Shown here in pieces: positions 1-59,948 of a stretch of DNA of 59,948 nucleotides (within the stretch, counting starts at the first letter, position 1; every line of letters starts with the position of its first letter). Both the position numbers and the translations under genes were made by a program. The notes beneath the pieces were generated by a model. The model saw only the letters and a program-made list of their open reading frames with translations, made no database searches and was not told where the DNA came from. This DNA comes from Frankia nepalensis (GTDB lineage: Bacteria > Actinomycetota > Actinomycetes > Frankiales > Frankiaceae), in NCBI RefSeq assembly GCF_016786325.1, contig NZ_JADWYU010000138.1, forward strand, positions 1-59,948. The letters are read 5' to 3'.

Positions 1-824
1 CGGCAAAACTCAACATCAACATGGGTGGAAGGCCAGCTCGCGATCACACCTGGCCGAGGCACGAAAGATCCGGGCTAGGGCGGTCGGCTCAAGGTCGCCC
101 AGGGGCGACCATCCGGACCTCCCAGATCACGACCTCCCAGATCGACTTCGTCGATCCGGCAGGGACCCCGTCCGCGAGCTCCGTCAATCCGGCAGGAACC
201 CCGGCTCCGCCTGTCGGGGCGCTGAGCGCCCCGACCCCCTGGTACCGGGGTAGGACCCGTAAGCCCGGGTCAGGCCCGGTCCGAGGTCTGGATCGTGGTT
301 GGGTTCCGTAAGTCCCAGCCCGAGTAGTCCCAGCGAATGCCCGGTGCCACCTCCAGGGCTGCCGGATCGTTTACTTCCCAGATCAGCTTCCGGACCTGCC
401 CGGTCGGCTACGCCGATCGGGCAGGGACCCCGGGCTACGCCGATCCGGCGGGAACCCTGTCGTCGATCCGGCAGGAACCCGGGGCTACGCCGGTCCGGCG
501 GGGACCCTGTCGTCGATCCGGCGGGGAGCCCGGCCGGGGCGGTGGGCGCCCAGGCCGACCTGGGACCGCGCACGATGAAGAAGTCCGGGCCGGTCCTGCC
601 GGGTCGGGGCCGCGGCCGGATTCGTGGCAGGTCCCGGAACACCCGGGACGACGCGCTCTCGCGGCGGCGCCCCGGCCTGACTGGGTACCTGGTGAGACCT
701 GAAGTCCCGCGGCCGGCGTCGGCGGACGCGGCGACATAGCCTTGGACGCGCGCGGGCTGTGCCCACGCGCGGCAGACCGCACGACACCGTCCTGGTGACG
801 GTGGTTATTGAGAGGAACTCGGCC
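1..824. repeat. Gene-free leader with dispersed 16-bp repeat copies
   Basis: No credible coding frame is visible here. The stretch holds about seven imperfect copies of GATCCGGCAGGAACCC, near 153, 186, 415, 441, 464, 491 and 514, some spaced 23-26 bp. The same 16-mer occurs exactly at 42726-42741 in the catabolic island. The copies vary as GGCAGGGACCC or GGCGGGAACCC. The function is unknown; a dispersed GC-rich repeat family is the simplest reading. Confidence 0.6.
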
Positions 825-1907
825 GTGGCCGCCGAACCACAGTCCCCGGGACGCCGTCCCACCCTTGCCCTCGTCGGCGCGACCGGTGCCGTCGGCACGG
901 TCATGCTGTCGCTGCTGGACGAGCGACCGGACGTCTGGGGCGAGATCCGCCTCGTCGCCTCCGCTCGTTCGGCCGGCAAGACGCTGAAGGTGCGCGGCGA
1001 GGATGTCGTCGTGCGCGCGCTCGCGCCGGAGGTGTTCGACGGCGTCGACATCGCGATGTTTGACGTTCCCGACGAGGTGTCGGCCCAGTGGGCGCCGGTC
1101 GCGGCCGAGCGCGGCGCGATCGCGGTCGACAACTCGGGGGCGTTCCGGATGGACGCGGACGTGCCGCTGGTCGTGCCCGAGGTCAACGCCGACGCGCTCG
1201 CCGACCGGCCGCGCGGGATCATCTCGAACCCGAACTGCACGACCCTCTCGATGATCGTCGCGGTAGGTGCCCTGCACCGGGAGTTCGGGCTCGAGTCGCT
1301 GTTCGCCACCTCCTACCAGGCGGCCAGCGGCGCCGGCCAGGCCGGCATCGACACGCTCTACGACCAGCTCGAGAACGTCGGCGGACGCCGCGAACTGGGC
1401 CAGACGGCGGGCGACGTGCGCAAGACGATCGGTGAGGACGCGTTGGGGCCGTTCCCGGCGCCGCTCGCGCTCAACGTCGTGCCGTGGGCTGGTTCGCTCA
1501 AGGACGGCGGCTGGTCGTCGGAGGAGCTGAAGATCCGCAACGAGTCCCGCAAGATTCTCGGGATGCCGGCGCTGCGCGTCTCGGCGACCTGTGTGCGGGT
1601 GCCGGTGGTCACCACGCACGCGGTCGCCGTGCATGCTCGGTTCGCCCGCCCGGTCAGCGCCAAGGAGGCGCGCGCGGTGCTCACCGGCGCGCCCGGGGTG
1701 GCCGTGCTCGACGACCCGGCGAACGGCCAGTTCCCGACGCCGGCCGATGTCGTCGGCACCGACCCGACCTGGGTCGGGCGTATCCGGCAGTCCCCGGACG
1801 ATCCGCACGAGGTCGCGCTTTTCGTCTGCGGCGACAACCTGCGCAAGGGTGCCGCGCTGAACACCCTTCAGATCGCCGAGACGCTGGTGGCCCGCGGCCT
1901 CGTCTAA
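825..1907 (+). CDS. asd: Aspartate-semialdehyde dehydrogenase
   Basis: It reduces aspartyl-4-phosphate to aspartate-4-semialdehyde with NADPH, feeding lysine/diaminopimelate, threonine and methionine synthesis in the cytoplasm. The N-terminal Rossmann motif GATGAVG is present, and the active-site cysteine lies in SNPNCTT at about residue 138. The substrate region RVPVVTTHAVAV is also present. The length of 360 residues is normal. I chose GTG 825 because AGAGGAA (811-817) precedes it at good spacing; an earlier in-frame start at 759 lacks this. Aspartokinase (lysC), its usual upstream partner in actinobacteria, is not within the 800 bases upstream, so the gene appears to stand alone behind a repeat-rich spacer. 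A strong hairpin follows at 1990-2029. Confidence 0.96.
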   Translation: MAAEPQSPGRRPTLALVGATGAVGTVMLSLLDERPDVWGEIRLVASARSAGKTLKVRGEDVVVRALAPEVFDGVDIAMFDVPDEVSAQWAPVAAERGAIAVDNSGAFRMDADVPLVVPEVNADALADRPRGIISNPNCTTLSMIVAVGALHREFGLESLFATSYQAASGAGQAGIDTLYDQLENVGGRRELGQTAGDVRKTIGEDALGPFPAPLALNVVPWAGSLKDGGWSSEELKIRNESRKILGMPALRVSATCVRVPVVTTHAVAVHARFARPVSAKEARAVLTGAPGVAVLDDPANGQFPTPADVVGTDPTWVGRIRQSPDDPHEVALFVCGDNLRKGAALNTLQIAETLVARGLV

Positions 1908-1989
1908 CCCGTTCGCGCGACCCAACCCGTTCGCGGCGCAACCATCGCGAATACAAATACCGGTCCTCGTCGGACCGGCGAATTGGCGC

Positions 1990-2029
1990 GTGCAAGTAGG
2001 GGGAGGACCTGTCCTCCCCCTACTTGCAC
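1990..2029. terminator. Perfect 19-bp hairpin downstream of asd
   Basis: Bases 1990-2008 are exactly complementary to 2011-2029, with a 2-base loop. There is no U-tract, which is common for actinobacterial terminators. It sits 80 bases after the asd stop and would work in either direction. Confidence 0.75.
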
Positions 2030-2462
2030 CCGACTGCCGGCGCAATACTCGCGATCCGAGGATTTACGCGCCGAGTGCGGATCGGCGCGCCTAGAAGACC
2101 ATCGCGGTGAAGACGCCACACCTCGCGACGCCAACCGAGGAACCCGCGAACCCGTTGCCGCGCAGGCGGTTGCCCCAACAACAAGACAGCCCGCCTTCCT
2201 GAGGGAGACAGGCTCTTCGCGGAGGGAGACAGGCGCCCCGCGCGTTGGACCGAGCCCGGCCAATCCGCGGGCCGACGCCGGAATCCATGATCACCCCGCG
2301 TGGGTGGACACGCGAAAGGCCGTCATCCGGCCCGGCCGGCCGCGGCCGTCTGCTCGAAGCGAGGCTGGTCCACCGGCGTCAGAAGCGAAGCGAGGACGTC
2401 GGTGGACGGCGGCAAAGCCCCTGACACGGGGTTTCAGGGATCGTCCGCTGGGCGGATATGTA
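2030..2462. other. Gene-free spacer between asd and cspA
   Basis: I see no credible gene. A 13-base direct repeat (GAGGGAGACAGGC) occurs twice near 2200-2235. The rest is unremarkable GC-rich sequence. Confidence 0.5.
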
Positions 2463-2511
2463 AAAACGGGCCACCGGGAAGCCGCTCGAAGAGCGGCGAA
2501 CCCGGTGGCCC
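2463..2511 (-). terminator. Intrinsic terminator of the cold-shock gene
   Basis: Read on the minus strand, the 11-base arm GGGCCACCGGG pairs with CCCGGTGGCCC, and an inner CCGCTC/GAGCGG pair extends the stem. It is followed by GTTTTTA, a true U-tract, which is rare in this GC-rich setting. It starts 19 bases after the stop codon of the cold-shock gene. Confidence 0.9.
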
Positions 2512-2529
2512 GCCCTGGTCTGCCGTGGC

Positions 2530-2733
2530 TCAGATGACGCGGACAGCGTCGGCCTGCGGCCCCTTCTGACCCTGGGTCACCTGGAACTCGACCCGCTGGC
2601 CCTCATCAAGGGCCTTGTAGCCGTCCATATCGATAGCGCTGTAGTGGACGAAGACGTCGGAGCCGCCGCCGTCCACGGAGATGAAGCCGAAGCCCTTCTC
2701 CGAGTTGAACCACTTGACCGTGCCCTGAGCCAC
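2530..2733 (-). CDS. cspA: Cold-shock protein, CspA family
   Basis: This is a 67-residue single OB-fold nucleic-acid-binding protein of the kind that melts mRNA structure in the cytoplasm. It begins [18 protein letters not shown] and contains VFVHYSAI, giving both RNP motifs (KGFGFI and VFVHY). Full length matches the family exactly. The GTG start follows AGGGAGA on the minus strand. It is monocistronic, with a classical intrinsic terminator directly downstream. The paralogue number cannot be judged from this window, so cspA is a family label rather than an orthologue claim. Confidence 0.96.
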
Positions 2734-3323
2734 GTGCCGTTCTCCCTGCTGGTGCAGTCAGGGCCCGCACCGCGCGGACCCCGGGCCAATCGCCGGCGAC
2801 ACATTTCGTATCACCGGCTCAGTTCGGAGCGTCTCGGCCGAGACACGCATCGAACTGTAGCCAGTCTCGACGGTACACGGCGAGCGGCGCCGGCGGGAGC
2901 CCTCCAGGTCAGAAAGTCCACTTCATCCGCCGGTAACAGGACGCCACGCGCACCAGAGTCGACACCCGTATCCCATCTCCCCCAATCGGTCGAGATGGAC
3001 ACACGGAGATGCCGAAACGACACGTCAAGCGGCAAAGCGGCCACGTCGCGAAGTGGTGAGATGAGTCACTACCTATCGCCGGCACACTACGGCGCGGTCT
3101 AGCGGCGCCGTCCGGCGCCCCCACGGCCGCTGGCCACCCCACAGGACCAGGGGCACCAGAAGGAGCAGGGCACGACAGGACCAGGGCGCGGCAGGACCGC
3201 GGGATCGCTGGGCTGGGCAGACCCGACGCGCGACCCGGCCGAGCGCGGGCGAGGGCGCGGGCGCGGGCGCGGGAACCCTGGGCCGGCGGGGCCTTTCCCG
3301 CCCCGCCGGCGCCAGTACGGCCG
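2734..3323. other. Upstream region of cspA; otherwise empty
   Basis: This should contain the cspA promoter and 5' leader, on the minus strand. I could not assign -10/-35 boxes. Several short frames here lack coding character. Confidence 0.45.
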
Positions 3324-4955
3324 TCAGGCCTTCAGCCAGCGACGGTGACGGGGGTGCGACAGCGCCGGCCAGGCGTCGAAGAAGTCGCGCTCGGCGGTAC
3401 GCGCGCGTAGTTCCTCGAGGCCGAGCAGCAGGCCATAGGTGAACGCCGTCGGCTCGCCGGACTCCTGGGCCTCGATCCCCCAGGCCCGCAGCAGCCCGGC
3501 CGCCACGGTGGCGTCCTGGTGCGTGCCGAGAAACTCCTGCGCTTCCTCGGAAATCTTCGCGAGCGTCTTCGCGTCCGCGCCGAAGACGGGGGTGAGCGCC
3601 TCGCCGGCGTACCGCAGCCGCTTGGCCTGCTTGCGGGCGGAGTGCAGCAGTTCGTCGCGGTCGTGCCCCTGCGGCGTCGCGGCCGCCTTGGCGACCTTGC
3701 GGGCGAACCGCTGGTCGGCGGCGCGGACCAGCTTGGGCAGTTCGGTCGCCGCCTCGCGGCGGGCCCGCGTGGTCAGCGGCGCTTGCACCAGGTCCTCGAG
3801 GTCGACCAGCAGGACGAGGTAGCGCTCGTCGCGCAGCGCGGCCAGGGCGGCGGTCCTGCCCTCCTCCATGCCGGTGCGCAGGTGCGCGGCCAGGCTCTCC
3901 TCGACCGGCCCGCGGACGAGCTCGGGGGGCAGCGAGGCGAGCCGGCCGTCGAAGTACTCCAGCTGCACCTCGTTGTCCCGCGCGCCGGACAGCGCTCCCG
4001 CGAGGTCGCCGAGCTCGCGGTCGAGATGGGTGACCAGGTCCGTGGGGAACAGCGGCGCGAAGGTGCGCAGCGTGCTGCGCATCCGCCTCGTCGCGACCCG
4101 CATCTTGTGCACCGCGTCCGGCTCGTCCATCCGCACCCTGGGGTCCGCGGCGCGCAGGGCCTCCACCTGGGCGACGAGGTAGTCGCGCAGGACCTCCCCG
4201 GCCAGCGGGGCGGCCCGGCGCTTGCGGCGTCCCCGAGGCTTCGGGGCCGGCGACGGCTCGGGCGGCGCGGTGCCCGCGAGGCTGAGCACGTGGGCGAGCT
4301 TCGAGCCGTGCGGCGCGTCCGTCGCGCCGGCGCGGCGCAGCACCGTCCCGACCGCGTCGAGAAGATCGTCGGCGCTGGCCGCCCGCGAGCCGTTGCCGGC
4401 GGCCGCGGTCCCGCCCGACGCGGCGTGGCCGAGTATCTCGACCTCGATCTCCCGCCACCGGGTGAGGACGGTCCGCTCGCCGAGGGTCTGCGCGTGGACC
4501 TCGTCGTCGACGACCTCCGCCAGCGCCGCGCCGGCCGGGTCGAGCAGCCGGGTGGCGGTCCTGGTGGTGACGAGCCGGGCCACCGGGCCGACCTCGGCGC
4601 CACGCAGCTGGAGGAAGACGATGTCGAGCAGGTCGGCCGGGGGCGCGCTGTGGGCGACACCCCGCCCGTCCGGCTCGCCCGCCTCCAGCGGGCGGTGGAT
4701 CTCCTCGCGCGCGCCCGCGAGCGCCGGCAGCTTCAGGTGCCAGCCGTCGTCCGTCCCGCCGGTGCGGCGTCGCAGGGTGACCTTCGCCCGGGCCAGCCGC
4801 AGGTCCTCGGAGTCGTAGTAGACGGCCTCCTGGGTGAACGTCGCCGGCTCGCTCGTCGCGGCGACGCCGGAATCCCGGCAGGCCTCATCCAGTCGGGGCA
4901 GGGAGAAGCCCTGCTCGACGGCGTACTTGCGTTCGATCTCCAGCTGGCCGCCCAC
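3324..4955 (-). CDS. CYTH and CHAD domain protein
   Basis: The N-terminal ~210 residues form a CYTH (triphosphate tunnel) domain starting GGQLEIERKYA, which carries the ExExK signature, followed by alternating charged strands such as KVTLRRRTGG and WHLKLP. A basic Pro-rich linker (GRRKRRAAP) leads to a helical CHAD domain of ~300 residues with KMRVATRRMRSTLRTF and HSARKQAKRLRYAGEAL, whose conserved His/Arg/Lys residues bind polyphosphate. CYTH enzymes hydrolyse inorganic triphosphate or related anions using Mg2+. CHAD proteins associate with polyphosphate granules. The GTG start follows GGGGACGAGG. The 543-residue length is typical of the fusion. It is probably involved in polyphosphate metabolism or binding; the exact substrate is unproven. 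Confidence 0.9.
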   Translation of the reverse strand: MGGQLEIERKYAVEQGFSLPRLDEACRDSGVAATSEPATFTQEAVYYDSEDLRLARAKVTLRRRTGGTDDGWHLKLPALAGAREEIHRPLEAGEPDGRGVAHSAPPADLLDIVFLQLRGAEVGPVARLVTTRTATRLLDPAGAALAEVVDDEVHAQTLGERTVLTRWREIEVEILGHAASGGTAAAGNGSRAASADDLLDAVGTVLRRAGATDAPHGSKLAHVLSLAGTAPPEPSPAPKPRGRRKRRAAPLAGEVLRDYLVAQVEALRAADPRVRMDEPDAVHKMRVATRRMRSTLRTFAPLFPTDLVTHLDRELGDLAGALSGARDNEVQLEYFDGRLASLPPELVRGPVEESLAAHLRTGMEEGRTAALAALRDERYLVLLVDLEDLVQAPLTTRARREAATELPKLVRAADQRFARKVAKAAATPQGHDRDELLHSARKQAKRLRYAGEALTPVFGADAKTLAKISEEAQEFLGTHQDATVAAGLLRAWGIEAQESGEPTAFTYGLLLGLEELRARTAERDFFDAWPALSHPRHRRWLKA

Positions 4956-5084
4956 CCTCGTCCCCTTCGCGTGTCCGCCCCGGCGTGTAGCCGCCCCCGA
5001 GGGCTGGGGTATTCGTCCACGGCTGTGGCGGGCCGCCGCGGGCCGACCGTCGGTCGGCGCGGACGTGCCGACGCATGCCGTTGT

Positions 5085-5114
5085 TGAAACAACCCAAGTT
5101 CACCAATTGTTTCA
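5085..5114. promoter_or_regulatory. AT-rich inverted repeat upstream of the CYTH-CHAD gene
   Basis: TGAAACAA (5085-5092) and TTGTTTCA (5107-5114) form an exact 8-bp inverted repeat. An overlapping GTTGTT/AACAAC palindrome lies at 5080-5093. It is an AT-rich island between two minus-strand genes, so it may be an operator/promoter for CYTH-CHAD or a weak terminator of the CPBP gene. Confidence 0.4.
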
Positions 5115-5121
5115 TCTGATT

Positions 5122-6093
5122 TTACCCGGGTGTTGGGAGCCAGGAGACCCTTCCGACCAAAAGCACATACCCGACGAACGCCACGGCGTCGATCAGGGTG
5201 TGAGCCACGATCAGCGGCCCCACCCGCCCGCGCCGCTGGAAGAGCCAGCCGAACAGCAGGCCCATCGCGACGTTCCCGAAGAAGCCTCCAAGGCCCTGGT
5301 AGAGGTGGTACGAGCCGCGCAGCAGCGCGCTGGCGGCCAGCGCTCGCCGGTCGCCCCAGCCCAGCTGGCGCAGCCGGACCAGCAGGTACCCGGCCACGAT
5401 GACCTCCTCGGTCACCGCGTTCTCCAGCGCGGAGGCCAGCAGCACCGGGATCCGCCACCAGACGTCCGGCAGCCCCGAGGGCGCGACGGTCAGGTTCGCG
5501 CCGCTGTGCCAGGCGACCAGGTAGAGCCCCAGGCCGGCGCCGCCGACCGCCGCGGCGATCGCGGCGCCGAAGGCCACGTCCCGGCCCCGCCGGCGGCCGT
5601 CCAGCCCGATCGCGGCCAGCCCACCGCCGTGCCGGGACAGCAGATATACCGCGAGCGCCGCCGGAAGCACGTCCGACAGCAGCCCGGCGAGCTGCAGCGC
5701 GAGGTCCAGCCACGGGCGGCCTGGCGCGTACGACCCGTTGAGCTGCGCCACCTGGCCTCGGACCGGCCCCCGGGTGACCGCGCCGATGTAGCGGATCAGG
5801 GCGAAGATCCCGGACATGCCGAGCGACACCCCGAGCAGCAGCCACACCTCGGCCGCCAGCTGACCGCGGCTGAGCGGCTCCTCGCCGACCCGGCCCGACG
5901 CGGCGCGCCCTTGCCCGCCGTCGCCGGAACCGGCGGCTCCCGCGCCGCCGCCCACGGGCGCCATCACCGAGGCGGGATCCGCCGCCTCGGCGGGATCCGG
6001 GCCGTCGTCCGGGGAACCCGCGCCCGGCGGCGGGCCAGTGGCCGGCCCGGGCCCGGGGCCGACGGTCGCCCGAGAGCTCATCCCTGGCCGCAT
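5122..6093 (-). CDS. CPBP family intramembrane metalloprotease (CAAX-like)
   Basis: This is a polytopic membrane protein of ~320 residues with about eight hydrophobic segments after a Pro/Gly/Ala-rich cytoplasmic N-terminus. CPBP/Abi signature motifs are visible: the EE dyad in VTEEVIVAGYLLVRLRQLG, the histidine in GSYHLYQG, and a second histidine in VAHTLIDAVAF. These residues coordinate zinc in bacterial relatives of the Rce1 prenyl-protein protease. Many bacterial members have roles in peptide maturation, self-immunity or membrane stress. No peptide or bacteriocin gene is adjacent, so the substrate is unknown. The start is ambiguous among three closely spaced codons (6081, 6093, 6111); I used 6093. 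Confidence 0.85.
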   Translation of the reverse strand: MRPGMSSRATVGPGPGPATGPPPGAGSPDDGPDPAEAADPASVMAPVGGGAGAAGSGDGGQGRAASGRVGEEPLSRGQLAAEVWLLLGVSLGMSGIFALIRYIGAVTRGPVRGQVAQLNGSYAPGRPWLDLALQLAGLLSDVLPAALAVYLLSRHGGGLAAIGLDGRRRGRDVAFGAAIAAAVGGAGLGLYLVAWHSGANLTVAPSGLPDVWWRIPVLLASALENAVTEEVIVAGYLLVRLRQLGWGDRRALAASALLRGSYHLYQGLGGFFGNVAMGLLFGWLFQRRGRVGPLIVAHTLIDAVAFVGYVLLVGRVSWLPTPG

Positions 6094-6308
6094 GTCCGGA
6101 CCGTAGCCCAACCACCTGAGCCGGCGGTTAACACGGCCACCAGTCGATCAGCCGCGCTGGACCGCGGCCGGACCGCCGCTCGCGCCGTGGCTCACGACCG
6201 GTCGCGACTCGCGACTCGCGACTCACGGCCGGTCGCCGATCATGGCCGGTCGCGGATCACGACCAGCCGCGGTCCTCGGCACGCGGCCGCTGGCGCCCGG
6301 GGCGCCGC

Positions 6309-6368
6309 GGCGACGGCCCGAAGGTATCGGCGACGGCCCGAAGGTATCGGCGACGGCCCGAAGGTATC
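6309..6368. repeat. 20-bp tandem repeat, three copies, upstream of blaI-like gene
   Basis: Three head-to-tail copies of the 20-mer GGCGACGGCCCGAAGGTATC lie 72 bases upstream of the repressor start. The sequence just before (6200-6260) also has 7-bp GCGACTC triplets and repeated CCGGTCGC motifs. It may be simple slippage or a site bound by a regulator. Confidence 0.8.
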
Positions 6369-6439
6369 AACGTGGCCGGGTCAGGGCAGGTCGCCGATTC
6401 ACCGACGCACGATCTTCTACACCGCGTAAAATTAGGATC

Positions 6440-6955
6440 ATGGCGCGCCTGGGAGACCTCGAACGCTCGGTCATGGACGTCCTGTGGGACTCGGAAGGCT
6501 GGCTGACCGCGCGCGACGTCGCCGCTCGGCTGCGCCACGAGCGCGATCTCGCCTACACGACCGTTCTCACGGTCCTGGAGCGACTCGAGCGCAAGGGCTT
6601 CGTTCAGCGCCAGCGGGCCGCGCGGGCGCACCGCTACCGGGCGTCGGACGCCCGCGAGGCGGTCGTGGCCGAGGCGATGCTGGAAGCGCTGGGCACCGCC
6701 GACGACCGCGGCTCCGCCCTGGTCCGCTTCGTCGGCGCCGTGTCACCCGAGGAGGTCGAGATCCTGCGGCGCGCGCTCGCGCTACCGGCTGAGACCGGCG
6801 TGCCCGCGCCGACGCTCCCCGCCGACGACAGCGCGCACCCGGCCGAGCCGACCGGTGACGTCACGGCCAAATCAGCCACGGAGAGTGGCGCACCCGGACA
6901 CGATTCGCCATCGTCGCCCGATAAGGCGGATGGCGGTAACGTTGCGTCGACATGA
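6440..6955 (+). CDS. BlaI/MecI/CopY family transcriptional repressor
   Basis: Residues 1-75 form the BlaI winged helix: MARLGDLERSVMDVLW, then LTARDVAARL and YTTVLTVLERLERKGFVQR. A dimerisation region (AEAMLEALG...RFVGAVSPEEVEILRRAL) follows. The C-terminal ~50 residues are a Pro/Ser/Ala-rich tail not found in short family members. In the family, the repressor is cleaved or released when a membrane M56 peptidase senses a signal such as beta-lactam. The gene overlaps the M56 gene by 4 bases (ATGA), so the two are translationally coupled. ATG 6440 was chosen because the conserved domain begins there; the Shine-Dalgarno (AGGA) is weak. No beta-lactamase is adjacent, so the regulated genes are unknown. 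Confidence 0.93.
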   Translation: MARLGDLERSVMDVLWDSEGWLTARDVAARLRHERDLAYTTVLTVLERLERKGFVQRQRAARAHRYRASDAREAVVAEAMLEALGTADDRGSALVRFVGAVSPEEVEILRRALALPAETGVPAPTLPADDSAHPAEPTGDVTAKSATESGAPGHDSPSSPDKADGGNVAST

Positions 6956-8238
6956 CGACGGCGGCTGCTCTCGCGCTGTTCGCCGTGGTGCTGGCGTGGC
7001 CGGTCCCGCGGCTGCTCTCGGCCGCGCGCTGGACCCACGGCTGTCCCCGGGCGGCCATCGTCCTCTGGCAGGCGGTCGGGCTCGCCGGCGGCGTCTCGGC
7101 GCTGCTGGCCGCGATCGCCTTCACGGTGGCGCCCCTGTCGGCCTCGACGCCTCAGGCGATCGCCAGCCACCTGCATAACATTGCCGCCGGCCGGCCGCTG
7201 TCGGGGCTCGACTGGTTGAGCCTCATCGGCCTGGTACTCGTCGCGACCCTCGCCGGCCGGCTGTTCGGCGTGCTGACGGCGTCCACCTACGCCACGCTGC
7301 GCCGCCGGCACCGCCACCGGCACCTCGTCGACCTGACCGGCCGCGAGCACCGCCAGGCGTCCTGCCAGGCCGGGTCCCATCCCCGCCGCGAGCCGGCGGC
7401 GCCAGGCCAGGCACCGCCAGACCGCCCAGACCGCCCGGGCCGTCACCACCGGATCCAGGACTGGACGCCGCTCGCCGTCGTCCGCCCGCCCGCGGCGCCC
7501 CGCGGCGGCCGGGGCGCGGCGGGCGCCGACGAACCCGCGCCGTGTGAGCTGTGCGGCCATGTGGGGCTGCGGATCCTTGACCATCCCGTGGCGGTCGCCT
7601 ACTGCGTTCCCGGCGTCCGGCATGCCCGGGTGGTGGTCTCCCGCGGCCTGCTCACCACGCTGGAGCCCCGTGAGCTGCGGGCGGTGCTGGCCCACGAGCA
7701 CGCGCACGTCAGCGGGCGCCATGACCTGGTCATCCAGCCGTTCATCGCCTGGCAGCAGACCTTCCCGTTCCTGCGCCCGGCCTGGGAGGCGACGGCGGCG
7801 GTGTCGCTGCTGGTCGAGATGCTCGCCGACGACGTCGCCGCGCGCCGGACCAACGGGAAGGTGCTGGCTCGGGCGCTCGCCCAGCTCGGCGTCACCCGCG
7901 CGCTGGTTCCCGCTGGCACACTCGGGATCCTCGGCGACGCGGCCAACCGGCCGAAGCCGACGCTGGCCGCCGCCATCCAGGCGGCCGCCGGCGACGGCCA
8001 GACCGGCTCTCCGGCCCGCGCGCCCTCGACCGGGCCCGCCGCTCCCGCGGCCACGAGCGGCGCCGAGGACGGCGGGTCCGCCGAGGCCCGGCGCGCCGAG
8101 CCACCGTCGCGCTCACCCGTGATCGCCCGCATCGTCCGGCTGATGGAACCGCCGACCGTCCCCTGGTGGCAGCCCGCGGCCGCCTATGCCGCCGCGATCG
8201 CCATCCTCGCCACCCCGGCTCTCCTGCTGACGCTCTAG
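6952..8238 (+). CDS. M56/M48-type membrane metallopeptidase (BlaR1-like sensor partner)
   Basis: This 428-residue membrane protein opens with three hydrophobic segments (ALALFAVVLAWPVP, AIVLWQAVGLAGGVSALLAAIAF, WLSLIGLVLVATLAGRLFG). A His/Arg-rich loop follows, then a zinc-peptidase domain with LAHEHAHVSGRHD (HExxH) near residue 249 and a downstream EMLADDVAARR that supplies the third ligand. A last transmembrane segment is at the C-terminus (AAAYAAAIAILATPALLLTL). There is no extracellular penicillin-binding domain, unlike staphylococcal BlaR1, which is usual in actinobacteria. It is coupled to the BlaI-like repressor upstream and probably inactivates it on signal. The stop codon lies inside a 17-bp tandem repeat. 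Confidence 0.9.
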   Translation: MTTAAALALFAVVLAWPVPRLLSAARWTHGCPRAAIVLWQAVGLAGGVSALLAAIAFTVAPLSASTPQAIASHLHNIAAGRPLSGLDWLSLIGLVLVATLAGRLFGVLTASTYATLRRRHRHRHLVDLTGREHRQASCQAGSHPRREPAAPGQAPPDRPDRPGRHHRIQDWTPLAVVRPPAAPRGGRGAAGADEPAPCELCGHVGLRILDHPVAVAYCVPGVRHARVVVSRGLLTTLEPRELRAVLAHEHAHVSGRHDLVIQPFIAWQQTFPFLRPAWEATAAVSLLVEMLADDVAARRTNGKVLARALAQLGVTRALVPAGTLGILGDAANRPKPTLAAAIQAAAGDGQTGSPARAPSTGPAAPAATSGAEDGGSAEARRAEPPSRSPVIARIVRLMEPPTVPWWQPAAAYAAAIAILATPALLLTL

Positions 8239-8307
8239 CCCTGCTGGCGCTCTGGTCCTGCTGGCGCTGTGGTCCCGCCGGCGCTGTAATCCTGCTGGCG
8301 CTGTAAC
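8223..8307 (+). repeat. 17-bp tandem repeat, five copies, spanning the M56 stop codon
   Basis: The unit is CCTGCTGGCGCTGTGGT with few substitutions, at 8223, 8240, 8257, 8274 and 8291. The first unit is coding and contains the TAG stop, so the array appears to have grown out of the gene's 3' end. Confidence 0.85.
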
Positions 8308-8679
8308 GCGCCGACGAGCGCGCGCCGGCGGTCATCCGGGCCTGGTCGCGTGGCCGGGCCGGCGGCGGCTCCCGTCGCGCGGCCGGCCGGGACGCCACGC
8401 CGAGGCCAGCGGGAAAGTCACCGCCTGGTACCTGGGCCTTAAGGAGTCTGAGACGTCACGTTTCCTAGCCGCGGGACCCAACTGGAGGGATGATCCAACA
8501 CGGCGACCGCGTGGCGGGAGCACCGTGAGCGCGTCGCCCAGCCGGCCCACGAACGGCCGCGGACACAGCCGGAGTGACCGCCGCCCGTGGACGCCAGCCG
8601 CCAGCCCCGCCGGCTGACACCGCGCAAGGCCGCGCGAGCCTGGCGAAGCCTCGCGCCGAGCCAGGGCGAACGGAGGACG
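8308..8679. other. Spacer before the amidotransferase gene
   Basis: No credible gene is visible. It presumably carries the promoter for the downstream amidotransferase; I could not assign boxes. Confidence 0.4.
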
Positions 8680-9456
8680 ATGACGACCACGGCGATCGAC
8701 TCGGGCCCGGTCGGACAGGGCGGGGGCAGCCAACCCAGGGCAGTCATCGTCGTCCACGACGTCAGTGGCCTGGTCGCCACGGGTGAGCTCGGCACGATCG
8801 GCGACCGGATCGCGCAGCACGGCATCCGGTTCGACCTCCTGACCGCGGGCGACGACCCGTTCCCGGACCCGGCCGCGCTCGACCTCGTCGTCATCATGGG
8901 ATCCGACAAGTCCGCCTACGACGACACGATCCCGTGGCTGGCCGATGAGCTGGCCTACCTCCGGGAGGCGGTCCGGGCCGGCACGCCCGTGCTGGGCGTC
9001 TGCTTCGGCGGCCAGTTGCTCGCCCGGGCGCTCGGCGGCACCGTCCGGCCGGCCGAGCGGCCCGAGCTGGGCCTGATGCCGGTCACCACGATCGACCAGG
9101 CGGCGATCCCGACCGGGCCATGGATGGAGGCCCACTGGGACACGTTCACCGTGCCGCCGGGGGCGCGCCGCCTCGCCTGGACACCCGACGCGGAGCAGGC
9201 GTTCCGGTTCGGCCCGCACCTGGGCCTGCAGTTCCACCCCGAGATCACGCCGACGGTCTTCGAGACCTGGACCGCCGTCTGGCAGGCCAGGGGCCACGAC
9301 CGGGAGCTGGCCGCGATGGGGCACGACCTCGCCGCGCTGCGCGCCGAGATCGCCCGCCGCGCCGACGCCTGCCGCGCCGCCTCCTACACCCTCTTCGACA
9401 GCTTCTGGGCCCACGCCAGGACCTACCGCCGGGCGCGCACGCTCGGCGGCGCCTGA
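8680..9456 (+). CDS. Class I glutamine amidotransferase family protein
   Basis: This cytoplasmic protein of 258 residues has a GATase1 fold. The nucleophile elbow is GVCFGGQLLARALGG and the His-Glu pair is in LQFHPEIT, giving a complete Cys-His-Glu triad. A strand-rich start (AVIVVHDVSG) and the DLVVIMGSDKSAYDD motif resemble stand-alone GMP-synthase-like amidotransferases such as those acting on gamma-glutamyl compounds. No synthetase partner is adjacent, so the substrate is unknown. ATG 8680 is preceded closely by GGAGGA; upstream in-frame codons lack coding character. The ~35 C-terminal residues are helical and follow the usual family end. Confidence 0.88.
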   Translation: MTTTAIDSGPVGQGGGSQPRAVIVVHDVSGLVATGELGTIGDRIAQHGIRFDLLTAGDDPFPDPAALDLVVIMGSDKSAYDDTIPWLADELAYLREAVRAGTPVLGVCFGGQLLARALGGTVRPAERPELGLMPVTTIDQAAIPTGPWMEAHWDTFTVPPGARRLAWTPDAEQAFRFGPHLGLQFHPEITPTVFETWTAVWQARGHDRELAAMGHDLAALRAEIARRADACRAASYTLFDSFWAHARTYRRARTLGGA

Positions 9457-9483
9457 CCGGCCCGGCGGGCCACCGGCGAACCC

Positions 9484-10007
9484 GGCGTCCCCGGCGTCCT
9501 GGGCGTCCCGGGCGTCCCGGGCGTCCCGGGCGGGGAATGGTCCGAGAACGGCGGTTGCTGGAACCTGTCGAGGGCGCGTGTGGTGGGCCCGGCGGCTCGG
9601 CCGGCCTGCCGGCCGCGCTCCCGACGGGCAGGGGGCCGATCGCCAGCCCGGCCGACGGCCAAACCGACCGACAGCCAGGCCGACCGACGGCCCAAGCCGG
9701 CCGGCGGCCAAACCGACCGACGGCCAAGCCGGCCGGCGACGACTCGGCATGACCGGGCAAGCGGAACCATCCGATGCTCGCTTCGTCACCCAGGCACGGT
9801 CGCCAACGCGCCGGAAGCCGCCTCGTCCCGCGCAAGCCGCTTCTGACGGCACCGGCTCCGACGGCGCCGGCTCCGACGGCGCCGGCTCCGACCGTGACGT
9901 GGCTCCGACAGGGCGCCTTCTAAGGCTCGGCCCTGGCGTCGCCAGCTTTGTCGTCTCGGCCCTGGCGACGCCAGCTTTGTCGTCTCGGCCCTGGCGACGC
10001 CGGTGCC
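9484..10007. repeat. Four short tandem-repeat arrays in one intergenic region
   Basis: The 680-base spacer between the amidotransferase and the MFS gene has no real gene but four arrays. They are five 9-bp GGCGTCCCG units (9484-9528), a ~24-bp ACCGACCGACGGCCAAG family (about 9660-9730), three 15-bp ACGGCGCCGGCTCCG units (9846-9890), and 2.6 copies of a 29-bp unit containing CCAGCTTTGTCGTCTCGG (9931-10007). Long antisense frames here are artefacts of these repeats. Confidence 0.8.
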
Positions 10008-10140
10008 GACGTCCCGGCCAGGCCCCGCGGCGCGGCGCCCCAGGCCAGGTAGCTGCCAGGTCACAGCCGGGACCGGGGCCAGACCACCTCATTAGTTGTA
10101 CTCTGCTAAATATTTGGGCATCGCAACGATCGGAGCGCGT

Positions 10141-11667
10141 ATGGCGACGATGGCGACGTCGGCGGCGCGGCCGAGCGGCTCCGGAACGACTGGCGGCCCG
10201 GCCGCGACCGAGCTCAGCAAGAACCGTCGTTACCTCGTGCTGGCCGTCTGCTGTTCGAGCCTGTTCATCGTCGGTCTCGACACGACGATCCTCAACGTCG
10301 GCCTGCCATCGCTGAAGGACGACCTGCGCGCCCCCGACTCCGGCCTCCAGTGGACGATCGACGCCTACGGCCTGGTGATCGCGAGCCTGTTGCTGTTCTC
10401 CGGCTCCATGGGCGACCGGTTCGGCCGTAGGCGGATCTTCCGGATCGGGCTGGTGCTGTTCTCCGCCGGCTCCCTGCTGTGCAGCCTCGCGCCCACGCTG
10501 GGCTGGCTGATCGCCTTCCGGATGGTTCAGGCCGTCGGCGGCTCGATGCTCAACCCGGTCGCGATGGGAATCATCACGAACACGTTCACCGACCGGCGGG
10601 AGCGGGCCCGGGCCATCGGCATCTGGGGCGGCGTCATCGGCCTGAGCATGGCGGTCGGACCGGTTCTCGGCGGCCTGCTGGTCCAGGGCGTGAGCTGGCG
10701 GTCCATCTTCTGGATCAACGTGCCGGTGGGGATCGCCGCGCTCGTGCTCACCACCCTGTACGTGCCCGAGTCGAAGGCCGCGACGGCCCGCCGGTTCGAC
10801 CCGCTGGGTCAACTGCTCGTCGCCGCCACCCTCGGCTCGCTGACCTACGCGATCATCGAGGCGCCGGCGGCCGGCTGGACCTCGACGCAGTCGATCGTCT
10901 CCTTCTCCATCGCCGCCGCCGCTTTGGCCGGGCTCGTCGGCTGCGAGTCGCGGCGCGACGAGCCGCTGCTCGACCTCCGGTTCTTTCGCAGCGCACCGTT
11001 CGCCGGCGCCACCGCGATAGCCGCCTGCGCGTTCGCCGCGATGGGCGGCTTCCTGTTCCTCAACACGCTCTACCTGCAGAACGTCCGCGGGTACTCGGCG
11101 TTGCACGCGGGACTCATGATGTTGCCGATGGCGGCCGTCACCGCGCCAACGGCGCCGTTGTCCGGCCGGCTCGTCGCCAACCACGGCCCACGGCCGTCGC
11201 TGCTCATCGCCGGCGTCGCGCTGCCGGCGAGCGGCGTGCTGCTGGCGTTCGTCGGGCCGGACACCAGCCTCGCGCAGCTGATCTGCGCCTATGTGCTCTT
11301 CGGGCTCGGGTTCGGCATGGTCAACGCGCCGATCACCAACACCGCGGTGTCCGGGATGCCGCTCGCCCAGGCGGGAGTAGCGGGGGCGGTGGCCTCGACC
11401 AGCCGCCAGGTCGGCATGACCCTCGGCGTCGCCGTCTTCGGCTCGGTCGCGGCGACGCACGCGTCGAGCCAGGCCGGGCCGGCCGCGATCGACCCGACCA
11501 GCGCTCCCGCCTGGTGGATCATGGTGGGCTGTGGAGCCGCCATCGGGGTGCTCGGCGTCGTGACCACCGGCCGGTGGGCCCGGGCCACCGCGGCCCGGAC
11601 CGCCGCGCTGTTCGTCGCCCAGCCCCGCCGGGCGGACGCGGACGTCGTCCCCGCCCCCGGCGGCTGA
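10141..11667 (+). CDS. MFS drug exporter, DHA2 (EmrB/QacA-like, 14 TM) family
   Basis: This is a proton-driven multidrug efflux permease of the inner membrane. Fourteen hydrophobic segments can be counted in 508 residues. Family motifs are seen: LDTTILNVGLPSL in TM1 (motif D1), GSMGDRFGRRRIF after TM2 (motif A), and GGVIGLSMAVGPVLGGLL in TM5 (motif C, antiporter). ATG 10141 follows GGAGCG. Directly upstream is an AT-rich patch (TTAGTTGTACTCTGCTAA, 10092-10109) that probably contains the promoter and has TTAG/CTAA ends, like a small operator. No regulator gene is next to it. Substrate specificity cannot be told. Confidence 0.93.
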   Translation: MATMATSAARPSGSGTTGGPAATELSKNRRYLVLAVCCSSLFIVGLDTTILNVGLPSLKDDLRAPDSGLQWTIDAYGLVIASLLLFSGSMGDRFGRRRIFRIGLVLFSAGSLLCSLAPTLGWLIAFRMVQAVGGSMLNPVAMGIITNTFTDRRERARAIGIWGGVIGLSMAVGPVLGGLLVQGVSWRSIFWINVPVGIAALVLTTLYVPESKAATARRFDPLGQLLVAATLGSLTYAIIEAPAAGWTSTQSIVSFSIAAAALAGLVGCESRRDEPLLDLRFFRSAPFAGATAIAACAFAAMGGFLFLNTLYLQNVRGYSALHAGLMMLPMAAVTAPTAPLSGRLVANHGPRPSLLIAGVALPASGVLLAFVGPDTSLAQLICAYVLFGLGFGMVNAPITNTAVSGMPLAQAGVAGAVASTSRQVGMTLGVAVFGSVAATHASSQAGPAAIDPTSAPAWWIMVGCGAAIGVLGVVTTGRWARATAARTAALFVAQPRRADADVVPAPGG

Positions 11668-11702
11668 CGCCGACACCCGCGGCCGGACGGGCCTTCGCCG
11701 CG

Positions 11703-12305
11703 CTAGGAGTCGGCGAACAGGTCGTCGAAGAGGGTCGGGGGCGGCGGCGCGAGGGCGCCCTCGATCTCGAGCATCCGGCGTTTGGTCGCCGAGCCGCCCG
11801 GGGCGGAGAAGCCGCCGAGGCCACCGGCCGCCACCACCCGATGACAGGGGATGATGATCGGGATGGGGTTGCTCCCCAGTGCCTGGCCAACCGCCTGGGC
11901 CGCGCCGGGCATGCCCAGCCGAACCGCCACCTCGCCGTAGGTCAGCGTCTGGCCGGGCGGGATCGCGCGGGCCACCTCGTAGACCCGTTCATGGAACTCG
12001 GGCACCCCGGCGAGGTCGACGCGCACCTCGGCGAGATCCACCGGCGCGCCGGCGAGCAGCGCGACCATTCCGTCGATCGCCGCCCGCGCCTCGGCGGGCA
12101 CCGGCCCCTCCGCGGCGTCCGGGTACGCGGCGGCCAGGGAGGCACGCGTGCGGGCGCGCGCCGCGCCGGCGGGATTCCCGGCCACGCCGCCCCCATGGCG
12201 GGGGTTGGCGGGCAGCGCGACGCTCACGATCCCGTTCTCGCCCCAGACGACACCGCAGCAGCCCACGCCGGTGTCGAACAGCGCCATTCCCAAACCAGCG
12301 GACAT
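11703..12305 (-). CDS. ogt: Methylated-DNA-protein cysteine methyltransferase
   Basis: This suicide repair enzyme removes alkyl groups from O6-alkylguanine by transfer to its own cysteine. The acceptor motif is IIIPCHRVVAAGGLGGFSAPGG, and the helix-turn-helix arginine finger region GMPGAAQAVGQALGSNPI precedes it. The start MSAGLGMALFDTG at 12305 is supported by domain beginning and an upstream GGGGGACG; an in-frame extension to 12374 adds a non-conserved stretch. The final PPPPTLFDDLFADS tail is extra. It faces the MFS gene convergently, 35 bases apart. Confidence 0.93.
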   Translation of the reverse strand: MSAGLGMALFDTGVGCCGVVWGENGIVSVALPANPRHGGGVAGNPAGAARARTRASLAAAYPDAAEGPVPAEARAAIDGMVALLAGAPVDLAEVRVDLAGVPEFHERVYEVARAIPPGQTLTYGEVAVRLGMPGAAQAVGQALGSNPIPIIIPCHRVVAAGGLGGFSAPGGSATKRRMLEIEGALAPPPPTLFDDLFADS

Positions 12306-12313
12306 GCCGCCAT

Positions 12314-12493
12314 CGTCCCCCAGGGGTCCGACACTTCCGGGCGACGCCGCCCGGACACCGCCCGCAACGCCCACACGACCGCGGTGTTCCGATTCATCCC
12401 AAGCTGTTTCGCCGCGGCCGTGACACCAACCTGATCAACCAGCACCAGGAACCTCGCACGAAGCTCCACCCGCTCCACACCCGACAACACCAC
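12314..12493 (-). pseudogene. IS30-like transposase N-terminal fragment
   Basis: The minus strand encodes about 60 residues beginning VVLSGVERVELRARF, with the helix-turn-helix VTAAAKQLGMNRNTAVVWAL, and then runs into unrelated sequence near the alkyltransferase start. This pattern matches the DNA-binding N-terminus of IS30-type transposases common in actinobacteria. The DDE catalytic part is absent. A hairpin (12495-12532) lies at its 5' edge. It may instead be the remnant of another HTH protein; the transposase reading is from pattern only. Confidence 0.5.
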
Positions 12494-12494
12494 A

Positions 12495-12532
12495 GTCCTC
12501 GAACCCCCAGGAAGCCTGGGTGTTGCGAGGAC
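12495..12532. terminator. Hairpin at the edge of the IS30-like fragment
   Basis: GTCCTCG (12495-12501) pairs with CGAGGAC (12526-12532), with an inner CCCAGG/CCTGGG stem and 3-base loop. It may protect an insertion element from read-in transcription, or be a terminator. Confidence 0.55.
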
Positions 12533-12554
12533 CGCTAGAAGGCGCCCGGTCGGA

Positions 12555-12595
12555 TCACAGCCACTCAAGGGCACAACCGGCGATCATGCTTCGCG
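12555..12595. repeat. Half copy of the 48.2-kb palindromic element
   Basis: This stretch shares, in order and with small gaps, GATCAC, AGGGCA and CGGCGATCATG with the right half of the element at 48169-48248. The left half is not recognisable here. Confidence 0.45.
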
Positions 12596-12607
12596 GGCCG
12601 CGGCTGG

Positions 12608-13339
12608 CTACTCGTGCTCGCCGGTGACGGTCTGCCCGGGCTGAACGCCGTCGGGGCGGAAGGTCTGGGACTGGCCGGACGGGGCGGTGCCCAGGGTGTT
12701 GCCACACTTGGTGGAGTACCAGCGCGACCTGCCGGGGGTCGGCCGCCAGCTTTCGACGTCGAACGTCTCACCGGTCGCATAACGCTCGGCGCTGCCCAGG
12801 GCCGGGACCAGGGCGTAGGCCTCGTGACAGCGCAGCTGGTCGCGCAGGCTCTCGCCGACCGGGCCGTCCAGGCCGGTGAAGCCGGCGGACGGGGTGAGGC
12901 ACCGGCGGATGGCCTGCCACATCACGTCCGTGGCGTCGTCGCGGTCCCTGGTGTGCCGGGCATCGTCCGTCGGGCGCAACGAGACCCGGAAGTCGCCGCT
13001 CGGCCACCGCTGCACGGTGATCTCCTCAACGTACCGGCTCGCGCCGCAGAACGGCGACCCGTCTTCGGGCGCTCCCGCCACGGCCGCCGTGGCGCTGGGA
13101 GTCGGCGCGGCGCCAGGAGCGGGTGACGCAGCAGGGGTGGCCGACGTGCCCGGCGGTTCGGACGAGGGCGCGGCCGCCTCGGAGCTGACGGCGTTGTCCA
13201 GGCCACAGGCCGAGAGCATCCCGAGCCCGGACGCGACACCGATCGCCACCCCGGTGATGACCGCCCTGCGGGCCACCCAGCGCCACACCGTCACCGAACG
13301 AACGTAGCCCGACGGCTCGCCCCACCGGGCTCGCGCCAC
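12608..13339 (-). CDS. Secreted lipoprotein of unknown function
   Basis: The N-terminus has twin basic residues (WRWVARRAV), a hydrophobic core (ITGVAIGVASGLG) and the lipobox MLSAC, predicting lipid attachment and export to the outer face of the membrane. A Pro/Ala/Ser linker (about residues 50-90) follows. A globular ~150-residue domain with four or more cysteines (FCGASRY, RRCLTP, LRCHEAY, STKCGN) comes next, likely forming disulfides. I do not recognise a catalytic motif. A GTG start at 13294 would put the signal peptide nearer the N-terminus and is as likely as 13339. It stands alone. Confidence 0.75.
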   Translation of the reverse strand: MARARWGEPSGYVRSVTVWRWVARRAVITGVAIGVASGLGMLSACGLDNAVSSEAAAPSSEPPGTSATPAASPAPGAAPTPSATAAVAGAPEDGSPFCGASRYVEEITVQRWPSGDFRVSLRPTDDARHTRDRDDATDVMWQAIRRCLTPSAGFTGLDGPVGESLRDQLRCHEAYALVPALGSAERYATGETFDVESWRPTPGRSRWYSTKCGNTLGTAPSGQSQTFRPDGVQPGQTVTGEHE

Positions 13340-14438
13340 GTGTCAGGGGCAAGACTCACGACCGGCTCCGCCGCGACGCCGAGAAGGCCCGGCCATGGCC
13401 GCGACCTGATGCCACCTCATTAGGCGATGTCTGCCCGGTCGACGGCCCGCGGAGCGGCGGCCCCCACTTCTCCTCTCCTCTCCTCTCCCACGCCGTGGCA
13501 GACACCGGGGATCCCGGACGTCCTGGCAGACGCCAGGGTCACGAAACGGTGCCGGTCCTGGCTCTGGCGTCTGACACGACCCCCTCTGACGTCGGACAGG
13601 ACGAGCACGCCGCCGCACGCGGACACAGGGCCGAACGTCGTCGGGTGTGGCAAGTTCCATGGCCGGCCCGCTCCATGGCCACCCGCGCCGCGCCGAACAT
13701 CGAAGGACGGGCTCCACCTCGCCTTCGATGGTGACTATGAGTTATGGGACGCGGTGGCGGTGGCGGCCAATCGGGTCACATCCGGGCAGGCAGGGATTGG
13801 GGGGACGCTGCCGATGCGGGGCCACGGCCCTGGAAACCCGCGTGACCGGACAGACCTGACGCCCGTTTGGTCACGGTGACCGTTGACTCCGTGTTACTAC
13901 CGGAAGGGAGGCTCTGGCTCGAATTCGGTGGTGACCGCCTGTTAGCAGGCGCAGTCGACGCGGCAGGCGGCGAACACGACCGAACCAGATGCCTGGTGAT
14001 CGTTTCCGAGTCCCTCGACCGCCACGGCGACATCTCCAAACGAGCCGATATGCGACATACTCGGCACGCACGGGGCCGCGGTGTGCGGTGACTCCGCGTT
14101 ACCACCGAATTTGAGCCAGAGCCGGAAGGGAGACAGGGCCGAAGGACGTACGCACTCACCGATCGCCGGTCCCGGGGAGGCGAGGCGGGCGGCCGATCGT
14201 CAGGTCCGTGCGCGAAGGAGCGGCCAGCGTCCGTTTCCCCCAGATGCGCGCATCCATCTGGCGATCAAGTGGTGGACCAGCGCTCCGAGTCTCGAAGATC
14301 GCCGGGTGCGCGCGGATCGGCGGCGGCCCGGATCCAGTGAACGCCCACGAGAGGAACCCCGGCCACCGGTCGGTCAATGGCCCTACCCCAGGTAGCCGAA
14401 TACGGTTTTTTCGGGTGATCGACGGGTAGAGCTTGATC
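13340..14438. other. Gene-poor region with scrambled inverted and direct repeats
   Basis: No credible long gene is visible. A CTCCT microsatellite lies at 13470-13487. A 26-bp inverted repeat with two mismatches pairs 13908-13933 (GGCTCTGGCTCGAATTCGG and beyond) with 14096-14122. The motifs GACTCCGnGTTACnACCG and CCGGAAGGGAG also recur as direct repeats beside both arms. This looks like a decayed small element, ~215 bp, rather than a gene. Confidence 0.5.
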
Positions 14439-14591
14439 ATGCTTGCTATCGTTGCCGCCGCGTGTTTCCTGCTTGCCGCCTTCGGTGTCGATCCCGACGA
14501 CCTCAACCTCGTCTGGCTCGGTCTCGCATTCCTGGCCGGTCACATGGCTTTTCCTATTGGCGTTGGCACCCCGCGCCGCGTTCGCCGATAG
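14439..14591 (+). CDS. Small membrane protein, 50 residues
   Basis: ATG 14439 opens a 50-codon frame ending TAG. It starts MLAIVAAACFLLAAFGVD, continues DPDDLNLVWLGLAFLAGHM and ends in a basic tail (TPRRVRR). Two hydrophobic stretches separated by an acidic, Asp/Asn-bearing turn match the layout of short actinobacterial and phage membrane proteins of the type LLAAFGV...NLVALGLAF. The Shine-Dalgarno is weak. The function is unknown. It lies in an otherwise gene-poor region next to repeat debris, which may mean it is a leftover of a mobile element. Confidence 0.5.
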   Translation: MLAIVAAACFLLAAFGVDPDDLNLVWLGLAFLAGHMAFPIGVGTPRRVRR

Positions 14592-14943
14592 CCAGGCGCC
14601 GGGGGGCCGGGCGACAGGGGTACAGCCGTCGCCCGGCCGGTGAGCGCTCCACCGCGCGCAGGTCCCGCTCCTAGTGCCGTACCCACCGACGTTCGCCCGG
14701 CCGCTGGCCACCCATCCCGTGAGTGGCGGCCCGAAGTGTCCGCCAGAACGCGAGCCAGGGACCGCGCTACCGCGGACACTTCACCGGCACCGGCCCACGG
14801 CACCGGCCCACGGCGCGGGCAAACCTTCGCTGAGGCGGCACTAGTACGACTTTGGCGGGTCTCACGCCAGGCAGGGTCGCCGGCGCGGACAATCGATCAA
14901 TCAAGCCTGTGATGACCTGCGCAGACGAGCGGCAAGGTCGCCG
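14592..14943. other. Gene-free spacer
   Basis: No gene is seen. A 15-bp tandem duplication (CACCGGCCCACGG) lies near 14788-14815. Confidence 0.4.
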
Positions 14944-15357
14944 TCAGCGCGTCAGAAGGCCGCCGAGTGGCGCGCGCCTGGCGGCGATCTTCCGATGGCG
15001 AATTCGCCAGCCGTCGCCGGCGGGCACGATCACGTCGTCGTAGACGACGCTCCCGCAGGTACCGTCGGCCATGATCCCGATGCCTTTCGACCTGGCGTGT
15101 ACCTGGCCGTCGGCCTGCTCGGTGAGCACGAGGTTCGTGATGTGGTGGCCGACAGGGTTGGCGTCACCCACGGCGAGCGCCGCGGACCGGATGAGCTCCA
15201 CGCCGGTCAGCGTCCCATGCCCGAGATCGGTGAGGTCATAGGTCACGTCCGGGGTGAACAGCTCCCCCAGGCGGTCCAGTTCGCCCGCGTCGACGAGATG
15301 CCCGTACCGGTACACCAGATCCGTGATCGCGACTCGGTCCTCGGCGGTCAACGCCAT
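14944..15357 (-). CDS. SnoaL-like / nuclear transport factor 2-like protein
   Basis: This 137-residue protein has the cone-shaped alpha+beta NTF2 fold. It begins with LTAEDRVAITDLVYRYGHLVDAGELDRLGELFTPD, the two-helix opening of SnoaL_4 proteins, followed by sheets with HHITNLVLTEQ and GWRIRHRKIAARR. Members include polyketide cyclases, dehydratases and small-molecule isomerases; many have no known substrate. The ATG is preceded by GGAGGAG. It is divergent from a TetR gene with palindromic operators in the shared promoter, so it is probably that regulator's target. Confidence 0.88.
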   Translation of the reverse strand: MALTAEDRVAITDLVYRYGHLVDAGELDRLGELFTPDVTYDLTDLGHGTLTGVELIRSAALAVGDANPVGHHITNLVLTEQADGQVHARSKGIGIMADGTCGSVVYDDVIVPAGDGWRIRHRKIAARRAPLGGLLTR

Positions 15358-15390
15358 CGGTTGTCACTCCTCCCGCGCGGACTCTAATTG

Positions 15391-15435
15391 GGGGACTCCC
15401 CACTTAATGGTTTCACCATAATGGGGATGTCCCCA
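15391..15435. promoter_or_regulatory. Putative TetR operators in the SnoaL/TetR divergent promoter
   Basis: GGGGAcTCCCC (15391-15401) and TGGGGATGTCCCCA (15422-15435) are palindromes 31 bases apart centre to centre. Between them TGGTTTCACCAT forms a looser repeat. The position between divergent starts fits autorepression. Confidence 0.6.
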
Positions 15436-15452
15436 CTCAGCAAGGAGCCACC

Positions 15453-16061
15453 GTGACGCAAGACGTGCCCCCACGGGCACCGGGGACCCGGGCCACCGGC
15501 CGGCGGCGGCGCTCGGACGCGGCGCGCAACATCGAACTGCTCCTGGCCGCGGCGAGGACGCTGTTCGACGAGCGCGGCGCCGACGTGCCCCTGGACGAGG
15601 TCGCCCGCCGCGCCGGCGTGGGAAACGCCACGCTGTACCGCAACTTCCCGAGCAGGGGCGACCTGCTCGTCGCCGTCTACTCCGAAGAGGTCGACGCCCT
15701 GTGTGAGCAGGGCACCGCGCTGCTCGGCACGTCTCCCCCCGAGGAGGCTCTGTTCAGGTGGCTGGACCTGTTCGTCGTGCACGTCGCGACCAGGCGGCCC
15801 CTCGCCCTGGCCGCCATCTCGCACGAGCCGGACGACCGGCGCGGGGAACTGGCGGACCGCTGGCACACCGTGATGCGCTCGACGACAGCCGCTCTCCTCG
15901 CCCCGGCGCAGGAAAACGGCGCCGTGCGCCACGATCTGAGCGCGGCCGACCTGCTGGCCCTCACCAACGCCACCGCCCTGGCCAGCGCCGACCCGTCAGA
16001 CGCCGTTCGTTTGATGCACGTCCTGCGCGGCGGCGTCGAAACCCGCTCGAGCGCCCGGTAG
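15453..16061 (+). CDS. TetR family transcriptional regulator
   Basis: This 202-residue repressor has a basic N-terminal arm (RATGRRRRSDAARN) and a TetR helix-turn-helix (VPLDEVARRAGVGNATLYRNF), followed by a ligand-binding helical domain. GTG 15453 follows AAGGAG. It is transcribed divergently from the SnoaL-like gene, with two palindromes between them, so it probably controls both genes. The ligand is unknown. Confidence 0.93.
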   Translation: MTQDVPPRAPGTRATGRRRRSDAARNIELLLAAARTLFDERGADVPLDEVARRAGVGNATLYRNFPSRGDLLVAVYSEEVDALCEQGTALLGTSPPEEALFRWLDLFVVHVATRRPLALAAISHEPDDRRGELADRWHTVMRSTTAALLAPAQENGAVRHDLSAADLLALTNATALASADPSDAVRLMHVLRGGVETRSSAR

Positions 16062-16079
16062 CGGCCCTTTAGATCGTCA

Positions 16080-16345
16080 GATCGACTCTGGAGCTGGGCG
16101 TTCAGGTCTCGGCAACCCCCTCACCCGTACCCGCGCGGAAGCGGCCAGTTCGCCCGGGTCGAAGCCAGCGAGCTTGGCGACGTCAAGCGAGCGCCCGAGC
16201 CGCCTGCCAGCTCCGGCGGCGCCGCGAACACCCGTTCCAACGGGATCCGCTGGGCCAGCACCATCCCGATCAGCGCCGCCAACGCGGCCGGCGGGCGTGG
16301 GTCGGGACGGAACCAGCGAACCACAAAGCCCCGTCGCCACATTCG
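16080..16345 (-). pseudogene. Decayed partial copy of the HhH-GPD glycosylase gene
   Basis: On the minus strand, LIGMVLAQRIPLERVFAAPPEL (two joined blocks of the intact protein) is followed, after a frameshift, by RLGRSLDVAKLAGFDPGELA. These match LIGMVLDQQIPLERAFAAPLEL and RLGRSLDVAELAAFDPDALV near the N-terminus of the intact HhH-GPD gene 1.4 kb away. The helix-hairpin-helix and C-terminus are absent. DNA similarity is obvious by eye (for example CAGCACCATCCCGATCA is shared), so this is a duplicated, broken fragment. Confidence 0.75.
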
Positions 16346-16569
16346 TCAAGCTCCGCCGCCGCGCAGCAATCACGCTGGTCAGCGGCTCAATACTGACCAT
16401 CTTGTCGGCCATCACAGAAACCGCTGGATGTTCCTCCCTATCCGGAATAATGTGGGATGGTCGCACCGTACGGGCACTGCCGGTTCAGCACCCGGCCAGT
16501 TCAGCGTGTGACAGAGGCGATTGATCGACCATGATCCGTCATCTTCGTCGACAGGAACGGGCACCCGGA

Positions 16570-17586
16570 ATGGGCGAGCTACAGGTCACGCCGTGGCGCC
16601 GGTACGGGCACGACCGGCTGTATGTCACCCTTCCGGACGGGCAGAACGTCGCATGGTTCGACCTGCGGACGTTTCAGCTCACAATCCTGCTCGACGCGCA
16701 TTTGAGGGCGGCGCTCGTCGCGCTCGCCCCCCACCTGGCCGGGCGGCCGGAGTTCCCGGCCCACCCGCCGCCGCCGGACGTCGGGCCACCGGCACCGGCA
16801 CCGGCGGCGGCGACGACGCCGGCACCCCCGGTGGGATGGACACCGGAAGTGCCCGCGCCGGCGGCCTTCCGGACCACGCCCCCACCGCCCGCTCCCAGGC
16901 CCGGGCCGCTGCCCACACAGCCGCCGAGCGCCTCCGGCGGCGTGAGCGCGCCGTCCCATCCCGCGGACGACCTCGCCGGCAATCCACCCGGCGCCGCGAT
17001 CCGCGCGAAAATCGACGAGCTCACGCCAGGTTTCTGGCGCGCTCTGCTCAACCGTCTGCTCCGCCGGCCGTCGGAGGCCGACCCGTGGCGCAAAGGCCTG
17101 GTCGGAGAGGAGATGGTGGGCGCGGAACTTGAGCGGCTCGCCGTCCGGGGATGGCGGGTGCTGCATTCGATACCGCTGCCCCGGGGCGTCGACATCGACC
17201 ATCTGCTGATCGGCCCGGGCGGGGTGTTCACCTTCAACACCAAATACCACGTCGGCGCCAGGATCTGGGTGGGTGACCAGGCCGTGAAGCTGGGAGGCCA
17301 GACATACCCATATGTGCGTAAGGCCCGGGCGGAGGCCAGCCGCGCGGCGGCGGTGCTGAGCCGGGCCTGCGGATTCGCCGTGCGGGTGGAGGCGGTGCTG
17401 GCGTTCGTCGCGCCGGCGAGGTTGACCGTGGCACCTTCCCGCGATGATGCCCACGCCGTCCGCGTCCACGCCGTACGGCACGACCAGATAGTGACCTTCG
17501 GCAATCTCCCGGGAACGTGGCAGCCAGCCCACGTCGAACAGATCTATGCCGCGGCTCGGGACCGGCGACAGTGGCTGGACGCCTGA
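16570..17586 (+). CDS. NERD domain protein
   Basis: This 338-residue protein has a small N-terminal beta domain (GELQVTPWRRYGHDRLYVTLPDG), a Pro/Ala-rich linker (about 65-150) and a nuclease-related domain. The NERD core reads GEEMVGAELERLAVRGWRVLHS, then DIDHLLIGPGGVFTFNTKYH, containing the conserved Glu, Asp and Lys of a nuclease-like fold. NERD proteins are linked to DNA processing, but activity is rarely shown. ATG 16570 was preferred because the conserved N-terminal motif starts there; an in-frame ATG at 16531 is possible. It lies between a broken and an intact DNA-repair gene, which may be coincidence. Confidence 0.85.
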   Translation: MGELQVTPWRRYGHDRLYVTLPDGQNVAWFDLRTFQLTILLDAHLRAALVALAPHLAGRPEFPAHPPPPDVGPPAPAPAAATTPAPPVGWTPEVPAPAAFRTTPPPPAPRPGPLPTQPPSASGGVSAPSHPADDLAGNPPGAAIRAKIDELTPGFWRALLNRLLRRPSEADPWRKGLVGEEMVGAELERLAVRGWRVLHSIPLPRGVDIDHLLIGPGGVFTFNTKYHVGARIWVGDQAVKLGGQTYPYVRKARAEASRAAAVLSRACGFAVRVEAVLAFVAPARLTVAPSRDDAHAVRVHAVRHDQIVTFGNLPGTWQPAHVEQIYAAARDRRQWLDA

Positions 17587-17705
17587 CGACAACCTGAGCG
17601 CCTCACGGCAACCTGAAGAACCCGGTACCCCATCCCGGCCGAGGCGCGCGGACTCAGCCCACGGCGGCGGGCCGGCCTCCCGGTCGCCGCGCCGTGCCTG
17701 TCAGG

Positions 17706-18281
17706 TCAGGCGACGCCCGACTTGGCCGCGGCCTTCATGGCCTTCTTGAAGTCGCGTACCTGGATGCGGGTCTCGGGGCTGGTGATATCGGCGACGGAGC
17801 GCAGGCTGCCCTCTTCACCGAACGGCTCGCTCACCTCACGCCACCCGGGTGGCGTGACGCCGAGTTGCTTGCCGAGTAGCGCGACGAAGATCTTCGCCTT
17901 CTGCTGGCCGAACCCGGGAAGCGCGCCGACCTGCCGCAGCAGCTGCCTGCCGTCGGCCGCCGACGTCCACACAGCTGCCGCATCACCGTCATACCTGTCG
18001 ACGATCAACTGGCACAGTGCCTGCACCCGTTTGGCCATCGAGCCGGGAAACCGGTGCAGCGCCGGCACCTGAGAGAAGACCGCCACCAACGCGTCCGGAT
18101 CGAAGGCCGCCAACTCGGCGACATCCAGCGAACGCCCAAGTCGCCTCGTCAGCTCCAGCGGCGCCGCGAACGCCCGCTCCAGCGGGATCTGCTGGTCCAG
18201 CACCATCCCGATCAACAGCGCCAGCGGGTCGTTCGTCAGCAGCTCGTCGGCATCGTCGATCTGACTCAGGTGCAGTCCCAC
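17706..18281 (-). CDS. HhH-GPD-type base excision DNA repair protein
   Basis: This 191-residue protein is of the helix-hairpin-helix glycosylase superfamily. The N-terminal helix LLIGMVLDQQIPLERAFAAP resembles the start of endonuclease III-like folds. The hairpin is LRQVGALPGFGQQKAKIFVALLGKQLGV. The usual catalytic lysine or the conserved aspartate after the hairpin is not clearly present in this short form, so activity is uncertain. Similar short actinobacterial proteins are annotated as base-excision repair proteins. It is convergent with the NERD gene. A broken copy lies at 16080-16345. Confidence 0.85.
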   Translation of the reverse strand: MGLHLSQIDDADELLTNDPLALLIGMVLDQQIPLERAFAAPLELTRRLGRSLDVAELAAFDPDALVAVFSQVPALHRFPGSMAKRVQALCQLIVDRYDGDAAAVWTSAADGRQLLRQVGALPGFGQQKAKIFVALLGKQLGVTPPGWREVSEPFGEEGSLRSVADITSPETRIQVRDFKKAMKAAAKSGVA

Positions 18282-19088
18282 GACACAACCGTAGCCGACG
18301 GCTCCGTGGCGGCCACCACTCCGTAAGTTGGAGCGCCGCGTAGCCCGTAGTCACGACAGGCTCCGTGGTCGTCAACATCCGGTGGTGCTCGGGTCGACCG
18401 CCCGCCGGCTGTCACGCCTCGTTCGTCTTTCGAGAAGCCCAACGACCCGCCGTCTACGGTGAACGGGACCTACGCGCTTCATCGCCCGAGGCGAAACCGC
18501 GGCACCGCCCACGCCAGGGTCACGGCCCGAAAAGTGCCAGCGGGACTATGGCGACATCACCGCGTCGGCGGTCGGCGCGCTCGCCCGCGGCAAGATCCGC
18601 TGCCCGACCACCGGCATCACCAGCCTCGTCCAGGCTGTCCGCGCCCTTCACCTCGACACCACCGACCGAGGTTGAAAAGGCTCTCGGGCATCTCGACGCG
18701 GTGCGCACCGACATCGACGCCCGGGGAAAGGTGTCGCGGGGCGCCGCGTTCGGCCCCGGGCGCGGGCCGAAGATCGGCGGGCCCGGGCGGCTCGTCGGCC
18801 ACCCGGGCCCGGGCGGTCAGAGCTCGCCGCGCGGTCGACAGAACACGGACATCACCTGGGTGGCGTTCACCCCGGTGCTGTCGATGACCGACACGGTGAG
18901 CCGGTTGAGGGTGTTGGGAGCACACGGGCCGTCTCCACTGACAAGCGGGATCGGTGACAGGTCGGTGGGCTCGAAGTCACGATGGAACGAGCCGGCCTCC
19001 TCGCGCGGCGCACCCGTTGCGCGGACCGCTCGTGTGCCAGGTGGCGCGATTCCTCGGGCGGTCCGGAAGGCGATGGCTGGAGGCGAGA
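18282..19088. other. Gene-poor spacer before the sigma factor
   Basis: Apart from the possible remnant at 18463-18675, I see no gene. The antisense and sense frames here are short and low in coding character. Confidence 0.4.
18463..18675 (+). pseudogene. Possible gene remnant, 70 codons, no start
   Basis: A frame with stops at both ends but no proper start encodes RFIARGETAAPPTPG, then RDYGDITASAVGALARGK and IRCPTTGITSLVQAVRALHL, ending in TGA. The mix of hydrophobic and charged residues is protein-like, unlike neighbouring frames. I cannot name the family. It may be the 3' end of a lost gene. Confidence 0.3.
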
Positions 19089-19976
19089 ATGACCGACACG
19101 GTGAAGCCGGACGTCGCGGACGCGGTGCGGGTCTTCGAGGAGCATCGGGGCCGGTTGCGGGCGGTGGCCTACCGGGTGCTGGGGAGTTTCAGCGACGCCG
19201 AGGACGTCGTCCAGGACGCGTGGCTGCGCTGGAACGGCGTGGAGATCGCCACGGTCGACGACCCCGAGGCCTACCTGGTGCGGATCACCACCAGGCTGGC
19301 GATCGACCGGCTGCGCAGCGCCCAGTCACGCCGCGAGTCCTATGTGGGCCCGTGGCTGCCCGAACCCGTACTCACCAGTCCGGATGTCGCCGAGGACGTC
19401 GTCCTGTCGGACTCCGTGTCGACTGCGCTGCTGCTGGTGCTCGAGACCCTGTCGCCGATCGAACGCGCCGTGTTCGTGCTACGAGAGGCGTTCGGCTATC
19501 CGTACGGCACGATCGGGGAGATCGTCGGGCGCAGCGAGGCGACGGCCCGCCAGACCGCCCGCCACGCCCGCGAGCACGTCGAGGCGCGGCGCACCCGTTA
19601 CGACACCGACCTGGCGACCCGGTCGGCGGTGACCGAACGCTTCCTCGCCGCTTCCGCCGGGGGTGACCTCGCGAAGCTCATCGAGGTCCTGGCTCCTGAC
19701 GTCAGCCTCGTCAGCGACGGCGGCGGCCTCGCCCCGGCGCCGCGCAAGGCCATCCATGGCGTGGACCTGGTGGCGCGAGCCCTGGTCACCTTCGCGGGGC
19801 GGATGCCTGAGGAGGCGAACATCCACCTGGTCATGCTCAACGGCGGGCCGGGCATCGTCGTCCGCTCCGGCCTGGCACCGGTGGCGGCGATCAGCCTGCA
19901 CCTGGTGGATGGTGCCGTGCGCACCATCCACCTGGTCAGCAACCCCGAGAAGCTGGCGGGGCTGCGTGACCTGTGA
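19089..19976 (+). CDS. ECF41-type RNA polymerase sigma factor with SnoaL-like C-terminus
   Basis: This 295-residue sigma factor has a sigma-2 region (FEEHRGRLRAVAYRVLGSF, AEDVVQDAWLRW) and a sigma-4 region (LSPIERAVFVLREAFGYPYGTIGEIVGRSEATARQTARHARE). A ~110-residue SnoaL-like extension follows that regulates activity in cis. The three ECF41 hallmarks are all visible: WLPEP between the sigma domains, DGGG in the extension and NPEKL near the C-terminus. ECF41 factors normally sit beside a carboxymuconolactone decarboxylase, oxidoreductase or epimerase target. Here the convergent neighbour 17 bases away is an oxidoreductase with a matching promoter. ATG 19089 was chosen from domain start. Confidence 0.93.
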   Translation: MTDTVKPDVADAVRVFEEHRGRLRAVAYRVLGSFSDAEDVVQDAWLRWNGVEIATVDDPEAYLVRITTRLAIDRLRSAQSRRESYVGPWLPEPVLTSPDVAEDVVLSDSVSTALLLVLETLSPIERAVFVLREAFGYPYGTIGEIVGRSEATARQTARHAREHVEARRTRYDTDLATRSAVTERFLAASAGGDLAKLIEVLAPDVSLVSDGGGLAPAPRKAIHGVDLVARALVTFAGRMPEEANIHLVMLNGGPGIVVRSGLAPVAAISLHLVDGAVRTIHLVSNPEKLAGLRDL

Positions 19977-19993
19977 CCGCCGCCGTCCGGAGC

Positions 19994-21202
19994 TCACGCG
20001 GCGGGGAGACGGCGCGCCGCTCGTCCGCCGCGGCTCGACATCGCCGCCGCGGGCAGCGGCACCCGCCGCGCGAGACGGTAGGTCGAGCGCGGGCTGCTGG
20101 TGACCGTCTCCTTGTAGCGGACGGCGGCCCGGCCGCGCAGGTACCAGCGGCGAGGGGTGTCGTCCGCGTGGGTGAACTGGATGACCGCGTCGCGTCGGCC
20201 GAGACTCACCGGCTGATGGAGGTAGCCGAAGCGGAACGGCCTGGCCTCGCGGCCCCGCATCCGCCGCGCGATCGAGGCGGCGGCGTGTGCCCCGGTGGGG
20301 ATCCCGCTCTGGCAGGTGCCGTGGATGACACCCCAGGCCTGATGGATCGCGGCCGCGTCGCCGATGGCGTAGATCGCCGGATCGCTGACCGCGCGCAGCG
20401 TCTCGTCCACCACGATCCGGCCCGTCGCGTCGACGGTCAGGCCCGCCTCGGCGGCCAGCGGCGAGGCCCGGAAGCCCGTCGTCCACAGCACCGCGTCCGC
20501 CGGGACGATCTCGTCGCCCAGCTCCACACCGTCGGGAAGCACCTTGGTGATCTCCACCCCGGCCCGGACCTCGACGCCGAGGCGGTCGAGCGCCCGCTGG
20601 ACGTGGGCGCGGGCACGCGGGCCCATCATGGCGGCGGGCTCGTTCCGGCCGAGCAGGATGACGTGGATGCCCGGGTAGGACTCGGCGATCTCAGTGGCCG
20701 CCTCGAGCCCGGTGAGGCCGGCCCCGCCCACCGCCACGGTGCCGGTGCCGATCTGGGCCAGCCGGCCCGCGAGCCGCGCCGCCTCCGTCGGGCTGTTCAA
20801 CGTGTGCGCGTGCAGGCTGGCGCCGGGGACCGGATCGGTGTCGGCCGCGCTACCGGTCGCATACACCAGCGTGTCGTAGGGCACCGGCAGGGGCCCCTGC
20901 GCGGTGTCGACGTGCAGCACCCGGCCGGCCCGGTCGATCCGCGTCGCCCATCCCTGGACGAACTCGATGCCGGCGGGCTCGACGAGGCTCGGAATGTCGA
21001 TCTCGGCCATCCGCTGGGCGGTCGCGATCTGGTGCATCCGCAGCCGCTCGGTGAACCGTGCCGACGGGTTGACCAGCACCACCTTCCCGCCGAGCCGGCG
21101 GGTGCGGCGGGCGACTCCCAGCGCACCCATCAGGCCGGTGTAGCCGGCGCCGAGAACCACGATCCGGTGCTGCTGCCGCGTCGCCCTGCCTCTGCCTGCC
21201 AT
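19994..21202 (-). CDS. FAD-dependent NAD(P)H oxidoreductase (NDH-2-like)
   Basis: This 402-residue pyridine nucleotide-disulfide family flavoprotein has an FAD-binding motif HRIVVLGAGYTGLMGAL at the N-terminus. The NAD(P)H-binding motif VAVGGAGLTGLEAATE lies near the middle, and the flavin-contact motif YAIGDAAAI at about residue 300. The architecture resembles type II NADH dehydrogenases and related quinone reductases, but the C-terminal membrane-binding helices are not obvious. It is the probable target of the adjacent ECF41 sigma factor: a TTTCACG-16-CGTC promoter lies upstream on its strand. The electron acceptor is unknown. Confidence 0.9.
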   Translation of the reverse strand: MAGRGRATRQQHRIVVLGAGYTGLMGALGVARRTRRLGGKVVLVNPSARFTERLRMHQIATAQRMAEIDIPSLVEPAGIEFVQGWATRIDRAGRVLHVDTAQGPLPVPYDTLVYATGSAADTDPVPGASLHAHTLNSPTEAARLAGRLAQIGTGTVAVGGAGLTGLEAATEIAESYPGIHVILLGRNEPAAMMGPRARAHVQRALDRLGVEVRAGVEITKVLPDGVELGDEIVPADAVLWTTGFRASPLAAEAGLTVDATGRIVVDETLRAVSDPAIYAIGDAAAIHQAWGVIHGTCQSGIPTGAHAAASIARRMRGREARPFRFGYLHQPVSLGRRDAVIQFTHADDTPRRWYLRGRAAVRYKETVTSSPRSTYRLARRVPLPAAAMSSRGGRAARRLPAA

Positions 21203-21253
21203 GATCGACTCCTTCGTCGCGCGCCGCCCGTTGTCGGGCGGCTTCGACTCACG

Positions 21254-21280
21254 GACGAGACAGCCGGGCAGGACGTGAAA
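21254..21280 (-). promoter_or_regulatory. Candidate ECF41-dependent promoter of the oxidoreductase
   Basis: On the minus strand TTTCACG (21274-21280) is followed by a 16-base spacer and CGTC (21254-21257). Known ECF41 promoters have TGTCACA and CGTC at similar spacing. It lies about 50 bases upstream of the oxidoreductase start. Confidence 0.5.
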
Positions 21281-21289
21281 ACAGGGCGC

Positions 21290-21326
21290 GTGACCTGCAT
21301 CACGATGGAAGGGTGACCTGCGTCAT
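21290..21326. promoter_or_regulatory. Two CRP/FNR-type half-palindromic sites
   Basis: GTGACCTGCATCAC (21290-21303) is a perfect GTGA-N6-TCAC site. GTGACCTGCGTCAT (21313-21326) repeats it with one outer mismatch, 23 bases on. The sites lie just upstream of the candidate oxidoreductase promoter and could serve it or the PhyH gene on the other side. Confidence 0.5.
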
Positions 21327-21643
21327 GGTCGTGGGAGCGGGCGGCCCGTCCGCGGCCGGCAGGACGCGGCCGAGCCGGGCATCGTGATGATGCGCTGGCA
21401 GGCCAGCCACCCTTCCCCCCTTTTTGGCCCTGCCTGCTGTCCGATGACCGGCGGATGGGGACCGCGGAGGGTGGCTGGCATACCGGTGCCGATCGCGTGC
21501 GTCGTCGGCATCCGCGTCGTGCGGCCTCGAGGCTAACGCGGTGATGTTTGCGACGTGCCACATCCACCCACAGGGCCGGGCGATCAAGGGTGCCGGCGTC
21601 GGCGAAAACCCTTTGAGTGATCGTGCCCGGCCGGCCAGGATCG

Positions 21644-22450
21644 GTGGCCGAGGTGATGGCCGCCGTGGCGACGTTGACCGACGAAGAGATCCAGAGATTC
21701 ATCGACGAGGGCTTCGTCCATGTGCGCGAGGCGTTCCCGAGGGCGTTGGCCGACGAATGTCGTTCGATCCTGTGGCGGATGACCGGCCTCGATCCCGACG
21801 ACCCGGCGAGCTGGACACACCCCGTCGTCCGCATCGACGGCAGCGGGGAGAAACCGTTCCGGCAGGCCGCCAACACACCGCGGCTGCACGACGCCTACGA
21901 CCAGCTCGTCGGGGCGGGCCGGTGGCGGCCACGCACCGGCCTCGGCACCTTCCCCATCCGTTTTCCCCATCCGGACGACCCGGGCGACGCCGGCTGGCAC
22001 ATGGACGGCGGCTATCTGCCGGACGGCGAGACGTGGTTCTGGTTGAACATCCGGTCCCGCGGCCGCGCTCTGCTGATGCTTTTCCTGTTCTCCGACGTCG
22101 GCTCGGAGGACGCACCGACACGCATCAAGATCGGATCACACCTGGACGTTCCACCGTTCCTGGCGGCCGGGGGCGAGGAGGGCCGAAACGGGCTGGCGGT
22201 GTGCAGGGAGATGGACGAGGCCGGAAAACTCGACAGCCCTGACCGTCCGCTGGCTCTCGCGACCGGCCAGGCCGGTGACGTGTACCTCTGCCATCCCTTT
22301 CTGATCCACGCCGCGCAACGGCACCGTGGCTCCGTTCCGCGTTTCATCGCCCAGCCGCCGCTGGACCCGGCGTGCCTTCTCGATCTGGACCGCGCCGACG
22401 GCTCCTACTCCCCGGTCGAACTCGCCGTCCGGCGGGGTCTTACCGGCTGA
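21644..22450 (+). CDS. Phytanoyl-CoA dioxygenase (PhyH) family protein
   Basis: This is a cupin-fold Fe(II)/2-oxoglutarate oxygenase. The facial triad is visible as HxD in AGWHMDGGYLPDGETWF and the distal His in CHPFLIHAAQRHRG; the following arginine RFIAQPPL can bind 2-oxoglutarate. About 268 residues is normal for bacterial members, which hydroxylate lipids, antibiotics, osmolytes or halogenated compounds. The start is uncertain among GTG 21617, GTG 21644 (AGGA upstream) and ATG 21656. It stands alone, followed by the convergent LysR gene. The substrate is unknown. Confidence 0.87.
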   Translation: MAEVMAAVATLTDEEIQRFIDEGFVHVREAFPRALADECRSILWRMTGLDPDDPASWTHPVVRIDGSGEKPFRQAANTPRLHDAYDQLVGAGRWRPRTGLGTFPIRFPHPDDPGDAGWHMDGGYLPDGETWFWLNIRSRGRALLMLFLFSDVGSEDAPTRIKIGSHLDVPPFLAAGGEEGRNGLAVCREMDEAGKLDSPDRPLALATGQAGDVYLCHPFLIHAAQRHRGSVPRFIAQPPLDPACLLDLDRADGSYSPVELAVRRGLTG

Positions 22451-22522
22451 GACGCCGACTGCCTGGAGTCCGGCCACGGGGTCGCGCCGACCGGGCGCCG
22501 CGGCCCGACGGATTCCTCGTCC

Positions 22523-23497
22523 TCACCTGGGCGGCTGGCCGGAGGCGAGCGCCGTGGCGAGGTCGATGAAGTCACGGGCAGGCGCGGGCAGGGCGGCCGA
22601 GTTCCAGGCGATGGCGACGTCCGAGCCGGGAATGTCCGCGACCTCGACGAACACCAGGCCGGGCCATCGCTGCGCGCGGGCGATCGAGGCGGGGACCAGT
22701 CCGACCGCCTGGCCGGCGCGGGCCGCGTCGAGCAGATCATCCAAGGTGTGGCCCCGCGCGCCGAACCGCGCCGGCCTGGTACGTCGCTCGTTCACCCGCC
22801 AGAACGCGCACCAGACGGGGTCCGACGCGACGACGTCGATCCACGGCAGATCGGCGATCTCCTCGAACCCGACGCTCTGCCTGGTCGAGAGCGGATGACC
22901 ATCCCAGAGGGCCACGAACCTCGGCTCGGTGGCCACCACGATCAGATCCAGCCCCGCGCTGGTGAACGGCGGCCGCACGATCGCGACGTCGCTCAGGTGG
23001 GTGCGCAGGCCGCCAGTCGGATCCTCCAGGCCATAGTGCTTCGTCACGACGCGGACACCGGGGTGCCGTCCGGCGTAGGCGTGCAGCAGTCTCGGCGTGA
23101 TCTCGACCGCCGCGGTGGCGGCCAGCCCGATCCGCAGGCTGGCGCCACCGCTGGCGGCGAGGTCGTCCGCGGCGGTCGCGCAGCGCTCCGCGACGGCGAG
23201 CAGGTCACGGGCGTAGGGCAGCCACCTGGACCCGCGCTCGGTCAGCGCCACGGCGCGGGTGGAGCGCTCGAACAGGTCGAACCCGACGTGCGACTCGAGC
23301 CGCGCGATCGCGCTGCTGAGCGACTGCTGGGCGACGTTGAGGCGCCGCGCCGCGCGGGTGAAGTTCAGCTCCTCGGCGACGGCCACGAAGTAGCTGAGCT
23401 GACGGAGGTCGAACCGCGCCGCGACGGACCGCGGCGATGATCTACCGACGGCCGCTGTGGGGCTACCGAAAACTTCTGTTTCCCCTGCTGTGGGCAC
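22523..23497 (-). CDS. LysR family transcriptional regulator
   Basis: This is a typical LysR protein: winged helix FDLRQLSYFVAVAEELNFTRAARRLNVAQQSLSSAIARLE, then a two-lobed effector-binding domain (SLRIGLAATAAVEITPRLL onwards). With the GTG at 23497 there is a ~28-residue extension before the conserved FDLRQL; a later start is possible. The regulator is divergent from a truncated haemoglobin gene (64 bases) and convergent with the PhyH gene, either of which could be its target. Confidence 0.92.
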   Translation of the reverse strand: MPTAGETEVFGSPTAAVGRSSPRSVAARFDLRQLSYFVAVAEELNFTRAARRLNVAQQSLSSAIARLESHVGFDLFERSTRAVALTERGSRWLPYARDLLAVAERCATAADDLAASGGASLRIGLAATAAVEITPRLLHAYAGRHPGVRVVTKHYGLEDPTGGLRTHLSDVAIVRPPFTSAGLDLIVVATEPRFVALWDGHPLSTRQSVGFEEIADLPWIDVVASDPVWCAFWRVNERRTRPARFGARGHTLDDLLDAARAGQAVGLVPASIARAQRWPGLVFVEVADIPGSDVAIAWNSAALPAPARDFIDLATALASGQPPR

Positions 23498-23561
23498 CGC
23501 TCTAGCGTTTCACGCAGTCGATGCGCGGGACAGCGCATGCTGGGCGATGGGATCCCACACC

Positions 23562-24008
23562 ATGGCAGAAACGCTGTACGAGCACGCCGGCGGTGATGCC
23601 GCCCTGCACCGGCTTGAGGAGCTGTTCTACCAGAAGGCGCTCGCCGATCCGGTGTTGAGCAAGCTCTTCCCTGAGCCCGTGCCGACCCATGTCGACCGTC
23701 TCACCTGGTTCACCGGGGAATCGTTCGGCGGCCCCGACCGCTTCAGCCGCGAGGTCGGTTTCCAGTATCTGATCGACGTGCACCGGCATCTCCAGATCAC
23801 CGACGAGCAGCGGGAACGGTTCGTCGAGGCATACCTCCAAGCGCTCGACGAGGCCGACCTGCCCGACGACGCCCCCTTCCGCGCGGCGGTGCGCGAGCAC
23901 ATCGAGTTCGGCGCGCGGGTCGCCCAGCAGAACTCCTGGGCCGCCACCGACGCCGAGCTGCACCCGATCCGCGAGGTGCCCCGCTGGCAGTGGAGCCCGG
24001 ACGGCTGA
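23562..24008 (+). CDS. Truncated haemoglobin (2/2 globin)
   Basis: This 148-residue haem protein starts AETLYEHAGGDAALHRLEELFYQKALADPVLSKLFP, the typical truncated-globin opening. The E-helix region is RLTWFTGESFGGPDRFS, and the proximal histidine lies in YLIDVHRHLQITDEQRERF. The features suggest group II, but I cannot exclude a divergent group. Such globins bind O2 or NO and often protect from nitrosative stress. ATG 23562 was chosen as the first methionine next to the conserved domain; 23547 is an alternative. It is divergent from a LysR regulator. A PPOX frame without a stop runs antisense through it. Confidence 0.9.
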   Translation: MAETLYEHAGGDAALHRLEELFYQKALADPVLSKLFPEPVPTHVDRLTWFTGESFGGPDRFSREVGFQYLIDVHRHLQITDEQRERFVEAYLQALDEADLPDDAPFRAAVREHIEFGARVAQQNSWAATDAELHPIREVPRWQWSPDG

Positions 24009-24529
24009 CCACCCGAATCCCGCCCTCCGCGCCGGGGACGAGATCGGCGACCTGAGCGGTAGCAAGGACCTCTGGACCGCCGAAACGGCTCACCTCGATG
24101 GCGCGCGTCGGGGCACGCCCCGCCGCGCCGGTCGGCGATGTCGCGTACGTGCAGGCCGGGCTGGTCGGGATCGACGTTGTAGGCGATCACGCGCGCCGGG
24201 CGAATCCGGATGATCTCGGGAGCGAGGTGCGGGTCCGCGGGCAGGTGAGTGGCCGTCTCGGCGATGCCGCGGATCTCCAGGAAGTGCGCGCCCTGAGCAG
24301 TCGGCTCGGTCACCTCGTCGACCACGAACGCGACCCGCGGACGTGCCTGGACGTTGCGGTATTTCGCGCTGCTGGCCATCGCGTACCCCGCGATGTCGAT
24401 CGTTTCCAGAGCAACGTTGTAGGTGAAGCCGAGCGGCTTCACCTGCGGCGTGCCGTCCGGGCCAATGGTGGACAGGTGGCCCCGTTCCTGCCGGGTCAGG
24501 AACCGGTACTCGGCATCAGTGAGGATCAT
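23627..24529 (-). CDS. PPOX-class flavin/F420 oxidoreductase with read-through C-terminus
   Basis: Residues 1-~137 form a split-barrel pyridoxamine-phosphate-oxidase-like domain: MILTDAEYRFLTRQERGHLSTIGPDG, then VAFVVDEV, FLEIRGIAET and the family's end motif RIRPARVIAYNVDPDQPG. Relatives bind FMN or F420 and are ~130-145 residues long. Here no stop follows; the frame stays open for ~165 more codons, which are low-complexity and lie antisense to the haemoglobin gene (23627-24008). The functional domain is therefore 24110-24529. The original stop was probably lost by mutation or frameshift, or a sequencing error is present. Confidence 0.7.
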   Translation of the reverse strand: MILTDAEYRFLTRQERGHLSTIGPDGTPQVKPLGFTYNVALETIDIAGYAMASSAKYRNVQARPRVAFVVDEVTEPTAQGAHFLEIRGIAETATHLPADPHLAPEIIRIRPARVIAYNVDPDQPGLHVRDIADRRGGACPDARHRGEPFRRSRGPCYRSGRRSRPRRGGRDSGGQPSGLHCQRGTSRIGCSSASVAAQEFCWATRAPNSMCSRTAARKGASSGRSASSSAWRYASTNRSRCSSVIWRCRCTSIRYWKPTSRLKRSGPPNDSPVNQVRRSTWVGTGSGKSLLNTGSASAFW

Positions 24530-24634
24530 GTGACCGAGGCTAGGACCTCACGCCAGCTTGAGGTCAAAGGTCACCGCGCGGCAGCTCGGCCGCTGGCGCC
24601 GCCGAGCCGCCCCGCGGGACGTGTCTCGGGCTCG

Positions 24635-24919
24635 TCACTGGATGGGCGAGTCCGATGGTGGCAGCTGGAACGATCTCTCGGGCTCGACCGCCTTCACGCC
24701 CTCGACGTTCGCCAGTGACCGTGAGTCGGTGCCCGCTATCGATCCGGTGATCACTCCTATGTCGTCGAGGGCCTGGTCGATGTGCATGCCGTTGGCCCGC
24801 AGCGCGGCGGAAACCTCCGCGATTCTGGTCAGATACGCGTCGTCGACGGTGACGATCACACCGATGTCCTCCACCGGCTGACGGTACCCATCGTCCGGGT
24901 GTTCCACAGCCGACGGCAC
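24635..24919 (-). CDS. Small I9-like protein paired with the subtilase
   Basis: This is a 94-residue cytoplasmic protein. The pattern GVIVTVDDAYLTRIAEVSAALRANG followed by VEGVKAVEPERSFQLPPSD resembles the ferredoxin-like fold of peptidase inhibitor I9 / subtilisin propeptides, with the typical 'V..V..V.pe' ending. The GTG start directly abuts the TAG stop of the subtilase gene, so the pair must be co-translated. I infer it inhibits or helps fold the neighbouring protease in trans. The assignment rests on pattern and context. Confidence 0.65.
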   Translation of the reverse strand: MPSAVEHPDDGYRQPVEDIGVIVTVDDAYLTRIAEVSAALRANGMHIDQALDDIGVITGSIAGTDSRSLANVEGVKAVEPERSFQLPPSDSPIQ

Positions 24920-26251
24920 CTAGGGTGCCTGCACGAGGCCCGTGCCCACATCGCGGGCCGGCAGCGGGAGCCTTTTCGCCGTCGTCGCCAGGAGGTCCGC
25001 GAGATCGGTCGCGCTGATACCGGGCTTCGCCTCCACGAGCAGGGCCGCAATTCCCGCGACGTGCGGGGTGGCCATGCTCGTACCCATGATCGCCTTGTAC
25101 CTGGACGGCATCGGCCAGGTCGAGTGCACCCGGACTCCCGGCGCGGCGACGTTGACCTCGCCGCCATTCGGGTTGACTCCGCCGCACGAGAAGAGGGCCA
25201 CGTCGAGGTTCTCGTCAACCGCCGCGACGGCGAGGATGGAGGGGCAGTTCGCCGGATGCCCGACCGGCTGGATGCTCCCGTCCTGGCGCCGGCTTTCATT
25301 ACCGGCCGCCGCGATGACCAGGGTTCCCTGGTCCAGCGCGCGCCGCGCCGCGTTCTCGAAAACAGCCGACGGCGACTGCCCGATGACCGTCGGGGCGCCG
25401 AGCGACATGGAGACGATATGGCAGCCGTTTCGGACCGCCCAGGAAATTCCCGCGAGAATCTGCGTGTCGGTACCGCGCCCGGTGTTGTCCAGCACTTTCC
25501 CGACGAAGATGTCGGCGTTGTAGGCGACTCCATAGCGCGGCGCCACCCCCGGCTGGCGTGGCCCGCACGCGGTGCCGACGCAGTGCGTCCCGTGGCCGAC
25601 CACGTCCTGGACGTCCTGGCCCGGCACGAACGACTGCGTCACAAGCCGGCGATCGGCGAAGTCCGGGTGCTTCAGATCGAAGCCGGTGTCGAGAACGGCC
25701 ACCTTGACTCCGCGCCCGCTGTAGATCGAGTCGATCACGGCGGTGGCCTGAAGACCCCACGTGCTCTGGGACTCGTCCCAGACCCGGGTGCCCATGCCGT
25801 TGGGGGCGCCGTGTTCGGCCCGGCCGTTCGGCTTCTCGGTGACGCCGTCGACGATGCCCTCGACGAGCGCGTTCACCGCGTCGCGGTATCCCCGCAGGTA
25901 GAACTGGCTCTCGGTGGACGGCGCGGCCGTCGTGGCGTAGACGACGCGTTCGGCCTCCACCACGTGGACCGCGCTGCTCTCGTGCGCGACCGCGAGCAGG
26001 CCGGCGGCGCCCTCGGGTGGGACCTCGACGACGGCCACGCCGAGTTCGGGAAACATGAGGCCGTCCGCGCCCGACGGCGGAACCGAGGTCCCGGCCGGGA
26101 GGTCATGCGCGTCGGCGATCCTGGTGTCCGTCGCCCGCTGAACCGCCGCGATACCCGCCTGCTTCTCCCCCTGATCGAGCAGTACCAGGTACCTACCGGT
26201 GGTCTCGGTCCTGGGTTCTCTGGGGTCTGATCCAAAAAATGGCCTGCTCAC
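24920..26251 (-). CDS. S8 family serine peptidase (subtilase), no signal peptide
   Basis: This 443-residue protease has a complete catalytic triad: Asp in VAVLDTGFDLKHPDF, His in GHGTHCVGTACG and Ser in GTSMATPHVAGIAALL. The oxyanion Asn is in VIAAAGNES. Residues 1-~155 form a prodomain-like region (RYLVLLDQGEKQAGIAAVQ, VVEVPPEG) without signal peptide or membrane segment, so it is probably intracellular or exported by another route. The GTG start follows GGAAGGG. The adjoining small gene encodes an I9-like candidate inhibitor. Substrates are unknown. Confidence 0.93.
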   Translation of the reverse strand: MSRPFFGSDPREPRTETTGRYLVLLDQGEKQAGIAAVQRATDTRIADAHDLPAGTSVPPSGADGLMFPELGVAVVEVPPEGAAGLLAVAHESSAVHVVEAERVVYATTAAPSTESQFYLRGYRDAVNALVEGIVDGVTEKPNGRAEHGAPNGMGTRVWDESQSTWGLQATAVIDSIYSGRGVKVAVLDTGFDLKHPDFADRRLVTQSFVPGQDVQDVVGHGTHCVGTACGPRQPGVAPRYGVAYNADIFVGKVLDNTGRGTDTQILAGISWAVRNGCHIVSMSLGAPTVIGQSPSAVFENAARRALDQGTLVIAAAGNESRRQDGSIQPVGHPANCPSILAVAAVDENLDVALFSCGGVNPNGGEVNVAAPGVRVHSTWPMPSRYKAIMGTSMATPHVAGIAALLVEAKPGISATDLADLLATTAKRLPLPARDVGTGLVQAP

Positions 26252-26438
26252 TGGTACCCTTCCGTGGCCAGAACACCGCTACCGGAAACTCGCCGCCCGC
26301 ATCCGAGGGTGCGCGCCTCCAGCCAACAGTCCCAACCTGTTCTCGGCAACCCGATCAAAATGCCGGGAACACGTCCGGGAAAATCCGGAAGGCCGGGCGG
26401 GAAAAGAATCCCAGGAGCCGCGAGGGCCCGGAAAACGG

Positions 26439-26478
26439 CCGGGGCCCGCGCGCCGTGGCGACGGCGCGCGGACCCCGG
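26439..26478 (-). terminator. Strong terminator after the DUF11 protein gene
   Basis: An 18-base arm (26439-26456) pairs with 26461-26478 with one mismatch and a 4-base loop. On the minus strand it is followed by CCGTTTTCC. It begins 11 bases after the stop of the DUF11 gene. Confidence 0.8.
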
Positions 26479-26488
26479 AGGAACTGGA

Positions 26489-28756
26489 TCAGGCCCCGCC
26501 GCTGATGGTCGTCGTGAAGTTGACGGTCGAGAACACGCCCTCCTGGACGTAGTTCGCCTTGTTTTCAGCGGACTCGAGCGGAGCGAAGATGGCGGTCAGG
26601 TAGTACACGTCGATCTGCAGACTGCTCATCGTGAGCGTCAGCGTCGACAGGTTCGCCCCCGGGTAGAGGGCCGGGACGAGTGGGCACGGATTGGCGCTCA
26701 ACGTCTCGCACGTCCAGTAGACGACCCCGATCGGCGCGGGAGCCGCCGGGTTGGCGGCGTTGACGAACGACGCGGTCCAGCTCGCGGTGCCGGGCGCGCT
26801 GATGTCGATCACAGGGGGGTTGCCCGGGTCAGGGGTGATGACGACGGCGACCGGCGCCGGCCGGGGCGTCGCGGTGGCCGAGGCGGTGTCGTTGCCGGGC
26901 ACCGGGTCGGACGTGGCGGCGGAAACGGTGGCGCTGACCGTCTGGGCGCCGAGCGCGACATCCCCGGCGAGGGCGGAGACGGTGAGCGTGGCCTGGGCGC
27001 CCGGCGCGAGGTCGCCGATGGTCCAGACCCCGGTCGACGAGTCGTAGGTGGTCGTCCCGGACGGGCTGGCGACCGGCGTCACGAGCCCCGCCGGGATCGC
27101 GACGGCGGCGCTCACACCCTGCGCGGCGGTGGTGGCGCTCGTGTTCGTCACCGTCGTCGTGAAGGTCACGTCGTCGTAGTAGACCGGCGAGGGACTGCTC
27201 ACCGACTGCGCGACCGCGAGGTCGGCCCCACCCGGCGGCGGACTGTCGTAAACGGTGGTGAAGACGAGGACCGTGGAGGCGGTCTCCTGGACGTAGTTGA
27301 CACTGGCGGCGTCGGGCGTGAAGAGCGCGTAGAGGCTGACCTCGCCGATCGGCAGGCCGGTGGCCGAGAGCGACAGCGTCAGGATGTTCGGTGTGCTGAG
27401 CGCCGGGGAGTCGCCGCACGGCTCGCCATTGCCGCCGATGCAGCTCCAGTGGAACGTTCCGGTCGGCGCCGGCGCGGCGGGATTGGCGGCGTTGGCGAAC
27501 GACGCGGTCCAGGTCACCGTTCCGGGAACGCCGACGTCGATCGGCTGGGGGTTGGCCGGGTCCGGCGTGATGGTGACCTCGACCGGCGCCGGCCGCGAGG
27601 TCACGGTGGCCGACGCGGTGTCGTTGGCCGACACGGGGTCGGGGGTCGCGGCGGAGACGGCCGCGGTCAGGGTCCTGGCGCCGAACCTGACATCGTCGGC
27701 GAGGGCCGAAAGGCTGAGCGTCGCCTGGGCGCCCGGCGCGAGGTCACCGATGGTCCAGATCGCCGTCGCCGGGTCGTAGCTGGTCGCCGCGGACGGGGTG
27801 ACGACCGGGGTCACGAGCCCGGCCGGAATCGTGAGGACGACGCTCACGTCCTGCGTGGCGGTGGTGGCGCTCGTGTTCGTCACCGTCGTCGTGAAGGCCA
27901 CGTCGTCGTAGTAGACCGGCGAGGGGTTGTCGACCGTCTGCGTGACGGCCAGGTCGGCCTCGGCGGCGGCCGTGCCGACGGTCAGAACCGCCGTCGCCGC
28001 GATGCCCTTGTTCTTCACGGTGACGGTGTGCGTGCCCGGCGCGGTCGCGGTGCACGTCGCGCCCGCGCAGCTCCCGTTGGGGCTGATGCTGTACCTGGTG
28101 CCGCTCGGGTCGAGGGCCACCGCGTTGCCGAAGGCGTCGAATCCCCGCGCCGTGTACGCCTGGGTCGCGCCGGGGGCGATCGTCGACGTCGTGGGACTGA
28201 CCGTGAGGCTCGCCAGCGGCCCGGCGCTCACGGTGAAGGTGTTCGCGTCCGCGAACGGGATCGCCGCCCCGCCGGCCGGCGTGAACGCGGCCGGGAAGGC
28301 GAAGGTGCCCGGCGTGGTCGGCACGGTCACGTTGCCGTAGGCCAGGGTCGCCGTCTGCCCGTCGGCGCAGTCCGTCGCGACGGTGATCACATTCGATCCG
28401 TCGGGCTGGGCGGCGGTCCCCACCACCTGGAACTGGGCGCACCCCGAGGTCACGCCGAGATAGCCCGGCGCCGACGGAGTTGCTGACTGCGGCGCGGAGA
28501 AGCCGGCCGGCACGGCGATGGTGATCGTGCCGGGAGCCGTCGGTTTCTGGGCCCGATACGTCCAGCCGAGGGCTACACCCTGAGCGCCGGCGGTTGCCTT
28601 CTTGTTGATGTGCTTGAGGCTTCCCGGATTGACCGTCGCGGCCTGGGCGGTGCCCACGACCAGGAGTGGCCCAACCAGCGCGGCGGCCGTCAGCGCGGCC
28701 CTCAGCCTGGCTCGGCCAGGCCGCCCCGACCGACCAAGCGCGGCACGTATTACCAC
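26489..28756 (-). CDS. Secreted DUF11/Ig-like repeat protein
   Basis: This 755-residue secreted protein has a signal peptide (LRAALTAAALVGPLLVVGTAQA, cut near residue 38), an Ig-like beta region with FADANTFTVSAGPLASL and a bacterial-Ig-like segment. A tandem duplication of ~230 residues follows: each unit has a DUF11 domain (DLAV.Q.V..PSPVYYDDV.FTTTVTNTSATTA) and an Ig-like module (WTASF.NAANPAAPAP), ending NYVQE. There is no LPXTG or membrane anchor. It is probably a surface or extracellular structural/adhesive protein. The GTG start follows GGGGGG. It is flanked by a strong terminator. Confidence 0.85.
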   Translation of the reverse strand: MVIRAALGRSGRPGRARLRAALTAAALVGPLLVVGTAQAATVNPGSLKHINKKATAGAQGVALGWTYRAQKPTAPGTITIAVPAGFSAPQSATPSAPGYLGVTSGCAQFQVVGTAAQPDGSNVITVATDCADGQTATLAYGNVTVPTTPGTFAFPAAFTPAGGAAIPFADANTFTVSAGPLASLTVSPTTSTIAPGATQAYTARGFDAFGNAVALDPSGTRYSISPNGSCAGATCTATAPGTHTVTVKNKGIAATAVLTVGTAAAEADLAVTQTVDNPSPVYYDDVAFTTTVTNTSATTATQDVSVVLTIPAGLVTPVVTPSAATSYDPATAIWTIGDLAPGAQATLSLSALADDVRFGARTLTAAVSAATPDPVSANDTASATVTSRPAPVEVTITPDPANPQPIDVGVPGTVTWTASFANAANPAAPAPTGTFHWSCIGGNGEPCGDSPALSTPNILTLSLSATGLPIGEVSLYALFTPDAASVNYVQETASTVLVFTTVYDSPPPGGADLAVAQSVSSPSPVYYDDVTFTTTVTNTSATTAAQGVSAAVAIPAGLVTPVASPSGTTTYDSSTGVWTIGDLAPGAQATLTVSALAGDVALGAQTVSATVSAATSDPVPGNDTASATATPRPAPVAVVITPDPGNPPVIDISAPGTASWTASFVNAANPAAPAPIGVVYWTCETLSANPCPLVPALYPGANLSTLTLTMSSLQIDVYYLTAIFAPLESAENKANYVQEGVFSTVNFTTTISGGA

Positions 28757-28854
28757 TACTTACCCCCCGTGCACCCCGACAGGAAATACCTGGATGCCAG
28801 ACCGTACTCGAAATCCGGCGAATCCGGGCGGTTCCGGCCGGCGTGGTCGGCGGT

Positions 28855-30042
28855 CTACGGCGCAGGCCGCCGCGCGTCCATGTCGCCGCCCGCGTCGCCG
28901 GCCGCGTCGGCCGGCTTTCCCGCCCGGCCGACGTGTTTGATCGGCTTGTGCGGGAAGCGTCTACGGGCATGCAGCTCGGCCGGTGAGCCGGCGATGACGT
29001 AGAGGTTCTCCACCTTGTCCTGGAGCGGGCGGAGTACCAGCGACATGAACTCCTTGCGGTCGTCGAGGTAGGGCTCCAGGACGTCCTCGCCGGCCGGGCA
29101 CACCGCCAGGCAGTACGCCGCCTTGTAGTTCGCCTTGAAGGACAGGCTCTGCCACATCGAGGCGTTCTCGCTGTCGGTGACCCGGGCGCGGAAGTCCGCG
29201 CCGTCCCGGCTGTCCGCGACGGTCTCGACCCAGTCCGTGAAACCGCCCATGAACTCCCGGTAATTGTGGGTGAAGCAGGCGAAGAAATCGAAGGAACCGT
29301 CCTTCGCGATCGCCCCCACCGGGCACGCAGCTATGCAGAGCTTGCACTCGAGGCAGGGGTTGTAGTCGATCGGCTCGCCATACTCGCTGACGTCCGCGGC
29401 CACAAGGATCGTCGCCAGCAGGACGAAGCTGCCGAACCGAGGGTGAATCACGTTGCGATGGATGCCGATGGCTCCAAGCCCGGCGGCCACGGCGACCGTC
29501 TTGTGGGCGACGACCCAGATCCGGCCCGGATAGCGGTCCATCTCCATCGGAAACGTCGCCGACGGGTTCACCGCGCGATACCCGGCATCCTGGAGCTCCC
29601 GGACCACGGAACGGGCCGCCTCATTGATGATCTCACCCGAGCGGTGGAACTCCTGGTTGGCGACGCTTCGCTCCGGAGAACGCACGTTGTCCCGGTTCAT
29701 CCGGACGACCAGGGAGATCAGGGCCCGGGTCCCGGGCAGGGCCCGCTCCACGTGCTCGCGCTCGCCCGCGAGCTCGGGACGGTCCAGCGGCACCGCCGAG
29801 ACGTCGTCCGCTCCCGCGCGCAGCGCCACCTCCCGCAGCCAGCCGCCGTCGATCACGCGGGGAGCCCTCCTGGCCGCGGCCTCGTCGTCCGCGCCCAGCG
29901 GCCGCCCCGGCAGCTCCCGGGACGCGGCCCGCTCGGCGGCCTCCCGCTCGGCGCGGCGGTCGAGCACGGCGGCCACCGACGGGTGCGCGGCGAGCCGGGG
30001 CGCCATCCCTGGGCGCGCCTGCCGGTTGGACGGCTGCTCCAT
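28855..30042 (-). CDS. Iron-sulfur protein related to epoxyqueuosine reductase (QueG-like)
   Basis: This 395-residue protein has a C-terminal ferredoxin module: CLECKLCIAACPVGAI and a second cluster segment CLAVCPAGED, enough for two 4Fe-4S clusters. The upstream half (WVVAHKTVAVAAGLGAIGIHRNVIHPRFGSFVLLATIL) matches the region that binds cobalamin and contacts the cluster in QueG/reductive dehalogenase-like proteins. True QueG reduces epoxyqueuosine in tRNA; no queuosine genes are nearby, so another reductive reaction is likely. ATG 30042 follows AGGAGG. It is divergent from an HxlR regulator that probably controls it. Confidence 0.85.
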   Translation of the reverse strand: MEQPSNRQARPGMAPRLAAHPSVAAVLDRRAEREAAERAASRELPGRPLGADDEAAARRAPRVIDGGWLREVALRAGADDVSAVPLDRPELAGEREHVERALPGTRALISLVVRMNRDNVRSPERSVANQEFHRSGEIINEAARSVVRELQDAGYRAVNPSATFPMEMDRYPGRIWVVAHKTVAVAAGLGAIGIHRNVIHPRFGSFVLLATILVAADVSEYGEPIDYNPCLECKLCIAACPVGAIAKDGSFDFFACFTHNYREFMGGFTDWVETVADSRDGADFRARVTDSENASMWQSLSFKANYKAAYCLAVCPAGEDVLEPYLDDRKEFMSLVLRPLQDKVENLYVIAGSPAELHARRRFPHKPIKHVGRAGKPADAAGDAGGDMDARRPAP

Positions 30043-30064
30043 CGGGGCCTCCTGATCCTCACGA

Positions 30065-30139
30065 GTAGGTTGTGTTTTCCAACCTACCAGCGGACCAATC
30101 GTCCGTCATGGCCGTGACGTGCTAAGTTGGTTTTCCAGA
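30065..30139. promoter_or_regulatory. Putative HxlR operators in the divergent promoter
   Basis: GTAGGTT (30065-30071) and AACCTAC (30081-30087) form an inverted repeat around TGTTTTCC. A related motif, AGTTGGTTTTCCAGAC, occurs at about 30125-30140. Both lie between the QueG-like gene and the HxlR gene. Confidence 0.5.
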
Positions 30140-30150
30140 CCGACAGAGCC

Positions 30151-30220
30151 GAACAGTGCGGTCCGAACAGTGCCGTCCAAGCAGTGCGGCCCAAGCAGGG
30201 CGGTCCGAACACGGCGGTCC
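30151..30220 (+). repeat. 14-bp tandem repeat, five copies, upstream of the HxlR gene
   Basis: The units GAACAGTGCGGTCC, GAACAGTGCCGTCC, AAGCAGTGCGGCCC, AAGCAGGGCGGTCC and GAACACGGCGGTCC are exactly in phase. The array ends 28 bases before the start codon, inside the probable leader. Confidence 0.85.
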
Positions 30221-30248
30221 GAAGGACACGGCCAGGGAGAGTCCGATC

Positions 30249-30686
30249 ATGGCCACCAATGGGCGAGAGTGCTCGATCGCCAACGCGCTCGCCGTCATCG
30301 GCGAGCGCTGGAGCCTGCTCGCCCTGCGCGAGGTCCTGCTGGGCGTCCGCCGGTTCGACGAGATCGCCCGCAACACCGGGGCCAGCCGGGACATCCTCGC
30401 GGCCCGGCTGCGCACCCTCGTCGACCGCGGCGTGCTGGCCAAGGAGCTGTACCAGGAGCACCCGCCGCGCTACGAGTACGTCCCGACCGCGGCGGCCCGC
30501 GACCTCCAGCCGGTCATCCTCGGCCTGATGCAGTGGGGCGACAGGTACGCCACCGAGGGGCCGCCCCCGTCCGTCTTCGCGCACGACTGCGGCGCCGAGC
30601 TGCGCCTACAGATCGTCTGCGCGCACTGCGACCGGCCCGTCGAGCCGGGATCCACCCACGCCGTCCGCCTCGGCGCCGTCCGCTGA
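30249..30686 (+). CDS. HxlR family transcriptional regulator
   Basis: This 145-residue winged-helix protein has the HxlR opening CSIANALAVIGERWSLLALREVLLGVRRFDEI and the recognition region GASRDILAARLRTLVDRGVL. The wing PPRYEYVPTAAARDL follows. The C-terminal part adds a CxxC pair (CAHCDRPV), which may bind metal or sense redox state; an earlier cysteine near the N-terminus is also present. ATG 30249 follows GGGAGAG. The gene is divergent from the QueG-like gene, with inverted repeats and a 14-bp tandem array between them. Confidence 0.92.
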   Translation: MATNGRECSIANALAVIGERWSLLALREVLLGVRRFDEIARNTGASRDILAARLRTLVDRGVLAKELYQEHPPRYEYVPTAAARDLQPVILGLMQWGDRYATEGPPPSVFAHDCGAELRLQIVCAHCDRPVEPGSTHAVRLGAVR

Positions 30687-30809
30687 CGGCGACGCCCGGC
30701 CGGGAGCCCTCCGGTGGCTCCCGCGCCGACCCGCCCGACCGACGCGCGCGCCCTTCTCGCTCGGGCATCCACCGCGAGCCTGGCCGTGCGGCCCGAGCTC
30801 CGTCCGCGC

Positions 30810-30953
30810 CTACACCTCGCCGGCCGGTGCACCGGCCGGCCGCCCGTCCTCGGCCGCTTCCGCCGGCTGATGGGTCACCGCCCAGGCACAGATCGCGGCG
30901 AGCGGCGCCTGCAAGGTCTTGCCGAGCTCGGTGAGGGCGTATTCGACGTGCTG
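30810..30953 (-). pseudogene. C-terminal fragment of a second HxlR-type regulator
   Basis: The minus strand encodes QHVEYALTELGKTLQAPLAA and ICAWAVTHQPAE, the wing and last helix of an HxlR protein (VEYxLTxLGxxL...W). Upstream, the frame dissolves into a poly-proline run and lacks the helix-turn-helix. It is not a copy of the intact HxlR gene next door, since residues differ at most positions. It is a truncated remnant. Confidence 0.65.
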
Positions 30954-31043
30954 TGGCGGCGGGGGCGGGGGGGGACGCGCCGCGGGCGCGGCCGCCACGG
31001 CCGGCGTGGTGGTGACGGTCGTCCTCCTGCTCAGGAGGCGGGG

Positions 31044-31316
31044 GTGACCAGAGGCGGGAAGATCGCTTACAAGCCGGTGGGCATGGTCGGTGGTGTGCTG
31101 GCCGGAGCTGTGTCGGGATTCCTCGTGAGGAAGACCTGGGCCGCCATCTCCGGTGAGGAGGAGACTCCTGGGGCGCTGCGACTCGACCACGGCTTCGCCG
31201 AGGTGGTCCTCGCCGCCGCCCTGCAGGGCGCGGTGTTCGCCGCCACGAGCACCGCGATCAACCGGCTCGGGGCGCTCGGTTTCCGGCGCGCGACCGGAGT
31301 GTGGCCGGGGGACTGA
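31044..31316 (+). CDS. DUF4235 small membrane protein
   Basis: This 90-residue protein with two hydrophobic segments (VGGVLAGAVSGFLVRKTW and EVVLAAALQGAVFAATST) begins VTRGGKIAYKPVGM, the common start of actinobacterial DUF4235 proteins. The GTG 31044 is preceded by AGGAGG. The function is unknown; members are often in stress-related or membrane clusters. A perfect hairpin follows 37 bases after the stop. Its upstream neighbour is a broken HxlR remnant on the other strand. Confidence 0.8.
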   Translation: MTRGGKIAYKPVGMVGGVLAGAVSGFLVRKTWAAISGEEETPGALRLDHGFAEVVLAAALQGAVFAATSTAINRLGALGFRRATGVWPGD

Positions 31317-31352
31317 GACCCGGACCGAGCCTCGCGCTCGCCCGAAGACCGT

Positions 31353-31389
31353 GATCGCCCGGAGCGGCCGATGGCCGCTCCGGGCGATC
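31353..31389. terminator. Perfect 17-bp hairpin after the DUF4235 gene
   Basis: Bases 31353-31369 pair exactly with 31373-31389 around a 3-base loop (GAT). No U-tract follows. It is likely a terminator. Confidence 0.75.
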
Positions 31390-31832
31390 GGCGTCTGGCG
31401 TCGGACCTTCTGGCAGCCGAGGCCACGCGAAACGGTCTATCGCGTTGTCCGTGAGTCCGCGAACGTTCCTGGAACGGCGCCGCCCTGACCGACAGCGAGC
31501 TTCCACAGGTCGAAAGGAAGGCGGTGCCGGCGGCCGACCGGCCGACCGCGTCCGCCGTCGGATCCTGGGCGTGCGCGACGAACCCGCCGGACGCCGTCCG
31601 GTCGCCGAGGCCGGACGTGGCGAGCATGCGGAGGCGGCGGGACCGTGCATGGCCGCTGCCTACCTACCCCGCCGCCCGAGGTCCCCAACCTGACCCCGGC
31701 GGCCGGCGGCTTTGCGTGGCGGAACGTGTGCGAGAAGCGAGCGGGGGTATGCGCCGGGCATCGATCGGGCCGCGGCGCGCTGCCGGTGGCCATGACGGTT
31801 GTGTCAGGGGCGGGTCTCACGAAGAGGTAGCT
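31390..31832. other. Spacer before the membrane Rieske gene
   Basis: I see no credible gene or repeat here; open frames in both strands are compositional. Confidence 0.4.
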
Positions 31833-32738
31833 ATGCGCGTGTCCGAACGGGTAGTCGAGCGGCTCGAGCAGGGGCGGGAGCTTGATCCGATCGCTGGGCG
31901 CCTTGCGTCGTTCTGGTCGGTGGCGCTTCGGTCGGAACGGTTGCGTGATCTCCTGAGCGGCCGGCCGCTCGGCCATCCGCTGCATCCGGCGGCCGTGATC
32001 GTTCCGGCGGGGACGCTGCTGAGCGCGACCCTGCTGGACGTCACCGGCGGTCCGGGCACGCGGCCGGCCGCGCGGCGGCTCATCGGGGTCGGCCTGCTGT
32101 CGGCCGCCCCGGCCGCGGCGGCCGGGTGGGCGGACTGGCTCGACACCGAAGGCGCCGAGCGCCGGGTCGGGATCGTGCACGCGACGGCCAACCTCGTCGG
32201 CGTCATGAGCTACGCGGCGTCGTGGTGGCAGCGCCGCCGCGGCGGGAGTGGGCTGGCCGCGGGCCTCGCCGGGGCGACCGCCCTCGGCGTCGGAGGATGG
32301 CTGGGAGGCCATCTGGCCTACGCGCTGGGGGTGGGGGTGGACACCACCGCGTTCCAGCGGGGCCCGGCCGACTGGACGGACGCGCTGGCGGCCAGCGAGG
32401 TGACCGCGGTGCCGCGGGCGGTCGACGTCGACGGAGCGCCCGTGCTGCTGACCAGGGTCAACGGCCGGATCGTCGCGATCGGTAACCGTTGCACCCACCG
32501 GGGCGGCCCCCTGGCCGACGGCGAACGCGACGGCGACCGCGTGACGTGCCCCTGGCACGGGAGCCGGTTCGAGCTGGCCTCCGGCGAGGCCGTCCTGGGC
32601 CCGGCCACCCGCCCCCAGCCGGTGTACGAGGTCCGCGAGATCGACGGGCGGGTGGAGATCCGCCGGCTGGAGGCGCGGGCGCTGCGCGCCAACCCCGTCG
32701 GTCCGGCGCCCGGTCGGGTACTGACCGGCCAACGGTGA
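31833..32738 (+). CDS. DUF2231 membrane domain fused to a Rieske [2Fe-2S] domain
   Basis: This protein has 301 residues. The N-terminal ~180 residues are a DUF2231 membrane domain starting with the family motif GRPLGHPLHPAAVIVPAG and three or four hydrophobic helices. A Rieske domain follows with both cluster motifs, CTHRGGPLADG and CPWHGSRFELASG. The fusion suggests a membrane electron carrier of unknown partner. ATG 31833 follows GAGG at correct spacing. The gene appears monocistronic. Unlike the Rieske oxygenases further right, there is no catalytic mononuclear-iron domain. Confidence 0.9.
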   Translation: MRVSERVVERLEQGRELDPIAGRLASFWSVALRSERLRDLLSGRPLGHPLHPAAVIVPAGTLLSATLLDVTGGPGTRPAARRLIGVGLLSAAPAAAAGWADWLDTEGAERRVGIVHATANLVGVMSYAASWWQRRRGGSGLAAGLAGATALGVGGWLGGHLAYALGVGVDTTAFQRGPADWTDALAASEVTAVPRAVDVDGAPVLLTRVNGRIVAIGNRCTHRGGPLADGERDGDRVTCPWHGSRFELASGEAVLGPATRPQPVYEVREIDGRVEIRRLEARALRANPVGPAPGRVLTGQR

Positions 32739-33105
32739 GGCGGGCCGAGAGCCAGCGAGTCTCCCGGCCGGTCCTGGCGTGTTCTGCCAGCCGTTCGGAC
32801 GCCAAGGCCGAGGCGGTTTGATGAGCGTGGTGGGCTACCTGCAAGCCCATGACGTCGTCGAGGGGGGTTCCTCGACCGGGCCGCGACGGCCCTGGGGCGC
32901 GACGGCTCCGGGGACGGCGCGGACGTGGCGCGAGCGGCCGCTGTGGCGCCCCGCCACCGCCCGCCGGTGGGCGGCGGCCTCGCCGCGCGCGGGCGTGGCG
33001 GACGGGGGAGTCGCGTGACAGCATTCGGTAGCCGGTCCGTCGCGGCCGGTCGCGCGGCGGTCGACGCGTCGCGACGTCCACCCGACCGAGGCGGGCCGCG
33101 TACCG
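32739..33105. other. Spacer; one doubtful ORF
   Basis: A frame starting ATG 32821 (MSVVGYLQAHDVVEGGSS) has GAGGCGG before it but quickly becomes Arg/Ala-rich and compositional. I do not accept it as a gene. No other feature is seen. Confidence 0.35.
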
Positions 33106-34716
33106 ATGAGCCAGGGATCAACCGTTCACGGCGTGACGTACGACCTGCTCAGGTCGCTGGGCATGACGACCGTCTTCGGCAACCCGGGGTCGACGGAGGA
33201 GCCGTTCCTGCGGGACTTCCCGGCCGACTTCACCTATGTCCTCGGCCTGCAGGAGGCGTCCGTCATCGCCATGGCCGACGCGTTCGCGCAGGTCACCCGG
33301 CGGCCCGCGCTGGTGAACCTGCACTCCTCCGCGGGTGTCGGGAACGCCGTCGGCAACCTGGTCACGGCATACCACGGCCACACACCGCTGGTGGTCACCT
33401 CGGGCCAGCAGCACCGCGAGATGCTGATCGGCGAGCCCTACCTGGGCAACCGCGACGCCACGACGTTGCCGAGGCCCTGGGTGAAGTGGTCCTATGAGCC
33501 GGCCCGCGCCGAGGACGTCCCCGCGGCCCTGATGCGGGCCTACGCGATGGCGGCGCAGCCCCCGGCCGGCCCGGTCTATCTGTCGATCCCGCTCGACGAC
33601 TGGAACGTCGCGCTGGCCGAGCCGGCCGTCGTGCGCGGCGTGAGCACCGTCGTCGCGCCCGACGCCGAGCGGCTGCTTGGCTTCGCCGAGCGCATCTCGG
33701 CGAGCCGGCGCCCGGCCCTGGTGTTCGGCCCCGACGTCGACCGGCGCGGTGGCTGGCACGCGGCCGTCGCGCTCGCCGAGAAGCTGCGGGCGTCCGTGTA
33801 CGGCCCGCCGTTGCCGGACCGGATCTCGTTCCCGGAGGACCATCCGCTCTACCAGGGGCCGCTCGGGCTCTCCCTGAAGGCCGTGAGCGACCGGCTGGCG
33901 GGGCACGACCTCGTGGTCGTCGCCGGAGCCGAGGTGTTCCGCTACTACCCCTACGTCGCCGGCGACGTCCTGCCGCCCGGCACCGCGTTGCTGCAGCTCA
34001 CGGACGACCCGGCGGTGGCCGCGTCGGCGCGTGCCGGCGACAGCGTCCTCGGTGACCCACGGATCGCCCTCGTACGGCTCACCGAGCTCGTGGCGGAGGG
34101 CACTCAGCGCACGCCGCCCAAGCCGATGCGCCGCGCCAGGGCCCTGCCGGACGGGCCGAGCAGGCCACTGACGGCGGCGGAGGTCCACGCGGCGCTGAGC
34201 GCGGCCCGCCCGGCGAACGCCGTCCTGCTCTACGAGTCGACCTCGACGATGGCCCTGCGGGACGAGTGGCTGCCGACGGTCGGGCCCGGCTCGTTCTTCG
34301 CGACGGCCAGCGGCGGTATCGGGTGGGCGGTGCCGGCGGCGGTCGGCGTGGCGCTTGGTGACCGGGCGCGCGGCGAGAGCCGGCCGGTGATCGGCGTCAT
34401 CGGTGACGGCTCGTTCCAGTATTCCGTGCAGGCCGTCTGGACCGCGGCGCAGCACGCGTTGCCCGTCGCGTACGTCGTCCTGCGCAACCGGGAGTACTCG
34501 GTGTTGAAGTCCTTCGCCGAACTGGAGAACACGCCGGGCGTGCCGGGGCTCGACCTGCCGGGGCTGGACATCGCGTCGCTGGCGCGCGGCTTTGGCTGCC
34601 GGGGCATCGACGTCGAGACCGTGGACGAGCTGGAGAAGGAGCTCACCGCCGCGCTGGAGACCGGCACCCCCACCGTGATCGTGGTCGAGACGCGGCCGCA
34701 GCACGCCGACCTCTGA
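33106..34716 (+). CDS. mdlC: Thiamine-diphosphate decarboxylase, benzoylformate decarboxylase-like
   Basis: This 536-residue ThDP enzyme is likely to decarboxylate an aryl 2-oxo acid such as benzoylformate to the aldehyde. It has the substrate-site serine in FGNPGSTEEPFL, the cofactor-activating Glu in GLQEASVIAMADAFAQ (residue 50) and the BFDC-type catalytic His in NLHSSAGVGNAVGNL (residue 73). The ThDP-binding motif is GDGSFQYSVQAVWTAA...NREY in the C-terminal third. No clear Shine-Dalgarno is seen. Mandelate dehydrogenase and racemase genes are not adjacent, so the physiological substrate is inferred only from family resemblance; oxalyl-CoA or other decarboxylases are less likely. Confidence 0.87.
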   Translation: MSQGSTVHGVTYDLLRSLGMTTVFGNPGSTEEPFLRDFPADFTYVLGLQEASVIAMADAFAQVTRRPALVNLHSSAGVGNAVGNLVTAYHGHTPLVVTSGQQHREMLIGEPYLGNRDATTLPRPWVKWSYEPARAEDVPAALMRAYAMAAQPPAGPVYLSIPLDDWNVALAEPAVVRGVSTVVAPDAERLLGFAERISASRRPALVFGPDVDRRGGWHAAVALAEKLRASVYGPPLPDRISFPEDHPLYQGPLGLSLKAVSDRLAGHDLVVVAGAEVFRYYPYVAGDVLPPGTALLQLTDDPAVAASARAGDSVLGDPRIALVRLTELVAEGTQRTPPKPMRRARALPDGPSRPLTAAEVHAALSAARPANAVLLYESTSTMALRDEWLPTVGPGSFFATASGGIGWAVPAAVGVALGDRARGESRPVIGVIGDGSFQYSVQAVWTAAQHALPVAYVVLRNREYSVLKSFAELENTPGVPGLDLPGLDIASLARGFGCRGIDVETVDELEKELTAALETGTPTVIVVETRPQHADL

Positions 34717-34905
34717 CGCGACGGCCGGCGCCGCGGGACCGGCGGGCCTCGGGAAGCCGAGGCGTCCGGCTCCGCGGCGCGCCCGTCCGCTGATCTTCGC
34801 CGGGTGGGTATGTGGCATTGCGTTACAGTGGCCAGGCGGCCGGGTAGGTGGCCGGACAGCTGACGCTTGGGGTCCCGGCCCAGGGGCCAGCCCGGGGAGG
34901 ACTGT

Positions 34906-35805
34906 GTGGCTCGGGTGATCGCGCGCGAGGGCCAGGAGCGCCGGGTCGACGGGATAGGCCAGGGCGACCACCTGTGCCTGGTATACGCCGACGACGCCGA
35001 GCAGCGCCGAGTGGTCACCGCGTATGTACGGGCTGGCCTCAGCCGCGGGGAACGGGTGCTGTACTTCGCCGACGCCCGCGCCCCGCGCGAGGTGCTGGGG
35101 TGGCTGCGCGCGGAGGGTGTCGACCCGTCCACGGCCCTTACCACCGGCCAGCTCTCCGTGACCACCGCCGCCGTCGGCTATCTCGCCTTCGGCGCGTTCG
35201 ACGCCCATGCCGTGGCCCAGACCCTGCAGGCCGAGGTGAGCGACGCGCTGTCGGCCGGCTTCACCGGCCTTCGGGTCAGTGGCGAGATGAGCTGGGCGCT
35301 GCGCGACGTGCCCGGCGCCGACCAGCTGGGCACCTACGAGACCGCGGTGAACGCGGTGTTCGCGGGCCAGCCGGCCTCGGCGATCTGTCAGTACGACGCG
35401 CGCCGATTCAGCGCCGCCGCGTTGGACGACACGCAGCGACGCCACCCGGGAACGGTGGAACTCGCGCCGCTCCACCTCAACAGCCGGCTGCGCGTCACGC
35501 CGTCGTTCCGATGCGGGCAGCGGATGCTGCGGGTGCAGGGCACGGTCGACCACCACACCATCGCCGCCTTCGCGGCGACGCTCGAAACCGTTCTGGGATG
35601 GCCGGGCGACGTCTGGGTCGACCTGGGTGAGCTGGAGTTCATCGATCTGGCGGGACTGCGGGCGCTGGCCCAGACCGCGGCGCGGCTGCCGGCGGGACGG
35701 CGGATGCACCTGGTGGAGCTGGCCCCGTTGCTGTGTCAGGTCGTCAACCTGGCCGAGTTCGACGACATCTCCTCCCTTACCGTCACCGCGCGAGATGCCG
35801 CGTGA
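34906..35805 (+). CDS. MEDS sensory domain - STAS domain protein
   Basis: This 299-residue cytoplasmic regulator has an N-terminal MEDS domain (GQGDHLCLVYADDAEQRRVVTAYVRAGLSRGERVLYFAD, then LTTGQLSVTTAAVGYLAFG and GLRVSGEMSWAL). A C-terminal STAS domain follows (VWVDLGELEFIDLAGLRALAQ), like anti-anti-sigma factors. MEDS was defined from DcmR, a sensor of halogenated C1 compounds. GTG 34906 follows GGGGAGG. It overlaps the next gene by 4 bases (GTGA); that gene joins MEDS to an anti-sigma-type ATPase. The two probably form a partner-switching pair. The sigma factor is not in the operon. Confidence 0.88.
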   Translation: MARVIAREGQERRVDGIGQGDHLCLVYADDAEQRRVVTAYVRAGLSRGERVLYFADARAPREVLGWLRAEGVDPSTALTTGQLSVTTAAVGYLAFGAFDAHAVAQTLQAEVSDALSAGFTGLRVSGEMSWALRDVPGADQLGTYETAVNAVFAGQPASAICQYDARRFSAAALDDTQRRHPGTVELAPLHLNSRLRVTPSFRCGQRMLRVQGTVDHHTIAAFAATLETVLGWPGDVWVDLGELEFIDLAGLRALAQTAARLPAGRRMHLVELAPLLCQVVNLAEFDDISSLTVTARDAA

Positions 35806-36773
35806 CCGACCCGGCCGGACCTCGCCTTCCCTCGTCACGGCGCCTGACCCACCAGGCGCTGATCTACGGCAGTGACGAGGAGTTCCTCGCCGCGACGGTG
35901 CCGTTCTGCCTGGACGGTGTCGACCAGGGCGATTCGCTGCTGGTCATCACCACCGCCGGTAACACCGACCTGCTGCGGGAGGCGCTGCGCGACGCCGTCA
36001 ACAAGGTCGAGTTCCTCGCCTCCGAGGAGTGGTACGGCACGCCAGGGAGCGCGCTGGGTGCCTGCCACCGGGTGGTCGATCAGCAGGTCGCCGTGGGTGA
36101 GCACCGGCGGATGCGGGTGATCGGCGAGCCGCTGTGGCACGGCAGGGACGCGGTGGAGACGGCCGAGTGGACGCGCTACGAGTCGGCGATCAATCTCGCG
36201 TTCGCCGCCTGCCCGGCGTGGATGATCTGCCCGTATGACACCAGGCTGGTGCCCGAGGCGGTGATCGCCGACGCGCGGCGTACCCACCCGGAACTGGCCG
36301 TGGGGGCGTCCACGCGCTCCAGTCCCGACTACGTCGACCCGGCGGCCACCACCGGTTTCTGGGAACGGCGGATCGCGCCGCTGCCCGCCGACGGCGACGG
36401 CGACGCGGCCGTGCTGGACTTCGATGCCGACCTGGCCGCGGTGCGGGTCTTCGTCGCGCGCACCGCGGCCGCCCTCGGCGTCTCGCCCGACGGGGTCGGC
36501 CGGCTGGTGTTCAGCGTGAACGAGATCGCGACCAACGCGCTTCAACACGGGGGCGCGGGACGGCTGACGATGCGGCTGGCCGGGCGGCGCCTGGTCTGCG
36601 ACGTCGCCAACCCCAGCCGGCGCGCCACCGACTGGTTCCTGGGCTACCGGCCACCCGGCCCCGGCCAGGAGCGCGGGTACGGCTTATGGGCGGTGCGGCA
36701 GCTGTGCCGCCTGGTGGAGATCGACACCAGCGACGGTGTCACCACCGTCCGGCTGCACGTCGACCTCGACTGA
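35802..36773 (+). CDS. MEDS sensory domain - HATPase (anti-sigma kinase-like) protein
   Basis: This 323-residue protein has a MEDS domain (LTHQALIYGSDEEFLAATVPFCLDGVDQGDSLLVITT; RVIGEPLWHGRDAVETAEW; WMICPYDT). A C-terminal GHKL ATPase domain follows with the N-box NEIATNALQHGG and the G-box RGYGLWAVRQLC, typical of RsbW/SpoIIAB-like serine kinases. It probably binds a sigma factor or its STAS antagonist and switches partners on MEDS ligand binding. GTG 35802 overlaps the upstream stop. It is convergent with the aldehyde dehydrogenase gene. Confidence 0.88.
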   Translation: MTDPAGPRLPSSRRLTHQALIYGSDEEFLAATVPFCLDGVDQGDSLLVITTAGNTDLLREALRDAVNKVEFLASEEWYGTPGSALGACHRVVDQQVAVGEHRRMRVIGEPLWHGRDAVETAEWTRYESAINLAFAACPAWMICPYDTRLVPEAVIADARRTHPELAVGASTRSSPDYVDPAATTGFWERRIAPLPADGDGDAAVLDFDADLAAVRVFVARTAAALGVSPDGVGRLVFSVNEIATNALQHGGAGRLTMRLAGRRLVCDVANPSRRATDWFLGYRPPGPGQERGYGLWAVRQLCRLVEIDTSDGVTTVRLHVDLD

Positions 36774-36879
36774 GCCGCCCGCTCCGCCCGGCCGGGACCG
36801 GCGAGGACCGCCACGGTCGGCGGCGGCCTGGCCTGGCGACGACGGCCTGGCCTGCGGACGGCGGCCGGGCAGCCGCGGC

Positions 36880-38322
36880 TCAGGCGATGGAGATCGACTT
36901 GATGTCGAGGTAGCCTTCCAGGCCCTCGCGGCCGAGTTCGCGGCCGTATCCGCTGGACTTGACCCCGCCGAAGGGCGCCGCCGGGTCCATGGAGTACCCC
37001 TGGTTCACTCCGAAGGTCCCGGCCCGGACCTGGCGGGCGACGTCCAGCCCGCGCGCCGTGTCCGCGGTGAACACCGAGCCGGCGAGGCCGTATTCGGTGT
37101 CGTTCGCGATGCGGACGGCCTCGTTCTGGTCGTGGTAGGGGATGACGGCGAGCACCGGGCCGAAGATCTCCTCGCGGGCGACGGTCATGGCGGGGTCGAC
37201 GGCGCTGAAGACGGTCGGTCGCACGTACCAGCCTCGATCGAGCCCGGCGGGCAGGTCGGTGCCCCCGACGACGAGCCTGGCGCCCTCGCGCACGCCGGCG
37301 TCGATGTAGCGCCGTACCCGTTCCTGCTGGCGGCGCGTCACCAGCGGGCCCATCTCGGTGGCTGGGTCGGCGGGGTCGGCGACCCTGATGGCCGACAGGG
37401 CCGCCCCGAGGGCGTCGGCGTGGTCGTCGGCGCGGGCCGCCGGTACGAGCACGCGGGTGAGGGCGTTGCAGATCTGGCCGGCCATGCCCATGCCGGAGAG
37501 GCGGACGGCCGCGGCGACGGCCGCCGGGTCGGCGTCGTCGAGCGCGATCGCCGCGGACTTCCCGCCGAGCTCGAGGCTGACCCTGGTGAGGTTGCGGGCG
37601 CAGGCCGCCGCGACCTGCCGGCCGGCGGCCGTCGAGCCGGTGAACGACACCTTGTCGATGCCCGGGTGGGCGACGAGGTGGGCGCTCGTGTCCCGGTCCG
37701 CCGGGACGACGTTCACCACGCCGGGCGGCAGCCCGGCCTGCTCGAACAGGGCCGCGAGCACCAGCGCGTCGAGCGGTGACTCGGGCGCTGGCTTGAGGAC
37801 GACCGCGCACCCCGCCAGCAGAGCGGGGATGACCTTGGTGATGGTCAGGAACTGCGGCATGTTCCACGGGATCACGGCGGCGACGACGCCGACAGGCTCC
37901 TTGCGCAGCAGCACGTCCCGGCCGTAGACGCCCGGCCGGTCCTCCTGCCACGCGTAGTTCCGCGCGATGTCGGCCAGCGCGTTCATCGTCGAGAGTGCCA
38001 GGCCCACCTGGGCGCGCCGGGCGAAGGAGATCGGCGCGCCGAGCTCGGCGGTGATCACGTCGGCCAGTTCGTCGCGGCGTTCGCCGTAGAGGCCGGCGAG
38101 CCGCCGAACCGTCTCGATCCGCTCGGCCGGGTCGAGACGCGGCCAGGGTCCCTCGTCGAAGGCACGGCGCGCGGCCGCGACCGCGTCGTCGACGTCCGGC
38201 GGTCCCGCCGCCGCGACCCGGGCGATCGGTTCCTCCGTGTGCGGGGAGATCACCTCGATGGCCTGGTCGGTGCGCGGGGCGACCCATCGGCCTCCGATGA
38301 ACAGGGTGCCGTGCTCGTCCAT
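36880..38322 (-). CDS. NAD(P)-dependent aldehyde dehydrogenase
   Basis: This 480-residue ALDH superfamily enzyme oxidises an aldehyde to the acid. The Rossmann and tunnel motifs are present: VIPWNMPQFLTITKVIPALLAG, the catalytic Glu in LELGGKSAAIAL, the nucleophile Cys in GMAGQICNALTRVLVP and EEIFGPVLAVIPY. The gene is transcribed divergently from the first Rieske oxygenase gene, and the intergenic region holds two 20-bp palindromes that probably bind the nearby TetR protein. It is therefore likely to oxidise an aldehyde released by the Rieske or TauD oxygenases of the cluster, or by the benzoylformate-decarboxylase-like enzyme. Confidence 0.95.
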   Translation of the reverse strand: MDEHGTLFIGGRWVAPRTDQAIEVISPHTEEPIARVAAAGPPDVDDAVAAARRAFDEGPWPRLDPAERIETVRRLAGLYGERRDELADVITAELGAPISFARRAQVGLALSTMNALADIARNYAWQEDRPGVYGRDVLLRKEPVGVVAAVIPWNMPQFLTITKVIPALLAGCAVVLKPAPESPLDALVLAALFEQAGLPPGVVNVVPADRDTSAHLVAHPGIDKVSFTGSTAAGRQVAAACARNLTRVSLELGGKSAAIALDDADPAAVAAAVRLSGMGMAGQICNALTRVLVPAARADDHADALGAALSAIRVADPADPATEMGPLVTRRQQERVRRYIDAGVREGARLVVGGTDLPAGLDRGWYVRPTVFSAVDPAMTVAREEIFGPVLAVIPYHDQNEAVRIANDTEYGLAGSVFTADTARGLDVARQVRAGTFGVNQGYSMDPAAPFGGVKSSGYGRELGREGLEGYLDIKSISIA

Positions 38323-38493
38323 GAGCGCTCCTGGGCGTCGATGCTCGGCCCGCTCCGGGTCGGAGCGGGTGCGCGCGGCGGTCGTGTCCGTGCCGCCGTG
38401 TCCGTGCCTGTGCGTCCGTGCCGGCGGGCCCGTGTCGGCGGCCCGCGCGGGCCGACGGCCGCCGAAGCCGCCTTGCGCGGGCCGCGGAAGCCA

Positions 38494-38536
38494 TGTTAGT
38501 CACTTGGGGAACAAGCTGTTAGTCAGTCGGAGAACG
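38494..38536. promoter_or_regulatory. TetR operator pair, ALDH/Rieske-1 promoter
   Basis: Two 20-bp sites, 38494-38513 and 38517-38536, both begin TGTTAGTCA and end GAACA or GAACG. They fit the imperfect palindrome TGTTnnTCAnnTGAnnAACA found also at 41769-41809. The start-to-start spacing is 23 bp. They are shared by the divergent ALDH and Rieske-1 genes. Confidence 0.75.
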
Positions 38537-38577
38537 GTTCGACCGGGATCGAGGGCGACCTCGACAGGAGGATGGTC

Positions 38578-39864
38578 ATGGCGCGACTCGCCACACCGCC
38601 GGCCAGCTGGACGACGCGCTACCCGGAGCTGGGCACCGGCCTGGTGTCCTACGAGGACTCGATCTCGCCGGAGTTCTACGAGCTCGAACGCGAGGCGATC
38701 TTCCGCCGGGCCTGGCTGAACGTGGGCCGCGTGGAGCAGCTGCCCCGCAAGGGCAGCTACTTCACCAAGGAGCTCGCGGTCGCCAGGACGTCGCTGCTCC
38801 TCACGCGGGACCTGGACGGCCAGGTGCGGGCCTTTCACAACGTGTGCCGCCACCGGGGCAACAAGCTGGTCTGGGACCACACCCCGCGCAGCGAGACCAG
38901 CGGCGTGTGCCGCCAGTTCATGTGCAAGTACCACGGCTGGCGGTACGGGCTCGACGGGCAGCTGAAGTTCGTGCTGCAGGAGGAGGAGTTCTTCGACTTC
39001 GACAAGGCCGACTTCCCGCTGGTGTCGGTCCACTGCGAGGTCTGGGAGGGCTTCATCTTCGTCAACCTGGCCGACGAACCCAGCCAGTCGCTGCGCGAGT
39101 TCCTCGGGCCGATGGTGCTCGGTCTGGAGGGCTACCCGTTCCACCTCTGCGGCGAGCGGTTCGCGTTCAAGGCGCAGATCCTCAGCAACTGGAAGATCTT
39201 CCTGGACGCCTTCCAGGAGTACTACCACGCCTCGGTGCTGCACTCGCAGCAGCAGGTCCCGTCCCTGCGGAGTTTCGAGACCGGCTACAAGGTCCCGCAC
39301 TTCCAGATCGACGGGCCGCACCGGCTGATCAGCACGGGCGGCTGGAAGGGCACGCCACGCCACCTGCTGCCGCCGGAGCAAATGTACCCGATCGAGCCCG
39401 CGACCCAGGCCGGCCTCATGGGCCCGTGGGAACGGCCCGACATCCCCGAGCTCGACCCCGCCAACCTGCCCGCCGGGCTCAACCCGGGCAACCTCCAGCC
39501 GTGGTCGATCTCGAACTTCCAGATCTTCCCGAACTTCGTGATCCTCGTGTACGAGCGCGGCTGGTACCTCACGTACCAGTACTGGCCGACGTCCGCCGGC
39601 ACCCATGACTGGGAGATGTCGTACTACTTCCCGCCGGCGCGTACCGCCAGCGAGCGCATCCGCCACGAGGTGACCGCCGTCGTGTCGAAGGAGGCCGCCC
39701 TCCAGGACGCCGCCACCCTCGACGGCACCCAACAGGGCCTGGAGTCCAGGGTGATCGACAAGTACCCGCTGTCCGACCAGGAGATCACCGTCCGGCACCT
39801 GCACAAGGCGGTCGGCGACTGGGTTCAGGCCTACCTGCGAGACGGGAAGGGGACCCGCGCGTGA
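38578..39864 (+). CDS. Rieske-type ring-hydroxylating oxygenase, alpha subunit (copy 1)
   Basis: This 428-residue terminal oxygenase has Rieske ligands CRH (near residue 90) and CKYHGW separated by 23 residues, longer than the usual 15-17, with an extra Cys in GVCRQFMC. Mononuclear iron is bound by YHASVLH (H-x4-H) after NWKIFLDAFQEY, and by a late Asp in the LQDAATLDGTQQG region. No beta subunit, ferredoxin or reductase is encoded nearby, so electrons must come from elsewhere. ATG 38578 was chosen because AGGAGG lies 6 bases before it; ATG 38572 is too close. The stop overlaps the next gene by 4 bases. The substrate is unknown. Confidence 0.93.
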   Translation: MARLATPPASWTTRYPELGTGLVSYEDSISPEFYELEREAIFRRAWLNVGRVEQLPRKGSYFTKELAVARTSLLLTRDLDGQVRAFHNVCRHRGNKLVWDHTPRSETSGVCRQFMCKYHGWRYGLDGQLKFVLQEEEFFDFDKADFPLVSVHCEVWEGFIFVNLADEPSQSLREFLGPMVLGLEGYPFHLCGERFAFKAQILSNWKIFLDAFQEYYHASVLHSQQQVPSLRSFETGYKVPHFQIDGPHRLISTGGWKGTPRHLLPPEQMYPIEPATQAGLMGPWERPDIPELDPANLPAGLNPGNLQPWSISNFQIFPNFVILVYERGWYLTYQYWPTSAGTHDWEMSYYFPPARTASERIRHEVTAVVSKEAALQDAATLDGTQQGLESRVIDKYPLSDQEITVRHLHKAVGDWVQAYLRDGKGTRA

Positions 39865-40196
39865 GCGACCGGATGCTGCCGGAGGAGTTCGCCGATCTGG
39901 AGCCCTTCGCCGCGAGGTGGTGCATCGCGACCGAGGCGGGCCGGTACGCCGAACGGCTGAACAGCACGATGGCGGAGCTGGAGGCGTTCTACGGCGCGGC
40001 TCACCCGCGCGTCGGCGCGGCCATGGCCTACCTGGACGGCTTCGAGCTGTCGGACCTGCCCGAGCCGCAGCTGAACCTGCTCCACCTCGTGTACTCGCTG
40101 ATCATGGTTTCCCTGCCGGTAGAGGTCTGGCACCAGCCAAGGGTCATCGACAGCGGCACCGCCTACTTCGACCGCTACCTGGAGCCCGTGCCGTGA
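39861..40196 (+). CDS. Uncharacterised ~112-residue Rieske-associated protein (copy A)
   Basis: This is an all-helical, Trp/Tyr-rich 111-residue protein: LPEEFADLEPFAARWCIAT, then PRVGAAMAYLDGFELSDLPEP, LNLLHLVYSLIMVSLPVEVW and the end YFDRYLEPVP. It is homologous over its full length to the protein at 44765-45112, which also follows a Rieske gene with a 4-base overlap. There is no signal peptide, metal motif or known domain that I recognise. Its fixed position suggests a small subunit, chaperone or electron-transfer helper of the oxygenase. Its GTG start lies in the Rieske stop, and its own stop overlaps the TauD start. Confidence 0.85.
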   Translation: MSDRMLPEEFADLEPFAARWCIATEAGRYAERLNSTMAELEAFYGAAHPRVGAAMAYLDGFELSDLPEPQLNLLHLVYSLIMVSLPVEVWHQPRVIDSGTAYFDRYLEPVP

Positions 40197-41038
40197 CCGC
40201 GACGATCACCTGTGAACCCCTGGCCGCGACCGTCGGCGCCGCGGTGAGCGGCGTCGACGCCGACCAGCTCGCCAAGGACGACACGATCGCCGCGTCGGTC
40301 CTCGAGGCGCTGGAGCGGTACGGCGTGCTCGTCTTTCGCGGCCTGAACCTCGACCCGGACAACCAGATCGCCTTCTGCCGCCGGCTCGGCGAGATCGACT
40401 ACGAGTACGGCCACCACCCGGTGGCCGGCATCTACCGGGTGACCCTGGACAGGTCGAAGAACTCCTCGGCCGACTACCTCAAGGCCACCTTCCACTGGCA
40501 CATGGACGGGTGCATGCCGCTGCACGGCGAGCCGCCGCAGAAGGCGACCATCCTCAGCGCCAAGCAGGTGGCGGCGTCCGGCGGGGAGACGGAGTTCGCC
40601 AGCACCTACGCCGGCCACGACGCGCTGTCCGACGACGAGAAGGAGCGGTTCGCCGCGCTGCGGGTCGTGCACACGTTCGAGGCGTCCCAGCGCACGGTCT
40701 ACCCGGACCCGACCCCGGAGCAGCTGGCGCGGTGGCGCGCCCGGCCGAGCTCGACGCACCCCCTGGTCTGGACGCGGCGCACCGGCCGCAGGTCGCTGGT
40801 CATCGGCGCGCACGCCAGCCACGTCGTCGGGATGGATCTCGAGGAGGGCCGGGCGCTGCTCGGGGGGCTGCTCGACCGCGCGACCAGGCCCGAGCGCGCC
40901 TACCGCCACCACTGGTCGGTGGGGGACACGGTCATCTGGGACAACACCGGCGTCGTGCATCGCGCGGCGCCCTACGACCCGAGCTCGCCGCGGGAGCTGC
41001 TGCGCACGACGGTGTTCGGCGACGAGCCGATCCGTTGA
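40193..41038 (+). CDS. TauD/TfdA family Fe(II)/2-oxoglutarate dioxygenase
   Basis: This 281-residue dioxygenase has the iron triad HxD in ATFHWHMDGCMPLHGEPP (His103, Asp105) and the distal His in WDNTGVVHRAAPYDP, with a 2-oxoglutarate-binding Arg in ELLRTTVFGDEP. Such enzymes hydroxylate taurine, 2,4-D, carnitine precursors or alkyl sulfates, often cleaving C-S, C-O or C-N bonds. The GTG start overlaps the upstream stop (GTGA), so it is the third gene of a translationally coupled set. The module may attack one substrate in two oxidative steps. It is convergent with the TetR gene, 18 bases apart. Confidence 0.93.
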   Translation: MTATITCEPLAATVGAAVSGVDADQLAKDDTIAASVLEALERYGVLVFRGLNLDPDNQIAFCRRLGEIDYEYGHHPVAGIYRVTLDRSKNSSADYLKATFHWHMDGCMPLHGEPPQKATILSAKQVAASGGETEFASTYAGHDALSDDEKERFAALRVVHTFEASQRTVYPDPTPEQLARWRARPSSTHPLVWTRRTGRRSLVIGAHASHVVGMDLEEGRALLGGLLDRATRPERAYRHHWSVGDTVIWDNTGVVHRAAPYDPSSPRELLRTTVFGDEPIR

Positions 41039-41056
41039 TCGCCGGGCGGGCCGGTC

Positions 41057-41677
41057 CTACCCGGCCGGGCTGGCGAGGGCGTCCCGCGCCGGGCGGCGGT
41101 CGCCCTCCAGGGCGCGGATCTCACGCTCGATCACCGCCACCAGCTCCGCGTGGCCGATGTCGACGTCGAACGCGTCCTCGATGTGCAGGAACCGGGAGAC
41201 CGCCGCGATGACGAGAATCAGCGACGCCGGCGGCCACCGGCGCGGGTCGAGTCCGTAGCCGGTCAGCACGTCCGAGAGCGCCTCGAGCTGCAGGGTCCGG
41301 AACTTCCGCGAGTACGCGCCGATTTCTGCCCGTATCGCCTTGCGGTGATTGGCCAGCGCGATGAACTCCATCGTCAGCGCGTTGCTGGAGAAGTCCTGGG
41401 TCAGCTCCCACAGGGCCCACAACGGCTGCGGCGACCGCAACACCTGCCGCAGCCGGGCCAGGCTGCGCTCGGCGCCCCGCCGGAACAGCTCGACGAACAA
41501 GCCGTCCATCGTGCCGAAGTAGTAGTAGACGAGCCCGTTGTTGACGCCCGCCCGCTGGGCCAGCCGGCGGGTGGTGACCGCGGCGTAGCCCTCCTCGAGC
41601 ATCAGGGCCTCGGTGGCGTCGAGCAGCGCCGTGCGGGTGATCGACTCGTCGACGACGCTCCGCCGTGCCGGCGCCAT
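41057..41677 (-). CDS. TetR family regulator of the catabolic cluster
   Basis: This 206-residue repressor has a helix-turn-helix ALMLEEGYAAVTTRRLAQRAGVNNGLVYYYFG and a C-terminal ligand domain with EFIALANHRKAIRAEIGAYS. ATG 41677 is preferred because GGAGG lies 7 bases before it; the methionine two codons earlier directly abuts GGAGG. Its own promoter region carries two 20-bp palindromes matching those in the ALDH/Rieske-1 promoter, which implies autoregulation and control of both operons. The ligand is presumably a substrate or CoA ester of the pathway. Confidence 0.93.
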   Translation of the reverse strand: MAPARRSVVDESITRTALLDATEALMLEEGYAAVTTRRLAQRAGVNNGLVYYYFGTMDGLFVELFRRGAERSLARLRQVLRSPQPLWALWELTQDFSSNALTMEFIALANHRKAIRAEIGAYSRKFRTLQLEALSDVLTGYGLDPRRWPPASLILVIAAVSRFLHIEDAFDVDIGHAELVAVIEREIRALEGDRRPARDALASPAG

Positions 41678-41768
41678 GTCCATCCTCCCGCGGCTCCCAG
41701 GGCCTGATCCCGCCCCTAGTTTCGCGCCGAGCGCCCAGGGGAGGGCGCTTGCCTCCGGCCGAACCCCA

Positions 41769-41809
41769 TGTTAGTCATGTGAAGAACAGTGTTAGTCGAC
41801 TGACGAACA
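41769..41809. promoter_or_regulatory. TetR operator pair, tetR/SDR promoter
   Basis: Site 41769-41788 fits the full palindrome TGTTnnTCAnnTGAnnAACA. Site 41790-41809 reads TGTTAGTCGACTGACGAACA (GTTnGTC-N4-GACnAAC). The start-to-start spacing is 21 bp. The two sites lie between the divergent tetR and short-chain dehydrogenase genes. Confidence 0.8.
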
Positions 41810-41952
41810 CCCTGCTGGAACAGGAGAACGCGTCGACGGGCCGCGCCAGCGTGATGAGGACCACGACACCGGCGGGTCGGCGCGCGGCGCGTCCCGCGTG
41901 AGCCGGTGACCGACCCCGTCGAAGTGATCCACGAATGAGGAAGGACACAGCG

Positions 41953-42717
41953 ATGGCGCGTAGCAGGACGCCGCGCTCCCGGGTGGCGGTCGTCACCGGC
42001 GGGGCGTCGGGCATCGGTGAGGCCACCTGCCATCACCTGGCCGAACGCGGCCACCGGATCGCGGTGCTCGACCTCGACACGGCGGGCGTGGAACGGGTGG
42101 TCAAGGAGCTGCGCGCCAACGGGGCGCGGGCGCTCGGCCTCACCGCCGACGTCACGGACCGCGGCGCCCTCGACGCCGCCTTCGCCGAGACCCGCGCGGC
42201 GCTCGGGCCGACCGAGATCCTGGTGACCAGCGCCGGCCTCGTCGCCTTCGAGGAGTTCGACCAGATCACGCTCGAGCACTGGGACCGGGTGCTCGCCGTC
42301 AACCTCACCGGCACCTTCCACTGCTGCCAGGCAGCCCTGCCCGACATGGTCGCGGCCCGCTGGGGCCGCATCGTCACGATCTCGTCGTCCAGCGCCCAGC
42401 GGGGCTCACCGAAGATGGCGCACTACGCGGCCGCCAAGGGCGGCGTGATGGTGCTGACCAAGTCGTTGGCCCGCGCCTACGCCTCCCACGGCATCACGGC
42501 CAACTGCATACCGCCGTCGGGCATCGAGACGCCGATGCAGCACCGGGACCAGGCCGCCGGGCACCTGCCGCCCAACGAGGTCATGGCCAGGACGATTCCG
42601 CTGGGCCATCTCGGGACCCCGGACGACATCGCGGCCGCGGCCGCGTTCCTCGCGTCCGAGGAGGCCGGCTTCATCACCGGGCAGGTCCTGGGCGTCAACG
42701 GCGGGCAGGTGCTGTGA
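41953..42717 (+). CDS. Short-chain dehydrogenase/reductase
   Basis: This 254-residue classical SDR has the cofactor motif VVTGGASGIGEATC, the NNAG-equivalent VTSAGLVAFEEF, the catalytic Ser in TISSSSAQRGS and the Tyr-Lys pair in HYAAAKGGV. An Asp after beta-2 (LDLDTAG) suggests NAD(H). ATG 41953 follows GAGGAAGGA; an upstream ATG at 41935 lacks this. It is divergent from the TetR gene with a double operator between, and is the first gene of the operon running to the EthD-like gene. It may oxidise an alcohol intermediate of the pathway. Confidence 0.94.
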   Translation: MARSRTPRSRVAVVTGGASGIGEATCHHLAERGHRIAVLDLDTAGVERVVKELRANGARALGLTADVTDRGALDAAFAETRAALGPTEILVTSAGLVAFEEFDQITLEHWDRVLAVNLTGTFHCCQAALPDMVAARWGRIVTISSSSAQRGSPKMAHYAAAKGGVMVLTKSLARAYASHGITANCIPPSGIETPMQHRDQAAGHLPPNEVMARTIPLGHLGTPDDIAAAAAFLASEEAGFITGQVLGVNGGQVL

Positions 42718-42725
42718 GCAGGCCT

Positions 42726-42741
42726 GATCCGGCAGGAACCC
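42726..42741 (+). repeat. Copy of the dispersed 16-bp repeat
   Basis: GATCCGGCAGGAACCC, an exact match to copies in the first 500 bases of the window, lies in the 73-base gap between the SDR and carboxymuconolactone-decarboxylase-like genes. A second partial copy (GCCGATCCGG) follows. Confidence 0.7.
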
Positions 42742-42790
42742 AGGAGTTCGCCGATCCGGTGCGCAGCCCAGGGAACAGGGCCCAGACGCG

Positions 42791-43540
42791 GTGACCAGCG
42801 CCGTGGCGCCGCGCATCGGCCCGTTGCCGGCGGCCGAGTGGACCGCGGAGGACCGCGCGCTGATGCGCGGCCACCTGACCCGCGCCGAGCGCTACCTGTC
42901 CGGCGCCGCCGACGCGCCGCCGATGCCGCCGATCCTGGGCCTGCTGGCCCGTCATGTCCGGGTCGGCGGACCGTGGCTGGCCTTCAGCGGCCGGCTGCTG
43001 GAGGACGGCACCCTGCGGCCACGGGACCGGGAGCTGCTGATCCTGCGCGTCGGCGCGCGGACCCGCTGCCGCTACCTGTGGGCCGAACACGTCCGCATCG
43101 GCCGGGAGACCGGTCTCACCGACGCCGACCTGGCCGCGGTCGCCACCGGCACCGCGGTCGCCGCCGGTGCCGAGGCCGCGGCTGGTGCCGAGGCCGCCTC
43201 CGGCACCGCGGTCGCCGCCGGCGCGGAGGCCGGCGGGTGGGCCGGACGCGACCGCGACCTGCTGGCGGCCGTCGACCAGCTGGTGGACACCCACGTCGTC
43301 GACGACCCGACCTGGGCGCGCCTGGCCGAGGAGTTCGACGAGCGGGAGCTCCTCGAGCTGATGTTCGTCGTCGGCAGCTACCTGTGCCTGGCCATGGTGC
43401 TCAACAGCGTCGGGCTGGCGCCCCCGGCCGAACCCGACGACGCACCGGTTCCCTGGCCGGGCCCGGCCGCGAGTCCGTCCCCCGTCGACCCCCAGAAGGA
43501 GGAGAACCATGCCGCGTTTCCCGAAACCGCCGGAAGGTAG
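42791..43540 (+). CDS. Carboxymuconolactone decarboxylase (AhpD-like) family protein
   Basis: This 249-residue protein has the core CMD motif RDRELLILRVGARTRCRYLWAEHVRIG (E...C...H). Unlike redox-active AhpD, it has one cysteine rather than CxxC, with Tyr/Leu between it and His, as in true CMD-type members. Between the two halves sits a ~30-residue Ala/Gly-rich insertion (TAVAAGAEAAAGAEAASG) of low complexity. The C-terminal ~30 residues overlap the start of the second Rieske gene by 32 bases. It may decarboxylate or isomerise a ring-cleavage lactone, or act as an oxidoreductase. Confidence 0.85.
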   Translation: MTSAVAPRIGPLPAAEWTAEDRALMRGHLTRAERYLSGAADAPPMPPILGLLARHVRVGGPWLAFSGRLLEDGTLRPRDRELLILRVGARTRCRYLWAEHVRIGRETGLTDADLAAVATGTAVAAGAEAAAGAEAASGTAVAAGAEAGGWAGRDRDLLAAVDQLVDTHVVDDPTWARLAEEFDERELLELMFVVGSYLCLAMVLNSVGLAPPAEPDDAPVPWPGPAASPSPVDPQKEENHAAFPETAGR

Positions 43541-44768
43541 CTGGACCGAGCACTACCCGGGCCTGGGCACCGGGCCGGTGTCCTACGAGGACTCGATCTC
43601 GCCCGAGTACTTCGAGCGCGAGAAGGAGGCGATCTTCAAGCGGGCGTGGCTGAACGTCGGACGGGTCGAGCAGTTGCCACGCATGGGCAGCTACTTCACC
43701 AAGGACATCAAGGCCGCCCACGCGTCGATCGTCGTCGTGCGCGACAAGGCGGGCCAGGTGCGGGCCTTCCACAACATGTGCCGCCACCGCGGCAACAAGC
43801 TCGTCTGGACCGACGACCCGAAGAAGGAAAGCCAGGGCGTCTGCCGCCAGTTCGCCTGCAAGTACCACGGCTGGCGCTATGACCTCGACGGCTCGCTGAC
43901 GTTCATCCAGCAGGAGGGCGAGTTCTTCGACGTCGACAAGAGCCAGTGGGGGCTGGCGCCAGTGCACTGCGACGTCTGGGCCGGGTTCATCTTCGTGAAC
44001 TTCGCCCACGAGCCGAAGCAGCCGCTGCGCGAGTTCCTCGGGCCGATGGTGACCGACCTGGAGGGCTACCCGTTCGAGAGGATGACCGCCCGGTTCGGGT
44101 ACAGCACCACGGTCGGGGCGAACTGGAAGCTCTTCATGGACGCGTTCGCGGAGTTCTACCACGCGCCCGTCCTGCACGGGAACCAGTCGCCGGAGAAGTA
44201 CTCGAAGGCCGCCCTGCAGGCCGGTTTCGAGGCGCCGCATTACCAGATCGAGGAACCGCACCGGCTCGTGAGCACGTCCGGTGTCCGGTTCTGGGAGATG
44301 GGCGCGGACATGATCAAGCCGATGGAGGCGCTGACCCGCGGTGGGCTGTTCGGCCCGTGGGACAAGGCCGACCTCGGCGAGATGCCGAAGGGCGTCAACC
44401 CGGCGAAGTGCGACCCCTGGGGGCTGGACTCGTTCCAGCTGTTCCCGAACTTCGTGATCCTCATCTGGAGCCAGGGCTGGTACCTCACCTACCACTACTG
44501 GCCGACCTCGCACAACACGCACGTCTTCGAGGGCAACGTCTACTTCCTGCCGGCCACGAACATCCGTGACCGGATCGCGCAGGAGATGTCGGCGGTAACG
44601 TTCAAGGAGTTCGCGCTACAGGACGCGAACACGCTCGAAGCCACCCAGATGATGCTCGAGACCCGGTACGTCGACCGCTTCCTGCTGAACGACCAGGAGA
44701 TCCTCTGCCGTCACCTCCACAAGGTCGTGGGCGACTGGGTCAACGACTACGAGGGAGCCCGCCGATGA
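43509..44768 (+). CDS. Rieske-type ring-hydroxylating oxygenase, alpha subunit (copy 2)
   Basis: This 419-residue protein is homologous to the Rieske oxygenase of 38.6 kb throughout. CRHRGNKLVW and CKYHGWRYDLDG carry the cluster ligands, again with a 23-residue gap and an extra GVCRQF cysteine. NWKLFMDAFAEFYHAPVLH supplies the iron histidines. Differences are concentrated in the substrate-pocket half (EKYSKAALQAG, RFWEMGADMIKPM), so a related but different substrate is likely. ATG 43509 follows AAGGAGG and lies within the upstream gene. The stop overlaps the next gene by 4 bases. No electron-transfer partners are nearby. Confidence 0.93.
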   Translation: MPRFPKPPEGSWTEHYPGLGTGPVSYEDSISPEYFEREKEAIFKRAWLNVGRVEQLPRMGSYFTKDIKAAHASIVVVRDKAGQVRAFHNMCRHRGNKLVWTDDPKKESQGVCRQFACKYHGWRYDLDGSLTFIQQEGEFFDVDKSQWGLAPVHCDVWAGFIFVNFAHEPKQPLREFLGPMVTDLEGYPFERMTARFGYSTTVGANWKLFMDAFAEFYHAPVLHGNQSPEKYSKAALQAGFEAPHYQIEEPHRLVSTSGVRFWEMGADMIKPMEALTRGGLFGPWDKADLGEMPKGVNPAKCDPWGLDSFQLFPNFVILIWSQGWYLTYHYWPTSHNTHVFEGNVYFLPATNIRDRIAQEMSAVTFKEFALQDANTLEATQMMLETRYVDRFLLNDQEILCRHLHKVVGDWVNDYEGARR

Positions 44769-45112
44769 GCGCCGAGGGAGTGAACACCCTGCTGCCGGCG
44801 GAGTTCGCCGATCTCGAACCGTTCGCCGCGAAGTGGTGCCTGGCGACGGAGCCGGAGCGGTACGGCACGCGGCTGGCCAGCACGACCGAGGAGATGCAGG
44901 TCTTCTACGACGCGGTCACCCCGCGGGCCGAGGCCGCGATGGCGTACCTGTCGGAGCTGCCGTACGACGCGCTGCCCGACGACGCGCTGAACCTGCTGTA
45001 CCTGCTCTACTCGATGATCCAGGCGTCGTTCCCCGCCGAGATCTGGCGGCAGCCGAGGGTCCCGGACACGGGCGCCACGAGCTTCGACTGCTTCATCGAG
45101 CCGGTGCCGTGA
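44765..45112 (+). CDS. Uncharacterised ~112-residue Rieske-associated protein (copy B)
   Basis: This 115-residue homologue of the protein at 39861-40196 shares EFADLEPFAA.WC.AT, the LNLLYLLYSMI segment, EIW.QPRV and the end EPVP. It again overlaps the Rieske gene before (ATGA) and the next gene after (GTGA). The repeated coupling points to a dedicated partner of this Rieske subfamily. No cysteine or histidine pattern for metal binding is conserved between copies apart from one Trp-Cys (RWC/KWC). Confidence 0.85.
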   Translation: MSAEGVNTLLPAEFADLEPFAAKWCLATEPERYGTRLASTTEEMQVFYDAVTPRAEAAMAYLSELPYDALPDDALNLLYLLYSMIQASFPAEIWRQPRVPDTGATSFDCFIEPVP

Positions 45113-46353
45113 CCGCGCCGACCGTCCTACGCGCCGCCCGGTGGCTGGATGTCGACGCCGACGAGGCCCGGTCGCCGGCGGTGATCGTGGTGGAAGGAAA
45201 CCGCGTCGTCGCGGTGAACCCCGCCGGGGTCCCCGCCGGCGCGACGGAGATCGACCTGGGTGACGTGACGCTGCTGCCCGGGCTGATGGACATGGAGCTC
45301 AACCTCCTCATCGGCGGCCCGGAGACGCCGACGGGCCTGCCGCTGCCGATGCACGGAGTCCAGGACGACCCGGCGTACCGTACGCTGCGCGCGACCATCA
45401 ACGCCCGCAAGACCCTGCTCGCGGGGTTCACGACGGTCCGCAACCTCGGCCTGATGGTCAAGACGGGCGGCTACCTGCTCGACGTCGCGCTGCAACGCGC
45501 CATCGACCAGGGATGGGTGGAAGGCCCGCGCATCGTCCCCGCGGGGCACGCCGTCACTCCCTACGGCGGCCACCTCGACCCCACGGTGTTCCAACGGCTG
45601 GCACCGGGGATCATGCCGCTGTCCGTCGGCGAGGGGATCGCCAACGGCGTCGACCAGGTTCGCCACTGCGTGCGTTACCAGATCCGCCATGGCGCCAAGG
45701 TGATCAAGGTGTCGGCGTCGGGTGGCGTGATGTCGCACAGCACCGGCCCCGGCGCCCAGCAGTACTCCGACGAGGAACTGGCCGCGATCGCCGACGAGGC
45801 GCACCGGGCCGACATCCGCGTCGCCGCGCACGCGGTGGGGGACCGGGCGGTGCGGGCCTGCGTCGAGGCCGGGATCGACTGCGTCGAGCACGGCTTCCTC
45901 GCCAGCGACGAGACGCTGAAGCTGATGGCCGAACGCGGCACGTTCCTGGTGTCCACCACCTACCTGACCGACGCGATGGACGTCGCGCGGGCGGCACCGG
46001 AGCTCCAGGCGAAGGCCGCCGTGGTCTTTCCCCAGGCCAGGGCGATGCTGCCGAAGGCGATCGCCGCCGGCGTCCGGATCGCCTGCGGCACCGACGCCCC
46101 CGCCATCCCCCACGGCGACAACGCCAAGGAGCTGGCCGCGCTGGTGGCGCGCGGCATGACCCCGACCCAGGCCCTGCGGGCGGCGACCGTCACCAGCGCG
46201 GAGCTGATCGAGCGGGACCACGAGCTCGGCCGGCTTCGCGAGGGCTTCCTCGCGGACGTCATCGCCGTCCCCGGCGACCCCACCCAGGACATCACCGTCA
46301 CCCAGGACGTCCGGTTCGTCATGAAGGACGGCCACATCCACAAGAACGCCTGA
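45109..46353 (+). CDS. Amidohydrolase family protein with altered metal site
   Basis: This 414-residue TIM-barrel protein of the imidazolonepropionase / Xaa-Pro-dipeptidase-like amidohydrolase branch is flanked by beta-sandwich strands. Later ligands are present: Lys in GAKVIKVSASGGV, His in VAAHAVGD, His in CVEHGFL and the catalytic Asp in CGTDAPAIPHGDN. However, the first-strand HxH motif (usually GxxDxHxH) reads LPGLMDMELNLLIGG, with Glu and Asn in place of the two histidines. The enzyme may use one metal or none. GTG 45109 overlaps the previous stop. The position mirrors TauD in the first module. Confidence 0.88.
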   Translation: MTAPTVLRAARWLDVDADEARSPAVIVVEGNRVVAVNPAGVPAGATEIDLGDVTLLPGLMDMELNLLIGGPETPTGLPLPMHGVQDDPAYRTLRATINARKTLLAGFTTVRNLGLMVKTGGYLLDVALQRAIDQGWVEGPRIVPAGHAVTPYGGHLDPTVFQRLAPGIMPLSVGEGIANGVDQVRHCVRYQIRHGAKVIKVSASGGVMSHSTGPGAQQYSDEELAAIADEAHRADIRVAAHAVGDRAVRACVEAGIDCVEHGFLASDETLKLMAERGTFLVSTTYLTDAMDVARAAPELQAKAAVVFPQARAMLPKAIAAGVRIACGTDAPAIPHGDNAKELAALVARGMTPTQALRAATVTSAELIERDHELGRLREGFLADVIAVPGDPTQDITVTQDVRFVMKDGHIHKNA

Positions 46354-46392
46354 CCAGCTCGGAGACCTGACCACCGAAGAAAGGAGCGCCGG

Positions 46393-46704
46393 ATGACCAG
46401 CGGCGTGCTCATCGTCGAATCGCGCCCCGCCTCGCCCGAGGAGGCGGCGGCCTACCACGACTGGTACGACAACACGCACCTGCCCGAAATCCTGAAGGTC
46501 GAGGGCTTCGTCTCCGCCCGCCGCCTGGAATCGCTCGATGGCGACACCTTCCTCGTCATCTACGAGATCGACGGCGACGTCGAGACGGCGAAGGCGGCGC
46601 TGGGCCAGGCACAGGCCTCGGGAACGATGTCCCGGCCGCAAGGCGTAGAGCTCACCCCGCCGCCGATCGTGCGCTACTTCCGGTACCTCGGCCCCGCCAG
46701 CTGA
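46393..46704 (+). CDS. EthD-like (dimeric alpha/beta barrel) protein
   Basis: This 103-residue protein begins with LIVESRPASPEEAAAYHDWYDNTHLPEIL, the EthD/DUF4286 hallmark with a conserved His, followed by RRLESLDGDTFLVIYEID. Such ferredoxin-like dimers are found as small helpers or lyases in degradation clusters, such as for ether or polyketide substrates. ATG 46393 follows AAGGAG. It is the last gene of the operon, before a GC hairpin (46734-46755). Confidence 0.82.
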   Translation: MTSGVLIVESRPASPEEAAAYHDWYDNTHLPEILKVEGFVSARRLESLDGDTFLVIYEIDGDVETAKAALGQAQASGTMSRPQGVELTPPPIVRYFRYLGPAS

Positions 46705-46733
46705 GGCGGCCCGGTAGCACCCGCGGCTCTGTC

Positions 46734-46755
46734 CCGCCGGCCGTTCGGCCGGCGG
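46734..46755. terminator. GC-rich hairpin after the EthD-like gene
   Basis: CCGCCGGCCG (46734-46743) pairs exactly with CGGCCGGCGG (46746-46755) around TT. It is 30 bases past the stop and marks the end of the oxygenase operon. Confidence 0.7.
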
Positions 46756-46838
46756 TCATCGCTTTCCCGAGCCGGCCGGACCGCCTCCATCGTGGACCGG
46801 CCGGCGCTTTCACGATCGCGCAGAGGAGTCGACGACAC

Positions 46839-48137
46839 ATGCCGAAGACCATGAACCCGACTGGCCGGTGGGTCGGGAGACGGCCCAGACGACGCGCGGC
46901 GAGCGCGCGCTTAGGCGCCGCGGCCCTGGCCGCGGGCCTGCTGCTCGTTGGATGCGGCGGCGATGACGGGGGTGACGACACCCCGACCGCCGCCGGCACC
47001 AGCGACTCCGGGCTGCTGGGGCCGGTCGCGCGCGCCACGGGCGCACCGGTGCGGATCGGGCTGATCTCGGACGGCAAGGGCCCCGTCTCGGACCTGTCGA
47101 TCGAGTTCGCCGTGAGCGACGCCACCGTCGCCTACCTCAACGAACGCCACTCCGGCATCGCCGGCCGGCCCATCGAGCTGGTGACGTGCGAGACGCTGTC
47201 GGACCCGGCCAAGGGCACCGACTGCGCCAACCGCATGGTCGAGGAGAACGTCGTCGCCGTCGTCGCCGGTTCGTCGACGGTGCTGGACAGCATGTGGCCG
47301 CCGATGCGCGACGCGAAGCTACCCCTGATGATCTACTCGGCGAGCGGCGCCGCGCTGCGGGACAGCGAGTCGACGTTCGCGCTGACCAACCCCTTCTTCA
47401 ATCTGGTCACCTTCCCGATCCAGATGGCGAAGGACGTCGGCACGGACAAGGTGACCGTGATCTCGGTCGACTCGCCGAACGCGACGAGCGTCTACCAGGT
47501 GGTCGAGCCCGCGATCGAGAAGGCGGGCCTGGAGTTCGACCTGATCCGGATCGCCCCCGGAACGGCCGACATGACGCCGCAGCTGCGGCCGCTGGCCGCC
47601 GGCGACCCCGGGATCGTGGAGGTCGCGGGGAACGACGCGTTCTGCATCAGCGCGTTCAACGGCCTGCGGGACGTCGGCTTCACCGGCACCGTCATCGGCC
47701 TGTCGAACTGCATCAGCGACAGAACCCAGAAGGCGGTGCCCGGGTCCTTCCTGAAGGGCATGCACGTCCCCGCGTCGGCGCCCGTCGGCACGGACAACCC
47801 GTCGACCCGGCTGTTCGAGGCCGTCGCGACCACCTATGGCAAGGACATCGACACCAGCAGAGCGGCCGCGATGAGCATGTTCACGGTGCTCGCCGCCTTC
47901 CAGTCGGCGACCTCGCAGGTCTCCGGGGACGTGACGCCGCAGGCCGTCATCTCCGCGATCAAGGCGGCGCCCGAGAGGGACCTCCCGGCTGGTGGCGGGC
48001 TGCGGTTCCGCTGCAACGGCAAGGCCGACCCGACCATGCCGGCGGTCTGCGTCCGCGGCGGGCTGCTGACGACCCTGGACGACAAGGGACACCCCACCGA
48101 GTACAAGCCGGTCGGCGTCACCCCGATCGAGGACTAG
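46839..48137 (+). CDS. Branched-chain-type ABC substrate-binding lipoprotein (copy 1)
   Basis: This 432-residue Peripla_BP_6/LivJ-like lipoprotein has a basic N-terminus, a hydrophobic core (LGAAALAAGLLL) and lipobox LVGC (Cys39). A Gly/Asp/Thr linker and two-lobed binding domain (PVRIGLISDGKGPVSDLS, GKGTDCANRMVEENVVAV, NPFFNLVTFPIQMAKD) follow. It is clearly paralogous to the protein at 51812-53137. Its ligand is probably the compound degraded by the cluster, but no permease or ATPase genes (livHMGF) are present in the window. It is preceded by GAGGAG. Confidence 0.93.
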   Translation: MPKTMNPTGRWVGRRPRRRAASARLGAAALAAGLLLVGCGGDDGGDDTPTAAGTSDSGLLGPVARATGAPVRIGLISDGKGPVSDLSIEFAVSDATVAYLNERHSGIAGRPIELVTCETLSDPAKGTDCANRMVEENVVAVVAGSSTVLDSMWPPMRDAKLPLMIYSASGAALRDSESTFALTNPFFNLVTFPIQMAKDVGTDKVTVISVDSPNATSVYQVVEPAIEKAGLEFDLIRIAPGTADMTPQLRPLAAGDPGIVEVAGNDAFCISAFNGLRDVGFTGTVIGLSNCISDRTQKAVPGSFLKGMHVPASAPVGTDNPSTRLFEAVATTYGKDIDTSRAAAMSMFTVLAAFQSATSQVSGDVTPQAVISAIKAAPERDLPAGGGLRFRCNGKADPTMPAVCVRGGLLTTLDDKGHPTEYKPVGVTPIED

Positions 48138-48484
48138 TCCGCGGCGTCCGCCGACGTTGCCCGCTACGCATGATCGCCGATAGTGCCCCCGGGAGGTCGT
48201 GGACCGGGGCCAGATCACGACCTCCTTAGGGCAGAAACGGCGATCATGTCCGGCGTCGAGACAGGGCGAACCCTGGCGGGGCCGGCACTGGTTCGTGGCG
48301 TTTCCGCGGCCGGCGAGCACCTCGGCCGGCCGCGGAAACGCGCGATAGATGTCGGTCCTCGGGAATACCGGCGCCGCCGAGGGCGGGGATGGCGGGCGCG
48401 GTCCGGCGCCGCTCGGGTCGGGGTGAAGGTCCGCGAGCGGGCGGACGGGCCCCGCCGCCCGCGTTCGCGGACGTCATCGCTTCG
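48138..48484. other. Spacer holding a nested palindromic element
   Basis: There is no gene here. The main content is the 80-bp palindromic element at 48169-48248 (listed separately). Confidence 0.5.
48169..48248. repeat. 80-bp nested palindromic element
   Basis: Outer arms CATGATCGCCG (48169-48179) and CGGCGATCATG (48238-48248) are exact inverted repeats. Middle TGCCC/GGGCA pairs in register, and inner arms GGAGGTCGTG (48192-48201) and CACGACCTCC (48216-48225) are exact. The whole folds into one interrupted hairpin. A related half copy exists at 12555-12595. It resembles a MITE- or REP-like mobile palindrome, or an insertion-sequence end pair. Confidence 0.65.
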
Positions 48485-48736
48485 TCAGCCGGCGTCCGCG
48501 GCGCGGCGCGCGCCCGCGCGGGTCCTGGCGGGATTCGGGGCGGACTCCCCCGGGAACCGGGTGAGGTACTCGGCCTCGAGCTCGAGCATGCGCCGGGTGT
48601 GCGTCTCGAGCGCGTCCTGGCTGCCGTGGAGCACCGTGTCGTGGCGGGTGGCGTGCAGCCGGTCGAGCTCGCGGCGCACGTCGTCGTCGCTGAGCTGGTG
48701 CGCGGGGACTCCAGTAGGGCGATGAGTGGTGGTCAT
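48485..48736 (-). CDS. Small DUF6158-like protein
   Basis: This 83-residue hydrophilic helical protein reads HQLSDDDVRRELDRLHATRHDTVLHGSQDALETHTRRMLELEAEYLTRFP, a pattern I associate with actinobacterial DUF6158 proteins (function unknown). It has no membrane segment or catalytic motif. ATG 48736 has only a weak Shine-Dalgarno. It lies between the cluster's transporter protein and the CoA-transferase pair, on the opposite strand, and is probably unrelated to the pathway. Confidence 0.7.
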   Translation of the reverse strand: MTTTHRPTGVPAHQLSDDDVRRELDRLHATRHDTVLHGSQDALETHTRRMLELEAEYLTRFPGESAPNPARTRAGARRAADAG

Positions 48737-48998
48737 GAGGGGCGGCGTACCCGGAACGCCCCGCTATATCCCGGGAGGCAACTCCTCGCGGCGACCGCGG
48801 CCCCGAGGCGACGAGCGGCCGGTCGGCGACCGTCGGGGGTGCCCGTCGACGGCGCCGGGCGGGCTGTCAGGGCCGCCCGGCAGCCGCCGGGCGCGCCCCG
48901 CCGCCCCTCGACGTGTGGAGGTCCAGGGGTCGGGAGGCCCGGGTGCCAGCTCGGGCACGGATCGAACATATGCCGCGAATCGTGCATGGGTCTGGACT

Positions 48999-49022
48999 TT
49001 TCTGTCAAGCGCTTGATAGAAA
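48999..49022. promoter_or_regulatory. 24-bp palindrome upstream of the CoA-transferase operon
   Basis: TTTCT (48999-49003), TCAAGC (49005-49010), GCTTGA (49011-49016) and AGAAA (49018-49022) form a palindrome with only one unpaired position per arm. The core CAAGnnCTTG resembles TetR-family operators such as KstR2. It lies 52 bases before the start codon. Confidence 0.65.
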
Positions 49023-49073
49023 TCGTGCTCCTGGTGCTTCACCTTCCCCAGGCCCTCACCCAGGAGGCAGCGC

Positions 49074-50387
49074 GTGGTCGGACCGTCGTCGCAGGCCGAT
49101 GCCGGTTGGCCGGCAGATCGGTGGGCCGGGAGCCCGTCCGACCTGGAAGCCAGGTCGACCGCCTTACGCCGGATTCGCGTGTGCGACCTGTCCGGCCAGT
49201 TAGCCGGCGCCGGGGCGACCAGGATCCTCGCGGCGTTCGGCGCCCAGGTGATCCGCGTCGAGGACCCGGCGACCAGCGGCGGCTGGGACATCGTCCGCGG
49301 GGCCCCGCCCTACAACGACGAGCGCCGGGGCATCGAGTTCGGCGGCAGCTTCAACAACCACAACACCGAGAAGCTGGGAATCACGATCAACCTGCGCACC
49401 GAGCGCGGGCGTGACCTGCTCACCCGGCTGATCACGATCTCGGACGTCGTGACCGAGAACTTCGCCGGCGGGGTCTTCGCCCGGCTCGGCTTCCCGTACG
49501 AGCGGCTTCAGGAGATCAAGCCGGACATCGTCTACGTCTCCCACAGCGGATTCGGCGCCACCGGTCCCTACCGCGACTTCCGCACCTGGGGGCCGATCGT
49601 CCAGGCGGTGAGCGGCCTGACCTTCACCTCGGGCCTGGCGGGGCAGCCGCCGGCCGGCTGGGGATTCTCGTACATGGACCACCTGGGCGCCTACGCCATG
49701 GCGATCGCGATGCTCGCGGCGCTGTGGCACCGCGACCAGACCGGCGAGGGACAGTGGGTGGACCTGGCCGGCGTCGAGGTGGGCCTGAGCCTCACCGGAA
49801 CCGACATCCTCGACCATCATGTCAACCGCAGGGCCCCGCGGTCGCCGGGCTCGGTCGACTCCAACCGCGCCGGCGCGCCCGTGATGGCGCCGCACGGGAT
49901 CTACCCCGCCCTGGGGGAGGACCGCTGGATAGCGCTGGCCTGCCGTGACGACGCCGACTGGGCCCGTCTGGCGGACGCGATCGGCGAGCCATGGGCCGCG
50001 GACGCCCGGCTGGCCACCCTCGCGGCCCGGCTCGCCGAACAGGACGCGCTCGACGCCCGGCTGGCGGCCTGGACCGCCGGCCAGGGCGGCCAGGAGCTCG
50101 CGGACCGGCTGGTCGCGGCCGGGGTACCCGCCAGTCCCGTCCGCACGCCGGCCGAGCGGATCGACGGTACGCCGGCGACGCCCGGCTGGGACCTCTGGCC
50201 GACCGTCGCGCATCCCGACATCGGGCCGGCGCGGGTCGAAGGGCTGCCGGTGCACCTGTCGGAGACCGACTGGTCGCTGCGCCGCGGGGCGCCCCGGCTC
50301 GGCGAGCACAACCGTTTCGTCCTGGGTGAGCTGCTCGGCGTCGGCGAGGCCGAGCTGGCCGAGCTGACGGCCGAGGGGGTCATATGA
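49074..50387 (+). CDS. CoA-transferase family III (CaiB/BaiF), first of pair
   Basis: This 437-residue family III CoA-transferase moves CoA between carboxylic acids. The N-terminal Rossmann-like motif is IRVCDLSGQLAGAGATRILAAFGAQVIRVEDP, followed by NTEKLGITINL, DIVYVSHSGFGATGPY and YMDHLGAYAMAIAMLAALWHRD, which contains the catalytic Asp region. GTG 49074 follows AGGAGG at good spacing. The gene overlaps the second family III gene by 4 bases, so the two may form a heteromer such as seen in benzylsuccinate CoA-transferase. A near-perfect operator-like palindrome lies upstream. Confidence 0.93.
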   Translation: MVGPSSQADAGWPADRWAGSPSDLEARSTALRRIRVCDLSGQLAGAGATRILAAFGAQVIRVEDPATSGGWDIVRGAPPYNDERRGIEFGGSFNNHNTEKLGITINLRTERGRDLLTRLITISDVVTENFAGGVFARLGFPYERLQEIKPDIVYVSHSGFGATGPYRDFRTWGPIVQAVSGLTFTSGLAGQPPAGWGFSYMDHLGAYAMAIAMLAALWHRDQTGEGQWVDLAGVEVGLSLTGTDILDHHVNRRAPRSPGSVDSNRAGAPVMAPHGIYPALGEDRWIALACRDDADWARLADAIGEPWAADARLATLAARLAEQDALDARLAAWTAGQGGQELADRLVAAGVPASPVRTPAERIDGTPATPGWDLWPTVAHPDIGPARVEGLPVHLSETDWSLRRGAPRLGEHNRFVLGELLGVGEAELAELTAEGVI

Positions 50388-51619
50388 ACGGCCCACTGCG
50401 CGGGCTGCGCGTCCTGGAGCTCGCGGGGGAGTTCTCCGCCTACCCGGGCAAGGTGCTCGCCGACCTCGGAGCGAACGTCATCGTGGTCGAGCCCGCGGGC
50501 GGTTCGGTGACCCGCTCGTGGGGCCCGTTCGCCGGGGACGAGCCGGCACCCGAGGCGAGCCTGCAGTGGCGGCACTACAACACCTCGAAGCGCGGCATCC
50601 TGCTCGATCTCGGCGCCGACGCCGACCGCGAGCGGTTCCGGCGGCTGCTCGTCGACTGCGACGTGCTCCTGGAAGGGCTGGCCACGCGGGAGGTCACCGC
50701 GCTCGGGCTCGACCCGGCGACCTTCGCCGACGACTACCCGTCGCTGGTCTGGGTCTCGGTGACGCCGTTCGGGCGGCGCGGGGCGTCTCCCGACGTGCCG
50801 ACCACCGATCTCACGCTGCTGGCCGGCGGCGGCCCGGCGCACAGCTGCGGCTACGACGACCACACGCTGCCGCCGGTACGCGGCGGCGGAGGGCAGAGCG
50901 CGCACGTCGCGGGATCCTTCGCGGTGGCGTCCGCGCTCACCGCGCTGCTGCACCGCACGGTCTCCGGGCGTGGGCAGCACGTCGACGTCAGCGTCGACGC
51001 CGCGCTCAACGTCTCCAGCGAGCTGGCCACCACCCAGTACCTCGCCGACGGCGGCATCGTGCGGCGGCAGACCGGCCGGCACGCGATGGTCGACCAGACC
51101 GCCCCGACGCAGGTCGAGGCGGCCGACGGGCACCACGTCGTCCTGGGTTTCCCGCCGCGGGCGGCCGAGGACTACGCCTCGATCGTCGAATGGATCGACC
51201 TTGCCGGGCTGCGCGACGACTTCCCGGACGTGGTGCTGCTGGAGCTCGGGGTCGAGCGCGGCGGCGTGGCCGTCGTCGAGCTCGCGACCGACCCGCTGGC
51301 GCGGGAGATCTGGAACGCCTCCCGCGACGCGATGATGCTGCTGGCCGCGCGCCTGCCGGCATATGACTTCTTTCTGGGCTGCCAGCGCCGCGGGCTCGTC
51401 GCGGGATTCGTGGCGTCCCCGGAGGAGGCGGTCGCCGACCCGCACCTCGTCGCCCGCGGATTCGCCACGGAGGTGACGGACCCCTACACGGGCCGGGTCG
51501 AGACCCATCCCGGCGCGCCCTACCGTTTCAGCCGCACCCCCTGGCGAATATCCCGACCGGCTCCCCGGCTCGGGGAGCACACCGAGAATGTCCTCAAGAC
51601 GGGCTGGGCGCAGGACTGA
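50384..51619 (+). CDS. CoA-transferase family III (CaiB/BaiF), second of pair
   Basis: This 411-residue family III CoA-transferase has the opening LRGLRVLELAGEFSAYPGKVLADLGANVIVVEP, then NTSKRGILLDL and VWVSVTPFGRRGASPD. In the catalytic-Asp region of the first gene (YMDHLGAYA) this one has GQSAHVAGSFAVASALTALLHRT, with no Asp at the obvious position. It may be a non-catalytic or regulatory partner. ATG 50384 overlaps the upstream stop (ATGA), so translation is coupled. The CoA ester formed would enter the oxidative pathway encoded to the left. Confidence 0.92.
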   Translation: MNGPLRGLRVLELAGEFSAYPGKVLADLGANVIVVEPAGGSVTRSWGPFAGDEPAPEASLQWRHYNTSKRGILLDLGADADRERFRRLLVDCDVLLEGLATREVTALGLDPATFADDYPSLVWVSVTPFGRRGASPDVPTTDLTLLAGGGPAHSCGYDDHTLPPVRGGGGQSAHVAGSFAVASALTALLHRTVSGRGQHVDVSVDAALNVSSELATTQYLADGGIVRRQTGRHAMVDQTAPTQVEAADGHHVVLGFPPRAAEDYASIVEWIDLAGLRDDFPDVVLLELGVERGGVAVVELATDPLAREIWNASRDAMMLLAARLPAYDFFLGCQRRGLVAGFVASPEEAVADPHLVARGFATEVTDPYTGRVETHPGAPYRFSRTPWRISRPAPRLGEHTENVLKTGWAQD

Positions 51620-51811
51620 GGGCCCGCCCGGGAGTTCGGCGCACTGACGTCTTCCAGAAGAACTCGTATATGCGACCGGCTGACGTTCTTTTCCAGACCG
51701 TGGTCGTTCCGTCTGACACCGGACAGTGACCTCCTTGGGCCGCGCCGCCGCCAGTATCCGTACCGGCGGCGACCGGCCGGCGTTTTCCACCACGACAAGA
51801 TGGGATCAGTC

Positions 51812-53137
51812 ATGAGGAAAATTGCGATCTCGCGTGGATCCGCGGGCCGCCGACGAGCGCGAGGACGCGTGGCCGGGATCAGGTTAGCGGCTTCGGCCGC
51901 CCTGGCCGCGAGCCTTTTCCTGGTCGCCGGATGCGGCGGCGGTGGTGACGACGGCGCCGAAGGTACCGGCGGGGGTTCGACGGCCGGCGCCGCGGGCGCC
52001 GCCGACCTGCTCGGGCCGTCCGCGCCGGCGAAGGGCGACCCGGTCCGGATCGGCATGATCTCGGATGGCAAGGGCCCCGTCTCGGACCTGTCCTACGAGG
52101 AGCGCGTCGCCGACGCCACCATCGAGTGGCTCAACGAGCACCGTTCCGGAATCGCCGGCCGGCCGATCGAGATCGTGAAATGCGACGCCCTGGCGGACCC
52201 GGGCAAGGGCACCGACTGCGCCAACCGGATGGTCGAGCAGGACGTCGTGGCCGTCGTCGTCGGCTCGTCGTCGGTCGGGGAGAGCATCTGGGCTCCGCTG
52301 CACGAGGCGAAGATCCCGTTGATGTTCGCGAACACGACCGCCGCCGGGGCGCTGACGGACACCGAGACGACCTTCAACCTGACCGACCCGTACTTCGGTC
52401 AGATCGACCTGCCCGCCCAGCAGGCGAAGGACAAGGGTCTCAAGAAGGTGACCGCGGTCGTGATCGACGTGCCCGTCGTCTCGGCCTTCTACAAGTCGGT
52501 CGCGCCGGCGCGGTTCCAGAAGCTGGGGGTCGACCTCGACGTCGTCTCGGTCCCGCCGGGCACGGCCGACATGACCCCGCAGCTGCGGGAGATCGCGACC
52601 GGGGACCCGGGTGTCGTGTCGATCGTCGGCGGCGACGCGTTCTGCATCAGCGCGCTCAACGGCCTGCGCTCGGTCGGGTACGACGGCCCGGTCGTCGCCC
52701 TGGCGCTGTGCATCACCGACGCGACGCGCAAGGCGGTGCCGGCGGACGTGCTCGAGGGCATGGCCGTCTCCGCGACCGCGCCCGTGGGCACGGACAACCC
52801 GTCGACCCGCCTGCTGGGCGCCGTGGTCGACGCCTATGGCCATGACATCGACGTCCACCGGCCGGGCACGATGAGCATGTTCACCGTGGTCGCCGCCTTC
52901 GGGGCGGCCGTGGAGGGGCTCACTGGCGACGTCACCCCCGCGTCGATCGCCGCCGCCATCAAGGCGATGCCGGAGAAGGACCTGCCGGGCGCCGAGGGCC
53001 TGCGCTTCCGGTGCAACGGCAAGGCGGTTCCCGACCAGCCCGGGGTGTGTGTGCGAGGCGGGCTGGTCGCGACGCTGAACGACAAGGGCGAGCCGGACGG
53101 GTTCACCCCGGTCGGGGTCTCACCGATCGAGAACTGA
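51812..53137 (+). CDS. Branched-chain-type ABC substrate-binding lipoprotein (copy 2)
   Basis: This 441-residue paralogue of the protein at 46839-48137 has lipobox VAGC after ASAALAASLFL, then PVRIGMISDGKGPVSDLSYEERVADATI, GKGTDCANRMVEQDVVAVVV and the shared C-terminal block GLRFRCNGKA.P..P.VCVRGGL..TL.DKG. The two proteins have the same domain borders and similar endings (PVGV(T/S)PIE). ATG 51812 is favoured over 51800, which lacks a ribosome-binding site. It follows the CoA-transferase pair by 190 bases. No permease or ATPase genes are near. A 17-bp-arm hairpin ends the gene. Confidence 0.93.
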   Translation: MRKIAISRGSAGRRRARGRVAGIRLAASAALAASLFLVAGCGGGGDDGAEGTGGGSTAGAAGAADLLGPSAPAKGDPVRIGMISDGKGPVSDLSYEERVADATIEWLNEHRSGIAGRPIEIVKCDALADPGKGTDCANRMVEQDVVAVVVGSSSVGESIWAPLHEAKIPLMFANTTAAGALTDTETTFNLTDPYFGQIDLPAQQAKDKGLKKVTAVVIDVPVVSAFYKSVAPARFQKLGVDLDVVSVPPGTADMTPQLREIATGDPGVVSIVGGDAFCISALNGLRSVGYDGPVVALALCITDATRKAVPADVLEGMAVSATAPVGTDNPSTRLLGAVVDAYGHDIDVHRPGTMSMFTVVAAFGAAVEGLTGDVTPASIAAAIKAMPEKDLPGAEGLRFRCNGKAVPDQPGVCVRGGLVATLNDKGEPDGFTPVGVSPIEN

Positions 53138-53155
53138 GCCGGCGGGTAACCGGAT

Positions 53156-53190
53156 GCCTGGCCGGTCGCCGCGGCGGCGACCGGCCAGGC
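53156..53190. terminator. Perfect GC hairpin after the second binding-protein gene
   Basis: Bases 53156-53172 pair exactly with 53174-53190. It begins 19 bases after the stop. Confidence 0.8.
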
Positions 53191-53285
53191 TGCCGTCCTG
53201 AGGGCACGTCGCCGCGTCGAGCGCGTCACCGCGCCCACTCTCCCTGGAGAACCGCCAACACCCGCCCTGACCGGGCGGCCTTCCG

Positions 53286-54026
53286 TCAGCGAGCCGACGC
53301 CGTCGCCGGCTTCTGGCCATGGGACGTCGCCTGGCCATGGGACGCCGCCCCCCGCCCGGGCCCGCCCGGCGTGGCCGAGGTCGGGACGGCGCCGGCGAGC
53401 ACGCTCGTGACCGTGTCGGTCAGCATCGTCAGCAGCTGTTCCCGGGTCACGTCGACCTGGGAGCTGACCCATTCGGCCACCCCGCGGTTCCCGGCGCCGG
53501 ACAGGATCAGCACCAGCGCGCAGCCCACCCGGTAGACGCGTTCGGCCTCGCTGATACCGGGGGTGAGCGGGGTCAGGAGCGCCACGACGGCCTCGCTCTC
53601 CGGCGTGGCCCTGGAGTTCACGAGGTGCCGGAACTCGGGGTCGTTCATCAGCGCGGCAAGGAAGGGGTGGTAGTACCGGCCGGTCTCGTGTTCGGCCATC
53701 TCGGTCGCGGCGACCACCATGGCGTGGGCGATGTCGTGAATGGTGACGTTGCCGTCGGGGACATTCCCGGCGAACAGGCGCTCGATATCGGCGCGGAGCT
53801 CCTCGGTGCGAGCGTCCACGATCGCGAGCACCAGGGCGGCCTTGGAGCCGAAATGGTAGTGGACGGCGTCCCGGCTGATGCCGGCCTCGGCGGTGATCTG
53901 ACGGGTCGAGGTGCGAGCGATTCCCTGGTCCGCGAAAAGCCGCTCGGCCGTCCGGAGAAGCAGCTGCCGCGTGTGCACGCCACGCGGGTCCTTACGCACG
54001 TCCGGACGAGCAGGAATTCCCGACAC
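53286..54026 (-). CDS. TetR family regulator next to the CoA-transferase operon
   Basis: This repressor of about 246 residues has a helix-turn-helix GIARTSTRQITAEAGISRDAVHYHFG and a ligand-binding region with HETGRYYHPFLAALMNDPEFRHLV. The C-terminus holds a short duplication (ASHGQATSHGQ). The start is uncertain between GTG 54026 and TTG 54035. It is convergent with the second binding-protein gene. It is a candidate for binding the 24-bp palindrome in front of the CoA-transferase operon, but no copy of that site was seen at its own promoter. Confidence 0.9.
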   Translation of the reverse strand: MSGIPARPDVRKDPRGVHTRQLLLRTAERLFADQGIARTSTRQITAEAGISRDAVHYHFGSKAALVLAIVDARTEELRADIERLFAGNVPDGNVTIHDIAHAMVVAATEMAEHETGRYYHPFLAALMNDPEFRHLVNSRATPESEAVVALLTPLTPGISEAERVYRVGCALVLILSGAGNRGVAEWVSSQVDVTREQLLTMLTDTVTSVLAGAVPTSATPGGPGRGAASHGQATSHGQKPATASAR

Positions 54027-54322
54027 AAGCGGCAACTATACCGGAGCCGTTCTCACTCCCGTCCGGTTGTCGGCGCCGGGCCGGGATCCCCGCCGCGCCG
54101 GCCGGCCCTGGCCGGACAATCACCGGCCCGGCCGGTAGGAATATCACGTTCCGCCCGCGGATGACCGCGACGCCGCCCGGCTGCCCGCGTCCGCGCCCAC
54201 GCCGGCCGCGACGCAGGCGTGAGTCGCGGGCCGTCGAGACGGCGATTCCGCCCCCGCGGAGCGCGCCGCGTTCCGCGGGGCGTCCGTCAGCGGTACGGCC
54301 ACGGACGCGGGCCGCGCCCGGG

Positions 54323-56377
54323 CTACTCGGCCGCGGCCGGGCCGGTGCCGAGGGTGCGCCAGAGGAACTCGTAGGTCAGGGCCAGCTTGTGGGCCAGCTG
54401 CTCGTTGTCGGCGGCGCCGCCGTGGCCGCCTTCGATGTTCTCGTAGTAGCGCACGTCGTGGCCGAGCTCGCGCAGGCGCGCGACCATCTTGCGGGCGTGC
54501 CCGGGATGGACGCGGTCGTCCCGGGTCGACGTGGTGACGAGCGTCGGCGGGTAGCGACGGTCGGGGTGGACGTTCTGGTAGGGGGAGTACTCCCGGAGGA
54601 ACGCCCAGTCGGCCGGGTCGTCGGGGTCGCCGTACTCGGCCACCCATGAGGCTCCGGCGAGCAGCTGGTGGTAGCGGCGCATGTCGAGCAGCGGCACCGA
54701 GCAGACGACGGCACCGAACAGCTCCGGATAGCGGGTCAGCATGACGCCCATGAGCAGGCCGCCGTTGGAGCCGCCCTCGATGCCGAGCCGCGCCGGCGTC
54801 GTGATTCCCCGGCCGACGAGGTCCCTGGCCACGGCGGCGAAATCCTCGTAGGCGCGCGGCCGGTTCTCCCGGAGGGCCGACTGGTGCCAGTTCGGGCCGT
54901 ATTCCCCGCCGCCGCGGATGTTGGCGACGACATACGTGCCGCCGCGCGCCAGCCAGGCGCGGCCGACGGTCCCGCTGTAGCCAGGGGTCAGCGAGACCTC
55001 GAAGCCGCCATACCCGTAGAGCAGGGTCGGCCCGGGCCCGCCGGTGCCGACGACGAAGTACGGGACGCGGGTGCCGTCGTCCGACACGGCGAAATGCTGG
55101 CTGACGGCGTGGCCGTCGGCCGGGAAGAACGCCGGCGCCTGCCTGAGGATCTCCGGCTGTTCGCCGACGTCGCCCCGGTACAGGGACGCAGGCTGGGTGT
55201 AGCCGCTGACATTGAGGTAGTACTCGTCGTCGACGTCGGGGTTGGTGTCACAGATCGAGGCCGAGCTGGTGTCCGGGAGATCGGCCAGCGGCGCCCTCGT
55301 CCAGCCCGCCGCTGTCGGGGTGAGCACGGTGATCTGGCTTTTCACGTCCCGCAGCGTGACGACGATCAGATGGTTGCGGGTCCACGCGTGGTAGTCGAGC
55401 GAGGTGTGCTCGTCCGGTTCGAAGAGGACCTCGAGCTCTCGTCGTCCGGCGAGGAAGGCGTCGAAGTCGGCCGCGAGCAGCGCGCCCGCCGGATAGACGC
55501 TCTCGCCGACGGCCCACGCAGACCTGGTGGCGATGAGCAGCCAGTCCCGGTGCACCGAGGCGTGCGCGTCGTCCGGGACGTCGACGCGGACCAGCCCGGC
55601 CGGGGTACGCAGGTACAGCTCGCTTCGGTAGAAGTCGACGCTTCGGCGGACGAAGTCGCGCGCGAAACCCTCGGTCGGGTCGTGGTACGCGCCGACCGAG
55701 ACGTCATCCGGCTCGCCCTCGAACACCGGGACGGCGTCGTCGAGCGGCGTGCCGCGCCGCCATTCCCTGACCACGCGCGGGTAGCCGGACGCCGTCAGCG
55801 AGCCCTCGCCGAAGTCGGTGCCGACGTAGACCCGGTCCTCGTCGATCCAGCTGACCGTGCTCTTGGCCTCGGGCAGGAAGAAGCCGTCGTCCACGAAGGA
55901 CTTGGCGACCAGGTCGAATTCCCGCACGACGCTCGCGTCCGCGCCGCCGCGGGACAGCTCGACCAGGGCCAGCTGATAGTCGGGCCGCAGGACCCGAGCG
56001 CCGTGCCATACCCAGTTCTCGCCCTCGCTGGCGGCGAGCGCGTCGACGTCGAGCACTACCTCCCAGTCCGGGGCGGCGTCGCGGTAGGACGCCAGCGTGG
56101 TGCGCCGCCACAGGCCACGCGGATGAGCCGCGTCGCGCCAGAAGTTGTAGAGGTGCTTGCCCCTCGTGACCGGATAGGGAATCCGGTCGTCCGCGTCGAG
56201 CACCTCGCGGATCTGCGTACGCAGCGCGGCGAAGTCGGCGGACTGGGTGAGCTCGGCGAACGTCTCGGCGTTGCGCTCCCGCACCCAGGCGAGGGCGGCT
56301 TCCCCGGCGATGTCCTCGAGCCAACGGTGCGGATCATCGTCGGCCATCTCCCAAGTCTGCCTGACAACGGCCGCCAT
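54323..56377 (-). CDS. Prolyl oligopeptidase family serine peptidase (S9)
   Basis: This protease of ~684 residues has an N-terminal beta-propeller (about 60-400; DDPHRWLEDIAGEAALAWVRERN at the start) and a C-terminal alpha/beta hydrolase domain. The catalytic Ser is in LGIEGGSNGGLLMGVMLTRYP, the Asp in STRDDRVHPGHARKM and the His in NIEGGHGGAADNEQ. Such enzymes cleave peptides shorter than ~30 residues after proline or related residues. There is no signal peptide, so it is cytoplasmic. ATG 56377 is used; TTG 56386 and ATG 56347 are alternatives. It stands alone. Confidence 0.94.
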   Translation of the reverse strand: MAAVVRQTWEMADDDPHRWLEDIAGEAALAWVRERNAETFAELTQSADFAALRTQIREVLDADDRIPYPVTRGKHLYNFWRDAAHPRGLWRRTTLASYRDAAPDWEVVLDVDALAASEGENWVWHGARVLRPDYQLALVELSRGGADASVVREFDLVAKSFVDDGFFLPEAKSTVSWIDEDRVYVGTDFGEGSLTASGYPRVVREWRRGTPLDDAVPVFEGEPDDVSVGAYHDPTEGFARDFVRRSVDFYRSELYLRTPAGLVRVDVPDDAHASVHRDWLLIATRSAWAVGESVYPAGALLAADFDAFLAGRRELEVLFEPDEHTSLDYHAWTRNHLIVVTLRDVKSQITVLTPTAAGWTRAPLADLPDTSSASICDTNPDVDDEYYLNVSGYTQPASLYRGDVGEQPEILRQAPAFFPADGHAVSQHFAVSDDGTRVPYFVVGTGGPGPTLLYGYGGFEVSLTPGYSGTVGRAWLARGGTYVVANIRGGGEYGPNWHQSALRENRPRAYEDFAAVARDLVGRGITTPARLGIEGGSNGGLLMGVMLTRYPELFGAVVCSVPLLDMRRYHQLLAGASWVAEYGDPDDPADWAFLREYSPYQNVHPDRRYPPTLVTTSTRDDRVHPGHARKMVARLRELGHDVRYYENIEGGHGGAADNEQLAHKLALTYEFLWRTLGTGPAAAE

Positions 56378-56609
56378 ATCCGACAAGTCCCGTCAGCCGT
56401 GGCCTCGGCGACAGGTCCGCCGGGCCGCGCGGGCCCACCCGTCGCGCCGCCCGCCCGGCCTGGTCTCGCCTTGGTCTCGGGCGGTCTCGATGTCGCCCCC
56501 GCGGCGAGGCGCTTCGGGCGGGCCACGCCGGAGCGCTCCTCCGTCCGGGCTGTCGGCCCTTTCACATCCACCGGTTGACGGGCCGGGCGTGCCCTGGCCT
56601 GGATTCGAG

Positions 56610-58511
56610 CTACGGCAGCCGCCAGAGAATGGCCGTGTCGTCCTCTCCGCCGGTGGCCAGCACGCCCGCGCGGCCAACGTGTACCGATCGCACGGCGCCC
56701 GTATGGGCGGTCCAGTCCGCGACGGTCCCCGGGCTCGCGCTCTCCAGGTCCCACACCCGGACGATCCCGCGACCGTCACCGGTGACCAGGCGACGGTCAT
56801 CGTTGGTGAACGCCGCGGTGTGGACTTCCGCGCCGTCGTGGCGCAGGCCGACGATCTTCTTGGGCTCCTCCGGGTCACTCGTGTCCCAGAGCGCGGCGGA
56901 GCCGTCGGTACCGGTGGTCGCCATCCGGTGGCCCCGCGCTGAGAAGGCGATGGCCTCGACCTTCCCGAAGTGGGCGTCCCTGGTCGAGCGGGCCACCGGC
57001 CGGGCGCGATCGGTCACGTCCCACATCGTCACCGTGCCGTCGTCGGCCCCGACCGCCAGCAGCGGGCCTTTCGGGTGGAACGCGAGGGCCCGCGTGCTTA
57101 CCCCGGAGCCCGGGAGACGGCCCGCCTGCCGAGCCGGCAGTTCCCAGATCAGGACGAGCCCGCTGTCGTCGGCCGACACGAGCGTGGCGCCGTCCGAGGA
57201 GAACGCGACCGCGTGCACCTCGGCGGCATGACCTGACAGTTCCCCACCCTGGGGTCTCCTCGGGTTGCCGATGGTCCACAGATCGAGGGTGGATGCCCTG
57301 TCCTTCGGTGAGTTGCCGGCCGCGAGCAACTTCCCGTCGGGTGAGAACGCCAGCGCGAACACGGCCAACGTCTGCCCGTCGTTCGACCAGACCCTTCTGG
57401 GGCTGGCGACGTCGCCGACAGTCCACAGCATGGCGTTGTTGTGCCATTCCCAGCCGCCCGTCGCCAACAGATCATCCGTGGGCGAGAACGCGACGGCACA
57501 TATCGACCCGGGCATGGGGCCCAGCACCGACAGCCTGAACGGCTGGTCGGAGTCCGTGGGGGCCGAGCCGTCGGCCGTCGCCGTCGCCACGGGCGCCGGT
57601 GAGGCGGAGCCGGTCGGCCCCGGCGACCCTTCGGCCGCGCCGCCCGGTCCCCGGCCGTTCACCGCGTGCCCGACGGGTACCGCCACGGCCGCTGTCGCGC
57701 CCACGAGCCCGGCGAGGAGCAACGACCTACGGCCGATCGTCGACCGGGCCGCGCCGTCCACATCGGCGGGAGGAGTTTCGACCCCGCCTCCGGACCGGGC
57801 CGCAGGTATGGACGCCGCCGGTATGGACGAGGAGGGCGGCGAGCCGTCGGACGGCGGTTGGCCGGGCGCGACCCTCGCGGAGTCATGGCCCGTTTCCACG
57901 ACCTGGGCCGCGTGGTCAGCCGGAGCCGCCGCGGCTGAGACGAGATCGTCGACTCCCACGAGCAGGCTGCCCCGGAAGCTGGCGACGTCGCGGGCCGCCT
58001 CGATGAGACGTTGAGGCGAGATCTTCCCGTAGACCATGGCCTCGACGTGCTCGCGCTCGAACAGCAGCACACGGGGGCGCTGACCGTCCCGGCGCAGGCT
58101 GTCGAGGGCGGGCTCGGTGTAGCCACTCATCGAGACGAAGATGCCGAACGTTCCTTCGGCGCGTTGCCGAACGCGGCTGGCAAGAACCGAGAGTGGGCCG
58201 TAGTCAATCTTGGAGCTGTACCACTTCGCTTCGAGCACGTAACGGGTGCCGTGCAGCCTGAAAACGACGTCGAGCTCGCCGAGTTCGGTTTCCTGGTTGG
58301 CGAGGGCGTCGACGCCGTACACCGTCAGCATGTCAGCCAGGAAGCCGTTGAAAAGGACGCCGCGCCGCTGCGCCGTCAGGTCGCTGGCAAGCTGGTCGAG
58401 CTGCTCGTATCTCGCTGACAGGCGTTGACGAGTCGCGGGATCGGACCACCCTGCCTGCTCGCCGTCAGTCAAATGCCGCCGGTCCGACGCTGGCTGGCCG
58501 CTGGTTGCCAA
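56610..58511 (-). CDS. PD-(D/E)xK nuclease-like, transmembrane and WD40 fusion protein
   Basis: This is a 633-residue single chain. Residues ~35-185 form a restriction-endonuclease-like domain: FNGFLADMLTVYGV, then GELDVVF (Asp81) and YVLEAKWYSS (Glu94, Lys96), with FVSMSGYTEPAL. A Pro/Ala/Ser linker leads to RRSLLLAGLVGATAAVAVPVG (261-281), a single membrane helix preceded by a twin-arginine-like pair. Residues ~333-633 hold seven WD40 repeats (VAFSPTDDLLATGG, LAFSPDGKLLAAG, VAFSSDGATLVSAD, LAFHPKGPLLAVG, IAFSARGHRMATTG, AAFTNDDRRLVTGD, VHVGRAGVLATGG). The start is TTG after GGGGGAT. It stands alone. A defence or sensor role is possible. Confidence 0.85.
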   Translation of the reverse strand: MATSGQPASDRRHLTDGEQAGWSDPATRQRLSARYEQLDQLASDLTAQRRGVLFNGFLADMLTVYGVDALANQETELGELDVVFRLHGTRYVLEAKWYSSKIDYGPLSVLASRVRQRAEGTFGIFVSMSGYTEPALDSLRRDGQRPRVLLFEREHVEAMVYGKISPQRLIEAARDVASFRGSLLVGVDDLVSAAAAPADHAAQVVETGHDSARVAPGQPPSDGSPPSSSIPAASIPAARSGGGVETPPADVDGAARSTIGRRSLLLAGLVGATAAVAVPVGHAVNGRGPGGAAEGSPGPTGSASPAPVATATADGSAPTDSDQPFRLSVLGPMPGSICAVAFSPTDDLLATGGWEWHNNAMLWTVGDVASPRRVWSNDGQTLAVFALAFSPDGKLLAAGNSPKDRASTLDLWTIGNPRRPQGGELSGHAAEVHAVAFSSDGATLVSADDSGLVLIWELPARQAGRLPGSGVSTRALAFHPKGPLLAVGADDGTVTMWDVTDRARPVARSTRDAHFGKVEAIAFSARGHRMATTGTDGSAALWDTSDPEEPKKIVGLRHDGAEVHTAAFTNDDRRLVTGDGRGIVRVWDLESASPGTVADWTAHTGAVRSVHVGRAGVLATGGEDDTAILWRLP

Positions 58512-58802
58512 GATATCCCCCGAAAGGCGAACTACGGAAGCTCAGGATAGCGACGAACGATTGGGCGTCCCGACCGGCCTCGACGGCGGCAATGACGCCG
58601 AGGGTGTCAGCGGTCACGGTTCTGCCTGCCGCTACCCGACGCCTCTACCCGTGACGCCGGCCGGCCGGCCGCGGCGGCGCATGCCGAACTGGCCTCGCGC
58701 CTTGGGGCGGCGGCGCTCCCGCATGCGCCATGCGCCGCTCGGCGTCATCAGGGGTCAAGGCCGGCCGATATTCACGGTCGGTCGGTGGCTACGCTGCCGT
58801 TC
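58512..58802. other. Divergent promoter region
   Basis: The region lies between the divergent WD40 and P-loop genes. I see no palindrome or repeat that stands out. Confidence 0.35.
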
Positions 58803-59402
58803 GTGGCGACTCTCCTCTGGATCAACGGGCCGAACGCCGTCGGCAAGACCCAGGTCGCCTTCAGCCTGGCGCGTCGGCTGCCGGGGAGTTTTGTCAGTGA
58901 CCCGGAGCATCTCGGGTTCGCGATGCGCCGGATGCTGCCGAAGGCCCGACGGGTGGACTTCCGTGAGATCCCGCTGTGGCGTCATGGCGCGGGGGCGATG
59001 CTCGCCCGTGCGCTCGCCGGCGACGAGGACCCGGTGATCGTGCCGATGACGGTCGTGGACGTGGGTCAGCTCGCCGAGCTGACCGCGCCGGCCCGCGACG
59101 CCGGCCACCGGGTGCAGCACGTCACCCTGCTCGCCTCTCCGGCGACGATGCGGCGTCGGATTCAGCGGCGTGGGGAAACGTCCCGCGGCTTCAGCGCCCG
59201 CCAGGTCGACCACTCGCTGGCCGTCCTGCGGGGCGAGGGGTTCGCCCGTCATCTCGACACCGACGACCTGACGATCGCCCAGGTCGCCGACGACATCGCG
59301 CACGGCGCGGGGTTTACCCCGCGGCCGGAAACCGACGGCCTGCTGGCCCGCCGCGCCCGCCAGCTGACCGTTCAGCTGCGCCACATCCGCGTCAACCCCT
59401 GA
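58803..59402 (+). CDS. P-loop NTPase, nucleotide/small-molecule kinase-like
   Basis: This 199-residue protein has Walker A at its N-terminus (LLWINGPNAVGKTQVAFSLAR) and an adenylate-kinase-like layout: a lid-type segment RRRIQRRGETSRG and C-terminal helices. Asp/Glu residues in SDPEHLGFAM and IVPMTVVD may bind Mg2+. Related proteins are annotated AAA_17/AAA_18 or phosphotransferase-like (chloramphenicol/streptomycin-kinase type). GTG 58803 was chosen because it places the P-loop directly at the start; GTG 58785 is possible. The substrate is unknown. It is divergent from the nuclease-WD40 gene, with which it may share regulation. Confidence 0.82.
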   Translation: MATLLWINGPNAVGKTQVAFSLARRLPGSFVSDPEHLGFAMRRMLPKARRVDFREIPLWRHGAGAMLARALAGDEDPVIVPMTVVDVGQLAELTAPARDAGHRVQHVTLLASPATMRRRIQRRGETSRGFSARQVDHSLAVLRGEGFARHLDTDDLTIAQVADDIAHGAGFTPRPETDGLLARRARQLTVQLRHIRVNP

Positions 59403-59615
59403 ACCGCGGATCTTCTTCAGCGCGTCAGCGCTTCAGCCTGGAGCGGCGGCGCGGGAGCGGGTTGCGGTCAGCGCGGTCAGCGCGGTCAGCTGGCGTGCGC
59501 CGAACACCGCGTGGGCGAAGGTCTCGCGAGGTCGAACCGAACGAGTCGAACCCCTCACGTTGTCCAGCCTGCGGCCAGCCCAAGTCAGGGGTTCGATCTC
59601 GACTCCGCGTGCGCG
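59403..59615. other. Spacer with short tandem repeat
   Basis: A 9-bp repeat GGTCAGCGC occurs three times in tandem near 59466-59492. There is no gene. The region ends at the stop codon of the minus-strand repeat gene. Confidence 0.5.
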
Positions 59616-59948
59616 TTACGGTTGCGTCCAGAAGTTGGTGCCGATGCCGCCGTCGGGGCCGATCCAGTAGACGTCGGCATGTTCCGCGAATCGGCTGAGT
59701 GTGGCGATGGCGCCCGGTGCTGCCGATCCGGGTGGTGCGATGGGGAATGGTTGGTGCCAGCCTTCGGCTTGGGTCCAGAAGTTGGTGCCGATGCCGCCGT
59801 CGGGGCCGATCCAGTAGACGTCGGCGTGGTCCGCGAATCGGCTGAGTGTGGCGATGGCGCCCGGTGCTGCTGATCCGGGTGGTGCGATGGGGAATGGTTG
59901 GTGCCAGCCTTCGGCTTGGGTCCAGAAGTTGGTGCCGATGCCGCCGTC
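59616..59948 (-). CDS. 3' end of a tandem-repeat beta-propeller lectin-like gene (partial)
   Basis: On the minus strand a frame open to the window edge encodes 110 residues and ends NFWTQP, then TAA at 59616-59618. It consists of repeated 49-residue blades, each with DVYWIGPDGGIGTNFW, TQAEGWHQPFPIAPPG and SAAPGAIATLSRFA. This is the pattern of PLL/tectonin-like propeller lectins found in actinobacterial secreted proteins. The gene's 5' part is outside the window; an enzyme or protease domain upstream is common in such proteins. The near identity of neighbouring copies implies recent expansion. Confidence 0.85.
   Translation of the reverse strand, partial: DGGIGTNFWTQAEGWHQPFPIAPPGSAAPGAIATLSRFADHADVYWIGPDGGIGTNFWTQAEGWHQPFPIAPPGSAAPGAIATLSRFAEHADVYWIGPDGGIGTNFWTQP
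59627..59948 (-). repeat. 147-bp coding tandem repeat, at least 2.2 copies
   Basis: Units begin at 59627, 59774 and 59921, exactly 147 bases (49 codons) apart. The first two differ at only a few positions (for example GCATGTTCC versus GCGTGGTCC). The array continues past the window end. Confidence 0.95.

Follow-up and report, generated by a model that had tools for sequence, protein, structure and literature searches.

Introduction

Several described TetR-family systems resemble the locus analysed here. BkaR (Rv2506/MSMEG_4718) is described as a mycobacterial TetR-type repressor that is adjacent to its operon, autoregulated and limited to few targets (PMC3920632). The same report has it binding its palindrome as a dimer, with both copies of the palindrome bound in EMSA, one of them less tightly (PMC3920632). 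QacR follows another arrangement, in which a pair of dimers binds cooperatively to one 28-bp site (PMC4150764). A single KstR dimer is reported to occupy a palindrome of 14 bp, TnnAACnnGTTnnA, with 16 and 31 further instances of the motif in two genomes (PMC1995591). For Streptomyces, divergent regulation is given as dependable within 200 bp (PMC3511530).

We analysed a 59,948-nucleotide stretch of the Frankia nepalensis genome (contig NZ_JADWYU010000138.1; the window), in which four similar 20-bp sites lie in two divergent promoters of a catabolic gene cluster. Sequence comparison makes it very probable that these sites are operators of the local TetR protein, each binding one dimer, through which the catabolic arms would be repressed until a ligand releases the protein. 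We found no paper on this TetR or this cluster among top-ranked titles and the opening parts of abstracts, in a literature index that covers subscription journals thinly. The sites provide a concrete candidate operator for a Frankiaceae cluster with two Rieske oxygenases, and such an operator could be built into a reporter for screening the substrate of the cluster.

Results

Gene cluster and TetR protein

The cluster is organized around two divergent promoters, A and B. Promoter A separates an aldehyde dehydrogenase gene (ALDH; 36880..38322, minus strand; Pfam Aldedh) from the gene for Rieske oxygenase alpha subunit 1 (38578..39864, plus; Pfam Rieske and Ring_hydroxyl_A). The latter is followed by genes for a 111-aa helical protein (39861..40196, plus; no Pfam family) and a TauD/TfdA-type dioxygenase (40193..41038, plus; Pfam TauD). 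Searches with the 111-aa protein by sequence, family or fold gave nothing significant (best E 0.098, 0.097 and 5.6). To the right of promoter B, a short-chain dehydrogenase gene comes first (SDR; 41953..42717, plus; Pfam adh_short_C2; start at 41935 in the ORF list), followed by genes for a carboxymuconolactone decarboxylase-family protein (42791..43540, plus; Pfam CMD) and Rieske oxygenase alpha subunit 2 (43509..44768, plus; Pfam Rieske and Ring_hydroxyl_A). Next are a 115-aa protein (44765..45112, plus; no Pfam family), which is a paralog of the 111-aa protein (55% identity), and an amidohydrolase (45106..46353, plus; Pfam Amidohydro_1). The last conserved gene of the cluster encodes a small conserved protein that we labelled 'EthD' by eye (46393..46704, plus), with tblastn matches in all 10 ortholog regions examined.

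The putative TetR-family repressor (41057..41677, minus strand; Pfam TetR_N) was the sole regulator that a Pfam scan of ten cluster proteins revealed. The ORF list starts the gene at a further ATG, at 41683; the position of the Shine-Dalgarno sequence and the N-termini of the orthologs point to 41677, the start already used in the original prediction, and we took this as the likely one. The protein belongs to the family by its helix-turn-helix (HTH) domain (PF00440; E=1.1e-15, 57.5 bits against a cut-off of 24). It is neither KstR (26.3 bits against the NCBIfam KstR model, cut-off 280) nor BetI, the choline-responsive repressor (39.5 bits against equivalog TIGR03384, cut-off 201.3). A structural model predicted 10 helices (mean pLDDT 71.8, about 90 in the HTH; pTM 0.61), and the 50 PDB matches listed by Foldseek were all TetR-type or otherwise named regulators, one of them titled a multidrug-binding protein. 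Among the matches listed, the best E was 1.5e-6, with query TM 0.43-0.57 and rmsd 5.8-10.5; the modelled all-helical fold is thus TetR-like, with loose superposition. All 11 orthologs have the same recognition helix, VNNGLVYYYF.

Four sites confined to two promoters

All four sites are intergenic and read on the plus strand in one shared orientation. Exact pattern matching confirmed the positions and start spacings first proposed: putative operators A1 (38494..38513; TGTTAGTCACTTGGGGAACA) and A2 (38517..38536; TGTTAGTCAGTCGGAGAACG) start 23 bp apart in the ALDH/Rieske-1 promoter, and B1 (41769..41788; TGTTAGTCATGTGAAGAACA) and B2 (41790..41809; TGTTAGTCGACTGACGAACA) start 21 bp apart in the tetR/SDR promoter, A1 and B1 being the primary sites and A2 and B2 the second ones. 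With gene starts read from Shine-Dalgarno sequences, a gap of 41 bp separates A2 from the likely start of Rieske-1 (38578), and the B sites lie between the likely starts of tetR (41677), 91 bp away, and SDR (41953).

The sites had been called matching palindromes. The shared sequence is real, but the dyad is imperfect, pairing at just 6, 4, 7 and 7 of 10 positions in A1, A2, B1 and B2, and the proposed consensus, TGTTnnTCAnnTGAnnAACA, fits them with 1, 3, 0 and 1 mismatches. Conservation is strongest at letters that are not symmetric, TTAGTC in the left part and GAAC in the right, each position being kept in 33-35 of 35 sites; we counted this asymmetry in Frankiaceae against the TetR-operator reading.

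The pattern TGTTAGTC-N7-GAACR had exactly four exact matches in the 10.73-Mb genome, namely the four sites, and no further match at one mismatch; at this stringency the genome-wide search proposed earlier found no copy away from these promoters. At up to two mismatches there were 29 forward and 18 reverse matches (47, the four sites included), no more than for a reversed control pattern (25 + 28 = 53). Additional regulon members were accordingly rejected: there are none at 0-1 mismatch, and the two-mismatch matches are background. In 100 shuffles of the window 0.00 matches were expected, and four copies with the same 8 + 4 letters never arose when the two intergenic regions were shuffled 2,000 times with dinucleotides preserved. 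A position weight matrix (PWM) built on 35 sites scored the four at 27.1-38.6, and the maximum elsewhere in the window, other cluster promoters included, was 7.6 besides the sites and their reverse-strand readings. The training set left out the second A copies of five genomes (W, G029, G033, G019 and G021; spacing 23), which nevertheless scored 22.8-32.1, window site A2 reaching 32.1.

Conservation with the TetR gene in Frankiaceae

The TetR protein (73-100% identity) and the same gene cluster were present in 11 of 35 Frankiaceae genomes, the present one included; synteny was listed from matches above 60 bits only. The site core, GTTAGTCAYNYGNNGAAC, occurred in 11 of the 35 (23 matches against 0 for a control), exactly those with the TetR at at least 73% identity and the syntenic cluster. 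All 23 matches fell inside the same two intergenic regions. The core search misses the A1 copy of G032, which has GAGC instead of GAAC. Across the orthologs, start spacing was 18, 19 or 23 bp in promoter A and 20, 21 or 22 bp in promoter B, where it can also be a single copy.

Over the 11 genomes, 16 of 20 columns of A1 and 15 of 20 of B1 were invariant, compared with 11 of 135 and 17 of 211 in the remainder of the aligned intergenic regions. A2 kept 10 of 20 columns. B2 kept 1 of 20 over all 11 genomes; a second B copy was found in seven of the 11 orthologous promoters and in none of the four genomes of genus g6. The poor conservation of B2 and its absence from four genomes also weighed against the operator reading. 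That all four window copies share TGTTAGTC and GAAC could suggest a recently dispersed repeat with no regulatory function. This we regard as having practically no chance of being right, as it is refuted by the conservation of the same positions in 11 genomes of three genera whose flanks have diverged.

A motif-first scan for the site pair in 84,980 named genomes, a set that may leave out entries for the genome of the window and for very near ones, returned seven stretches, all of them Frankiaceae copies of the cluster. A relaxed paired pattern matched only the present genome among 396; it is uninformative on diverged forms, because it missed the operator of G064, a member of the second family described below. 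The asymmetric core, together with the fact that the assignment to TetR comes from sequence comparison, would also suit a distant other regulator or a sigma factor recognizing the sites while TetR binds elsewhere. We consider this very improbable: the site occurs nowhere else in the genome at 0-1 mismatch and nowhere outside Frankiaceae in the scanned collections, it co-occurs completely with this TetR across the 35 genomes, and paired sites recur beside some paralogous TetRs. As the whole cluster is inherited together, co-occurrence cannot completely single out TetR from its other members. As for a sigma factor, reading TTAGTC and GAAC as -35 and -10 boxes was rejected because the distance between these repeated boxes is not constant, ranging over 18-23 bp among orthologs.

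Sites in a second actinobacterial family and beside TetR paralogs

Of 13 homologous promoters in a second actinobacterial family, 12 carried TTAATC..GATTAA-like sites, mostly in tandem, a count restricted to stretches fitting TTGAC-N-TAT[AG] and containing TTAA.C or TTTAA. At one of the 13 loci, L107, the match begins inside the gene and leaves no usable intergenic region. These sites are palindrome-like about the same dyad axis as the Frankiaceae sites, several copies pairing at only 4-5 of 8 positions, and tandem copies start 16-18 bp apart where this could be read. At the same 12 loci, TTGAC(A/G)...TAT(A) is followed by the sites within 0-2 bases where counted. Six of the 13 genomes had the stricter palindrome TTAATCRNNYGRTTAA, each of them at this promoter (11 of 12 places), and the other seven gave zero matches.

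Among eight paralog regions of the Frankia genome itself, two carried tandem YTGGNC-N4-GTCYAAC pairs 21 bp apart, both with N-P-G-L helices, and six had no such paired sites. A relaxed form of this paired pattern matched four places in Frankiaceae genomes, all upstream of a TetR paralog, against one control match; a stricter form had a single copy in the own genome. A de novo search by alignment upstream of paralogs with KPAL, TPAL and TPQL helices yielded no convincing operator. The lack of the strict palindrome in seven second-family genomes and the restriction of paralog pairs to two of eight regions were both set against the operator reading.

Candidate promoters and direction of regulation

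Alignment suggested possible -35 elements on the plus strand of both promoters: TTGCGC (38473..38478) in promoter A, 17 bp before TTAGTC, with its CTTG ungapped and conserved in 11 of 11 genomes, and TTGCCT (41749..41754) in promoter B, 16 bp before TTAGTC, with CTTGCC kept in seven of 11. A sigma-70 scan of both window intergenic regions found no consensus promoter and recognized neither candidate -35, a further point against the operator reading. The tetR-SDR gap, which exceeds the 200-bp Streptomyces limit (PMC3511530), was counted in the same way. A separate conserved AGT.T block lies nearer the tetR start than the sites do.

Promoters that depend on an activator are often poor matches to the sigma-70 consensus. 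The poor fit of the window promoters, together with the existence of AtrA, a TetR-family activator (PMC3511530), could therefore suggest that TetR activates from these sites. We find this highly improbable, as a TTGACA/TATA-type promoter precedes the second-family operators and would be blocked by a protein bound to them, and the majority of investigated TetR-family members are described as repressors (PMC3511530).

TetR might also bind the sites and regulate the rightward operons (Rieske-1, SDR) only, leaving ALDH and tetR unrepressed. Every site is oriented toward the rightward genes with the conserved CTTG upstream (11 of 11 genomes in A, seven of 11 in B), the second-family operator directly follows the rightward -10, and tetR in the window is 91 bp off with its own AGT.T block closer by. 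Against this, the ALDH start is just 43-54 bp from the operator in G028, G029 and G030, so that the ALDH promoter should abut or overlap it there, and in the second-family loci L109 and L110 tetR starts about 50 bp from the operator. We judge rightward-only regulation unlikely, though a serious alternative.

Discussion

In the mechanism that we favour, repression from both sides, one TetR dimer would sit on each 20-bp site with the dyad axis between bases 10 and 11. Bound TetR would keep RNA polymerase from transcribing Rieske-1 at one divergent promoter and SDR at the other, and probably ALDH and tetR as well, which for tetR would amount to autorepression. A pathway substrate or intermediate would then release the protein. 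The primary copy of each pair may do most of the work, while the second, dispensable and loosely spaced, may raise occupancy.

The family-wide alignment offers a small natural experiment in which TetR operators change in step with the recognition helices; it also shows how little the spacing of tandem operators is constrained. Helices with N-N-G-L-V-Y accompany TTAGTC/GAAC, those with N-[PSA]-[AG]-L-V accompany TTAATC/GATTAA and those with N-P-G-L-V-H accompany YTGGNC/GTCYAA; this co-variation is a reading of the alignment, not a statistical test. A subfamily of actinobacterial TetR repressors may govern double-Rieske/TauD clusters through paired complete operators, half-sites and helices having co-evolved while spacing drifted freely, a possibility that we put forward tentatively and hold as somewhat short of even. 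If it is true, the free drift of operator distance (16-23 bp) would mean that each dimer acts on its own, free of helical phasing with the other, and the clusters would encode an uncharacterized oxygenolytic pathway.

Comparison with known TetR-family systems

The original prediction is partly supported: comparative evidence favours one local TetR regulon with operators in exactly these two promoters, but not the likening of them to QacR/KstR-type operators. Like QacR, the protein is of the TetR family and would place more than one dimer on an operator region. Unlike the single QacR site, the window promoters hold two complete sites, with start spacings of 18-23 bp across Frankiaceae (16-18 bp in the second family). 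A QacR-like overlapping double dimer was rejected, as the copies are separate and their spacing differs between orthologs; fixed packing of that kind is disfavoured because spacing varies from 16 to 23 bp and four genomes have one B copy. KstR, likewise a TetR repressor of actinobacteria, has a conserved palindrome that partly overlaps a putative -10, and it represses itself (PMC1995591). The present locus differs from the KstR regulon in having only four sites, in one cluster, with a different sequence.

The operators of tetA-tetR are named tetO1 and tetO2. There, as proposed here, two palindromic operators in one divergent region are bound by dimeric TetR and both promoters are repressed (PMC3511530). 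That system differs in its 15-bp operators, its efflux target and its one promoter region (PMC3511530), whereas here there are two promoter regions, a catabolic cluster, variable spacing and a single B copy in four genomes. The BkaR locus is similar in that the promoter region separating the regulator from a divergently transcribed catabolic operon carries two palindrome copies with half-site GTTAnT (PMC3920632). The left half GTTAGT is found in all four of our sites; the right half in Frankiaceae is GNNGAAC, not the AnTAAC of BkaR. At 16 bp, the BkaR core, GTTA(N)T(N4)A(N)TAAC, is shorter by two bp than GTTAGTC-N4-GNNGAAC, and its genes concern branched-chain keto-acids (PMC3920632). Protein similarity between BkaR and this TetR is limited to E=1.1e-4 over residues 7-85 (4g12/6yj2). 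The proposed switch is well supported and of an ordinary kind, with tetO1/tetO2 and the mycobacterial BkaR as its closest precedents.

Four operator-like sites at two divergent promoters

The four 20-mers lie exactly where the original prediction had placed them: A1 (38494-38513) and A2 (38517-38536) in promoter A, between the ALDH and first Rieske genes, and B1 (41769-41788) and B2 (41790-41809) in promoter B, between tetR and the SDR gene. All carry TGTTAGTC-N7-GAACR in a single orientation. This pattern was absent from 100 shuffled windows, and when the two intergenic regions (IGRs) were shuffled 2,000 times, no run gave four copies with the same 8+4 letters. A search of the genome (10.73 Mb, 398 contigs, 96.8% complete) returned these four exact matches and none at one mismatch; up to two mismatches, there were 47 matches, no more than for the reversed control (53). 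The 20-bp consensus proposed earlier held for one copy and was off by 1, 3 and 1 mismatches in the others, because the dyad symmetry of the copies is weak, with 6, 4, 7 and 7 of 10 pairs. The four-site finding is real.

Conservation within Frankiaceae

We compared 35 Frankiaceae genomes. TetR (41057-41677, minus strand) had matches at E<=1e-20 in 17: 11 genomes, including the window's own, encode a protein of at least 73% identity, and the remaining six only relatives of about 50% identity or less. Gene order was the same in all ten ortholog regions (ALDH, Rieske1-small-TauD, TetR, SDR-CMD-Rieske2-small-amidohydrolase-small protein), with an extra ORF between TetR and SDR in four. The core GTTAGTCAYNYGNNGAAC matched 23 times (controls, 0), always at sites of the two IGRs and always in the 11 genomes with the close TetR; it was absent from the other 24 of the 35. 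Primary sites A1 and B1 had 16/20 and 15/20 invariant columns, compared with 11/135 and 17/211 in the rest of the aligned IGRs; the second copies had 10/20 (A) and 1/20 (B). A PWM trained on 35 sites scored the sites at 21.0 or above, the next best score in the window and ortholog regions being 12.1 (sites read backwards excepted), and also recovered five second copies outside the training set.

Fixed helical phasing is expected where neighbouring dimers are tightly cooperative. Start spacing in promoter A was 18 bp in four genomes (G008, G028, G030, G032), 19 bp in two (G017, G018) and 23 bp, taken from IGR sequences and PWM positions, in five (the window, G029, G033, G019, G021). The step from 18 to 23 bp amounts to roughly half a turn of the helix, and such phasing is therefore not conserved. 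Spacing in promoter B was 20 bp (one genome), 21 bp (five) or 22 bp (one), and four genomes had a single copy.

Separately, a block AGTnTnnC(G)CC at 41718-41728, between operator B and tetR, is largely kept in the 11 genomes and is perhaps tetR's own promoter. The tetR-SDR gap ends with apparent last codons VTDPVEVIHE-stop (41906-41938), which look like the tail of a lost electron-transfer gene. When the window was compared with L050, L051, L052, L053 and L054, with domain names assigned by eye, the same gap held an oxidoreductase ORF with a terminal 2Fe-2S ferredoxin-like domain in G017 and G018, the ferredoxin-like part only in G019 and G021, and a broken piece in G028. The operon's first ORF is also ferredoxin-like at L109 and L110, from a second actinobacterial family (f4).

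Sites beyond the family

A motif-first scan for the site pair in 84,980 named genomes, among which the window's own genome or very similar ones may be missing, gave seven stretches, from Parafrankia colletiae, Frankia sp. AiPa1, Frankia sp. AgB1.9 (two), Pseudofrankia asymbiotica, Pseudofrankia sp. BMG5.36 and Parafrankia sp. EUN1f; tblastn found the same cluster at all seven. A relaxed paired pattern matched only the window's genome among 396 of the phylum, and it missed the diverged operator of G064, an f4 genome among those 396.

Searching 301 f4 genomes with the G064 TetR (E<=1e-60) yielded 13 loci. All pathway genes in G064 run in one direction, divergent from tetR; an SDR match lay inside the 3.6-kb stretch at 11 of the 13 loci (about 1.4 kb off in L116). 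In 12 of 13 loci, counted from filtered output, the promoter reads TTGAC(A/G), TAT(A)NN (18 bp apart in the five counted), and a site led by TTAATC or TTAACC follows it by 0-2 bases. Eleven of those 12 have a readable second copy 16-18 bp further along, degenerate in L108-L110; L111 shows one copy. Twelve copies from six loci paired at 4 to 7 of 8 positions. Six of the 13 f4 genomes contain the strict palindrome TTAATCRNNYGRTTAA (controls, 2 matches in one genome); of its 12 occurrences there, 11 are in this promoter. TTAATCACTTGATTAA from L116 aligned without gaps, and on the same axis, with the window's TTAGTCACTTGGGGAA (12/16 letters identical), which argues for a dyad operator even though the Frankiaceae sites are asymmetric. 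Judged by sequence, the f4 sites support this reading and a position in which bound protein would block the promoter. An extra TTAATCACATGATTAA site outside the cluster (L118, G653:C12:58202-58217) is a possible further regulon member in that f4 genome.

Cluster proteins and TetR paralogs

Among the ten cluster proteins, a Pfam scan identified Aldedh, Rieske with Ring_hydroxyl_A (twice), TauD, TetR_N, SDR, CMD and Amidohydro_1. TetR reached the cut-off of no NCBIfam regulator model (BetI, 39.5 of 201.3 bits; KstR, 26.3 of 280). Its closest PDB sequence was 5d18 (E=7.5e-11), titled Rv0302 of M. tuberculosis. The predicted structure, which had only six input sequences and adds little, was confident in the HTH (pLDDT about 90) and less so in the ligand domain; Foldseek matches were TetR-type regulators, including BkaR (6yj2), with loose superposition.

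Related proteins of 111 and 115 aa (39861-40196 and 44765-45112) are each encoded directly behind a Rieske alpha gene; they recur in every one of the ten ortholog regions, and G064 has two such proteins. They had no Pfam match and no significant PDB-sequence or fold match; the model is mainly helical (mean pLDDT 81.3). They are possibly a dedicated partner subunit.

The window's genome encodes at least eight other TetRs at E<=1e-20 (at least nine in all, with 89 of 186 candidates scored), and the same holds for several relatives. Upstream of two paralogs, one of 47% identity with helix LNPGLVHYYF and one of 42% with VNPGLVHYYF, we found tandem pairs of operator-like YTGGNC-N4-GTCYAAC sites 21 bp apart, TATTGGTCAAGCGTCCAACT-T-TATTGGACGCTTGTCTAACA and TGCTGGACCAACGTCCAACG-T-TGTTGGACGTATGTCTAACG, at L057:4770-4810 and L058:8619-8659 (contigs C31 and C376). 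TauD and CMD genes lie near both, and SDR beside one. A relaxed form of the pair occurred at four places in the 35 genomes (one control match), and at each a TetR paralog match follows after about 260-345 bases; similar sites precede TetR paralogs in G028 and G032. The same means found no operator in the own-genome regions of the remaining paralogs, which have other helices.

Proposed regulation and known systems

That the local TetR acts on the four sites, the core of the original prediction, is very probably right on the sequence evidence. Most likely, one TetR dimer would bind each site, both arms would be repressed, and a metabolite would release the protein; literature support for each step is by analogy, from relatives only. 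Divergent control is described as dependable within 200 bp (PMC3511530), and the tetR-SDR gap measures 275 bp between likely starts, so that the case rests on the conserved sites, not on distance. The system would be a narrowly distributed new example of an already known type of regulation; its substrate and a possible helix-operator co-evolution are the points that would raise its interest. KstR (PMC1995591) and QacR (PMC4150764) differ from the window's system. TetR itself has two palindromic operators within one divergent promoter (PMC3511530), and BkaR, which is autoregulated and binds as a dimer, has a divergent promoter with two palindromes of the GTTAnT type (PMC3920632).
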